From: Syncephalis fuscata
Lineage: Eukaryota; Zoopagomycota; Zoopagomycetes; Zoopagales; Piptocephalidaceae
Reading direction: 5' to 3'
Length of the DNA: 64,000 nucleotides
NCBI GenBank assembly: GCA_025786725.1
Contig: JAHLTZ010000029.1
Location: forward strand, 1-64,000
In this document: positions 1-64,000 of the stretch, in pieces
How the letters are laid out: each line of letters starts with the position of its first letter
How positions within the stretch are numbered: position 1 is the first letter of the stretch
The notes under the pieces: generated by a model
Told to the model about the DNA's origin: nothing
The model's database searches: none
The model's input: the letters and a program-made list of their open reading frames with translations, nothing else
Translations under genes and position numbers: made by a program

Positions 1-332
1 TGGTGTTGCTTGATAAACGCATGCGCATATCTGCATTCTAAATTGACGCTTACTTCGATCAGCTGCTTACTGCAATTGCATCGATATAAACATTACACAG
101 CAAGTAACTGTTTAATTCATCAGATCGCAACAATAGTAAATAATAGCCATTTATTGACTATTAACATCGTCCATTTTCTGCCTATTCTGTCTATTTGCTA
201 CTCATAATATATATACACGTACCCTCTTTATATATACACATATATATTCAATCATCTATCATATCATTACTTTTACTATAACGACTACAACTAACCTGTG
301 GTACCTTTTATATTTGTAATACCATTATCATT
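1..332. other. AT-rich 5' flank, no gene seen
   Basis: This stretch lies upstream of the first gene. It contains TA/TATATACA-rich runs around 205-250 that could serve as a core promoter. No open frame with recognisable protein character was found. Confidence 0.4.
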
Positions 333-3010
333 ATGTTTAAACGTTGGACAGAAACGAAAAGTAGTACAAAGCAGTCGTCCGAACCGGAACAGCTGCACAC
401 GTCGTTTCTTTCAACCAGCTTACTTACCTTGGTATCGGAATCAAAGGATAAGCCGGCTACACCAGAAACTAAACTAGGCTTCAACAGCTGGTCACTACGC
501 GGAAAGGAAAAGGCAGTTGAGACCACGGGTCTTCCAGTTGTTACACCAGTTACCGTAACATCAATCCACGCCAAAGCAGCAAGCAGCAACGGCACGACAA
601 GCTCTGGAAGTACAGTACTTAACGCAGCCGGTCATCTTGCTGGTATTGTTGCTGCCGCCACATCAAAACCACTTGTAGGCAAGCCTGTTAGTGGTGGTCA
701 TCCTATTCTTGCTCCTAAACTACTCGGCACTGCCCGCCGCATTGGACTTACAACTGTGGCGAACATGGCACGCTTTGCAGCCAACCTACACCAATTTCGA
801 CAAGCCTGCGCATAATTGGCCCAAAAGATAGAAAGCGCGTTAATGCACAATCTGAGGTCAACGCCGAGTCAACAGAGAAGAAAGAGGCCGGCCTAGGCAG
901 CGAAGATAGTGGCATCGGCGATGTTTCCAATGATTACGAGCATGCCCCGTCTACTTCCTCAATAAATACAACTACTATAGACGTCTCTACTGATGCCATT
1001 GCAGCTACTAGCAACGGCTCACTTGCATTCGACACCAAGCCAACGATGGCAGTCCTTGAAGAGCTAGGCAACGATAATTATAGCGCCGCTACATCATCTG
1101 CTTCAAAAGAAGAGCTCGAAAATACTGCTAGCGCATTTCTCGCCATTTCACCCTCAACGACATCAAACGAAGTAATGGAAGCAGATCCGGTTACACAGCT
1201 GGCTAATGTCATGGAGGCAGCCTTTGCCTTTCCCTCAGAACAAGCTGAGGCAGATAAGCAAGTAACGGCTGCCATTGCCGAATCAGCTATTTTTAATGCG
1301 ATTGTTGAAAGCAACGCTCCAATTGAACACAAGATTGTGTCAGAAATAGTCAGGAAAGACGATACGCCAACTGAACACAAGATAGTGTCAGAATTGGCCA
1401 TGGACATGACATCTGTTACAATAATAGCTGAAGATAAAAACGCGAGTGATTTAGCCGTAGCACCAGAACTTCTAGAAGCCACCGACGTTGAAACGTTGTC
1501 CAAAATAGAACAGATAACGTCAACAATGGCGGAAGAAAAGTCGGAGATTACGCCAGATGATATTAACGACCATATAGATAATGACCATTTGTCAATTACC
1601 ATATTGGATCGAACAAGCAAAGATTTTTCTTTATTACTGCCGCCAACACCAGCTCTTGCTCCATCTCTTTCCAACAACGACGATATTGCCATTGACAACA
1701 ACAACAACAACGACGACGACGACGACGATAAAGCTATCATTGACACTGATGTCGCATCGTCGTTGGCCATGCCCGCCACTGTTGATATCACTATTGTAGA
1801 AGTAAAATCCACCAAAAAAAGTCGTTGGTTTTCAAAAGTTGGTAGCAAATTGATCCAGAAACAAGATAAATCGGCCAAATCTACGACGCATTCTTTAGAA
1901 GTCGAGACAAAAACCACATTAACCAAAGAAAAGACGCTACGTAAATCCATTCGCCACAGATTTCGTGGTGTAAGCCGTCGTGACCACGTCGAGCCTACCG
2001 ACGACGCCGTTCATGCTTTAGATAGCCATTCATTTACAACGTCGGCAGATGCATCTAGTAAAACAGACGCTGAAACTACCAATTCTCCTTCGTCGTCCGA
2101 CGACGATGCCGACACAACTAGCAATTTGGATAAGGCCGCGCATCGTTCAACCAAGTCACTTGAAGTACCACGCGCCCGTCGTTGGGCTCGTGATATTGGT
2201 GCCGTCATTCGTCGCCACCATAGTGATAGCTTTGTAGGTGAATCGGCTTTAAAGAAAACAACTTCAGAGTCGGGTCCCTCGTCATCAGCATCACCACCAC
2301 AGCTGCGCATTGATACGAAAATGGCCAATCAGAATGCTAACGAAGAAGATTCTGATCGTATTAGCAGTGCTAGCAGTAGCAGTAGTAGCTCATTGCCCAT
2401 TACCCCTACTACACCTACTCACAATCCGAATGATATGCATTGCCCATCGCGCCGTGTTGCCTACCTTGGTAGTGTACGTAAACTACAAGATGGCCGCCGC
2501 CCATTGCGCGAAATGATTGGCGTACAGTCGGTGTTGGCTGAAGTACGCCGTGTAGGCGGTGTACGTGTACCAGTACGTGAGGTACACGCCGCACTTGCCG
2601 CCGGTGACCGGGACATGGCACGGCGTCGTCGCCGTTTATCGGCACGTCGCCAAGCTACCGTTTCAACCGACGGTGCACTAATGCCGCTGAATGGCACGCG
2701 TGCTGCGGCTGATGTGTCTGTCTCGACGACGAATGGTGCAGGTCAACAGCACCGACGCTCATCCTCCTGGTCACAAAGTCCATCATTGCCAACGCTTCGT
2801 CGTTTGCCTTCAATGCCATTGGCCATGCCTTTGATATCCTTTGATACACCTCCTATCAAATCACCATCACCGCTTAAACTGGCAACGCCAATGCTTGCCA
2901 ATCTTACTGGTTCAGTAACCGTTCCAGCAACGCACGACTACGAAGAAGATGACGTACCACTCGCCTTGCTTCGTGAATCATCGGGCCATCGATCAAGTCT
3001 ATCTGCCTAA
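333..3010 (+). CDS. Low-complexity acidic Ser/Thr-rich orphan protein
   Basis: I do not recognise this gene. The frame opening at the ATG at 333 stays open to 815, and a second frame is open from 719 to the stop at 3010. The two must be joined by an intron or a one-base frame break between about 719 and 815; no donor/acceptor pair gave a convincing splice. The product would be about 890 residues. It is rich in Ser, Thr, Asp and Glu, has an Asn/Asp homopolymer near 1698-1730, and several basic patches (RRHRFRG-like and an Arg run near 2615-2650). It also has poly-Ser tracts. No membrane segment or catalytic motif is visible. Composition suggests a largely disordered, possibly phosphoregulated protein, which is inference only. 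The coding assignment rests on the very long open frame and codon-like composition. Confidence 0.55.
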
Positions 3011-4270
3011 TCACAACAACTGCAATTCCGTAAATTAGAAAGAAAACAGCACTCGACAAATCGATATTGTATACATGTTCACCATCAGTATTGTTGCGGC
3101 TTTGTTGTTACCATTGCTACCATTATTACTATTACTATGAATATTTTATTACTACTATTACTTTTACCATTATTATTATTACCATCATCGTCATCATCAT
3201 CATCACAACTACGACGACAACAAGAATAGCTGCAATTTAATTATTTTATTTATTCAGATTGATTCAGAATAATTAAATAATTATTACAGCTATTTAAAGG
3301 TGTCATGTTATATTTGTATATACATGATTCTCTTGAGTCTTCACTTCTTCTTACAGCCGAGCCATTTTATTTTTTATTTTTTGCTTGTTTGTCATTTCTT
3401 CTACACTCGCTCTCGCTCACTCTATTTCTTAGCCTATCAACACTTTTCCGCGCTATTTTGGTTTGATTTTGTTATCACTCTTCTTCCCGACCCACTCTTT
3501 CATTTGTTAAATTTGGCATTTGTAACGTGCTATTGCTATCTCCCTCTCTTGGAGGTACATTATTTTATGCATACTAAAAACGAGCGATTCAATTATTTTT
3601 CCAATTGAATACCGCCCGTCCATCATCTCTTTCATTTTTTATTTTTCTCAATAATTGATGGAGAACCATTTTTAAATTGAAACAGGCTATATAATAGCTA
3701 TAAAAAACATAAACATTAACTAAAATAATTTATAGTTTTATTCAGTGTTATCATTTGTTTAATCAGTTATTAGTTTATTATTATATTGTGATTTGGCAGT
3801 TAAATGGCTATTCTTAATAACATCCAATCTACTGAACATGATGGCGAATAGTGAGTGGCATTGAATATTAAACTACAATGCTTTGAATACTTTACAGTAA
3901 CAATAAAATGGATTAACACTTATTTATTACCATCATTTATCCATTTATTATATTTTGATATTTATTAACACTAATATTGGATATTGAAAATAGTGGGGAC
4001 TGACTCAACTTCAATTAATTTAAACGGAGTTGACATAGCGCCGCTTCAACAAATATCAATTTTCAGTATTAAAAACTGATTAACGGCTTACTATTCAAGT
4101 TATGGATCTTTTTGTCCCAGTTTAAGGATAGGGACTCAAAGTAAAATGGCTCCATATATTAAATCCGTGTTATTCCGATACCTCTCTATTGACAGACAAA
4201 TAGATACAGACAGATAACACACACTACAGATCTATTCTCGAATCTTTCTTTCTTTCCCCAATTCATCAGT
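3011..4270. other. Intergenic, AT-rich
   Basis: This stretch separates the orphan gene from ATP17. It has ATT/ATC trinucleotide runs near 3105-3215 and a pyrimidine-rich stretch at 3300-3610 whose open frame looks accidental. It also holds one copy of a dispersed repeat at about 3783-3900. Confidence 0.45.
3783..3900 (+). repeat. Dispersed repeat copy 1
   Basis: This copy shares an interrupted pattern with 4985-5132: TGATTTGG..GTTAAATG, then AATAACA, then ACTGAACATG, then GTGAGTG. The reverse complement of 5597-5770 carries the same order of blocks. Identity is partial and was judged by eye. Confidence 0.45.
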
Positions 4271-4621
4271 ATGTTGCGGTCATCAACCAAGTTTGCCAAC
4301 GTTATCCGTCGCGGTTTGTCGACAAGCCAATTGTTGCCACCAAATCTGGCCAGCCGCAATGCGATCGATACAGTACGCGCCGCTGCTGCTAACGAAGCGC
4401 ATGCCATCTCGCCCGTGAACATGGCTGAATTGAACCGCTTCTATGCCCGTATTCCCAAGGGATCGGCTGCGCCTGAGGAACAAGGTGGCGGTTTGATTGC
4501 TCGCTACAAGCGCAAGCATTATAGCCCAAAGAACATGTCGCTTAAGCCATTGGTCCATGTTATAGTCGGCGTGTTTGCTATCAACTACTACATCAGTTAC
4601 CAAACGCATTTGAGTGAGTAA
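4271..4621 (+). CDS. ATP17: Mitochondrial ATP synthase subunit f (Atp17-like)
   Basis: This encodes a small subunit of the membrane-embedded F0 sector of the mitochondrial F1F0-ATP synthase in the inner membrane. The 116-residue single-exon product starts with a basic, Ser/Leu-rich presequence (MLRSSTKFANVIRRGLSTS), fitting mitochondrial import. The core matches the fungal subunit f pattern: FYARIPKGSAAPEE, then GLIARYKRKHY, then a C-terminal transmembrane segment PLVHVIVGVFAINYYISY ending in an H-L tail. The length is typical of the family. The ATG at 4271 is the first in frame and begins the presequence. The next gene, ALO1, is convergent. Confidence 0.85.
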   Translation: MLRSSTKFANVIRRGLSTSQLLPPNLASRNAIDTVRAAAANEAHAISPVNMAELNRFYARIPKGSAAPEEQGGGLIARYKRKHYSPKNMSLKPLVHVIVGVFAINYYISYQTHLSE

Positions 4622-4984
4622 ATAGATTAGAGGGGGTTGCGCTATAAATATGTTTATTTAACGATACGACTACTATATTATATAATATGCTATAATCCAT
4701 ATATACAAACATATACTAATCTACGTATAGAGCACCACAAGAATGTTGAACACCATTAAATCAGCTAGCACTGGCAACCATGACAGTGGTTCATAATTAA
4801 ATGGTACGTTTTATTATTGGCTATCCTTAGCCATAATATTTACTAACAATAATATTTATCAGGTTATGACGCGTCAATGAAACAATGCTTTTTGATTTAG
4901 AACGAATAAATAAATGTAGCTATTCGTTAATTTATTATGATCTATTTATTTATTTAAACTTTTTGAGCCAATAATTTATTGATC

Positions 4985-5132
4985 ATTATAGTATGATTTG
5001 GTGGTTAAATGAATTATGAATGTATTTAATAACACTCTTTCTATTGAACATGGAACTGGGTGGTGAGTGACGCAGTTATTAAAATACTCATCATTGTAAA
5101 TTTATTATCCATTATGCATATATGATTACCAT
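4985..5132 (+). repeat. Left arm of imperfect inverted repeat (repeat copy 2)
   Basis: This arm reads TGATTTGGTGGTTAAATGA, then ATTGAACATG, GTGGTGAGTG, AAAATACTCATCATTGTA, and TTATTATCCATTATGCATAT. The same blocks occur in the same order on the opposite strand at 5597-5770, so the two form imperfect arms around a spacer of roughly 460 bp. Confidence 0.55.
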
Positions 5133-5596
5133 AGTGCTGAGTCGTTGCTGTTTAGGCTGTTTTATTTTTAGCTTTATTTTATATTTGCATACTCATCAAC
5201 CCATTGCACTCCTATTTCCCTTGAACTTGTTATTACCGTGGATATCCATCATTCTGCTCGATCAGCATCAAAGTTATAGCCAATTTGCATTAACTGATTT
5301 GTCTATCAAACAGTTACACGGTATATATTTTTATGAACAAATAAACAAAATAATTTAAATTTTATTAATAATTAAACTAATACTAAACAAACAGCAGTTT
5401 CAAGAACATGTTGATATTATATGCTAGAATGATATAAAGTAGAATAGTATACAACGGAAAGAGTATAAATATCGCTGTTAAAGTTACAGTGCATATAGCG
5501 CAATAAGTGGAATAAATAAAGTGTATTGGAACATATAAACATTAGAATGTGCCCAGTATATTATAGAATGATATATAGTGGTGTGGAATAGAATGG

Positions 5597-5770
5597 TAAT
5601 AATATAAGTAAATGGTGGGTATATGCATACTGAATAATAAATCTACAATGATGAGTATTTTTAAACTTTGATGTTCACCAACCAGCATCATGTTCAATAG
5701 AACGAATGTCTTGTTCAATTATGTGAATAATCAATATAATCATTTGACCATCAAATCACAATATAATATT
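5597..5770 (-). repeat. Right arm of imperfect inverted repeat (repeat copy 3)
   Basis: The reverse complement reads TGTGATTTGATGGTCAAATG, then ATTGAACATGATG, AAAATACTCATCATTGTAGA and TTATTATTCAGTATGCATAT, matching the left arm block by block. A foldback or MITE-like element is one explanation; no transposase or clear target-site duplication was seen. Confidence 0.55.
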
Positions 5771-5829
5771 AATTAATCGATATTGTTATAGGTAAAATCG
5801 CTTTTATTAAGCTATACATAATAGATCGG

Positions 5830-7733
5830 CTACAGTTTAGCCTGGACAATATCGGTCGATGGCAATAGATGACGTCTTATGTACTCATTAAGAAAAGTGC
5901 CAGACGGATCAACTTGCTGACGTACTTGAAGGAAATCATCGAGGCAAGGATATAACTTGACTAAATCCTTGTAAACTAAGCCATGTTCCTATCAGAATAA
6001 AGCATGCTTATTATTAGTCATCGTAATGATTGTATTAGATAAAGCTATTACCTTGGCCCAGTGCGGTCTTCCACCTAGACTATGCATAATTCGCTCATAT
6101 TCTTTCCAGAATCGTTTATATGGCACTGGTTTGTTATATGGACTGCTCAATGATAAAGATAAGCTATGTATTAGTACTAGTCCACTCGATGTATATCATC
6201 GTCTATAACTCACCGATACATAATAACGCCAATATAACACACATCGTGTCCTTGTGCTGGACTAAGCCAAATATCGTCTTTAGCAACGAATCTTATTTCA
6301 ATTGGAAAATGAACCGGAAATTCCTTTTTCTGAATGACGGCTTTTAACTGTCTAATTGCTTCAGGTGCTTGTGATGCAGGCACAGCCCATTCATTGACCC
6401 GTTGACTAAATAGACAGTCAAAATTAAATACTTGATACGACGGCCCAACAGTAACAATGGGTGTTCGGTGCAGCCATGCCACCTTCCACCGTTCAATCGC
6501 CGACGTTAATAAATATGGCATAAACCGTGATACATAGAGTCCAAATTCGTACAAATGAAAGCCAACAAGTCGATCACGGAACCAGCTGATGGCTGGTGTA
6601 CGCCCAGTCGGCTAAATAATCATAGCCATATTCAATTAAAAAGCAGTGTTTTGATTAAATATTACTTGTTTTTAAGCAATCTATAGGGGACATACCTCAA
6701 CCGTTCGATCAGCTCGCCATACTACTGTATCATCCGAGTGAGGAAACCACCACATACGTACATGTTCAGCTGAGCGAACTGTCTCATGCCAATGTGGCAA
6801 TACCTCGTGCATGGTTGTAAGCATTTCGGCTGCGCGCAAGTGAAACGATGGTTCGCATTGCAACTCAACACGAACAATAATGCCAAGACAGCCAAGCGAA
6901 CACTGAGCTGCACGAAAGAGCCGAGGCAATTTATCAGGTGAGCATGTCACTAATGCACCATCGGCTGTTACGAGTGTTAATTCAGTAACCTGAATTGACG
7001 AATAAACGTGTTATTCGTGTTATTTTGTTAATGTGAGCACTTGACACCATCACACAACTTACAAGTGTTGATAGAATGCCGTAATCAGCACCGGTACCAT
7101 GTGTACCTGAAGTAATAAGGCCAGCAATACTTTGATCAGAAATTGATCCTAAATTGCTTAGAGCAAGTTGATGCTGTTCCAAATGCTTATGCAAATCATA
7201 AAGTCGCATGCCAGCCTGTACACGTACCCGGCGTGTGGCCACATCCACCTAGATATTGATTATAGATGTTGGTTGTTGATGCAGTGATATATACATATAA
7301 AAACGTCTATGTTGTAAATATAGCATTCCATCATTATTATGTTCTCTAATTACCGATAGAAAGCGATTAAGCCGGTCGGTGCCAATCATATACTCGTTTG
7401 TACATGCCAAATCAGACGGCGAATGACCTGCACCAATAGCACGACATGTTTTACCTTGAGCACGTGCCCGCCGGATAATCTAGATGCAGTAATAATGATG
7501 GCAAGTCGTTTGGTTAGCCACTAGAACAGAATATAACCAAAGTGTCGCGTGCAAGCATGCTAGTCTAAGGAAGAAGATAGCCACCATTATCACCACGACA
7601 ATAGCCATACCTCAGTCACCTGTGCTTCTGTCTCAGGTTCAAAGTAAAACTCGGGCTGACAACGATGAGTAGCAGCCCAGTTTTTAAAGATAAAATTACG
7701 TCGGTATTTTACTTTTGCTGTCCTGTCTGCCAT
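5830..7733 (-). CDS. ALO1: D-arabinono-1,4-lactone oxidase
   Basis: ALO1 carries out the last step of D-erythroascorbate synthesis in fungi, oxidising D-arabinono-1,4-lactone with O2 in the mitochondrial outer membrane. The start at 7733 gives MADRTAKVKYRRNFIFKNWA. The FAD-binding PCMH domain follows over several exons, with GAGHSPSDLACT (in homologues the conserved His carries covalent FAD) and then ITSGTHGTGADYG. The C-terminal ALO domain contains the family hallmark GGRPHWAK and ends near FLNEYIRRHLLPS. Six or seven exons are separated by short GT-AG introns. For example, exon 1 is 7611-7733, and the splice near 6212 joins VIMY to RPYNKPVPY in frame. All joins examined are in frame and key motifs are intact, so it looks functional. 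L-gulonolactone oxidase is a paralogous alternative, but fungal context favours ALO1. Confidence 0.9.
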
Positions 7734-8066
7734 TGTTTACGTAGCGTTTAGTTACCGTCACTATTACGGCTACAAATACAACGATAACAATTAAAAGAAA
7801 AAAAGAAAGAAAAATAAAAATATATACGTATTTACTATCCATAGGATTAATCGGCACTGAGTAGTAATATCACCTTATTAAACATATACACGTGAGTATT
7901 AAAAATCAAAGAAGTTTCTGGACCCTGCTTTATTTAGTTAGGTATGGCTAGCATTATGGCAAATGCAGTTCATGATAAGCGTTATTCGTCGTTATACTTT
8001 TTAATCCATATTATGGCTGTTCGTTCCCCATCCTTGTCCATCTTTGCCTACCCACCTCTGCCTCCA

Positions 8067-8126
8067 TATGTACGTATGTACGTATGTATGTATGTATGTA
8101 TGTATGTGTGTGTGTGTGTGTGTATA
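8067..8126 (+). repeat. (TATG)n/(TG)n microsatellite
   Basis: A run of GTATGTAC/TATG units passes directly into a run of about ten TG dinucleotides. Confidence 0.85.
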
Positions 8127-8748
8127 CATGTGCTTATAGACACTGTCGTCATCATGTTGGAGGTACACGCCTTACACGCGCAACTACCTTTCTTCTATTT
8201 CTTCATTCCTTTAATGTACACACCTTCCATAGTTGGCACATGTACGCACATAGGCACACACACACACAATCTACAAGCACACATATAGGTACAAAAGAAT
8301 AATCAATAGCCATAATCAATGTCATTGATCAATGAACCAGTCAAAAACTACAAAAGAATAAAACTGCACCTATAGATGAATATCCGGTTTCTCCACAAAG
8401 ACGCCACATAGTCTATGAACAAAAAGAGGGTCATTATATCCACTCATTCTTTTATTCAATTCCAGTCAATTGGTTAATTAATAGTGGTGGTGGTCATTAT
8501 TGTCCGTCATTCACACGCATATGTACAAAAAACCGCCCACACTTATATAACACACTCCACACATATCACACACACATATATCAAAGTGTAAAAAGGCCCA
8601 CTTTTTAATACACACACCGCACACACACACACAATACTCAGTCGTACTCGCTCTGTTCACTGTCATTATCACACACGCTCTCTCGTCTTGCGTTGGTATT
8701 CTTTTTCTTCTCCTTGTCGTTCATAGTTGTTCGTTCTCTCTTTTTCTC

Positions 8749-8771
8749 TTCTCTCTCTCTCTCTCTCTCTC
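8749..8771 (+). repeat. (CT)n microsatellite
   Basis: About eleven CT units lie within a longer pyrimidine-rich tract, upstream of the RNA-binding protein gene. Confidence 0.8.
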
Positions 8772-9568
8772 GCTGTCTCGTAACCAATACTATCGTTTCA
8801 TCTCATTTCCGTTTCTGCACATCTAGCACAACAAACAAACCAACCTACAATCATACTAAAGACTGTGGGCTTCCTTACTTGCCGTCTTCTATTACTTCAT
8901 CATCGGCAGCTTTGCTGCTATTTTTGCTTGAACGTCCGTTAACGTTCCCGATTGTTGTTGGTAAGTCAGACAGACGACGCAGAGTTGAGCTGAGCTGCTA
9001 GAGAAATGCCTTGATTTGCGTTTTTGTAGTTCCAGTCTATTTGGACATCAAAAGATTATAGTGCTATGAAACCAATGTTTCATTGTTTTTAAGCGACTTG
9101 CTACTTTAAACATTTGGTTTTAAAATATTTAAAACTTAAATAGCTGTAGCGGTATTAATACTGGCTACATGTTTTATTATATTAAATGGCCTTTTTTTGT
9201 TTTTAAAAGTAATAGCGTTTATCTACATCTACAGCAAACTATTTTCCTAATTGTCAAGCATCTACGGTGTTACAAACAATACCATATCCAATACTAACAA
9301 CGCTTTGTTCATTATTATATAGTGGTCATACTAGCATTTGCATCAGCATCTGCATTGATATTGCCTCGCATTTCTGGCAAGCGCATTATTATATAACACG
9401 CTCTCACACTCACTCTACTCATACGCCGCAAGTCGCCTATTTATTTATTGGCAAACGTGGTACATTTTGAACAAGGACTATACTTGTTTTCATTGACGCA
9501 ACTTTCATTTATTGTGCATTCTTTCTGTGTTGTTTGTCGAATTTTCTACACGATCAGCCACTGTGATC

Positions 9569-10052
9569 ATGGCCAGCAATCGTAGCGACGGAAATACGCC
9601 CGGGAGTCTTCCTGGTGAAAGCTCACCAATACTCAGCCATGCAAACGTGCCAGCCACCACACTGGCCGTTTCAGAGGCTGTGGCCGCCTCTATTTCTGTG
9701 ACATCTGCTGCTATGGCGGTAAGTATCAGTGCGCCTACTATGGCCAATTCGGCTGTATTACCGCCAGCACCTGGTCTACCGGCCCCGGTACCTGGTGCAT
9801 CGGGCATTGCTCCAGCCGACGATATCTGTACAATCTTTGTTGTTGGCTTTCCGGACGATATGACCGAGCGCGAATTTCAAAATATGTTTACATTCTGTCC
9901 TGGTTTTGAAGCAGCAATGCTTAAGACGCCTCCGTCACAAGCATCTGCTGATGAAGCTGCTGCTACACCAGGCAGTAGTGATATCAATGGTGTAAACGGT
10001 ACAAATATGTCATCGACTAATGCCAGTGTTGGAGCTAATTCTGCTTCTGCCA

Positions 10053-10085
<33 letters not shown>

Positions 10086-11845
10086 TTGCAGCCGGCAATA
10101 CAAAGAAACCACTTCGTATTGGATTTGCCAAGTTTCGCACTCGTTTAACTGCACTCGAGGCACGAAACGTACTTAATGGTCGTAAAGTAGATCTGCATAC
10201 AGGCGCAGTACTACGTGCAGAACTAGCGAAAAAGAATTTACAAATGAAGCGCATTACTACGCTTAGTAATGGCTTTGAAGTAGGCAGCAACACAGCTAAT
10301 AGCCCCTCCAACAGCATAGGCTTCCCCAGCCTTCCTATAGATCGTAGTGCATCATCAACGGCCAGTGTGTCACAGCGATTCCATCAAAATGCATCAGAAT
10401 CGGCAGCATTTAATGCATTCTATTCGGTACCGACTACACCAGGATCAATAGGCAATGAAATGATGCGCAAAGACTACAGCAATAGCTTCGACTTCTTTGG
10501 TGATGCATTCATGTCACCTACGGGTGATGAAAACCGTCGTTTTGAACTGCCTAATCTAACGGCCGTCGGTACACCAACAGCTCGTAGCATGAGCTTCAGC
10601 CATCCACCTGGTCGTATGGCTAATGGCCAGGACAATTTTGCGCCATCGAATGCATTTAACGGATCATCGACAAATGGTACTGCCAATTCGACAGGCAACG
10701 TCGATAGCTATCCAATGCTTTCGCGCTCAAACTCGACCAGTGCAACGACGCGTACCTTCTTTGGCCGTGAAATTAGCGGTGGCGCATTGACAAATGGCGG
10801 CTCAATCGAACGAGGACCTAGTAGCGCTACATTGAAAGGGCCTGGTCAGCCTCCAAGTACACCAGGTGCTGCCCCATCTAATGGTACAGGCGCTGATGAC
10901 CAAATGGCTCCTTTGAGTGCCCGTATCAGCCAGTTAAGCATTAATACACAATTAAACTCGCTTTACAATGGAGCTGCACCGGCAGTAGGACCTCTGTCTG
11001 CCCCTGCTATTACAGCACCACGTAATCCCATTCCAGCGGATCAAAATCCACCCTGTAACACGCTTTACGTGGGTAATTTGCCAGTCAATGCACAAGAGGA
11101 CGAGCTACGCCGACTATTTTCACGTATGCGTGGCTACAAGCGCCTTTGCTTCCGTCCCAAGCCCGGCACTGGTCCAATGTGCTTTGTGGAATTTGATGAC
11201 ATTCCTTGCGCTACACACGCAATGAACGAGCTATACGGCGTGCCACTAAGCAACTCGGTCAAGGGCGGTATTCGTCTTAGCTACTCAAAGAATCCACTGG
11301 GTGTACGTCAAAACTTTGGCCCACCTACACCAACTTCATCTCAAAATGGCTCACAACAGCTCCAGCAGCAACAGCAGCAGCAACAACAACAACAACAACA
11401 ACAGCAGCAGCAATTGCGTCAAACTCATCTTTCTTCATTATCACCATCCAACGGTCATGCGAATATGACCTTGACTCAACAGCAACAACTAGCACAATTA
11501 AAGGCGGCGATTGCCATGAAGAACCGACTTGAAGGTGGCAACAACGTGCCTGGCGTGCCTATGTCCGGTGGCCCAGGCCGTCTTTCGCTTTCGGGTCTTT
11601 TACCAAACATGGGTCTAGGCAACACTCCTATGGTACAGTCTATGTCCGCCGCGCCTTCTCTTCCAACTGGCAATACCAACAATACGGTCAATGGCGGCAT
11701 TGCCTCTTCAACCGCCAATGCATCCAATGCCACCAACGGCAATGTCGGCCCAGCAACGTCAGCAGCAAACGGCAATCCAGGCAGTGCAGCCTCCAGCCCA
11801 ATGCAGGAGCCACCTTCGCTTCGCTGGCTAATGGAGGCACTATAG
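9569..11845 (+). CDS. Whi3-like RNA-binding protein with two RRMs and polyQ
   Basis: This single-exon gene encodes about 758 residues from the ATG at 9569, the first ATG in the frame, in good context (ATCATGGCC). RRM-like segment 1 begins [20 protein letters not shown] and is split by an Ala-rich insert before [20 protein letters not shown]. The C-terminal RRM begins [20 protein letters not shown] and contains [18 protein letters not shown]. This arrangement resembles the Whi3/Mde7/couch-potato class, which binds mRNA and controls cell-cycle or developmental transcripts. Between and after the RRMs lie long Ser/Asn/Thr-rich disordered stretches. A glutamine tract near 11360-11412 is encoded by mixed CAG/CAA codons. 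In yeast Whi3 a polyQ segment drives condensate formation; a similar role here is inference. Confidence 0.8.
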
Positions 11846-13573
11846 CTGCTTGTATTGTTCCTTCGCGCTTACTTACTTATCCTTCTTTTCCTCCCACATG
11901 TGGCATGCTATTTACCGATGTCCATGTTATTGTTTGTGGATTTGCTTCGTATTTTCTAGTTGGTTGAGCCACACGGGCTAGCACACGTATAGTTGTGTGT
12001 ATGTGTGTATGTGTATGTACTGCACCTTAGTATAACAGTAAATGATACTAAGAAGACAGATAGACGTACGCGCTTTAAACATCATTTATTATATACAAAA
12101 GTACACAACCTGCACTTACATATATACTAAATATCTATACGATTGCAAGATCGTTTCATTCATTACTTCATTATTTCTCCTCGTATTATTCTCTCTCGTT
12201 AGTGATCAATGCACCTTTTCTTTGCTTACCCATTCTCATTCCGCACTCTCTACTACTACACTTTACATCCATCATTTAGCATGGTCGTTATTTTCAATTA
12301 CAAACGCTTTCTTTCCTTGATTTTTGTTCCTCACAAGAGCCATATTTGCACTGTTAATACCCAGCATCTCTAGGGAAATCAATTGCCAAGGAGAGACGTC
12401 ATTAAATAAGCATTGATCCTACATATTTATTTGTTCTTAAATGTCAACATTGACTACTATGACTAGCAATTATAGAGCAAGAAATATGATTTATAATAAT
12501 GATTTTGGTGTTAAATAACTTTATTCTTTTAACATATTTGCTATTATACTGAACTAATATGTGTTCCATGTAATGAGTAGTTTTGGTGTCGGTTGACATT
12601 TGTGTTTAATTCATTTGTATTAACAACACTATACAATCTACGTCATCATACTTTTCTTTCTCTTTCTTCTTACTTAGCATATATCTATTGTATATACTTT
12701 TACATTCCACATATGCCATCTAGATAGTATTAGCAATTGGTTGACTACTAGTTAGATACAAACATATTTACATTATGTTCTTGTATTGCTATTCTTTAAT
12801 CTCACCTTTATTGACACAGTAAGTACATTTTCGGCTTTGTTTATATTACATTTTACTATAAGGCATTACAAATATATGGTAAAGCAAAGTATAAAACGAT
12901 ATTGGCAACATATAGCCAGCATAATGACTGTACTGGCTATGTGCACCGTTACTACTCTACTAATCGTCTTCTTTTTTCCATCGCCTAAACAAGTTCATTC
13001 ATCAGTACTTTGTTTTGGCGTAGAGTGAACTATGGCTGTATTAAGCAATTTTATATCTCTTTTATTATTTTGCTTATCTAAACCAATACTGCAACTAGCG
13101 CAATAATTATGACTAATCGTTGGCTGAATAGGCATTTGGTCATATTGCTATACTTATTTTAAAATAAAATTTGCCTAAAAAGAGCTTTTGTAAACTTGCA
13201 CAAACCAAATAATTAACTACTTTATTTAGTTAGCTATTATTTTAGCACTATAAAAAAACAGCATTGATAAAAAACTTAAGAAATCATTATTATTAATCTT
13301 TTTTCAATAATTTAATATAGAAACTGAAATATGGCATAGTTAATTTACAAAGTAAAAACATGCAACTTAAAAGGTTTAATTATCAGTACAAATTACATAG
13401 ATGCTTTGTTGGTTGGTATAATAATCTTAAAGTTTTGCAAAGTAAACTACAGAAAATTTAACATGACTTGTACATATATTTCTTTAGCAATTATTGCACA
13501 TAATTATCTCTTCATTTATATACAATAACAAGTTTAATTATTGCCAATAAATAAAAACTGTTTATCTTGTTTA
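11846..13573. other. Intergenic, AT-rich
   Basis: This is the 3' flank of the Whi3-like gene and of the convergent TAN1 gene. It includes TGTATG-rich DNA near 11995-12020. A weak further match to the dispersed repeat (TGATTTTGGTGTTAAATA ... ACTGAAC) lies near 12497-12550. Open frames at 12042-12320 and 12786-13028 show no protein-like character. Confidence 0.4.
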
Positions 13574-14940
13574 TTAAGTTGCTTTTTCTTTTGTTTCGGC
13601 TGTTGGAGATGTCAAAGAATAAATGTTAAATCGCTTCAGCTGATTATAGTGTTCGACGACACTCATACCACAGATACTCTATATGCAAACAAATCAGTAT
13701 ACCAGTCTATGCAACCTTTACCGATAACCGTCATAACCGTCACCTACCTTTAATACTTCTACAATAATTGTACGATCTGGATTTACTAGATCTACCTTGT
13801 GATGTGGACCAACAATTTGGCAATAAGTTGGATTAACTCATCACGATTTACTCGATCACAATTGCGAACTTTTGGCTGAATAGCAAACTAAATGAATACA
13901 TTATACAAATACAGTAATTTTAAGTAATTTAGCGCTATAAATAAACCAAATACATCTACCTTAATTGGATGGTCAGCCGCATCTTCTGTATGAAAGATTG
14001 GTGCTAGTACAGTGGTGGCCATACGTTCAATATCTTCCATGTTTGACCGACACGTCAGAGTAATTGGCACAAGTCGATTTGTATAACTAGCTTGATGGTT
14101 AGATTATATGTAAAATAGATGGTTGGATATTTATAAAAATCCGCTACGTGATACATACCGAGTACGTTGTTGTTGAGTATCGGCAAAATCCTGCAATATA
14201 GTCATAGCCATACTGACTGGTTCAACTGGAGATCTAGTACGAATAAATGCCACTAATTTGTCAAGTAAATACATTCGTGTATTAAATGAACATATTAACC
14301 AACACTAGTATTTTATTATTTCGTCAATAGCTTACCACATTCTGTGCTCGTGGTAAGCGAGGTAAATAACCGTGTCTGTTTCTCCTTCGTTTGCTGCATA
14401 CTCGCCAACTCTTGGGCGATTTCCTCCTCAACCGATAGTGGTGCAGTGCTCTTTGCACTCTCCCCCAGCGATGATGGATCTGCATCGGTAATGGTGGCCG
14501 TTGCCTCTGGATACAATTTCTCTGCATACTATACAATATTTAATATCAGTGTTATAATTATTAAATATAAAATAACATTGCTATTAATAATATTCATACT
14601 TGCCTCGTTTAATAAACTGTACATTTCAACGACACATCGACCTTCTTTGCCACGCGTACATGTAATAAAGAAACCCGACAGATTCGGCTCAATACCAAAA
14701 CCGGGCGACCGACCTGCGTCCCGTTTTGCCTAGCAAATTAGCACAGCATTAATATCATGATATCGCTGGCAATTCAGCGATAATTGCTGTATCTCGACAC
14801 TATTTGTCCTTCAGCGCATCATAGCCATCCTTTTCCCTCCTCCTACTTACCTGTACTGCATAGTGACTGCGTGATTTTTGTCGCTTACTATCCAACGCAC
14901 CATTACGTCCTTGACCTGTCCGTTTTCCACCAGAAGACAT
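13574..14940 (-). CDS. TAN1: tRNA acetylation factor TAN1 / THUMPD1
   Basis: The product is a THUMP-domain tRNA-binding adaptor needed with the Kre33/NAT10 acetyltransferase for N4-acetylcytidine in tRNA-Ser and tRNA-Leu. The start at 14940 gives MSSGGKRTGQGRNGALDSKR, a basic N-terminus. Later exons give GFGIEPNLSGFFITCTRGKE, then EMYSLLNEYAEKLYP, and the THUMP core VAFIRTRSPVEPVSMAMTIL, RYTNRLVPITLTCRSNMED and FAIQPKVRNCDRVNRDELI. The end is VDLVNPDRTIIVEVLK joined by a phase-0 intron to SICGMSVVEHYNQLKRFNIY, a typical family C-terminus. Near 13808-13818 the frame changes by the equivalent of one missing base (KL..VGPHHKVDL); without correction the protein stops early. At least five introns are visible. 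Confidence 0.85.
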
Positions 14941-15087
14941 AATACGTATTGAAGATAGAATGCAAATAAAAAAGATGAGAAATGTTTACAACTTTTGCTG
15001 TTTTTATTTTATTTTTTACGTAAAACATTGCACTTACTTTCAACGTAAATATCAAAATACACTGTTGTTAAATAACACAAAGAAGCT

Positions 15088-17132
15088 ATGTCAATACACC
15101 GGGTCGGTATTGGCCATCATATATTGTAAGTGTTTGGCAAACCATATCTACAACGTATACATGAAAACAAAATGTAATAATATATGGTTGACTAGACACA
15201 CAGCGCTAATTAGACGTGGTTTAAAATTAGCCACCATGTAAGTTTACTATTAGAATGAAACACTTATGTATATATATATATATTAATAAAGATATAACGA
15301 AATAGAACTACAAGCAGTCGATGCGCTTATCCTACAGGCGGTTTACGACGTTCCACGCTTCTGAACGGCGATAAATTACTGAAGGAAGCTAATAGCGACA
15401 TTACAGAGAATTGGTCATTACTAAACAAAAAACCTATACTGTCCACTGTATTGCTATCAGCACGTCATAAAGTCAGAGATTGGAATAGTATTTTAAGGTA
15501 AGTTTGTGTTCATAAATTAGAATATATAACAAAATGTTGATTTAACCGCATCATCTACGCGCTCATCCTCAACGAGCAGAAATGATCAAACAAAAGTGGT
15601 TGCAATAAGTCATTTACCAGCCATAATTGATAAAAACCAGCACTTTTGCATATTGATGTCGGATGGGCAATTAGTGCGTATTCTACCATTACATAAATTT
15701 TTCTGTAAGCAACTAGTGTCAATAGTAGCTGTATTATTAACGAAGAGATAATCATAACGACGATTAAACCATAGCGATTAAAACGACTTTGGGAGAAATG
15801 TTGGAAGATGAATCATTATTAAAAGTAACATTTGATGCACAATATATGGCACAGCAATTATGGCGACATGATAATGTTGCGGTGCGTAATATTGTGGATA
15901 TTCGCGAGATTGGCTGGCCAGGCCGGAAAAACGGACTTGGACTTGACATGGTGTACACAGAAGCATTTAAAGAACTTGTAAGTTATTAGGTTGTTGCAAA
16001 TATGGCGTTAAATATACAAATATGTGTATATTGAACGCTAATCGTTATACTCTAGCATGGTAGACGAGTAATTGAAAGTACAAGGCTTATTAACAGTGAC
16101 TGGGGACAGGACACTATTACAGATGAGCAAAGTCAATATGCAACAAATTTTATACAAGTAAGCAATTCATAGAGAAAAGAAACACACATGGATAATTAAC
16201 TATAATTATTAATCTGGCACTTAGTCCATCTATATGATGTATTTGAGACTATGTGCATTGCAACAAACGTCGAAAGGCGATGTGACCGATTGTCAGTATC
16301 AGTGCTATAGTGGTGGCTCCACAATCAAGAAGGAAACAGTCGATGGCTATTTACCTCGAACGGTTATTGGAACAGCACGTCGAGGCGTACTTGTCTCTAA
16401 AACAACAGCAACAACTCCAGCGAACTTGCCATTTCCAAGCAGTCCGAGCGGTATAAGTAAAATAGAAAAACGTCTTACAACCAAACAGGTGGTAGCTGCG
16501 CTAGAAGCACACGAAAAGATGCGAGAAACAACACTTTTAGACTCGATGATATATTAACCACAAAAGATAATAATTCTAAAAGCACACCAACTATTCGAAA
16601 AGTAGCCCGTAGAACTGTTTCCAGTGCTATGAATACAGCCTTCAAAGATATATTTGATCAAATGACAAAGTATAAATTAGAAGCACGCGACCAAATACCA
16701 CCTTTAGTAACAAAATCATCGATTCTTCCATCATCTTCTAAAGTAGCATCAGCATCATCGCCGGCAAAGGTAACAACAAGGATAACAGAAACAGTAGCAA
16801 CAACAGTAGCAACAGCAACAGCATTATCAGTTAATCCGACACAATCATCAGAAAAAGTACTAAATCAATTACTAGATATAATGAAAGACCCAAACCGATT
16901 AAAACTATTGGAACAACTATTGGCAGCTATTAATGATGAAATTAAAATTGATCAAATCATTAATAATTTACCATCTGACCGACTAAGCCAACTGGAAAAT
17001 GCTTTAATCAGTCCATTACCAAATAAACAAACTGACTGCGATGATGTCAAGGATAAGAACGAGAACGACAATGATATCAACAACAACAACAAGTATAATG
17101 ATCTATACCAACACTATTTATATAATAGATAA
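15088..17132 (+). CDS. Exonuclease-fold (WRN/DnaQ-like) protein, probably inactive
   Basis: The start at 15088 (MSIHRVGIGHHIL) leads through phase-2 introns to a tiny exon encoding RGLKLAT and then a basic segment (SSRCAYPTGGLRRSTLL) that could be a mitochondrial presequence. Later exons give PAIIDKNQHFCILMSDGQL, then TTLGEMLEDESLLKVTFDA and VRNIVDIREIG, and finally LINSDWGQDTITDEQSQYAT. These fit the order of the 3'-5' exonuclease fold (the last resembles the 'W...L..DQ..YA' ExoIII segment). The acidic catalytic residues expected in ExoI, ExoII and ExoIII are not apparent, so a non-catalytic nucleic-acid role is inferred. The main frame stops at 16557. A second frame is open from 16461 to 17132 (DDILTTKDNNSKS..., helical then acidic Asn-rich) and looks like the true C-terminus after a one-base break at 16531-16550. 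It could instead be a separate gene starting at 16629. Confidence 0.55.
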
Positions 17133-17213
17133 ATTATAATCGTATAACCAACGTTTTATTTAGTGTAACAAAGTTTGAATAATAAACTCTTAAATTCAAT
17201 CTATGATTCATTA

Positions 17214-19262
17214 TTATAACGGTGGATTACGTCTAAATGTCCCATGGCTATTGGTTGTGCCTCCACCTGATGGCTGCATTGATGGCGATGCTGTCTGAGC
17301 AGGTGTGTTAGATGATAGCGGTGACATTGCAGATCCAACCGGTAACTGAGATGGCATACCAGTAGCATTTGAATGGCTATTGCTATTCCCGCTATTAGTA
17401 TTATAATGTATAGGTGGCGATCGACCAAAAAAGGCCATGTCTAAACGGTGGTGACCCTGAGCGTATCATTGGATCGAGCGTAGATCCAGTAAGTAAATTA
17501 TTATTTACAGGCGGTGAATGACCTCCAAACCTAATAACCATAAATAAGTATTTACATTAATAAAAATGCTTTAATTGTTATTACCGCTGATTAGTGTGCT
17601 GTGGGTGATGTGATGATGGTATAGGACGTGGACTCATTCTTCCCATAGTGCTCCACCTGGTGCATAGCCTGCCATGGCATTGGGGCCAGTATTAACACCT
17701 GCCATGCGTGGCCGCTTTTCTCGAGGCAATTCATAATGCCCACTGTTAATCGCGATATTTGTATTTGCACTAGCATTATTGGAAAATAGGTTCGATAGAC
17801 CAGATGGTGTATTGCTGCTGGCTGAATTGCCACCAACTGTTCCCGATCCTCCACCGGTGGCTAAAGCAGTATTGGATGCCAATGATCCCGATGCCAATGT
17901 ACTAAATGATGCTGGTGGATTGGCATTGGCTGTCGATAAAATAGGAGATCGTCGTGGAAATAATCCACTATTACTAGGTTGATTATTGGCTGCCATGGCA
18001 TAATCCGCGTAAGATGTTGGTAGTGCTGGTGCTTGTCCATAAGATGGATTCATTTTATTCGGGTAATATGGCATCATACGCGGCGATAGCGGTGGCGATA
18101 CAGATGGCAATAATGGTGGTGGTGGTGAATTAAGTGATGGATTCATTCTAGGTGACTGCAGTGTTGTGCGTCTAAAAAACTTATTATCAATTACTTTATC
18201 GAAGAACTGGTTTAATCGATCCACTACTGGTGATCCATTGACAAAGTGAGACGGGGCAACACTGCACTAATAAAATGTTAGTATAATTATTGGCTATGTT
18301 GGTATTTATTAGCGATATTTACCAATTGAACAACATCTCCATCAAATTCTTCGACAATACTATATCGACGTGGTCTTGCATTGCCACCGCCATTTGGATG
18401 GTTACCACAACTACTGTTGTTACCATGATTCATGGTAGATTCTAATCGATCTGCCATTGTACCAACTAGTAGTACAGGCGCTGAAATACCCGTCTCAGTT
18501 GTTATTCTTACTTCAACATCGGCACCTATACATAGATTTAATATACCGCATTATTTATCCACACTACTGCTGCAGTTGCTAACCAGAATGAGCTCGACGT
18601 CTTGCTTGGAGGCTGCCTCTATTCATTGCATATGGATTGCTTGTACTTGTATTTAGAACTGGACTAGCTGTTGATGCCGTTGATACGACACTAATGGTAT
18701 TTTCATGGCTGGCACTAACACCGCCACTACTACTGTTGCTATTACCAAATGCGCCGGCTTGTGTTGCCTCAGACATCCAACGCCACAAATGTTGGTAAGA
18801 ACGCCGGTTGGACGGGTCGTGTACGAGTATAACGCCGTCAACCTTTTTTTGCGCGTATAAACACCGTCGTGCCATAGGATGTTTACCAGCACCCGCCACC
18901 TCTAGTAGCTCTATCCAACATCGTTTTCTCTTGTGTTCGTATACCTATAATTAAGATTAACCAGTCATACGGTATAAGTACACACGCCTTTCAACCGCGT
19001 AACATTTGCTAATACTTGCCTTAACATCAACATGGAAGCCTATCGTGGCCCGTGCGTCGCGTAGTGGTTCATGATGACATAGCATATGAATGAGTGAACT
19101 CTTGCCCTAGTATAACTGATTAGACCAAAAAAACAACATGCAAACGCCCAATTAGCCGTTCATTGCCTATTATATACTTACTACACCGCGATCACCTAGT
19201 ACGAGTATGCGTACACGGTCGCCGGTTTCAACAATACGTGCTGCACTAGGTGAAATATTCAT
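17214..19262 (-). CDS. RABL3: Rab-like GTPase 3 (RABL3) with long Pro/Ser/Asn tail
   Basis: The start at 19262 gives MNISPSAARIVETGDRVR, then the P-loop LVLGDRGVGKSS, split by an intron between GV and GK. Then come TIGFHVDVK and VDGVILVHDPSNRRSYQHL. Next are VLLVGTMADRLES in the G4 position and FFDKVIDNKFFRR, which matches the end of the RABL3 GTPase domain. As in other RABL3 proteins the switch II DxxG is not canonical (EVAGAGKHP) and the NKxD motif is replaced, here by TMAD. Unusual features are a Ser/Asn-rich insert before G4 and a C-terminal extension rich in Pro, Ser, Asn and Gly. That tail reads to a stop at 17634 (GALWEE) in one frame. It continues plausibly in others (MSPRPIPSSHHP, FGGHSPPVNNNL, MAFFGRSPPIHY) to 17214, implying frame breaks near 17636-17650 and 17420-17440. 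RABL3 helps traffic prenylated GTPases in animals; its fungal role is unknown. Confidence 0.75.
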
Positions 19263-19320
19263 GGATAACAGGGAAAAAGAACAATAAAGCGTTTTAGCCT
19301 TGCGTTGACAACTTTAACAC

Positions 19321-19352
<32 letters not shown>
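19321..19352 (+). repeat. (TAA)n microsatellite
   Basis: About ten TAA units lie just upstream of the RABL3 start codon region. Confidence 0.8.
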
Positions 19353-19354
<2 letters not shown>

Positions 19355-20314
19355 TTATTACACTTTGTTATGACTGTTGTTAATAACATTACTCATTTAG
19401 ACTACACATTTGATTTGATACTATTTTGTTTGCTTTCTGTTTATACTGAATAATTAAATATAAACTAGGATTATAAAATAGTTTATTTTCACCTTCTTAT
19501 AACATAAATAATATACATTAAAACGAATTTTATATCATATATGATTATATAATTAAAAGTGCTGCAACATTTTGTGAATGTCAAACAAGCTGGAACAAAT
19601 ATCTAGGCTGCACAACATTATACAATTGATTCATGAGTATACGCGGGTCTCAAATTGCCACATAGATGTATTGTCATTGGCCTACATTGCATTTTAGCTG
19701 CATACCTCATAAGTACATTATAATGCTATTCAAAATAGCCGTAGACTTAAATAGCTCACATAGTACACACAGCTAGCTATCGGTATTATCGTCACATTCT
19801 ACTTTTTGCCAAATATGTAATACTGTCTGCTTTATACTATCATACTCTGTTGTTTATTCTGCTTGTTTGTCTTTGCAATTCGATATTACTATAAAGCCTT
19901 CCATTGCTGTCGTCTGTATTATCGCTGTGGATTTTGTTGCCAACATTGCCATGATGGATGCTATGCCAGCTCCAGTTCGTCATCGTATGTTGGTATTACA
20001 TTAGATAGGCAATAGTGCTGTACTTACTGATACACGCTTAACTAATGATATCATTAAAGCGCAAGTTGTACTTATCAATTGTCGTGCTAATACTTGTTTT
20101 ATAACACTGTTCATATGATAAAGACCATAAATATTGCTTGTTAATATAGATCGATTAAATTGATACTATCAGCTCAAGGTAATCTGAACATGAAATAATG
20201 AATCAAATACCATACTAAGGATATTGATATTTTGGATTTAAATCAAAATCTAAGTTATAACTAAAATGGCCACTTGTTTGATCAAACATTAATTTAACAA
20301 ATATAAATAGAACA

Positions 20315-20930
20315 TAAGTAGTATTTGTGTTGACCAGCTATATGCTAATTAAATTCCACGTAAATAGGCTAATCCTATGCTATGCACTAATCACACTACA
20401 AATTTTGTTAACAATTCAATATTAACAGGGCGTAAACAGTATTTATATTAACTAACTACACATTAATTGCATTCTATATAATCTGTGCATTTACGAATTA
20501 ATATTAACAGGCGGTAAGTGATATTGCATACTAGCCAGCTATGTGCTAATTAAATACCGTATACTCTGCATATCAACAATCCAATATCCATAGGCAGTAG
20601 GCGATATTGTATAAACACTATCTTTGCACTCATCAAACGATACGTATTGCACGCACCAACACCTAATATTAGTAGATGACAAGTGGAATGCAGATTAATT
20701 GCCGGCTTATTAATTACGTGTTATTTGCTGTGTGGATGAATAAATTAATATTGATAAATCATAAGTAATATGCATACCAACTAGACAAGTACTAATTACA
20801 TGTTATACATTGTGGTGCTTAATAACGTGTATTGATAAAAGGTAAATAAAACTATATGGTGCTGGCTTGCACACTAATTATATGGCATGCAATATGTTCA
20901 ACTATGATTACATGATAACTGGTACTTTTA
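20315..20930 (+). repeat. Degenerate ~84-bp tandem repeat
   Basis: Successive units start near 20315, 20430, 20514, 20598, 20765 and 20840. Each unit roughly follows GTAAgtgATATTgcaTA, then aCTAgccAgcTatgtgCTAATTA, then a TGCAT-containing stretch, then AATATTaACAGGc. Spacing between the best-kept units is 84 bp. Divergence is high, so the array is old. Confidence 0.5.
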
Positions 20931-21383
20931 AATCTTTAACACTGGAACGATAATTGAGCCGCCAGTCATATACACTTTAGCTATATACTCGACAAAAAAC
21001 AAGACCATTCAAACTGCCCTCTAATCCATCATACACCAAGCACCGTCCAATGTCTCAGTTTATTCAACTTTTAATCAATGGAATTGGTATATTACCAACA
21101 AGTCTGGATTTAATTGAATTTATTCAGCTATGCAAACTTTAGGAATAAACACACGGTCCCATCTTAGCTATACGTAATCAGATTATTTTATTTATATCCA
21201 TATCTTATCTGCATTTAATGCTAAACAAACAGCAATCAAATAAATATTATTATTGAATTTATACATTTATATTGTATTGCAAGTATAAAATCCAGTTTGC
21301 CTGCAACAATATTTTTATTCAAATAGCAATACTGTTAAAAACAATTATATTTAAATAAAAATATTTCAATACATAAAAATAAT

Positions 21384-22789
21384 TTATTCAGATGCTCCAT
21401 CGCTATTATCATCGTTATCGGATTCATCAGATTCATAATTGAATCGTCATCGTCATCTTCAGATTCACTGCCAATACAAAAGTCCTCATCATCTTCGTCG
21501 TCATCGTCGTCGTCACCATTAACATTATCCACAAGCATTTGACTAGTAGCCGATAAAGTATCGTTATTTGTCTTTGCTTTTGCTCCTGCAGTTGACGATG
21601 CATCCTTATTCGTTGCTTGACTGCTATTACTATTACTATTAGGCGATTGATATAATTCGGGTGCCTCTAATTTGGCCCATCGCACATAGGCTACAATCGG
21701 TTCGAAATCTCCAGCATCAATCATAGCAAATTCCACCATTCGATCCTTTTCTTTTTTGTTATTGCTAGACTCTACACTATTAGTCGAAGGTATCGGCTGC
21801 TCTGGTTGTTTAAGTGTAATACATAAAGAAAAGGTACGCGACGTAATAGTTGCCACACTAACTTGAGCAATATCGGTTAGTGGTAAATAGAGAACTGGTT
21901 TACGGAATCCAAAAAACAATCCATGATCTAGAAAGAATAAATAACCATCACGAGTCTTCAAATGACAATTAACATAGCTGCGTGAAGGCAAAGCGTTGCT
22001 CTTGTTTGTAGAAATAGGATTAAAGCCTGAAGATGGCCCTTTAACTGAGTGGCCTGTCCATTGTTCCAATTGCTTAATAATAAAAGAACAATTTTTTGAT
22101 GTTGATTCTGTTGTATTGGCCGCTGGCTCTATACTTAGCGTTTCAGCATCACCAAATCCAAAGGCTACAATTTCAACATCTCCTTTTAGCGTAGCACTGC
22201 TAGCATTGGTATTAATATTACTATTGGTAGTGGATAACGGTAGAATAAATACAATGGTCCAATGAGGTCCAGAGGAAGTGGGACGACCTGGTGTAGGTAG
22301 ACAGAAAACATCGCGGATACAACTATATGAAAAGCTTGTCTCTACCGTTTGGTTGGATCGTCGCAAACGTACACCGTTTTGTGTCAGTTCTAAATCTAAT
22401 TTCTTACGAGGCACGGTAAAAGAAAGTGTTTTTACTGTCAGTACAGCCGCTGATTGGTCTTCTTTATTATTATCGATTTGCATAGGAGTAGCAATAGCTA
22501 CGCTCGGTACCGTGCTGCTGGTGGTGGTGGTGGCAGCACTTGCCTGTGAAGGAGGTGGCGAAGCAGGTCGACGCTTTTTATTAGCAGGTAGTTCATTCGC
22601 GGCTACCGTTTCGTCGATTCTGGCTCGCGTAGCATTGGCAGACTTGAGCTCGCATTCAAGTAATTCAATGCGGCAGGCAAAATGCGTAATAATACGATCT
22701 ATCGTCTGAGAAGCGTGCGCACCTGTGGCCGCCAGCACGCCAGCCAACGTACGTGTAGTTGGATCTGTAATGAGTGATAGCTTACTCAT
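21384..22789 (-). CDS. RTT106: Histone chaperone Rtt106-like
   Basis: The product is a histone H3-H4 chaperone of the Rtt106/Spt16-middle double-PH class, acting in replication-coupled nucleosome assembly and silencing. The single-exon gene starts at 22789 (MSKLSLITDPTTRTLAGVL). An N-terminal helical region (TIDRIITHFACRIELLECEL) is followed by a basic KKRR linker. PH1 includes VKTLSFTVPRKKLDLELTQ and GPHWTIVFILPL. PH2 includes YVNCHLKTRDGYLFFLDHG and VLYLPLTDIAQVSVATITSR, the Rttp106-like signature. An Asp/Glu-rich C-terminal tail follows. The annotated frame drifts into a non-acidic end (stop at 21335). One base earlier in phase, the sequence reads NYESDESDNDDNSDGASE and stops at 21384, a far better acidic tail. 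A one-base break at 21436-21446 is therefore likely. Pob3 and Spt16 are excluded by length and domain order. Confidence 0.8.
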
Positions 22790-23231
22790 ACTGCTCGTAT
22801 CAGCCGTTGAGCTAGTATTACTGCAGTTACGAGTACTAATATTACTATTACGAATAAGTTAAAGTTTACAGGGGAAATGGCGCGTTGTAATCCACGAAAC
22901 GTAAAAGTAATCAACAATAAGCACAGTATATCAATATTAATAAATATTGTTCATTTTTAATCATTTAAATTTTTCATACATTTCAAACGAGCAAATGTCA
23001 TCACAACTATTTGTACTAAATTAACTTTATACGATAATTGTCACATCATCACCGCTACCATCATTAACTCTAGCTCTATTAGTAGTTGCAATAGAATAGA
23101 GACGTTGGTAGTGGCAAACACAACAAGTGGCAATAATAGGTAACTTGTCTCAAAGAAATCTACCGCACACGTACAAACATGCGCACACAGAGACACGCTT
23201 TGACTTAAAAACGAAACAACAACACAACTGT
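22790..23231. other. Intergenic between two minus-strand genes
   Basis: This is 442 bp of AT-rich DNA holding the RTT106 promoter region and the 3' flank of the kinase gene. No motif stood out. Confidence 0.4.
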
Positions 23232-25138
23232 TTAAGAAAGGAAATCGGCCAATCGTTCGACTACAATGCCCATCGATGGACGCTTCGTCGCATCTTGATG
23301 CCACATCTCTTCAATAAGATGCAATAGCGGAGCAGGATACTTGAGCAACTTCACCATCGATGGTCGATGCCCATTGTCACGTACTACAAATTAAATAGTT
23401 TAGTATCAGAACAAACAGTTATTGCACAACTAAATATATAGCTTACCTTGCACATAAAGCTGATGTTCAGTCAAATCATGATAAGGGAAAGGTTCCGCGG
23501 CCCATTGTAGAATCTCCCAAAAGATTAGACCACAGGCATATACCTATAGTAGTAAATTAAATGATTGATTAATTGATGAATAGATTATAATAACGATTAA
23601 TAGCTTACATCCACCTATATTATTATTATTGTAACATTATATTAAATAATTAAAAAATGAATAAGTTAATACAATAGTCATAACTAAATGCCATTATAGT
23701 ATACCTTTTCGGTGTAGCTTGGATTGGGTGTCCAGAATTCAGGTGCTACATTGCATAAGTCTTTACGCTTAAATAACATCATTCGATGCTTGCTTACCTT
23801 GCCTATTAATGCTTATTAGCTAACTATATTTAAGAGTTGATAAAGATAACTTACCAGTTAGGTGTACCACACTGTGTATGCATTACAGTATTGTTACGAG
23901 GACGAATACGTGCAAGACCAAAGTCATTAATCTTGGCGCGGCTATCTGCACTGATCTATTGACAGTTTGTGTATTAATATAAAACTGGCTATAATAAGAA
24001 GGTACTTGCTAGAATATTCATGGATTTCAAATCACGGTGAATAATGCTTGGACGTCTTGTATGCAAGTACGATACGCCGAAAGCAATATCATGCATATAC
24101 ATAAGCTAATTAAAAATATTACTATTATGATTACTGTAGAAAAGTCATTCTATTTACCTGTTGAGAAAATGTAGGTCTTTTAGCCTTACGCATATAGTCG
24201 TATAAATCACCGTTGTCACATAACTCAGTGACTATGCATAGATGTTTAGAGCTAGTGCAAACACCAATAAATCGCACAATGTTATCGTGGCGCAATTGTC
24301 TGTTGTTTGAAAGTAATAGTTGATTATTAAATCTGTAAATTGTAGTCAATAACTTACTTTAAAACACTTATTTCGTGTTTGATTTCCAAGAAATCTTCTT
24401 TACTAAAGTCGCCTACACGAATTTCACCAATTGCCACGGGATTCTAATAACAATAATAATAATAATCAAATCAATTAATCATCCATTATTATTAATATAT
24501 TTATGTCATTATATATTACTTACACCGCTATAAGTACCGGCAAAACAATCTTTAAAGCCACCAGCACCCAATTTACGACCATAGGTAAGTTGATCGTAGG
24601 CAATCTCGCCAATTTCAGCTCGATCAGCATCATCAATGAGCATACGGCTTAATTGCACAGAATTGACGGGTGCCTTTTTGACGGGCTCCTTTGGCTCGGC
24701 AGCCATGAGTTTGGGCGTTGCCGGTACAGGTACGGGTCGCATGCCAAGTTTCTATATAAACCATCGATGATATGCCATTAGTATTCCGACAGATAATGTC
24801 AATGATAAGGGCGGAGACCCAATTTATCGTACCCAATCCATGAGTGCTTGAATAAGTGCTTCTTTGGTACCTTCTGTTGCTAAGCCTTAATAGAAATAAA
24901 TTAATACACACTGCCTATTCATTTGACATCTAGTCAATTACCGCGTTCTTGACACAAAGCAATTAAATCTGCTTTGAATAGCTTGTTAAGCGAAAACTAA
25001 TAGCAACAACATGACAATAGTTAGCATGGCACACTTTTAGTTGAACGAGAACTGCTTGTTCTATCGTCGTTTGACGCCCACCCAATCCTGATTCTCCAAC
25101 ATCTCATCCATGTGTCGTGCAATAGTTTGAAACGTCAT
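23232..25138 (-). CDS. SAP-domain TKL-type protein kinase with WNK-like lysine placement
   Basis: The gene runs from MTFQTIARHMDEMLENQDW (exon 25082-25138) to ERLADFLS at 23232, about 372 residues over some 11 exons. Residues ~20-53 form a SAP domain (LFKADLIALCQERG then LATEGTKEALIQALMDW), usually a DNA-binding module. After a Pro/Lys linker comes a TKL-like kinase: glycine loop GAGGFKDCFAGTY (~115-127), strand beta3 NPVAIGEIRV, IIHRDLKSMNIL, NDFGLARI, CGTPNWQAPEFWTP, VDVYACGLIFWE and DATKRPSM. The usual VAIK lysine is Gly, while Lys sits in the glycine loop exactly where WNK kinases keep theirs. The HRD Asp, its Asn and the DFG Asp are intact, so activity is plausible. Two microexons (5 and 6 nt) are needed to obtain the canonical WQAPE and VDVYACG segments. 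Substrate and pathway are unknown. Confidence 0.8.
23609..23614 (-). other. 6-nt microexon of the kinase gene
   Basis: On the minus strand, ATATAG|GTGGAT|GTAAGC places six bases between an acceptor and a donor. They encode Val-Asp in phase 0, joining SYTEK to VYACGLIFWE and giving the canonical TKL string EKVDVYACG. Confidence 0.7.
23798..23802 (-). other. 5-nt microexon of the kinase gene
   Basis: On the minus strand, TTAATAG|GCAAG|GTAAGC places five bases between an acceptor and a donor. With two bases from the upstream exon (TG) and two from the downstream exon (CA), they encode Trp-Gln-Ala. This restores CGTPNWQAPEFWTP across the activation segment; no other splice I tried keeps this frame. 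Confidence 0.7.
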
Positions 25139-27459
25139 GACGTAGGTAAAGCAGGCAATATAAACTAGCCAACCAATCAATATTTCAATATACACGGCTA
25201 GTCGTCAATGACTGCAGAAAATAGAGAGAAGAAGAAAAGAGTAAGAAAGCGTGTGTAGAAAAGTTGTTCACGTGAAATTGGCTGCAGAATACACGAGCAA
25301 ATAACTACGACGCTACTTTAAGATGGAAGATTGTCAGTTACGAGTAAGTGTGAATGTGTGGGCGTGGATAAGTAAAAACAGGTCGGGAAGCGAAAAACAC
25401 AACGACTAACAAATGATGTACCACCACAATCCACCCACCGTATTCATCACCGTGACTCGTAACTATTACACAGGTGCACACAACGGGTTTAATCAATAGC
25501 TTACCGAATATATATATATAACCGTTTAGATTATATGACTTGTATATATATATAAAGGTATATGTATATGTATATGTATATACGATAAAGCCAGTAAAAT
25601 GATAAATGAGAAATAAAAAATGGAAATGTTATAAAGATCCAAATTAATGACTGGATCCACTGGCGCTATTTAAATTAAATAAAATAAAACAGAACCAGCA
25701 CAATCCATACAAATACATATTAACACGCGCGCGCATATGCTCCTGCTGATAAGCATGTGTTGATATAAACAGAATAACATGAATGGAATACTATCACGAT
25801 GCAAGACACGCGCTTGCATGACTTTGTACGTCAATGGCCCATGTACTTGGCAGTGCTAATCATCCATTGAGTAGCACTGCCGCAACAACGCTGCCGTCGC
25901 GTACATGAACAAATCACACGACCATTGTTCCTGTAATACAACAATTGGCCAGCGGTAGAATATAAACTCCATGCTAAGTGTGGTCTACCATGCGTATTCG
26001 GGCCTACTATCGCCGAACAGCCAATTAAAAATAACTTACGCCAGTAGAAACACGTATTACACCCTTGGCGGTGGCTGGTACAAGTTACATCACTTGCTAT
26101 AGACTGATGTCATATCGAAGGAAGCAATGGTGACTTTACGGTCCAACTGGGCCATCCATATGCTTGTTTTAGCAACATGTGCTCGTGGCTATGCGTGTAC
26201 AAGTACAGAACGTGTCGTATTACAATTGCTAGTTTATGAATAACTAGCAAAGATGGTAAAAATTAGATTAAATTGCGATCCCCTGAAAACATACCCGCTA
26301 TCCATATCTTCTTTTTCTTTTTCTTTTTTCATTATGATTTTATGTCGAGTTGTATAAGGTAAGTACTAGTTGATAAATAGCTATGGATGATATTGTCGAT
26401 GAACATACGGTTGTATAGCAGTGATGAGTAAAATTGATAGGGACATCAGAGTGCGATCTATCGCCTTGTTGAGAAAATCAATTGGAATCTCTTTTTTTCT
26501 GAGCATAAACATAGTATGTTTATCAATGTCAATATCGTCTATGCTGTAGCAACACAACTGTAGACAATGTACTAACCAATGCTGTAATTGATTATTAGTA
26601 TATTTTTGGATTATCCTACCGTTCAAGCCCATTTATAGTACATGTAAAATAATAAAATATAATTGTTTAATAATTGATATAATGTTTTTAATATTCGGCT
26701 CTATGTATTTGTGTGTATATAGCAAATGATTTATGTTGGCTTTTACAAGTTACATAAAGCAACTTTTGATTAATTGTATTTCTTATGGTGGTTGATTTAC
26801 TTTGACTCTTACATTTTGAAGCCCAAAGTAAAATTCGTTTTAATTAAAATCATGTCGTTGTTATACGCAACATAGCTATGTTACTTTTTATTAATATATT
26901 TTTAATAAATTGAATTGAATAAACAATGTAACATACCATTTGATTTCTTTGAAACATTTGAAATGGATTATTGTTGTTATTAGCCATATGTAGAAAGATT
27001 GATTGAATATTAATAAAAGCCATATAATCGATACCATGGCATTCTGCATTTGTTGTTGTTGCATTTAATGGTCTCCTCTACTTTCTAATATTTCACTATT
27101 GCATTTTAAGTATATCTGTGATGTAAATCGATATTAATATAATTATTATAAGTGTTGTTTATTAAACAGCCACTTTTCTTATAGTTAATTTGATTAAATA
27201 AATGGCATTTTGAACAATTAATATCATAATGACAATAGATATATTAAAGCAATAATAATGATAATTATTGATTACATTATTGTATCGATAATTACACATG
27301 GATCAATTAATGTCGGATGTAATATTATACATGTAATAGTGATAGATAAATGTTTAATGTTGTCTAAAAGTATTAAGAAAAAGAGAGTGAAATGGGTAAA
27401 TAAAAAATGTGGGAGTACAATAGTTCTATAGTTTTAAGCTTTTCCACATTCCTGTTCAT
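25139..27459. other. Long intergenic region, AT-rich
   Basis: This is the upstream region of the kinase (-) and Elongin A (+). It has TA dinucleotide runs near 25505-25585. The only candidate coding segment is the small minus-strand frame at 26381-26632. A short minus-strand segment at about 26948-26999 (MANNNNNPFQMFQRNQM followed by GTATGT) could be a first exon of something, but no continuation was convincing. Confidence 0.4.
26381..26632 (-). CDS. Possible small protein (83 residues), unrecognised
   Basis: This ATG-initiated frame encodes a product with helical, amphipathic character (KKEIPIDFLNKAIDRTLMSL) and a His/Leu/Cys-rich first half. Its composition is more protein-like than neighbouring frames in this AT-rich region. 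No family was recognised and no splice partners were found. It may be spurious. Confidence 0.25.
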   Translation of the reverse strand: MGLNGRIIQKYTNNQLQHWLVHCLQLCCYSIDDIDIDKHTMFMLRKKEIPIDFLNKAIDRTLMSLSILLITAIQPYVHRQYHP

Positions 27460-28809
27460 ATGGCCTCCATTTGTCAAGTCGAGCATCTTCCGCGTCGTAA
27501 TACTCGTCGTCCTGCCGGCATTCCGACTCTTGTGCAACTTTGCCAGGCAATACTACGCGCCAATATTCACGGTAATAGCAAAAAAAGACAATGGGTAACT
27601 GTGCACTAATTCCTAGTCTATTTATTACAGTCTTAACCGATGTTGGTGACGTTCCTTTTGAACTCATTGGTCCCGTTCTAGTGCGTTGTAATGCAGAGCA
27701 ATTGCAAACCTTGGAGGTAAATAATCCAGTAAGTTTTTCAAGTTACTTGTACTTGTATTTATGACTATTATTAGCCAATACGTTCACAAACACAAGGTAA
27801 ATTTATCTAGTAATACGTGCTGGCAACACAATAGCTAATACAGACATCTATTAGATTTATGGGAAGCATTGGTGGTGAAGGAATATCCACGTGCTGCCAC
27901 TGAATGTCGTACTTTTGAAAAGCCACCCATATGGCGTAAAGTATATCAGGTAGGTAGAATAGAGCGGCATAGCTATAATTGTCTGACCACCTTCATGACT
28001 AGTGCCATAAGCGAGAAGAACAAGCAAAAATAGATAGATTAAGGCGTAGATTTGAACAGCGCGAACAAGATAAACGACGAGAAGCCCAAGCACGTGTGCG
28101 GCATCAAGCTCATATACCACCGATTTATTCTTATGGACCAACCCTACCTTCTCGATCAGAAGTTAGTAAGTGACTGTTTGCATATTTGTATTGGAATTAA
28201 TCAACGTGGATTGTAGATCGTATGTCGGTAGTACAACGATTACGAGTTCAATCGGCTCGTACGTAAGTTATTCGGATTATTTCATATTTTATTTATTAAA
28301 CTACTTAAACACTTTGTATAATAGACGCAATCAACAGCAAACATCACACTCATCCCTACCAATACATCGTGATACACATCGCAATGACCGAGTTGGAAAT
28401 ACCCAACAACACACAATACACAAAACTACCTCCACTAATCCACCCGTAAATACACCTACTAATGATACACGGCGCTTATCGTCCAATATTCCAACATCTG
28501 CTATTTTGGACAATAAACAGATGGATACATCGGAGTCTGCAGCAACAACGTCCATGCTACGTGTCCGGATAGAACCTACGATACCAGGTCGTTCAGCTAT
28601 TCGTGTCCGTCGCCCCAATTCAGCTATTGCTGATAAAGATCAAAGCAATGCAAGCTATTATAATAAAGCAAAAACAATAGTACAAAGTCGGAAATCACCA
28701 GATAAAGCAGCTGCAGACTTTTTTGCAATTGTAAGTATGACTTATGGCGTTAATATATATATTCACTAATTGGTTTATAAATAAGCTGGGAAATGCAGCA
28801 GCAGCAGCG

Positions 28810-28847
<38 letters not shown>

Positions 28848-28872
28848 TAATAGGCAAGGGAAGCAGAATTAA
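27460..28872 (+). CDS. ELA1: Elongin-A (transcription elongation / Cul3 ligase adaptor)
   Basis: Elongin A stimulates Pol II elongation and, with Elongin C and a cullin, targets stalled Rpb1 for degradation. The start at 27460 gives MASICQVEHLPRRN, then IPTLVQLCQAILRANIH, spliced in phase 1 to VLTDVGDVPFELIGPVLVRC and NAEQLQTLEVNNP. This is the Elongin-A domain with its BC-box-like LxxLCxxxL segment. Downstream come DLWEALVVKEYP, PPIWRKVYQ and a basic coiled-coil REEQAKIDRLRRRFEQREQD, all family landmarks. The C-terminal third is Thr/Ser/Asn-rich and contains SPDKAAADFFAI. The last exon (LGNAAAAA) carries a pure poly-Ser tract encoded by about 13 TCA codons and ends NRQGKQN at 28872. Roughly seven GT-AG introns are present. 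Confidence 0.85.
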
Positions 28873-29499
28873 TAAAACTGTACTATACTTTATTTATTAT
28901 TTTGCTGCAATATCTATTAGTTTAATGGAAAGAAAACAGTTTGAATTGGTCTATTTAAACATATATATTTTAATCTAAGTAATATAAAGTATTTCGACAA
29001 TGTTTTAAATAACCAAACAGCACTTATATGCTCGTGTAAACAATGATCACTAATTCAATAATCTAATTTACTTTGCAGCTGTATTTACATTTTGTTAAAT
29101 CAGTAGATAAATAATACATTTGGTATGTATCTATCCAGTTCATCATATCTATTTACGCTACAGTCCATGCATTTGATACAGTCATTTTAAACAAATATTC
29201 AATAACTAATAATGCTTTATCATTACAACGCTAAATTCACAGCAAAAACACGTGCATATGACTTTTTAAAATAGTCTAGTCAATTTGTGTTCATAAGTTA
29301 CACTAATATTAGTATATACTTATATTAATCAATACTGATGTGATTTGTAATCACAGACCCACAAACAAACGCACAAACACAAGCGTACTACAGATAAAAT
29401 GCAACAAATCATAACAAAGATCGCAGATAATAATATTGTTGTGTCAAGCATACTTGACAGTGAACATCGGCCATTAGTGCAGTACCACAATAGCTCCGA
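28873..29499. other. Convergent intergenic region
   Basis: This is 627 bp between the 3' ends of Elongin A and MAF1. It is AT-rich, and nothing recognisable was seen. Confidence 0.4.
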
Positions 29500-30537
29500 T
29501 TAGACCTCAACATCGGCCATAATGTAGTCATCGTAGTCACCGCCGATGCCCTCGATATCCGATGTAGAATCGGATCCATTGTTACCAGGGGTTGGTAACA
29601 TGCCATTACTAGTCAATCATTAGTGCGTGTAAACATAAACAACACTATTACTTACCTGACGCTATGCAGCGAAAAGTAAAGCATTCGTTTAAGTTTTCGG
29701 TTAAAGAAGAAGTAGTTGTATGACCATCTAGATAAAATATTGGTTAGCAATTTATAAGCAATCATCAATAGCAAATACGCGTCTTACAGGGAGCACTCAT
29801 AAGGATCAGACTCAAGGTCAGGGGTGTAGCAGTAAATACTGCAGTCATCCAGTTGAATTACATTGTCTAGCGTGTCCCAAAATTGGTAATCACGTAATAA
29901 ATGTCCTCGACCTACGTTCATAAGTGTGGTAGTAATATTAGTGACAACAACATTAAAGTTGTCGACTTTGGTAAACTGTTCGGGTTTTACATCGCTAAAT
30001 AAGAATGTTCGTTAGCTGTGAGCATTATGGCGGCGACCAAAAAGCCCGGCAAAACTTACCTAAAGTCATAGTCGGGAAAAGAAGCGTTAAGCGTAGCAAT
30101 AAGGTAGAATAACGTGCGGCGCGACGATGGCTGGTCCAACGGGCCAAACGGTGAGCTACTTAGACTTCCAGAATGTATAGCCGGCGGTGATAGACTCCAT
30201 GCGTCCGCTCCAGGCATTCGATGCTCGGCCATCGGACTAAGACTGTGTGCATCCAGGCTACCATCGTATTTTTGGTCGATAAACCGTAGTAACTTTTTAT
30301 CATTGCCGGCGTTTTTGCCTGCCAATCCATGACGCGCAAGTCAGGAAGCGGTAAGCGAAGAATCCTCTATACACTAATAACTAAACCACCACACGCACAC
30401 TAACACGCAACATGCAAGCACAGCGCAAGATACGCACACGAATAGGCCTCTAGACGGCCGAATACATGACAGTCAATGGTCTCAAAGTCAAGTCCGTTGC
30501 CAATTACTTCAAGCTCGGGGAATTGTAGGAATTTCAT
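29500..30537 (-). CDS. MAF1: RNA polymerase III repressor Maf1
   Basis: Maf1 is a conserved stress-responsive repressor of Pol III, controlled by TORC1/PKA phosphorylation and nuclear import. The start at 30537 gives [20 protein letters not shown], then [13 protein letters not shown], the classic Maf1 A-box, followed by an intron. The next exon has [17 protein letters not shown], then a Ser/Pro-rich linker ([18 protein letters not shown]), a likely phospho-regulatory region. The B and C boxes follow: [38 protein letters not shown] and [18 protein letters not shown]. The acidic tail ends [10 protein letters not shown]. The gene is divergent from KGD2 with a 348-bp shared upstream region. No frame break was noted. 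Confidence 0.92.
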
Positions 30538-30885
30538 CGTACGAATATGGCATATACCAGACCGCGGATAGGTAGATAGTGATTGCGCAAACAATGCAAA
30601 GGATGGTACTGTTGGTAGATGATAAGGAAGGGTGGGTGGGTGTATGCGTACTGGCTGTGTGGGTAGAGAAGTGGTAGTCATAAAAGGTGGCCAAACCGCA
30701 TGTGACATAGAAACGAGGCCGTCCAGCAAATTTGCTAGTTTCAAAAGTTATACAGTTCTTGGCTGACAACATGACATCAGTGCACGCGTCGGGATATCAT
30801 GCTAGTGCAATCGATTCTACTCTTTTGTTTTACAAACCACCAGGACTATACATATATAGCAACTAGCATTTGCTTGCTTATTGTC
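30538..30885. promoter_or_regulatory. Divergent MAF1/KGD2 promoter region
   Basis: 348 bp separate the two start codons. No TATA or named site is convincing. Confidence 0.4.
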
Positions 30886-32886
30886 ATGTCGCATCCAATG
30901 TCCCGCAATGCCAGTCGGCATCTACTGGCTGCACTACGCTCCACCCGTCCAGCTGGTGCCAGTGCAGCTGCAGCTCGTGCACTACATATGCGCGCATCAG
31001 CCAGTATGATTGGCTCTCTATCCACGCGCCCCAGTCTAAAGTATGTAACGGCAGCTAGCAAACAACACATTAATGCAGCATTCTAACGCAATCTGACGGT
31101 AATTAGGCAAGCATCGGAACGTATTGCGCCCATTTATAAACTGGCCCTCGTACAAAGTCGCGGTTATGGTAATGGAGCATAATCAGAAAAATCAAAATCT
31201 AACAAATCCATAATACTACCAACTGGTAATTATAGCGGACGTTACGGTCAAGGTACCTGGCATGGGTGACTCTATTACAGAAGGCACTTTGAAGCAATGG
31301 AACAAACGTAAGTGATGCAAAGCAATGGCAATAAGATGGTAAACAATTATGGCTAACAACACAATATGCATTTAGAGGTCGGCGATTTTGTCGAACAAGA
31401 CGAAGAAGTCGCATCAATTGAAACTGATAAGGTAAGCGGCATGTAGCAACTAGATATATTTTATTAAGCATAGAATGTGTATTTAGATTGATGTACCAGT
31501 CAATGCACCAAGTGCCGGTAAAATCACCAAATTGTTCTACAATGAAGAAGACACCGTGGCAGTCGGCGCAGATCTATTTGCCATTGAGGCAGGTGCAGCC
31601 AAACCAGCAGGTAAGAAAATAAAATATTCATAAACTATTTAAGACCAATTTACTAATTTAACGATTATTATTTGTTATTATTTTAGGAGAAACGACTGCT
31701 GCTCCCAAAAAGGCACCTGAACCAGTAAAGGAATCAAAACCAACTCCTCCTCCAAGTAAGTAGTCATTCAACACTACATAGTAATCTGTAACTAATGCGT
31801 AACTAATAGCTCCAAGTGCACAGCCTGCTAAACCAGCCACTACTACGGCACCACCTACTCCTCCACCATCGGCTTCAGCATCACCAGTCCAGGCTGCAGT
31901 TAAATCGACACCTGCACCTGCACCTAAAGCACCCGCATTGGCCCCGGCTGCGCCCGATTCGACTGCCAATAAGATCCGTTTTGATCAGCGGGAAGAACGC
32001 CGGGTAAATTATATACTACTCCGACTATTGATTTAACAACACACTAATGACAACCGTGATTATTGTAATCATTAGGTAAAAATGAACCGCATGCGCCTTC
32101 GTATTTCTGAACGTCTAAAGGAATCACAAAATACGGCTGCTTCCTTGACAACCTTCAACGAAATTGATATGACGTAAGTTACAATAATAAGGAGTTAATA
32201 CAAAGCAATTCATATTTTCTTTAGTAATATTATGAATCTACGCTCCACATACAAGGATGCCGTATTAAAGAAACACGGTGTTAAACTTGGTTTCATGTCA
32301 GCCTTTGTACGTGCTTCGTGCGTTGCCCTTTCTGAAGTACCTATGGTCAATGCATCGATTGAAGGACCAAACGGCGGTGATACGATTGTTTATCGCGATT
32401 ATGCCGATATTAGTGTTGCAGTAGCCACACCTAAAGGTCTAGTTACACCTGTTCTACGTAACGCTGAATCCATGTCATTTATTGAAGTGGAACAAGCAAT
32501 TATCGAATTAGGCGTCAAGGTAAGTTTGTTAACACACTATTATTAGAATAACTATTAACTATTAACTATTATTATTATTAAAGGCTCGTGAGAATAAGCT
32601 AACACTTGAAGATATGACCGGTGGTACATTTACCATTTCTAATGGCGGTGTCTTTGGATCACTTATGGGCACACCAATTATTAATATGCCACAAGCAGCC
32701 ATTCTTGGTATGCATGCCATCAAGGAACGTCCTATTGCCGTCAATGGCAAGGTAGAGATCCGTCCTATGATGTATGTGGCACTTACCTACGATCATCGTA
32801 TTATCGATGGACGTGAGGCAGTTACCTTCTTGATTAAATTGAAAGAGGCCGTTGAAGATCCTAGACGCTTATTGTTGAACGTTTAA
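30886..32886 (+). CDS. KGD2: Dihydrolipoyllysine succinyltransferase (E2 of 2-oxoglutarate dehydrogenase)
   Basis: This is the core E2 of the mitochondrial 2-oxoglutarate dehydrogenase complex in the TCA cycle, transferring succinyl from lipoyl-lysine to CoA. The start at 30886 gives a mitochondrial presequence ([20 protein letters not shown]). The lipoyl domain reads [20 protein letters not shown], then [19 protein letters not shown], with the lipoylated Lys in ETDKIDV. A long Pro/Ala/Thr linker follows, with no peripheral-subunit-binding domain, as is usual for fungal and animal E2o. The catalytic domain has [17 protein letters not shown], then [20 protein letters not shown]. It ends with the active-site [14 protein letters not shown] (His and Asp present). 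Eight or so introns of about 50-70 nt all splice in frame. It appears intact. Confidence 0.95.
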
Positions 32887-33020
32887 CAACATGAGTATTA
32901 GCAGCAATCAATAGCACAATAATAAATGAAAGGTTTATTTTTTCTACTCCTTTACAACTATTACCACGCTTAGTTACTAATAACATTTACTAATAACATC
33001 ATCATCATCATCATCGGTGG

Positions 33021-36000
33021 TTATTCTGAATCAGACTCAACTAATGATAACTCGGGTTCCGAGTCTTCATTGTTACTTGCAGAGATGATGATGATGATGG
33101 CAATGGTTGTTGTTTAACTGGACGAGAACGTGGTGTACGTTTAGGCCGTGTCTTTAAATAATTAATTAATACATATATCAATTATAATTAACTATTAATT
33201 AACTTACAGGTGGTGTAGCTTCAGCCATTTCTGTATCTGAAGAAGCAGTTTTGTTTTTTTCTTCTTCTTCATCATCGGAAAAGTCATCATTCTGTTTAGT
33301 TGGTGTCTTTCTTTGATTAGATGTACGTCTAGTGCCTGATTCATTAGCTGCGGCACGACCACGACCACGTCCTCGGCCACGACCTCGTGTCTAATTCAAT
33401 CAATCAATTAATTTATTAATATTAAATTATTGTAAAAATATGTTTTATTACTTACAACAGGTGTACTTGTTGCCTCGTCAGTGGTAGCTGCTACTTTTTT
33501 CTTTGCCCTGCTGCTTCTAATATATATATTATTTAAATTAATATAAATCCTTGCACCTATTATTTACTACTTACGTCCTCGTGGTGTTCGTGTCTTTCCT
33601 GTTGCTGTCTTTGCTGCCTTCTCTAATGTCGCCTGCTGACTACCGCTTGCTTCACGTCGTTCTGTAATACGTCGCTCAAGATCATCAATCATTAGCTTGA
33701 CCTCAGCTCGTTGTATCTTTTGCATTCGTGCCTAATTACAATAAATTAATAATAATACTCTATTAATAACTATTTAACATTACTTTTTGGATAATATCGG
33801 TAAAATACTTGAATAATACATCTTCAAATAACTTGTCTTCATAAAGCGGCATTGCATCAAGTAGTTTCTTTAAACTACGTTCCGTCTTAAATGGCAATTG
33901 AGACAAACAGAAGCCAGTATCGCGCCATTGTCGATGATCATCGCTATTCTTGAATCGTAAACATAGCTTTTCCACAATATTATCCGCATGCTTATCCTGC
34001 AATAGTAATTAATTAATTAATTAGTTAATTATATTGTATTAAGTAATTACTATTCATTACCTTTATAAATTCAAATAAGAATTTCATAATACGAATAAAT
34101 TGTTGTTCATCAACGGCATTTGCACCAACTGACAAATGACTAATAATATCCGGTAAGTTATTATAGACTGCATTATCTTTTGATGCCAATTCCGTAAAGA
34201 ATAGCTTTGACAGATCACTAATACGTTGATCAGGATCTTCAATACATTTGGCCATCTCGCCAAGCTGTCCTTTAACCTTAACCATGCCATTAAGAATTAA
34301 ATGGGTCAACACCATAAGTGTGTTCTTTTTAACAGCCAGATCTGGATCAGTTAAGCGCTTATACACATACGAAATATTCTCTTCTATAAGATGATTGAAG
34401 CAAACAGCAATATCACCGAGAGCAATCATAATATTACTGCGAATAGTTGGTTCTTGTGATTTTTCAAGAATAGTCAATAGAAGCGGTAAATGACGCTCAC
34501 AGAACTCGGCGCTTACGCACATAAACTTGGTGAGTGCAACTGTGGCTGCCGTTTGTAAAGTAACATTCTATTAGTACATAATATGATTAGTAGTACAATT
34601 AAATAACTATTATTAACTTACAGAAAATGTCTTATTGTTGCTGCAAATATAGACAATCATAGGTCCAAACACCGTAAGTAGAGAGTGTTTGCCGTATAAT
34701 AGTTCTTTCTCTCGTACTTGAGCAATAGAATCAGCTATATCATCTTCTGCGGTACCAGTAACTTGGTCAAGTTCATCGTCACCCTGAGCCGCTTTCTTCT
34801 CCTTTTCTAGTGCTTTCTTTTTATCTTTATTTATAGACATCATAATTAGTATCCCATTAGTAATGCTATCTATATTAACAAACCTGATTCTTCATTTTTA
34901 CGCCGCTTCAATTCAGCTTCAATCAGTTCAATATGGACAATTTGCTTAATACCAATATGGCCAGCTAAGAATACCAATTGACTCAATTCATATGGCGATG
35001 TAAAGCAGTCAATTGGCACTGTATCTTCTTCCATGTCCTCGGCGGTAGCTGTAGCATCGATAGGACTTGATTTGAAGATGGCTCCTGCTTTGGTACGTAG
35101 CATATCAGTGCAGATCTCGTCAGGATGCTCACTTAGTAAATAAATGGCATTAATGGCTTGTTCTGCCACTGGGAACCTATTCAATAATATTCGATAATAT
35201 TTATTATAATTATTTAATCTATTATCTATACAACACTATTGCTATTATTTACCATTCAGAGGATGTACATGGTGTTTCAATTAATTCTTTAAGGCGTCGG
35301 AATATTGCATGATCCTTTGGAAATCGAACCTGTTTCTTTTCAACACCACCTAATTATCAATATAATTGGTTATTAATTACCAATTGTTACTATAGCGGCA
35401 ATACAAATACTAACCTTTACCCTTGCGCTTTACTTCTAATAAACGCTGTAAAGCAACACATGTATATTTTGCTAAAGATAAATCATCCTGTAACCAATCA
35501 TTTGATATATTATAAATATTGCATAGTAACTTTAGACAAATACTTACTCGTCCAAATTGGCCCAGACCTATTTTCAATAATAGATCTACGTGATCAGTTA
35601 CAACTTCTTTCTTGGTCACTGCCAACATGCCAAGAATGATAATAGCGCCACGTCTTTGTAGTGCTGGCATATTGGTCTTGTTATAACCTAACATATTGTT
35701 ATTATTGTTATTATTATTTATCCAATAAATAACTTACTGTAGACAGACCATAATTTACGAATGACATCAAATGGTACCAAATCTTCCGACATCATTGTAG
35801 CAACCAATTGTTCTAGCGATGTTAATTCGGCCAATGTTGTATTAAACGTCAAACTAACAGATAGTACAGTTAGTTGTAAATACAACTGTATTAATAGTTC
35901 ATTTCAAGTACCTAATAAGTTTACGGGCCATTAAATTGATATTATCCTTAGTTGACAGCGATGGAATAGGCGACAAGTAAAGACTTTTGTAACAGTCAAT

Positions 36001-38631
36001 CAATCGACCACGTACACCTTTCGTCTCATCGGCTCCGGCATCTTTAGTCCAAATTAAATGAACCATTCGTCGAATACCCTCCTATTAAATAGTCAATACT
36101 ATTCATTTTGTATATCTATATGTTCATAGTTAATCATTTGAAATTACCTGGGCCGACCTATTTTGTAATAATGAGCAGTAACAAAGAATTCCATAGCATC
36201 AATCACCTCAGTCTTATTGGTTGATGCCAATAATTGACATAGAATAGGAACGGCATCATCAATTTGACGGCTGAATCGAATGGCATCTGTATAATAGCGC
36301 TGTAATAATTGCAACTTCATATATTCATTGGCTGTAGCAGGGTCCAATAGGCGTGTCTCGACGCTAGCAATCACGTCCATCTCAATAGGTGCTGCTCATT
36401 ATCCACTGGCTTATTTTCTTCATCCTCTTGTTCTTGATCTGACGATGATGATTTAGGTACTAGGGCAATTGGTACTCCTTGTTCATCAATATCCATAACG
36501 ATACATCGGCGTCTAAACCTTCTTCATTTTCTGTTTGTTTTACTGATGATTCGGGTGTAACCATACCCTCAGGCAATGACATGGACTAATTAAATGTAAA
36601 TAAATACAGATTCATATACATTACATAGCAATTAATTACCTCAATTCTCTGTGTAATCTCGCCATATTTGGACTCAAATAATGAAAGAGAAAGCTCGCCG
36701 CCATCCATAACAAATGGATGTGTTTCAATAAATTTACCAAGTACTCTTATAGCATTGGAGCGTACGTGGCTACTTTTGTCTTCAAGTCGGCTGATAGTCA
36801 AGTCAATTAACTTTTGACGACGCTTTGGAAACTTGGCCTTTCCACTAAATAGTAATTAATAAAGAGTCAATACAACAATAATGGATTACGTAATAATAAT
36901 AATACTAGTAACAATACTTACTCGCATAATTTACCACATAATTGTAGTACTTTACAACGACAAAATGAGTTGACATCACGGAATCGCTCTTCAACAATAT
37001 CAAAGAATGCTTCAATCTGCTTTGACTGTGTCTCATCGGGTTCTTGTGAAAGTAAAAACACAAGAATGTATCCAATAGTTTCAATAACTGCCATCCTCAT
37101 AGTATACGACTAGAACGGTAATAAGAATTTATAGTTTAATGTATCGTTTAATTACATACCTCGCTATCCAAATGTTTGGCAAGATGTACCATTTGTTTAA
37201 GTACGACACGTGGTGCAATTTCTGATAATCGTACAAGAAACTTGGAAAAGTTTTTAGGGCCTGTTGTATCTTGTGCATTGAATTCCTTGTTGGATATTTC
37301 ACTATATTTATTATATTTCTATTAATAAAGGTATGATGTTGTATCTAGCATAAGTACTTACCATAATACACTATCAGCCAGTTGTGAGTAGCCGAATTGA
37401 TCGGCTACTAATGCAAGAAGATCAGCCATTGGCTGGGATAAATGTTCGTAGTATTGTAAATTCTGCATCATTGTCGTTTGAGCCGCTATATTGTAGTTGA
37501 TTAATAGCTACTACAATTGCATACTTATACATATATATATATATATACTACATACCAAATCCATGGTTATGATGTTTAATACAGCTACCAATAAGCGAAT
37601 AGATTGCTGTACGCATGGCTCCTAACTTCAAATAGTTGACGTTCTCCATTAACAAATAGGCAGGCTTGGTAACAAGACTATAAAGTTATTTAATAAATAT
37701 GAATTAAATAGCCAATTAGCAGTTTTAGCTTACTTGATAAATGTATCCAATTCTGGTCCTGTTTCCCAAATACGTGATAATCTTAATCGACTGCATCGAC
37801 GTACTGTATCCAATAAGCGACTACGTTGAGATGACCAATCCCAATGATCATCTGCATCATCCGATGTAGCCTTTTTCTTTAATCCTCTACCACGCTGTAG
37901 TAAATAGTATTAAATAAAATATACGCTATTAATATACTAACTATATAATATATGAAGTGTATTACCTTAACACGGGTGGGAGCAGCTGCCGCTTCACTGG
38001 CATTACGTGCATTTTCACGAGATTCAGCAACGGCTGTTAACCATTGTAATAGAAAAGCATATCGCTCTAAAGCATCACGGTGCAGTCCCAAACTGCCACC
38101 CGCCGTGGTAGATTGAGATTCACGCGTTACAAGCTCAATATGAGCTGTCATACCTATTAAGCCATTAATATGAATTATAAAATTAATACACGCGTATTTT
38201 TACTCTTATACTAACTACAACCAACTCCATCTTAACTTACCGGTAAGTAGGACATCGACAACACGATTACATATATGAGGGCGTAGTAAAGAAAAGTCCC
38301 TAAGTGATTTAAGTATAAATATATGGCTGTAGCTATTGTTATTACAGCCGCTGATTCACTTACCGAATGAAACAGCGCAGTTTGTCGAAAAGCTTTGTTT
38401 CAGTAACATTTAACGGTGATTCCTCAAGACGATCAACAACATCTAAAGCGAACAAACAGTACAGCTAAGCAACTACGCTATACTTTCTACCTGGCCGCCA
38501 GCTGACTACTTACCGTTCAAGTGATCGTGGATACTTTCTGCGCCGAGATGTTCTAAACGAATGTCATATTCAATCTCCACTTCTCCTTCCTGTATTTCAA
38601 GTAACGCGTCTGCAATATTTAGCTGACTCAT
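33021..38631 (-). CDS. CND1: Condensin complex subunit 1 (Cnd1/Ycs4/NCAPD2)
   Basis: This is the HEAT-repeat, non-SMC subunit of condensin needed for mitotic chromosome compaction. The start at 38631 gives MSQLNIADALLEIQEGEVE. The body is a long array of HEAT repeats over about 18 exons. Recognisable family stretches are MRMAVIETIGYILVFLLSQ, FFDIVEERFRDVNSFCRCK and LEDKSSHVRSNAIRVLGKF, then a C-terminal Cnd1 domain with NIMIALGDIAVCFNHLIEE, YKRLTDPDLAVKKNTLMVL and CLSQLPFKTERSLKKLLDA. The tail is RGRG-rich and basic/acidic. Three frame breaks equivalent to one missing base are visible. Two flank an acidic linker at 36494-36512 and 36384-36398. One near the end at 33081-33100 shifts the tail to SNNEDSEPELSLVESDSE (stop at 33021) instead of the stop at 33041. 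The gene is convergent with KGD2 and divergent from PCH2. Confidence 0.87.
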
Positions 38632-39006
38632 TGTAGCAACGAATTATACGTGCGACAACAATAATTGCAGTAAAAGTTGTGTATATACTTGTGTACGCGT
38701 ATAATGTTAACCTGTTCAAATGGTTATTTCAATAGGAAAAGTGATAATTACAGTGATCATGCAAACACATTACAAAAAAATAACAAAAATTATAATTTAA
38801 TTAGATTACTTGACTAAAAACACGTCGTCCCTTTACTGACCAACTAGTTTAAAGACAAATTCCCATCACCGTGAATACTATTCTATACTACAAGCTACAA
38901 CTTGTTTATATTATATTATATTATATTATAGTTGATAGTGCTATTGAATACGTATGGAATAAAAGATAGTATTTACTATTGTCTGATTACCAACAGCTAC
39001 CTCTTC
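38632..39006. promoter_or_regulatory. Divergent CND1/PCH2 promoter region
   Basis: 375 bp separate the start codons. The region has a (TTATA)n run near 38909-38931. No other site was recognised. Confidence 0.4.
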
Positions 39007-40985
39007 ATGGATAAACAAGCTACTTTACACGGTAGGATATTATATTAGTTACAAACTATAGTGAACGAAAGCTAATATACTTAAAATTGATATATATATA
39101 TATATATAATAATCTTTAGTTGAATGCTGCTTAAAACCGACAAGTGCTTGTCGACTATCGGTTATTCAAGAAGCGTTGCGGTCATTCATACTAGAATTAC
39201 CGTCAATAGAACCACTTGTAGCAGAAACAAAATTTTCAGATTTTCATAACAATGAGCTACTTTCTCAGCATGTAAGCCATATCACTACCGAATTAATTAT
39301 AGGTAACATATTTAAATAGATATCAATTATCTATAACAAAACTAACTAGTTAACTAATTAATTAATTAACTAGGCACGGAAAACAACTCCTTTACAATAA
39401 CAGATGCTCAACTACACCTGCATGTATATCAGTTAAATGAAGATGATGGCGCTGATCCAGAGATGGAGGATATATCGGGAGACCAGGCTGTTCTTTTCCA
39501 ACAATGGACATTGCCAGCAAAGCATTTACAAGGTCTTTGGGAAAAGTACGTAGATATAATAAAAGTAGCACAGCGTATCTAACTCTATATTAATAGTCTA
39601 ATCTATGATGAAAATGTTAAAAATCGTCTATTACGCTATGTATCTACAGCAATGCAATTCTCTCGATTAAATGTAGATCCACAGATTATCACGTGGAATC
39701 GGTTGGTAGCAACTATATTATTGATTTGTTCTTATAATCATATGACATCATTATTAGTGTTGTACTATTACATGGTCCGCCTGGAACCGGTAAAACTTCA
39801 TTATGTAAAGCATTGGCCCATAAACTATCTATTCGATTATCAGAACAGTGAGTAGCATTAAACTATTCGTATCTATAAGCATGAATAACAATATATCTAT
39901 TTATTAATTAATTAATAATATTAGATATACCTATGGTAAACTAATTGAACTTAATAGCCATAGTCTATTCTCCAAATGGTTCTCTGAGTCGGGTAAACTT
40001 GTCACAAAAGCATTTGATCGTATTGTCGAATTGACCGAGGATGAGGATGCATTTGTTTATGTACTGATTGGTAAATCCACTTTAATTTATTTAATTAATC
40101 ATATCATTAATTATACTAAACTATTTAGATGAGGTTGAAAGTTTGACAACAGCTAGAAAAACAGCACTTTCGGGCGCAGAACCATCTGATGCTATTAGAG
40201 TAAGTATAGAATAAATTAACTATCCTCATTGCTTCACTAATGAGCACACCGATCCACTAGGTAGTTAATGCTGTGTTGACACAATTAGACCGTATTCGAC
40301 GTTGTTCCAACGTACTCTTGTTGACCACGTCCAACATTACTGAGCTATAGGTACTATTTACAAATAATGACGATATTGTATTACTAGTGCTAACCAATAG
40401 TTAGATGTGGCTTTTGTCGATCGTGCTGATATTAAACAATATATAGGACTACCATCGCCACAGGCAATCTATACTATTCTCACTTCTTGTATACAAGAAT
40501 TGGTACGTGTAGGATTAGTTACTTCTAGGTAAGTATTTTCTACTAGTCTATATAGCATATTAATATTTATTGGTGTTGTTGTTGTTGTTAGCATCCATTG
40601 TTATCGTGGGGTGTTATTGAAGTAATGTATGATATGGAGGATACGCATACACCTAGTTGTATATTATATAAAACAGCAACTATTGCCCAGGTAAGTGGTA
40701 GTTATAGCCTAACGCGATTAAGTATATATTACAAGTAAAAAGCAATATTAATACCAACTATTGTTATTGTTATTAGGGACTGAGTGGCCGTGTACTTCGA
40801 AAACTGCCATTTCTTGCGTGTGCAAATCAATTAAAGGTAATCGCCCCTTATCATTAGCATATATTCAGTATTATTTACTAGCAGTATAGATTGCAACGTC
40901 AATCTCAATAGAAATGTTTTTAAACGAGTTGAAACAAGCAGTGGAGCGTGAACAGAATGATAGTGCCAAATTGAATAAAAATTAA
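39007..40985 (+). CDS. PCH2: AAA+ ATPase Pch2/TRIP13
   Basis: Pch2/TRIP13 remodels HORMA-domain proteins (Hop1, Mad2) in the meiotic recombination and spindle checkpoints. The start at 39007 (MDKQATLH) splices to [20 protein letters not shown]. The AAA core is clear: [19 protein letters not shown], Walker [19 protein letters not shown] and [20 protein letters not shown]. Walker [15 protein letters not shown] and [19 protein letters not shown] follow. Sensor 1 is [10 protein letters not shown], then [19 protein letters not shown]. The C-terminus has [20 protein letters not shown]. Two frame breaks equivalent to one missing base occur. At 40340-40350 the line ITE.IDVAF is interrupted by an in-frame TAG. 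The second is at the 40528/40592 exon junction before [14 protein letters not shown]. Both sides of each break match the family, so the gene is probably intact in reality. Confidence 0.9.
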
Positions 40986-42062
40986 ATAGATAATAAAAAG
41001 GTCTACTAATAGATAAAAATTGCTTATAATCTAAATTAGTATTAAAACAGTCTTCAAGTTGAGATATTATAGTCATTATAAACTGGACATTATATGCTTA
41101 TATCTCGCGTAAAAATAAGCAGAAACTTATTAAAATTGTTTTCAATATATTTAAAATAGTTAAATACATTAAATTAATACTAATTCCAAATATTTTTATT
41201 TAAATTGTAAAGTTATTTTGAAAATGTCAATAAATGTATTTATATTTGTTAGAATATATTTGTAAATTTCATTATTTTATGGCAATTACATTTAAAAGTG
41301 TAGATTGCATGTATTTGCTTTTATTACAATAAATAAATACTAAATAAACGTATAATGTATGCTAGATAATGTAACTAAGCAAAAATAAAATTATTGTCAC
41401 GTAGATTAGAATATTGGAAAGTGCAATTAGCCTGCAATGTTTATTAGCTTAATAATATAGGCGAGTATTATCATATTTTATATATTAGTTTAAATAATAT
41501 ATCAAAGTTATCAGCGTGTTATTATAACTCTATTAGAACTGTCATATATGCATACATACACCAGTATCAATAGATTTGAATAGCAATATAGGTGTGTAGT
41601 GATATGTAAGGTAAATACTGGTCCGTGTTTAGATATGCATGACATAACTACTCCTTTGACACTTGTCACCTTATTGTGATGCATGTTACAGTGCTAAATA
41701 AACAAAACATTATAATATAGCTTGACACACATTAGATGATGGTAGATTAGATGCAAACCCCTTTTTTAATCATAGACGCGATATACAAATACCACTCAAA
41801 AGCGATAGTAAAAGGAGCAAAGATCAAGTGAGTGCATGGTAAGAGGCAAAGTAGACAAATCTACTGCTATAGTGTACAACGGCAGAGGACGCACGCAAAC
41901 AGAACGGAACCATAGATAGCGACGCAAAGACGACAACATACGCGGGCTTAACGCACACTGAAATGAATGGCATCGACACTTGCTGATGCGCGTTGGAAAG
42001 AAAAGCAGCACACGATACCGATTGCAAAGGTAGACGCGCGCGCGCGCACACACACGCACCGC
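40986..42062. other. AT-rich intergenic region
   Basis: About 1.1 kb lies between the 3' ends of PCH2 and H2B. A short GC-alternating (GC)n/(CA)n tract is at 42036-42058, just downstream of the H2B stop. Nothing else was recognised. Confidence 0.4.
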
Positions 42063-42440
42063 TTATTTGGCGCTGGTGTACTTGGTGACAGCCTTGGTGC
42101 CTTCAGAGACGGCGTGCTTGGCCAATTCACCTGGGAGCAATAGACGGACGGCTGTCTGGATTTCGCGGGAAGTGATGGTTGATCGCTTGTTGTAGGAGGC
42201 AAGCTTGGAGGCTTCGGCGGCAATGCGCTCAAAGATGTCGTTGACGAACGAGTTCATGATGGACATGGCCTTGTTGGAGATACCAGTGTCGGGGTGGACC
42301 TGCTTAAGGACCTTGTAGATGTAGGAAGCGTAAGTCTCACGACGACGTGGACGACGAGACTTCTTTGACTTGTCAACACCCTTGGCCGGTGCCTTGGAGG
42401 CAGTGGTGGCTGGCTTCTTTTCAGCTGGCTTTGGTGGCAT
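42063..42440 (-). CDS. HTB1: Histone H2B
   Basis: This encodes the core nucleosome histone H2B, 125 residues, without introns. The lysine/proline-rich tail ([20 protein letters not shown]) is followed by the conserved fold: [58 protein letters not shown] and [19 protein letters not shown]. The C-terminal lysine ubiquitinated in other fungi lies in the EGTKAVTKY segment. It pairs divergently with H2A across 418 bp. Confidence 0.97.
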
Positions 42441-42858
42441 GTTTAGAGTGGTAGAAGTAGAAAGAAGTGGTGATCACGTAGAGATCAGAAAAGAAAGCTT
42501 ATCAGCAGTAGAACAAGATGATGATGATGCGTAAGGCAAACTGTGGTCATGGGGGATGGTGTCATCGAGTGCTTTTATCATTCCGCATCATAGTGGGGGA
42601 AAATCCAAGATTCCAAATATAAGATCACGTGAGTAATTGCAATTCGATAGCGGGTAATGATTGGCCGGTGGGCCATTAATTTTGGATTGGCTGCTTAGAA
42701 GATAAAAAGGTGATGACAAACAGTGCACCCCAGTCTGGTGTTCACCACTACTACTACTCGTACTTGTCTACTCATCTTTACGTTTACCTACGTAAACAAT
42801 TACTACGCTATTTTATTAGCCAGCTTTAAGCGCACAACACATCACAACAACTATCGAC
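42441..42858. promoter_or_regulatory. Shared H2B/H2A divergent promoter
   Basis: The region contains two inverted CCAAT boxes (ATTGG at 42660-42664 and 42686-42690), a palindromic CACGTG at 42626-42631 and a TATA-like ATAAAAAG near 42702 on the H2A side. The arrangement suits coordinated S-phase expression of the pair; factor assignment is inference. Confidence 0.65.
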
Positions 42859-43254
42859 ATGGCTTCCGGAAAGGCTGGTGGTAAGAGCGCTGGTGCTTCT
42901 CTTTCTTCTCGTACCCGTTCGGCCAAGGCTGGTCTCCAGTTCCCAGTTGGTCGTATCCACCGTCATCTCCGTAAGGGTAGCTACGCCCAGCGTATTGCTG
43001 CCGGTGCTCCAGTCTACTTGGCTGCCGTTCTTGAGTACTTGTCTGCTGAAATTCTTGAATTGGCCGGTAACGCTGCCCGTGATAACAAGAAGACACGTAT
43101 CATCCCACGTCACTTGCAACTCGCCATCCGTAATGACGAAGAGTTGAACAAGCTTCTTGGTCACGTCACCATTGCCCAGGGTGGTGTACTCCCCAACATC
43201 CACGCCGTTCTTCTGCCCAAGAAGACCAAGAAGATCGAATCGCAGGAGATGTAA
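42859..43254 (+). CDS. HTA1: Histone H2A (H2A.X-type SQE tail)
   Basis: This encodes the core histone H2A, 131 residues, without introns. The tail [20 protein letters not shown] leads into [57 protein letters not shown] and [19 protein letters not shown]. It ends KKIESQEM: the SQE motif is the DNA-damage phosphorylation site seen in fungal H2A, so this single gene likely serves as both canonical H2A and H2A.X. Synonymous codon choice is highly biased, as expected for a strongly expressed gene. Confidence 0.97.
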
Positions 43255-43527
43255 ATCGTCTAGGACAATTGCCGTCTTTGACTTTATATCTTGCTATTTC
43301 TCTTCCGTACTTGGCATTTTATTGCTTATGTTGACAAGGTCAACCATGCTTTTTATCTGTATACTATACGCTGCTGCCCATCGCCATTCTAACACTGGAC
43401 AAACTAGCGTTTGCGACGGTTTCGTGTATCTGGTTTCCGTATGAATGAATAAACATATTTCAATCGGATAATAATTGTATTAATTTGTATTATATTTTAT
43501 TACAAATGCATGTAAATAAGATTGTTT

Positions 43528-44342
43528 TTAAAGTAGTGTATCTTCTTGACGTAGATATTCACCAATATCTGCTTGATGAAAGACAACAATGGCTGTTGGA
43601 TCGAGCTTTCGTGTATCGGCCGTTGATCGAGCTGTAACACCAAATCCCTATAAATTTGAACAAATAGCAATGATTGAAACATGGTGGTTAATAAGTATAT
43701 ATATAGTCATTAAATATTAAATTTAGTAAATATATATTCAACTTACTAGTGGCGTATCAGCCATTGAATAAATAATGACCCCTTGATGTTCTGGTGTATC
43801 CTCGGTAATGCGGCCAAGATGTGCCTTGACAACATGGTTGCCGTAGAGATATGGCATTTCACCGTTTGGTTTAATCCAGACCTTGTACTATAATAAATTC
43901 AGAAATATGATCAATACATGTTAATCAATCAATCAACACTATTTACCTTGGCATATTGTGCAATGTATTCAAGTGCTGTTATTTGCAAACGAAACTTGCC
44001 CGACTTTGTAAATTTACCAAAACAAATGCCCAGTGAAGCCAAGTTATCGCGTGCCACACTTGTAGCCCGGCGCATAATAGCCTCACTATAAACAACAATT
44101 ACTTTATGTTCTTATTTGACAGCTACTAGTTAGTATTACCTCACATAATAGACACGATCTCGGTGTAGACGAAAGCAGAATTGCTCATCTTTACGATCGA
44201 TAAGATGCGTAATATTACGACCAATACTATTTAACATTGGTTTTAGATAAATATTCAGTCTATTATTATACAACAGTAATCACTTACTAATTGGCCAGCT
44301 TTTCAAAAACACTTTCGTTTCTTCTTCCGTTAGGGGACGCAT
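43528..44342 (-). CDS. NIP7: 60S ribosome biogenesis protein Nip7
   Basis: Nip7 is a PUA-domain pre-ribosome factor needed for 60S maturation and 27S rRNA processing. The start at 44342 gives [11 protein letters not shown], the invariant family N-terminus. Later exons give [11 protein letters not shown]-like residues, HRDRVYYV, the LGTCFGKFTK-type segment ([16 protein letters not shown]), [34 protein letters not shown], then [17 protein letters not shown] and [19 protein letters not shown]. In exon 1 the frame changes after KVF: continuing in frame gives LKSWPI and a stop, whereas one base earlier in phase gives the family sequence FEKLANY. The break maps to 44298-44312 around TTTTTGAAAAG. 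About five introns are present. Confidence 0.9.
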
Positions 44343-44699
44343 TGCCGGTAGTTAAAAGAGTAATAAACGTAGTTAAACGCAGTGTAAGTGCAATCTACGA
44401 AAAAAAAAGAAATCACAAATACTCGTCAGTGTGCAAGTATCTTCTGTGCTGAGTCGCACTGAGTGAGTGAGTGTTATTGATTCAATAGCATCAGAGTAGT
44501 GTACAAATATAATAATAAAAATTCTATTTCTTAATTTACTAGTTTTTATTATTTGTGTGTGTTATTTTGTGTGTGTGTGTGTGGTGTCAGTGAGTGAGTA
44601 TTGGACAGGCCGAACGGCACTCGCCCGCTGACTAGGCCCTCCCTCTTCGTCAACATCGACTGATCGTGCCATCGGCCAGTTGAAGCACATATATCCGAC
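44343..44699. promoter_or_regulatory. Divergent NIP7/RPL28 promoter region
   Basis: 357 bp are shared by two ribosome-related genes. The region has a GAGTGAGTGAGTG block near 44458-44472 and a (GT)n run near 44556-44583, but no certain named element. Confidence 0.4.
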
Positions 44700-45805
44700 A
44701 TGGTAAGTAGTAAACAATAATCATATTAATTTAGAGATGGTCAAGAAAGAGGAGGATGGATAGATGGATGGATGTATAGATGTATATAGAAACGGATGAA
44801 GCAACATAATAATATATACTATATACTATATGGATGGATGGATAAATACAAAAGTCTATATATCCTATAAACCTTCTAATAGGCTAGAATAGCCATAGAT
44901 GATATAAATTCTATATATTATAATTGGATATACAGATAAATAGATGAATGGATATATGCATAGATGGATGCATAGATGGATGCATAGATGGATGTATAAT
45001 TAATGAATAGCAATCTATAAATGCGCTATAGATATTTGGTGTACAGTATAGTGGGTGAGGGAGTGAGCATAGATAACGGACATATAGCATATATTTAATA
45101 CAGATACTAACGTTTATTACTATTATTATTATATTGTTGTATAATAGCCTACTCGTTTTAAGAAGAACAGGAAGTCACGCGGTCACGTATCGGCCGGTCA
45201 CGGTCGTATCGGTAAGTTATTAGCGGTTTAGCGTAATTTATGATAATGCATCGCCGTAATTACTATGTAAAAACAACCATATTAATGCTTGTAAATTATA
45301 GGTAAGCACCGTAAGCATCCAGGTGGTCGTGGTCTTGCTGGTGGTCAGCACCATCACCGCATCAACTTTGACAAGTACCATCCTGGTTACTTTGGTAAGG
45401 TTGGTATGCGCTACTTGCACTTGACGCGCAACAAGTTCCACTGCCCAGTCGTCAACGTCGACAAGCTCTGGACCCTTGTTACCGAGCAACACCGCCAAAA
45501 GTACAAGGATAACACCGAGGTTGTCCCCGTCATTGATACTCTCCGCGCTGTAAGTACCAATCTAACACATTATATTCTATAATGTGGATAGAATATAAAT
45601 ATAACGCGTTGATAATATTAATGATTCTAATACTGATCCTAATACTATTTATTTATTGATTGTAATAACAACACAGGGATTCGGCAAGGTTCTTGGCAAG
45701 GGTCGTTTGCCAGAGCAGCCATGCATTGTCAAGGCTCGCTACGTGAGCAAGCAGGCTGAGAAGAAGATTAAGCAAACTGGTGGTGCCGTCGTGTTGACCG
45801 CCTAA
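44700..45805 (+). CDS. RPL28: 60S ribosomal protein L28/L27a (uL15)
   Basis: This encodes a large-subunit ribosomal protein of the uL15 family. The ATG at 44700 is followed at once by a 445-nt intron (44703-45147), an arrangement common in ribosomal protein genes. Exon 2 begins [20 protein letters not shown], and exon 3 [20 protein letters not shown], with the His cluster conserved in the family, then [15 protein letters not shown]. The last exon has [20 protein letters not shown] and ends GGAVVLTA at 45805. The length of ~149 residues is typical. All introns keep frame. Confidence 0.95.
44750..45000 (+). repeat. GATG/GATA-rich microsatellite in RPL28 intron 1
   Basis: Repeated ATGGATGGATG, TAGATGGATGCATAGATGG and similar units fill much of the intron. 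Confidence 0.7.
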
Positions 45806-45981
45806 GAAGCGTGTTTACATTTCTTCTACAGTATCGCACTCTCTCACTCTCACGACGACGATGGTTTCTATCAACGATGCGTGAATAAATCTCAGAATTA
45901 CTATTTTACTATGGTAGTCTATAATGATATTGAAGCTGTTGTTATTATTTATTTATTTATTATACAAATACATCTAGCCTA

Positions 45982-48900
45982 TTATTGTACAGCCTGATAG
46001 GCTGATAATAATTGAAGTGCCCGATAGGAAAGATGAGGAAATACGCGAGATAAACGAATCCATTGCACTTGATCTATTTCATTCTTGTTAGCTGATATGT
46101 CGTTTACCGCTTTAAACATCTCTTTTGAAGGCAATGAAAGCCATATAAGTGATGTGCGTAATAATGACGCAGCTTGTGGCCATCGATGTGCTGTATTGTT
46201 AGTGCTATCGTTATAATAGGGTTCAAATAGAACCAAATTTGCTTCTATTCGACTATAAATACTATGATCGATCCAATGATGTAACAATTCAGTATATATC
46301 TTGTATAGCTGTGCTATAGTTGTATCCTCTATCTCAATCGATTTCAACGAATGAACAGCCAATTGGATATCCCGTAGTTTAACTGGATCAATCGATATTG
46401 TATTATCTTCACTTAATTGTTGAGCAGTTCGATAAAGTGATAGAATAAATGGCCACGTATCATGTGGTAGACCATAATAATCATATCATTTAATCTACCC
46501 AGGCATTGTAACTTGACCAATTCATGATGACCATTTAACAGTGGCTGACCTTTCAATGAATGAATAATAATAACAATGAACGTGCTTCATCCGACAATTC
46601 CTCCGCCATAAGTGTAGATGATGTGTCAGTTTGTGGATCTATAGGCGGTGGAATTAACCAATTATTAATTGATGAATATCCAATACGTGCAGACTGTAAT
46701 ATAGTTAATAATTATATTTAATAAATACTATCGATAACTTACCTCATTTAACACTCTAGTAATGCTATTGGCTGTTGTACGCTTCACTAATAGTGTCCAT
46801 GATTGTGAAAATGGATCATATTGGTATGGATGCGATAGTGGTGTTAATTCAACTGGGAAATGCGATACTACAGACGGATTTAATCGTATTCTTTTAACTC
46901 TATTCAACTCAGGTAATAAACATGGACTATTCACGGTGGTCATTCTAGTAACAGACAGCTTATTGCTTGTAGTCGATGTCACTTCAATATCGAGGGGTAG
47001 TGCACATACTTCACCCGATTCAATCTCTCGTACAACTAAACAACGTGGCTCAACAGCCATGACCCATAAGTGTCTTAGCAGTTGTAAATGAGGTCGTTGA
47101 TCCATTGGATGCGATGGCCATCGGGGATAGGTGGCACACAGTAGAAGTGCAATTGCTTTAGGGTGTACGACCCAGAGTAACCCGTCCACCCCCCAGAAAT
47201 AGAAAGCCTAATGCCATATGGTTGGCCATATGATTGCCATAATGTGTATCGGTGGAAACACGTCGTTGTAGTTGACGTATAGCTTTTAATGCGGTAAGAT
47301 CACCACTGCCAGCCATAATAAGCGACCACGCCACAGCAATCACACTAATACCTTCACGTACTGCACATTTAAATATTCTATTCTCAAACGACACACCTAT
47401 AAACACAATGAGTGCCCCATTAATATGATAATATCTATCTCTAGTTACCTGATCGATTCAATAGACGGGCAAATTCAGTGAAATAGTGTTGTAGTACATT
47501 AGAGGCACGTTCATCTGCTGTACCGGCAAACCTTAATCCTATACTAAGACAAATACCGCAATAATATGACACCAAGCTGTCTGGATACTGCCACTACTAT
47601 TAATACCGTATCTTCGTTATTAAAGTGTTCATTCTGATGAATAGTATGGCGTGTATCCTTTCCTCTATCTAGCCGATCCTTCTCTTCATGTATATAGTTT
47701 GGTATACAGCGACGGACCCATTCAAGACTCGGTTCAATATCATGCCATAGAATAAGATAGTGGCATACTGTACGTAATAATAGCAGATCTGGACGTACTT
47801 GATCCAATATAAGTGGTGTTGTAGGAATAGATAGACGTGCTGCTACGGCATAGTTATTCGTTTGTAGATAAAGTAATCCTAGGGCTACAATAGCGCCATG
47901 AGTGGATAGCATGCTTAATGGATGGCTTGAATTATGTGAACTGCCCGCTATTCTTCCGCTTTCACGATAGTTAGATTCATCATTATTACTTGATTATTGT
48001 TATTGCCATTTGTAATAGTATTGTTATAGATATGTCCTTCGTGCTTATTATGATCGGTAAATCCCTCGACTAATCGACCAAGTACATGTGCCATATTTAA
48101 ATCAACCAGTCCTTGTGCCTTATCACCTTGTCCAAGCGTAATAAATCCCAAGGCGAAACCAGCCGATAAAGTGTAGCTTTCTTGACGTGCATCATCTTCA
48201 TCACAGCCACTACGTTCAACACGACCCACTTCTTGTAACATGACTTCGGTCATACGACGATGTACAGTCTCCATATAAAGTAGACCCATACCGAGTAGGG
48301 CACCTGATGGCAAATAAGAAGTAGGCAGTAGATCGGCACCGCCCCTAGGTAGGATAGCTGGAATATGTAAATTTAATATACGGCCCACTTGATCATTCAT
48401 AGTGCCACAATGAGAGGCGGCCAATCCAATAAGTAGGCCAAGCGTGATAATCTCGTGTTTAGCCGTCAAGTAACTATAAGAGTGCCAGGATATTAATTCT
48501 CGTAAATGACCATTTAATCCTAGACCATAAAGAAATCCGCCATATTGACCGGTTAATTGTTCTGGCTTATTTAAAGCAATCCACGAACTATCAATGGTGG
48601 GTGTGGATGTGGATGTGGATGTAGACGATGTAGACAATGATGGACTATAACGTAGACTGGCAGCCACGCCATTATGGAAACCGGGCCATTCTCTTACGGG
48701 CGCGGCCAATTGTAATTCATCCAATCGTATAATTGTTCTATGTCCAATAATCTTGGCTGCCACTTCTAATCGAGGTATTAAACATGGTTTACCTTGATCA
48801 ATCTCACATACAGTGGCATAAGTAAGTAGTGCTCTACCAACAGGTCGACTTAATGTTCGATTGGCCAGTTGATGAACATGATGAAGTTGCTGTTCAGACA

Positions 48901-51900
48901 AAGCATGATCACTAAATATAAATTGTTAGATATCTATTATAGATGTTTATAGTATAATGTAATAGCTACCTTAAATCTGTGGTGTTGGGTACACGTATTT
49001 TAACTATTTTGGCCGATTGTAAAAGTCGTTGTACTTCAAGTATACGTTGATCTGCATTAAATCTTGATTGAGTAATTTCATTGTCATTAACATTGGTGCC
49101 ATCATAAATATCATCTATAGCTGTATTGCCGTTACCAGTGCTGTTGGTATTATTGGCACCATTTGGATGTGTATTATAGTCTCCGTACTTATTCGTCGCT
49201 TAATTCTCTAATACAATTGACATATCGCTATAATTAGTCTTAATATGTAGTGAATATAATAACCTACTTGTTGTTCATGGTAATCCATCCATTGTTGTGG
49301 TGTCCATGTACGAGTAATCAAATCTTCTCTTCCTAACAAATATATTATATTATATTATATTATATTAATTTATATATAGCTATATCCTATATCTATCATC
49401 TCTTACCAATTAGTTTATAGGCAGATAGTGGCCAGTTATAATTGGGATGCCATTGACTATAATGATTGCTCTACGTAATAGTAAAGATATTGACATGGGC
49501 AGTGTCTCTAATTGTTGATATGTCCATCCATGTTTCACCATACAACTGATAACTGAATGTGGATCTGCCTTTTTCAATTCTGTATGTAATTCCATTAATT
49601 GCTGTGTTCGTTGACCACAATGATCATAATGAACTTGATATAATGGTGTAAATTTAAGCATCGTTGATAACATCGATGGATGAGGGAATTGTAATTGTAA
49701 TTTGCTATGTTCAAGTTGTCGTTGTGACCAGGTCCAGAATATACATGGTGGTATTTCCATTGATTTAACAGGAAATGGGACAGATTTATCTAATTATTAT
49801 TATATTAACATCAATACTAATTGCTTCTAAGTTATTACCATTAAGTGCTAATTGTCTTGTGGGTATTACTTCACCATCCCGCCAATAATGATCGATATAA
49901 GAGGTCCAACGATTTAACAAGGCTATTTGCACTAATAATTGACCTAGTCGATGTCTACCTTCAACTAATAGCATGTCTAATTTGAGATCTTCATAGATAA
50001 GATGGAGGGCATAGAATAGACTGGCTCTATACTTTTCTGGTAGTGTATTACTGCCCATCTCTTTTTGTAGTAGAAGTGCCTGTTGATACATCAATGTTAT
50101 TCGTGTGTCAATAGTGGATAATGGTATATTGAGTCGTTTAATAAGTGGATCTGTTTGATGTCGTCGATGTATTTGACTGCCCCTTAGCCATTGCCATGGG
50201 TCAGATTCTTTTATATCATTATTTCTGTCAATAGTAGAAGTATCTAATGAGTACCAGGATAGAATAACTACACAAAATTTGTGCCACTCTTGTTGATCTG
50301 ATAATTGAGTTGCTAATGAAGTGGATTGATAAGCATGGGCCATATATCTTGTATAGGCCATGGGATATAGTGTATCTGGTAGAGCATACGTAATGGCATC
50401 CCAACAATGACGTACTATAGGGGATCGAGGTGTGAAATCAAGTAGTACACGTATTGTTTTATGACGACTTGTTACAATATTAACTCGATTATAGACTGGT
50501 AATTGAAAGCGCACAATGGGCACCTTAGACATATGATTAGTATTTGGTGTCGATGGTTTAGACTGAGATTGACGGGGTTGTTTACTAATAGGTTCATGAT
50601 TTGTAGTATCTATATCGAGTGTATCACTAGATGATTTCTGTATAATGTCTGAATCGAGTGTACATATTAATGGTTGACCATTGCCATACCACAGTGCTAG
50701 AGTATAATCCGGTTTAACCACAAGTATATCACGTTGATGTCGACGTGTAGCGCATATTGCAGTGGCTGATAGAGCAGATGTATCAAATAGTTTAGATAAT
50801 TGTACACACTCTCCATTAACAGTGACCGTATAAGTGTATAGTTTTTGAATGGATGTATGTAGAATACAAATGACTTCATCTCCATTTAAATGATGACCGG
50901 TAAATACTTGAGATTGAACATTGATTATATGATCTAATAATTTTATAGATTAACATAGGACAGTATATACTATATATATATATATTATATTACCTTTTGG
51001 TTGTTTAAGTGTATTTATAAATGTGGAATCTATGGGCTCTTGCCATAGACATTCAAGCAATGTATCAGACGCCATTTCTTGGAAATGTCTTATGGTTGTT
51101 GCAATATCCAATTCAGTGCATAGACACGTTGTGGAGCAACTGTATTTAATTCGCGTCGAGCACTGATTAATGATATGGTTCGTTTTAATTCTGACTGATT
51201 AAAGTTGTCATCAAAGTTGCACGTATATCGCCATAATTGATGTTGACCCGTTAAACGATGGCGTGTCATACACCATGGCCGTTCTATATGATCGGATATC
51301 CAACAAATATCATGTTCTAGTGACATCCATTGATGATATAGTTCATTAGAGTTAATAGATTCACTTAATGGTGGCTGTTGCTGTTGCTGTATAGTAGATC
51401 GAACAGATACTGGTTTAAAGTGAGTCAATGGATCTAATAGCGTCCATAATACGGCACTTCTAGTCGATTCAGATGCCTGTTCACCTTCATCAGGTCGTCG
51501 TTGAATAAGTAGACCTGTATCAAGAGCCCAGGCATAAAGTACAGGTACAGGCATATTAACTGTATAATCATGTCCATTGTCAAGATAGAACTTTGCCATA
51601 TCATGTAATAGCACACATAAAGCCCGTATCTTTCTTTCTTAATAGTGTTGATATCCGTGGGATCATTAAACCAGACCCATAAAGCATGTGATACTGGGTA
51701 TCGTTCACGATAAAATGAAAACGATCTTACTAATTGACCCGCTTTTGACCAAATAACTTCACTGCCTTGTACGTAAAGTTCTTCATCAAATCCTTCATCT
51801 TGTAGCCATTTTGATGAACTGGTATCCCGTTGAAGGATATTCGATATAGGTGACTGATAGATATGAGTGGGCTGTTCTCCAACTACATATCCCGGTGAAA

Positions 51901-52132
51901 GCTGAACAGAACCACATACTGTACTACACTGATTGACTGACGAGCCTATAGAAGGACCTGGTGCCGAATAGATATCATTAGCAATAAGTGGTGTTATTGT
52001 TGCGCGACTCTGTTGTGTACTTTTAGGTCGAGGATGACTAAAGGTAGACGGTGAAGGTGGACGGACTGGTGGATTATCCTTTAAATACCGTGAACCAAAA
52101 GGAATGAATTCGTTTAAAAAACGAATTTCCAT
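45982..52132 (-). CDS. APC1: Anaphase-promoting complex subunit 1 (APC1/Cut4)
   Basis: APC1 is the largest scaffold subunit of the APC/C ubiquitin ligase that drives anaphase and mitotic exit. The start at 52132 gives MEIRFLNEFIPFGSRYL. The N-terminal beta-propeller-like half is followed by helical repeats: IYEDLKLDMLLVEGRHRLGQ and YIDHYWRDGE. Then come the PC repeats: GLLIGLAASHCGTMNDQVG, PSGALLGMGLLYMETVHRR, ALGFITLGQG, AIVALGLLYLQTNN and GAGDLTALK-like. C-terminal landmarks are HMALGFLFLGGGRVTLGRT, then AIALLLCATYPRWPSHP and LQLLRHLWVMAVEPRCLVV. The deduced frame is broken at 51618-51640, 46549-46568 and 46472-46490 (each like one missing base) and at 47157-47166 (like one extra base). Family similarity continues across each point. 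Introns are fewer and short. It ends LLSAYQAVQ. Confidence 0.88.
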
Positions 52133-52432
52133 CGTGTTTAACGAAGTGAATACGCAATATAAAGTAGAAAAAAGACAAGATCAATAGTGTCAATAAAGAA
52201 GTGCAATAAGTAATACGCGTGTGTAAATATGAATTAATTATAGACATAGTGACGCCATGATTTATTAATCAAAAAGTCTATTTATTGGCCCCATTGACGG
52301 CAATGTCAGTGTCTTCACTCCGATAACTCGATTATCATAGCTATAGTAACTATTGCCCTTCACATTGATTTTGTTCATTTTATTTCGTATCTATTCTATA
52401 TATCGTTTATAGTTAAAGTAAAAGAGGTTAAC
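52133..52432. promoter_or_regulatory. Divergent APC1/ECT1 promoter region
   Basis: 300 bp separate the two start codons. No recognised element stands out. Confidence 0.4.
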
Positions 52433-54212
<1,780 letters not shown>

Positions 54213-54430
54213 CAGCAAGTAAATAATGGCTATAATTACTTATGCTTCATCGGATACAATGTCCATCAAATAAAGCGTTTATAACCAATATGATTACATT
54301 TTATATAGTATTGAATTATTAATAAGCTTAATTCATTTTAATAAACAACAGGTTTGTTTACCATAAAATACACCAAAAATGGTCCACACCAGTCATTTTT
54401 GTTCTCCCACTCCTTTGAATTAACAACGGA

Positions 54431-56493
<2,063 letters not shown>

Positions 56494-57131
56494 AATTTAA
56501 TATACAAATATATTTATTATTTTATATGTAGTGTGCTGTCATAAAACATTATTAAATAGTTAGGCCATATGAATTGTGTGCTTGATTAGCGCTATTTTCT
56601 TATTTATATAAAAGATGTAGCTATAAGCTAGTATTCAAAGGTTTTACTATTTCATAATATGTAATTTTAACAATATAGAATATATAAATTACTGTATATT
56701 TTAAATTTCTACAAATAAATTATCAGTGCTTACATAAATAGTCCTCGTCATTTTGCCGCAGCGGTGTGTTAATTTATTTGTTCTAAATAAATTAGAATGA
56801 CTTCATTCGCCTATGCTTATCCTTGTTTTCTGCAGCAAATACAAGTTTATTATGCGCAGTTTATACCAATATGACAGCAGTACCCATAAATTTATTATCC
56901 AATTAGCATACTTGAAACTTTGTATAAACTAGTACCGGGGTCCCAGTGTAACATACAATCACTGTAATATATACCGTAGGGCATTGGTTCCCAATAGGCA
57001 AGAAATCATCTACTTATTCTTTTTAATTGTATAAATTTCTAAAACCTACAGCCCAGCCATTTATTATCTATTATTCTTATATTAATACAAATAAGATATC
57101 TTGTTTATACTATATTATAACAACAACAACA
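56494..57131. other. Intergenic; 3' half is part of a segmental duplication
   Basis: From about 56822 onward this region resembles 61567-61878 (blocks such as GCAGCAAATACAAG/GCAGCAATATAAG, GACAGCAGTA/AACAGCAGTG, ACATACAATCACTG, TATAAATTTCTAAAAC). The upstream region of seven-TM copy 1 was therefore duplicated together with its gene. Confidence 0.6.
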
Positions 57132-58145
57132 ATGCCATTTATTGATGATAGTAACAGTGTAAACCGCGAACGGCTGAACCGTATGGCAAACGAATGGAAT
57201 ACGACTGTCGATTTGCTTGATACTATATCAATATACGACTTTTACATGAAAGACACTGGTAATATTTACGGCTCATATGAGCGTTTATCTGGCACTCAAA
57301 TGGAAATAGCTTTTTCATGCGTGTTACTTTATGTGTCTATGTATAACTGCATTACTACCAGAAAAATGATTATAATACGACCATATACAATAGCTGCATG
57401 GTGTTGTTTAATTCCATCTTTTGTAGGTTTTTTAACTGGAATATTTGTTATAATTGCAGTACTAGGCGGTCCAATGGCTTGTCGAGAGCTTATATTGCTA
57501 AATGTAACTGGAGTAACCATTGTTAATCCATGTAACAGCCTTGTTTTACTTCAAAAAACATATTTAATATTGTCACGCCCAAAATGGATTATATAAGTTG
57601 GCATTCTGCTTATAGTAGCTCAGTTAAGCTTTATAGGTATGCTTTTTTATAGTACATTCACTATCGAGACAAAAGTCGGCTGCGTAAATTATTATCCAAG
57701 TTTATTTGTATGGTATTGGGTATCTGTCTCTATACCTGGTAACATACTGTTTTCAGTCCTTTTTAGTCGGATTGCACTAAAACAATACCGGATGTTTGGA
57801 TCAGACATGTGGAAACGATTAGCCCGTGATGGTTTACAAATAATGTCCATGACTGTACTATGCAATACAATATGCTACGCTTTCATTGCATTTCGAATTG
57901 GGGGAGATAATGCTGAACTACTTTTTGTTGTAGATTGGTAAGAGATAGTATTATGTATTGCAATATAAACTAATTGACTGATATATAGGATGATTATTGC
58001 TACACTATTAGCCAAACGCTGTGAAAGAATGCGCAAAATTAGGGATGAATCAAATCGACCCAAGACCGAATATATGATTGGTGTATCACAGATCATTACT
58101 GCGGTCTCATTAACAGAACTTGATAGTTTAAAATATAACATATAG
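57132..58145 (+). pseudogene. Seven-TM protein family, copy 1 (in-frame TAA)
   Basis: I do not recognise the family. The start MPFIDDSNSVNRERLNRMA is supported by copy 3 (MPFIENSDGLYLKRLNHLS). Hydrophobic segments include MEIAFSCVLLYVSMYN, AAWCCLIPSFVGFLTGIFVI, VTIVNPCNSLVLL, VGILLIVAQLSFIGMLF, LFVWYWVSVSIPGNILFSV, MSMTVLCNTICYAFIAF and LLFVVDWMIIATLLA, giving about seven spans, followed by a basic cytosolic tail (KRCERMRKIRDESNRPKTEY). A single in-frame TAA at 57594-57596, in PKWII*VGILL, interrupts an otherwise open frame. A 48-nt intron follows VVDW. The product could be a pseudogene, a read-through product, or the stop could be a sequence error. The topology suggests a receptor-like or transporter role, but no signature supports either. 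Confidence 0.55.
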
Positions 58146-59713
58146 TAGCTTTTTATCTATCGTAAAGAATATAATCAAATCAATAAATTGTAACATCTAT
58201 AAATGTATATGCTTAAAATATAACGTACAAAAGCTTTTTTGGTTTCCTAGAAAAATTATTAAGTTATGTGAATATTCTCTATGCAAACGAAAAATAGGAT
58301 TGGAAATAAATTTATTATTTATTATTTTATTATAAATTGCTGTAGATCATAAGCTAAATAACAGTCTATAAGTATATTCATAAATGTTTAATTTTGATAT
58401 TAGCTGATACCAAAGATATATATAAATTATCGCATTAGATTTGGCATCCCATCCAAATGTGTAATAGCTTACATGATAGCCATTGTATTGACTAATGATG
58501 AAGTTAAGTATTTTATATAAATTTATCGTCTTTGCCTACTTTCTAATTCTCAATAATACGCAGAACCAATGTTTGATTAAATAAAGATATTAAAAACGAA
58601 GAATAAACGTGGCTAATATCAATTTGTCAACTTGCTGAATTTAACACTGGCAGTGCGAGTTGATGTTAAAATGTTTTGTTGAAAATATGTTTTAAGTATT
58701 GTTAAATATTACTCGCACCCATTTACCTTAACATCTGTTTTATAGTTAAAGCATTAACAATTAATAGTTGCTTACACCTTTTCAAATGTATTGCAATTGT
58801 AGATTTGTATCGCCAATCTTAAACATCATCGGATTTGGCTTATGGCTTCACTTTGCCATCTGACAAATATAATGATGGTTGGTGTCTTTTCATTGTCAAA
58901 TAGAGCTTCGGTGTGCACTCTATATATTTGCCATATTGCTGGCGCATATATTACTTTGCTTCCTAAATAAACTTGTTTCATGCCTACAATCCGCTCAAAG
59001 CATTTGCCAGCTCTAGGGGTGTTGATTGGGGCAATAGTGTACAAATCCAGTCAAAAACTACCAATCATTCTCCAAAGCTCTTGAATGCGTCTACACTGAT
59101 AAAAATGATGCTTTAATGCCTTTGTTCATTCTCACCCATCGATAATCCACAGGTTGCATAAATATTTCTATTTTTGTAACATTTTAGCAATGATTAGGCT
59201 GCACATGGTGTTTTTTACCATAGCAAGCAAAGCCGTTGCATAAATAGTCGGGTAATCCATTAAACCACTTAACAAGTTATCATACCTGTTGTTAGGATGT
59301 GCATGCTGTTATCGCCGCATGTAGACTATTATTCACTGCAATAGCATTTATTTTATTTTATGCTGACATGTGCTATTATTTATATCAGATATTAAACATT
59401 GATATTACAAAATATACTGTTTATTTAGCTTAACATTAAAGATAGTCGTAATTTTTATATATTGTTAAGTGTCAATCATTCTTGTTTTATCTATACTATT
59501 ATTATCAACAAAGACTTTTGTAAGCTAAGGCCTGTTTATGCAGGATTAGTATATCACGTGTACTAGAACCGTATATATCAATTATCCGTAATGTTACCTG
59601 TGTAAATATACATAAGCATGCAAGATAGAGTAGCACTAACACCGCCATTGTTCAGTCCAGTCTAGTTCACTACTTTTACTTACATTTTTATTATCTTTGT
59701 ATTTAATATAAGC
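58146..59713. other. Intergenic between seven-TM copies 1 and 2
   Basis: AT-rich, no intact gene. A possible LINE-type remnant lies on the minus strand near 58800-59300 (listed separately). The immediate upstream region of copy 2 has no clear resemblance to those of copies 1 and 3. Confidence 0.45.
58800..59300 (-). mobile_element. Possible LINE reverse-transcriptase 3' remnant
   Basis: On the minus strand a broken frame reads TKALKHHFYQCRRIQELWRM, then APINTPRAGKCFERIVGMK and FVRWQSEAISQIR. The H..F.C.....W pattern resembles the zinc-binding region after the reverse transcriptase of LINE elements. Stop codons interrupt it, so it would be dead. The similarity is weak and was judged by eye. 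Confidence 0.3.
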
Positions 59714-60709
59714 ATGCCTGTTGATCATAATAATTCAATACTTGGGACCAAGTGGGAAAAGAATGCCACTTATTTTCTTGGTATTCCTCTTTATCCACTT
59801 GGAGAAATGCGAGCCGTTGACTATATAATGGACTCTGCCGATAATAGAGACTTAATGCACAAACGTTTGTTTGGTTTTAATGGCCAGGTGGCGTTTATGG
59901 TAATATCTGGTTGCATTTTTGCACAGAATGTGTATCTTTCTGTCCAAATGATCGCTGCAGGCTCTCGTAAACTTTCATCGTGGTGCTGCTTAATTTCATC
60001 AATTTCGGGCCTTATTCTAGGTATACTGAGCACTCAGACATTATCATCATTCGGTTTAAGCTGTAGAGTACTCTGTTGGTACATTACTCTAGGAATAGGC
60101 ACAACACTTGTTTGCTGCAGCGCAATCATTTTGCAGAAAGCCTACCTTGTATTGTGTAGGCCACGTTGGGTTTTGATTGTTGGTATAATATGCATCTTGC
60201 CTCAAGCAGGCTATCCAATAATGGGCACCACTGTAATGCGCCTTACTTTAGCTGAATATGTAGGCTGTGTTGCTTTCTATTCAAGCGTTTTACCTTGGTA
60301 TTGGTCTGGATCGGTGTTACCCATCAATCTTTTATTTTCTAGTATTTTCAGCTATGTTGCCTATAAACAATATAAACTTTTTGGATCAGAGGCATGGAAA
60401 CGCCTAGCACAGGAAGGCATTCAAACGATGGCGTCAGTGGTCACATGTAACATATTATGTGGTATGTTTATTTTTCTTGAAATCGGCGAGAGTTTTTCAG
60501 AGTTTTTTTTCCTTATTGACTGGTAAGTAAATATTAAATAATGCGTTACAATATACTAAACCAATGTTAGGCTTGTCTCTACAACAATTTTGGTTAGGCA
60601 TTGCAGTAACATGCGTAAGATTGGCAGGCTATCGCATCGCCCACGAACCGAAAATATTATGCATTTGTCGCAAATTCAAACAGTTAAACATTTTCAACAA
60701 CTTCCATAG
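59714..60709 (+). CDS. Seven-TM protein family, copy 2 (intact)
   Basis: This is the intact member of the local family. Exon 1 runs 59714-60522 and exon 2 from 60571 to the stop at 60707-60709; the junction restores Trp (LIDW|LVSTT). The start MPVDHNNSILGTKWEKNAT includes an N-x-T sequon near the N-terminus. Shared landmarks with copies 1 and 3 are SWCCLISSISGLILGIL, ILQKAYLVLCRPRWVLIVG, VGCVAFYSSVLPWYWSGSV, AYKQYKLFGSEAWKRLAQEG and a basic tail SNMRKIGRLSHRPRTEN. Copies 1 and 3 have a stop where this copy reads RPRWVLIVG. About seven hydrophobic segments suggest a plasma or endomembrane protein. No GPCR signature (DRY, NPxxY) is present, so function is unknown. Confidence 0.7.
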
Positions 60710-61878
60710 AATAATAGACTGTTAATTGGTCAATATGTAGCAATTGTGCTAATATCGCTAGATTTATTCGCAAATCATAGCAAATAGAAATATCTTGATT
60801 ATTCATTTTTATGCCCTTAGAATAAACTGGTATATTTCGAGTCAGATCAAAGTATTTAATGGACTATGAGCATCAAATACACTTTTCTGCGCTAGAAACA
60901 ATGACAAGTCTCGCCTCTAACAAAAAAACCATTACAAGGAAGCTATTGAGCAAGCTAGTAACTTTATAAATACCATCTAAAAGCAACAACTATATTATAA
61001 CTGACATCAACAGAATTGAATGAACGAGCAAAAAAGCTACAGTAATTATGTTGTAATAGCGTTAGCCTAAACAGCAATAAAGCAGTATTTCTACGCTAAT
61101 ATCGCTTTATTAAAAGATAAACAAAAGTAGCATGTATTTATATTGAGCGTATACTGTCCGTGTATTTTCAATGTAGAAATATCGTATAGTTTTTAGAGCC
61201 AGAGATCATTTAGCTGTTAATCAAACCTGCGACATTATAAATCATTACACATTTTTAAAATTTATAAATAAACTCAATAGTACTCGTATATATTTTGATT
61301 TTAGTGTACTAGTGACCTAAATTTACCATGCTGCACACACTTGAACAAAATACTAAATGTGATGCAGCAGTTTATATAATATCTTCTATGCGATCATCAC
61401 TAAAATTAAGTGTTCTCAATATCTATAGCCTGGTGCTTAGCTGATGATTTCCAGCAATATATAATATGATTTTAACACACTATAAAGTCTTAGCCACTTT
61501 TGCTATCGTATTGTGTTAATTCTTATTATATGGTTAAAACTAAATAATCTATACCGTCCATGCTTTTGCATTGCATTCAGCAGCAATATAAGTATTATTG
61601 CGCACAGCTCATACCGCGTAACAGCAGTGCATGCATGCATATCATTCATTAGCCTATTCGAGACCTCGTATAAACCAGTGTTGGGGTGCTACTGCACATA
61701 CAATCACTGGAATATATACCATATGGTATTGACTTTTAATATGCAAGAACCCATTCACTTATTTTTCTAATTATATAAATTTCTAAAACTGTAACAGTCA
61801 TTCAGCTACTCAACTATCTATTATTTCTATATTATTATTAATAATTCATTTTGTTTATACTATATTGTACCCGCAACA
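60710..61878. other. Intergenic; 3' part duplicated
   Basis: AT-rich. The segment from about 61567 to 61878 is homologous to the upstream flank of copy 1 and likely carries the promoter of copy 3. The open frame at 61513-61770 lies inside this flank and is not protein-like. Confidence 0.5.
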
Positions 61879-62892
61879 ATGCCATTTATTGAAAATAGCG
61901 ATGGTTTATATCTTAAGCGGTTGAACCATCTTTCAAACGAATGGAATATGGCTGTCAATTCACTTGGTACTATATCAATATACGGCTTTTACATGCAAGC
62001 TACTGGTAATATCCAAGAACAACGTGACCAATTATTAGGCATTCAAATGCAGATGGTGCTGTTATATATAGTGCTGTATGTATCTACACACAACTGTATT
62101 ACTATCAGTAGAATGGTTATAGCACAACCTTATGCAATAGCTGCATGGTGCTGTTTAATTCCATCTTTTGTAGGTTTTTTAACTGGAATATTTGTTATAA
62201 TTGCAGTACTAGGCGGTTCAATGGCTTGTCGAGAGCTTACATTGACAATTTTAACTGGAATGGCTTTTGCTAATCCATGTAACAGTTTGGTTTTACTTCA
62301 AAAAACATATTTAATACCATCATGTCCAAAATAAATTATATACATTGGTACTCCGCTTATACTAGCTCAACTAAGCTTTATAACTGTGCTTTTCTATAGC
62401 ATATTTACTATCGAAACAAAAGTCGGCTGCGTAGATTATCATCCAAAGCTGTTTTTATGGTATTGGTTTTCTGTTTCTATGCCTGATAACATACTATTAT
62501 CAGCACTTTTTAGTCGAATTGCACTAAAGCAATATCGGATGTTTGGCTCAGACATGTGGAAGCGATTAGCCCGTGATGGTTTACAAATAATGTCCATGAC
62601 TGTGCTGTGCAATACAATATGCTACGCTTTCATTGCATTTCGAATTGGGGGAGATAATGCTGAACTACTTTTTGTTGTAGATTGGTAAGAGATAGTATTA
62701 TGTATTGCAATATAAACTAATTGACTGATATATAGGATGATTATTGCTACACTATTAGCCAAACGCTGTGAAAGAATGCGCAAAATTAGGGATGAATCAA
62801 ATCGACCCAAGACCGAATATATGATTGGTGTATCACAGATCACTACTGCGGTCTCATTAACAGAACTTGACAGTTTAAAATACAACATATAA
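61879..62892 (+). pseudogene. Seven-TM protein family, copy 3 (in-frame TAA)
   Basis: This is the closest relative of copy 1, sharing the start context and most of the protein. The frame is open from MPFIENSDG to a TAA at 62332-62334, then continues open in the same frame (IIYIGTPLILAQLSFITVLF) to VVDW. It is joined by the same 48-nt intron to an exon ending at 62892. The TAA sits at the Trp codon of copy 1 (SRPKW versus SCPK*), three codons before the position of the copy 1 stop. A 235-bp tract at 62608-62842 is identical to 57861-58095, including the intron. It could be a pseudogene or a read-through gene. Confidence 0.55.
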
Positions 62893-63324
62893 GCATATTT
62901 ATCTATATCAATATTGCAATGAATTATAATCAAAATATTGACTTGTAAAAACTATAAGAAAGATATACATAAAAATAATGTAAGAATAGTATTTTACATA
63001 GTTTTATAACCTTTGTTTATTTCCAATAATATATTGCACCAATACTTGACTAAATAACAATGAAATAAAATTAATATAAATATCAATACTATATTGGCAT
63101 ATATGCAGTGATAGCATACATTTATATTAATCGTATATTATTCGCGTATTCTAAAATAAAAAATAAACTATCTTTTAAGGCTGAGTGACTAGTTGAACCA
63201 AAAGCTAGCACATAACACTGTAATTAAATAAAATGAGATAAGCACTAAAAATCATATTGTTTATTATTATCGTGTTTATTAAAATAAGAAAATAGTTACA
63301 AATTCTAATTCTTATGTATAAATA
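62893..63324. other. Convergent intergenic region
   Basis: 432 bp of AT-rich DNA between seven-TM copy 3 and the 3' end of the polymerase eta gene. Nothing was recognised. Confidence 0.4.
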
Positions 63325-64000
63325 TTAGTTTTTAGATTGGTTAGATTTTTTCTTGAAAAAGTCAGTAACTTTTGTTCGTTTTGAAGGAGATGGTGCAGAC
63401 TTGTCTGGTTTAGTCAATGGATTGGGTCGTTTGGAATTAGCTGGTGGATTTGAAATATTTGTTTTATCATAATTATTGCTATTTACTACTGTGGATAGAC
63501 TACGCAAGTTGTGACTAGTGGCTTGTCTAAATTCATGCCGTTCTTTTTCCATCAACGACATAGCCAAATGAAAGTCTTGATGTTCCTGTTGATCTGATAA
63601 TGAGATTTTCTTTTTACACTTGTCGCATTGAAACGTCCAGTCATCAGCATCATTATTATTTTCGACAGAATTGATTGTATCTAAAAATAATTCTTTAGAT
63701 TGATTGTCTTCCAGTACGGCATCTTTATCTTTAAAAAACTCATTAAGAACGCGTGGTTTTGCCGATATATGTGTTTTAAGCTTAGGCGATGGTGGCCGGG
63801 GTATTAATGGTGTAATGGAGGTTGATTCTGCTAGTTCTATTGTATCCGGTGTACTTGTCTTAAAAAATCGAGTAATATCCATACGTGGATCTTGTTCTGC
63901 TTTGAACTGACTTACGAAAATAGATAATCCACGGCAAGGAATGGGTACTGGCATATTGCGCAGTAAACGCAATGTTCGATTGCCCAATAAGTCTGGCGTG
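63325..64000 (-). CDS. RAD30: DNA polymerase eta C-terminal part (incomplete, runs off window)
   Basis: This is the C-terminal region of a Y-family translesion polymerase that bypasses UV photoproducts. The frame is open to the window edge (TPDLLGNRTLRLLRNMPVP), so the catalytic domain lies outside. Visible are RGLSIFVSQFK at the end of the little-finger region, then a PIP-like box MDITRFF, a second DITRFF-like motif (VLNEFFKDK), and a UBZ zinc finger FQCDKCKKKISLSDQQEHQD with C..C and H...H ligands. A basic NLS-like linker precedes a terminal PIP box VTDFFKKKSN. The UBZ plus terminal PIP layout is that of Pol eta. Pol kappa and Rev1 are less likely because of the C-terminal order. Confidence 0.75.
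   Translation of the reverse strand, partial: TPDLLGNRTLRLLRNMPVPIPCRGLSIFVSQFKAEQDPRMDITRFFKTSTPDTIELAESTSITPLIPRPPSPKLKTHISAKPRVLNEFFKDKDAVLEDNQSKELFLDTINSVENNNDADDWTFQCDKCKKKISLSDQQEHQDFHLAMSLMEKERHEFRQATSHNLRSLSTVVNSNNYDKTNISNPPANSKRPNPLTKPDKSAPSPSKRTKVTDFFKKKSNQSKN

Follow-up and report, generated by a model that had tools for sequence, protein, structure and literature searches.

A gene on the minus strand of a 64,000-nucleotide stretch of Syncephalis fuscata DNA (the whole stretch is called the window below) encodes a kinase with a SAP domain, which is likely an active kinase of the TKL group whose catalytic lysine moved, independently, to the place that it has in the WNK kinases, and which carries DFG and not the chloride-linked DLG. 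What is new is a family of TKL kinases, conserved among fungi, whose catalytic centre is of the WNK type, and no account of this fungal family was found in the open-access literature. Migration of the charge is already known from WNK, POMK and, as Arg, CAK-chloro, as passages of PMC10211241, PMC1821047 and PMC5142810 describe.

Structure of the kinase gene

The kinase gene is complete (25138-23232, minus strand) and its 13 exons code for 372 residues comprising a SAP domain and a protein kinase. All 12 introns have GT-AG signals except one GC-AG intron (24009-23956). Exon 1 (25082..25138) carries the start codon and is followed by a GTGGGC donor; the protein matches that of Basidiobolus, P0001, across this junction. 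The first and second halves of the SAP domain are encoded by exon 2 (24942..24996) and exon 3 (24833..24885). Exon 4 (24524..24751) covers the linker, beta1 and the glycine loop GAGGFKDCF, with the Lys122 codon at 24553-24551, and exon 5 (24358..24443) carries beta3, in which the Gly137 codon (24428-24426) stands where a lysine is expected, followed by alphaC with its conserved Glu (IKHEI). Beta4-beta5 and the hinge region are encoded by exon 6 (24158..24299), the catalytic loop HRDLKSMN by exon 7 (24010..24105), after which the GC-AG intron lies, and DFG with the activation loop by exon 8 (23855..23955). Exon 10 (23705..23745) covers the APE motif region, exon 12 (23447..23543) the alphaF region, and exon 13 (23232..23383) the end of the C-lobe and the stop codon.

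The two remaining exons, on the same minus strand, are microexons. Exon 9 (23802-23798) is 5 nt long and yields, together with its neighbours, the WQA of WQAPE, which is also what the homologues read. Exon 11 (23614-23609) consists of the six nucleotides GTGGAT, coding for the Val-Asp of the conserved DVY, and was placed in the model because homologues read TEKVDVYACG. The public Thamnocephalis kinase model, P0038, reads TEKVYACG at this site, so that the 6-nt microexon was seemingly missed there.

A Pfam search using a 370-residue version of the protein placed the kinase domain at residues 111-365 and a SAP domain at residues 22-55, the latter scoring 27.8 bits against a curated cut-off of 23.9, in agreement with the SAP domain named in the original prediction. 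At high identity the genome contains one copy of the gene; elsewhere in it the matches reach 24-43% only. Downstream of the kinase and on the same strand lies a reading frame for an Rtt106-like histone chaperone (PF08512, E 1.2e-19; 21335-22858, minus strand). Elsewhere the window holds two reading frames with pieces of anaphase-promoting complex subunit 1 (PF20518 and PF12859; 49786-52180, minus strand) and a long open frame with one RRM (PF00076; 9497-11845, plus strand).

The lysine exchange and its conservation

Analysis of the spliced protein revealed that the glycine loop reads GAGGFKDCFAG, with GAGGFK at 24568-24551 (minus strand) and AAA as the codon of Lys122, and that beta3 reads VAIGEI (24437-24420, minus strand), with GGT as the codon of Gly137. 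Both motifs had been reported at this place from the DNA letters, along with canonical HRDLKSMN and DFG elements, and both were found there; HRD, DFG and the alphaC Glu are canonical in the spliced product. The two motifs lie in adjacent exons separated by an intron (24523-24444) that starts with GTAAGT and ends with TTAG, and the codon of Gly137 lies within exon 5, at 15 nt from the exon's 5' boundary. The exchange had also been described as matching that of WNK residue for residue. Alignment with WNK1, for which a sequence that exactly matches a PDB chain was used, confirmed the register of the loop lysine and of the beta3 position, and the exchange is family-wide.

Of 4008 candidates in a search with the window protein, 1017 reached E 0.001 or better, and the best 120 of these were taken. 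The best matches are full-length and come from Basidiobolus meristosporus (72% over 100%), then Dispira, Mortierella, Ambispora and Coemansia, while Glomeromycotina, Mucorales, Calcarisporiella and Thamnocephalis match lower. The kinase of Thamnocephalis, which belongs to the Zoopagales in the NCBI taxonomy, matches 75% of the query at 80% identity; by this match and that of the WNK described below, the window species probably stands close to Thamnocephalis. A search of other early-diverging fungi for the same loop and beta3 pair had been proposed, and the pair occurs in Basidiobolus, Dispira, Mortierella, Coemansia, Glomeromycotina and Mucorales. In the alignment of the window protein with its 120 listed matches (121 rows), the loop position holds Lys in 119 rows and a gap in 2; at the beta3 position there are 113 Gly, 2 Ala, 1 Gln (P0103, misaligned there) and 5 gaps, and Lys occurs in none of the 116 rows with letters.

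A second search, with a distant metagenome member as query and the best 120 of 714 matches taken, added aphelids, namely the EukProt entry Partr, which we take to be Paraphelidium, and Amoeboaphelidium, both genera being Aphelidiomycota in the NCBI taxonomy, as well as the Basidiomycota Atractiella, Puccinia striiformis and Favolaschia. Among the matches listed, the range of the family is therefore aphelids, zygomycete lineages and a few Basidiomycota. Scores drop from 180 bits for a family fragment (P0134) to 148 bits for the first ordinary kinase (P0135); P0168 and P0186, shorter or partial family members, rank lower, amid ordinary kinases. Of the 111 sequences aligned in this set, 26 have the loop Lys without a beta3 Lys (Gly in 18, Ala in 4, Ser in 2, Cys in 1 and a gap in 1), and 77 are ordinary kinases with a beta3 Lys and another residue in the loop (Gly 50, Ser 17, Cys 5, Ala 4, Tyr 1). 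One more row has a gap in the loop and a beta3 Lys, and seven have gaps at both places. Among rows with letters at both places, none has both lysines and none has neither. The basidiomycete-type members P0132 (Puccinia striiformis), P0130 and P0131 carry other small beta3 residues (VAIC, VAIA).

Altogether the loop Lys is present in all 132 listed database relatives with letters there and the beta3 Lys in none, 118 of them being first-search matches chosen by overall similarity and 14 being new relatives recognised partly by the loop Lys itself; the other 12 of the 26 rows of the second set are the window protein and first-search matches. Among 44 diverse members picked by hand, 29 columns are invariant, including the loop lysine (Lys119 in P0001 numbering), the alphaC Glu, the HRD Asp, Lys and Asn, and DFG, while the beta3 glycine (Gly134 in P0001) varies, a pattern expected if the function rests with the loop lysine and its former place has simply been freed. 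An AF2 model of the kinase from Basidiobolus, with a mean pLDDT of 85.6 and a partly poor activation loop, shows an ordinary kinase fold with Lys119 in beta2 and Gly134 in beta3. Of the 44 hand-picked relatives, 29 matched SAP at E 0.1 or better. The kinase model of Furculomyces, P0100, is fused to RNase P p30 (PF01876, E 1.6e-44), perhaps a gene-prediction fusion.

These results bear on two other readings of the exchange. The gene, with its 12 introns, two microexons and GC-AG intron, is one in which mis-splicing is easy, and the public model P0038 seems disrupted between beta3 and alphaC, so that the exchange might have come from assembly, splicing or gene prediction; yet both motifs lie inside exons, no splice choice was seen that gives VAIK, and relatives in many genera carry identical residues at both places. 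These homologues refute an artefact, the probability of which we regard as practically nil. A true loss of the beta3 lysine may instead have abolished phosphate transfer, leaving the loop lysine to serve non-catalytic nucleotide binding or structure. Loss of the VAIK lysine is a usual mark of a pseudokinase, and the TKL group is described, in passages of the review PMC10211241, as the richest in pseudokinases, mostly those of plants and fungi. Against this, the other catalytic residues are free of visible decay: besides their invariance in the 44 diverse members, the HRD Asp is kept in 114 of 116 rows with letters in the first alignment, and the DFG Asp and the alphaC Glu each in 118 of 119, leaving two, one and one exceptions. 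We consider a pseudokinase unlikely and favour a catalytically active kinase.

Phylogenetic position of the family

The original prediction had called the kinase TKL-like, and several comparisons agree with it. The best matches by sequence and fold include CTR1 and RAF, tyrosine kinases being nearly as good by fold. Diagnostic positions were the 18 columns, outside the trait columns, at which one residue prevails in WNK (at 80% or more) and another in TKL (at 60% or more); 312 of the 480 cells of the family rows are TKL-like and 31 are WNK-like, the TKL label of the comparison rows being assigned by similarity, with CTR1 and BRAF as named anchors, and the WNK rows being a narrow sample of animals, two environmental sequences (P0305 and P0338) and two zygomycetes. 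In the tree set all 27 family rows carry the loop Lys, with Gly (20), Ala (4), Ser (2) or Cys (1) in beta3, while the TKL rows have the beta3 Lys in 28 of 28 cases and the loop Lys in none of 28.

The first phylogenetic tree proved unstable: with only one long outgroup, the family did not come out together on one side. A split supported at 99/96 sets the family with the TKL kinases, its exact place among them being weakly supported. In both later sets, from which the two trait columns had been removed, all 1000 bootstrap replicates contained a branch that separates the family from the other sequences, and 0 of 1000 joined it to WNK. In most bootstrap trees the WNKs grouped instead with non-TKL kinases: their partners were PAK1, NEK7, PKA and a CDK-like kinase in one later set (994 of 1000 replicates) and PAK1 and NEK7 in the other (910 of 1000).

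A separate, true WNK is present elsewhere in the same genome (C46:525202-526017; L021 1189-2415, minus strand), with its kinase domain in one open frame. It is 52% identical to human WNK1, reads GKGAYK, VAWN and DLG, and is 84% identical over 75% to a Thamnocephalis WNK; it and the window kinase are different genes.

The family could nevertheless be a diverged branch of the WNKs that gained DFG and other TKL-like residues secondarily. The position of its lysine is identical to that of WNK, its mean identity to WNK (31.3%) is little below that to TKL (33.5%; other kinases, 25.9%), and the WNK of its own genome is the best non-self match of the window kinase (95.3 bits, 32%) in a search that puts kinases split by introns at a disadvantage. 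Trees in which the family and WNK were held together had log-likelihoods lower by 14.5 (AU test, p 0.114) and 11.2 (p 0.189), and neither was rejected. Set against descent from WNK are the absence of this grouping from the bootstrap replicates of two data sets, the association of the WNKs with non-TKL outgroups, the tenfold larger share of TKL-like diagnostic cells, and DFG in 27 of 27 family rows versus DLG in 11 of 11 WNKs; we hold such a descent to be unlikely. The independent origin of the WNK-type arrangement that had been suggested keeps the support of the bootstrap trees, and since the AU test leaves the alternative grouping unrejected, an origin of the loop lysine independent of WNK is favoured by these alignments, not proven.

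Comparison with known kinases

WNK1 and the fungal family share the loop lysine in register (GxGxFK or GxGxYK; K233 of WNK1), a beta3 strand without Lys, where WNKs have Cys or Asn (C250 of WNK1; Cys in 13 of the 15 WNK rows of the first tree set), the conserved alphaC Glu and the Asp of DxG. They differ in that WNKs read DLG (L369 of WNK1) where the family has Phe, and HRDLKC[DE]N where the family mostly reads HRDLKSxN along with TKL residues. POMK (SGK196), whose substrate is a glycan, lacks HRD and DFG in their canonical form, as stated in a passage of PMC10211241, whereas both are canonical in the family. In the microbial CAK-chloro (ELK) the positive charge moved from beta3 position 72 to loop position 55, a shift noted as a parallel to WNK in a section of PMC1821047; there, unlike in the fungal family, the residue is Arg, the protein lies outside the ePK families and the alphaC Glu is replaced by Phe. 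Overall sequence and fold resemble those of the TKL kinases CTR1, RAF and plant HT1/STY.

Predicted activity and regulation

The gene product is predicted to be a catalytically active Ser/Thr kinase of the TKL group that carries a SAP domain at its N terminus. The ATP-binding lysine would have left beta3 (VAIK) in an ancestor of the family and settled in the final position of the glycine loop, where beta2 starts (GxGxFK, residue 122), and the old beta3 place would have been freed for a small residue (Gly, Ala, Ser or Cys). Like Lys233 of WNK1, the loop lysine would extend its side chain to the alpha and beta phosphates of ATP; the usual roles would remain with the alphaC Glu, the HRD Asp and Asn and the DFG Asp. 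We infer that the loop lysine holds the ATP phosphates in the fungal family because, by analogy, the migrated lysine is essential in WNK1 and POMK according to parts of PMC10211241 and PMC5142810; that the loop/beta2 lysine of WNK is needed for activity is likewise stated in portions of PMC10211241 and PMC1821047. The SAP domain suggests nucleic-acid targeting and would probably bring the kinase to DNA or RNA.

At the place of WNK1 Ser382, an activation-loop phosphosite, the family has Thr in 17 and Ser in 10 of 27 rows, which is compatible with activation by phosphorylation. Phe at the first Leu of DLGL has the effect of constitutive phosphorylation, and Phe283 and Leu299 line the chloride pocket of WNK. 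As described in passages of PMC5346417, this pocket includes Leu369 and Leu371 of DLGL, the Leu of DLG is tied to chloride inhibition, and mutation of the first DLGL Leu in WNK4 led to constitutive phosphorylation. With Phe instead of this Leu, chloride control of the WNK type would not be expected in the fungal family. At the other mapped places of the pocket, the residues of the family are those commonest in the TKL rows too, so that they give no evidence for a chloride site.

It may further be speculated that this fungal TKL family, aphelids included, re-invented the WNK centre and that the vacated beta3 pocket senses some ion other than chloride, or a ligand, and so couples a kinase bound to nucleic acid through its SAP domain to cell physiology, an extension that we consider improbable. 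Pseudokinase surveys that use the VAIK lysine alone could misfile a conserved fungal kinase of this kind. The family would offer a natural test of why an enzyme relocates the lysine with which it grips ATP: with a WNK-like shift but DFG, it could show whether such a migration goes with anion sensing or whether this active site is an alternative that kinases can reach in general.
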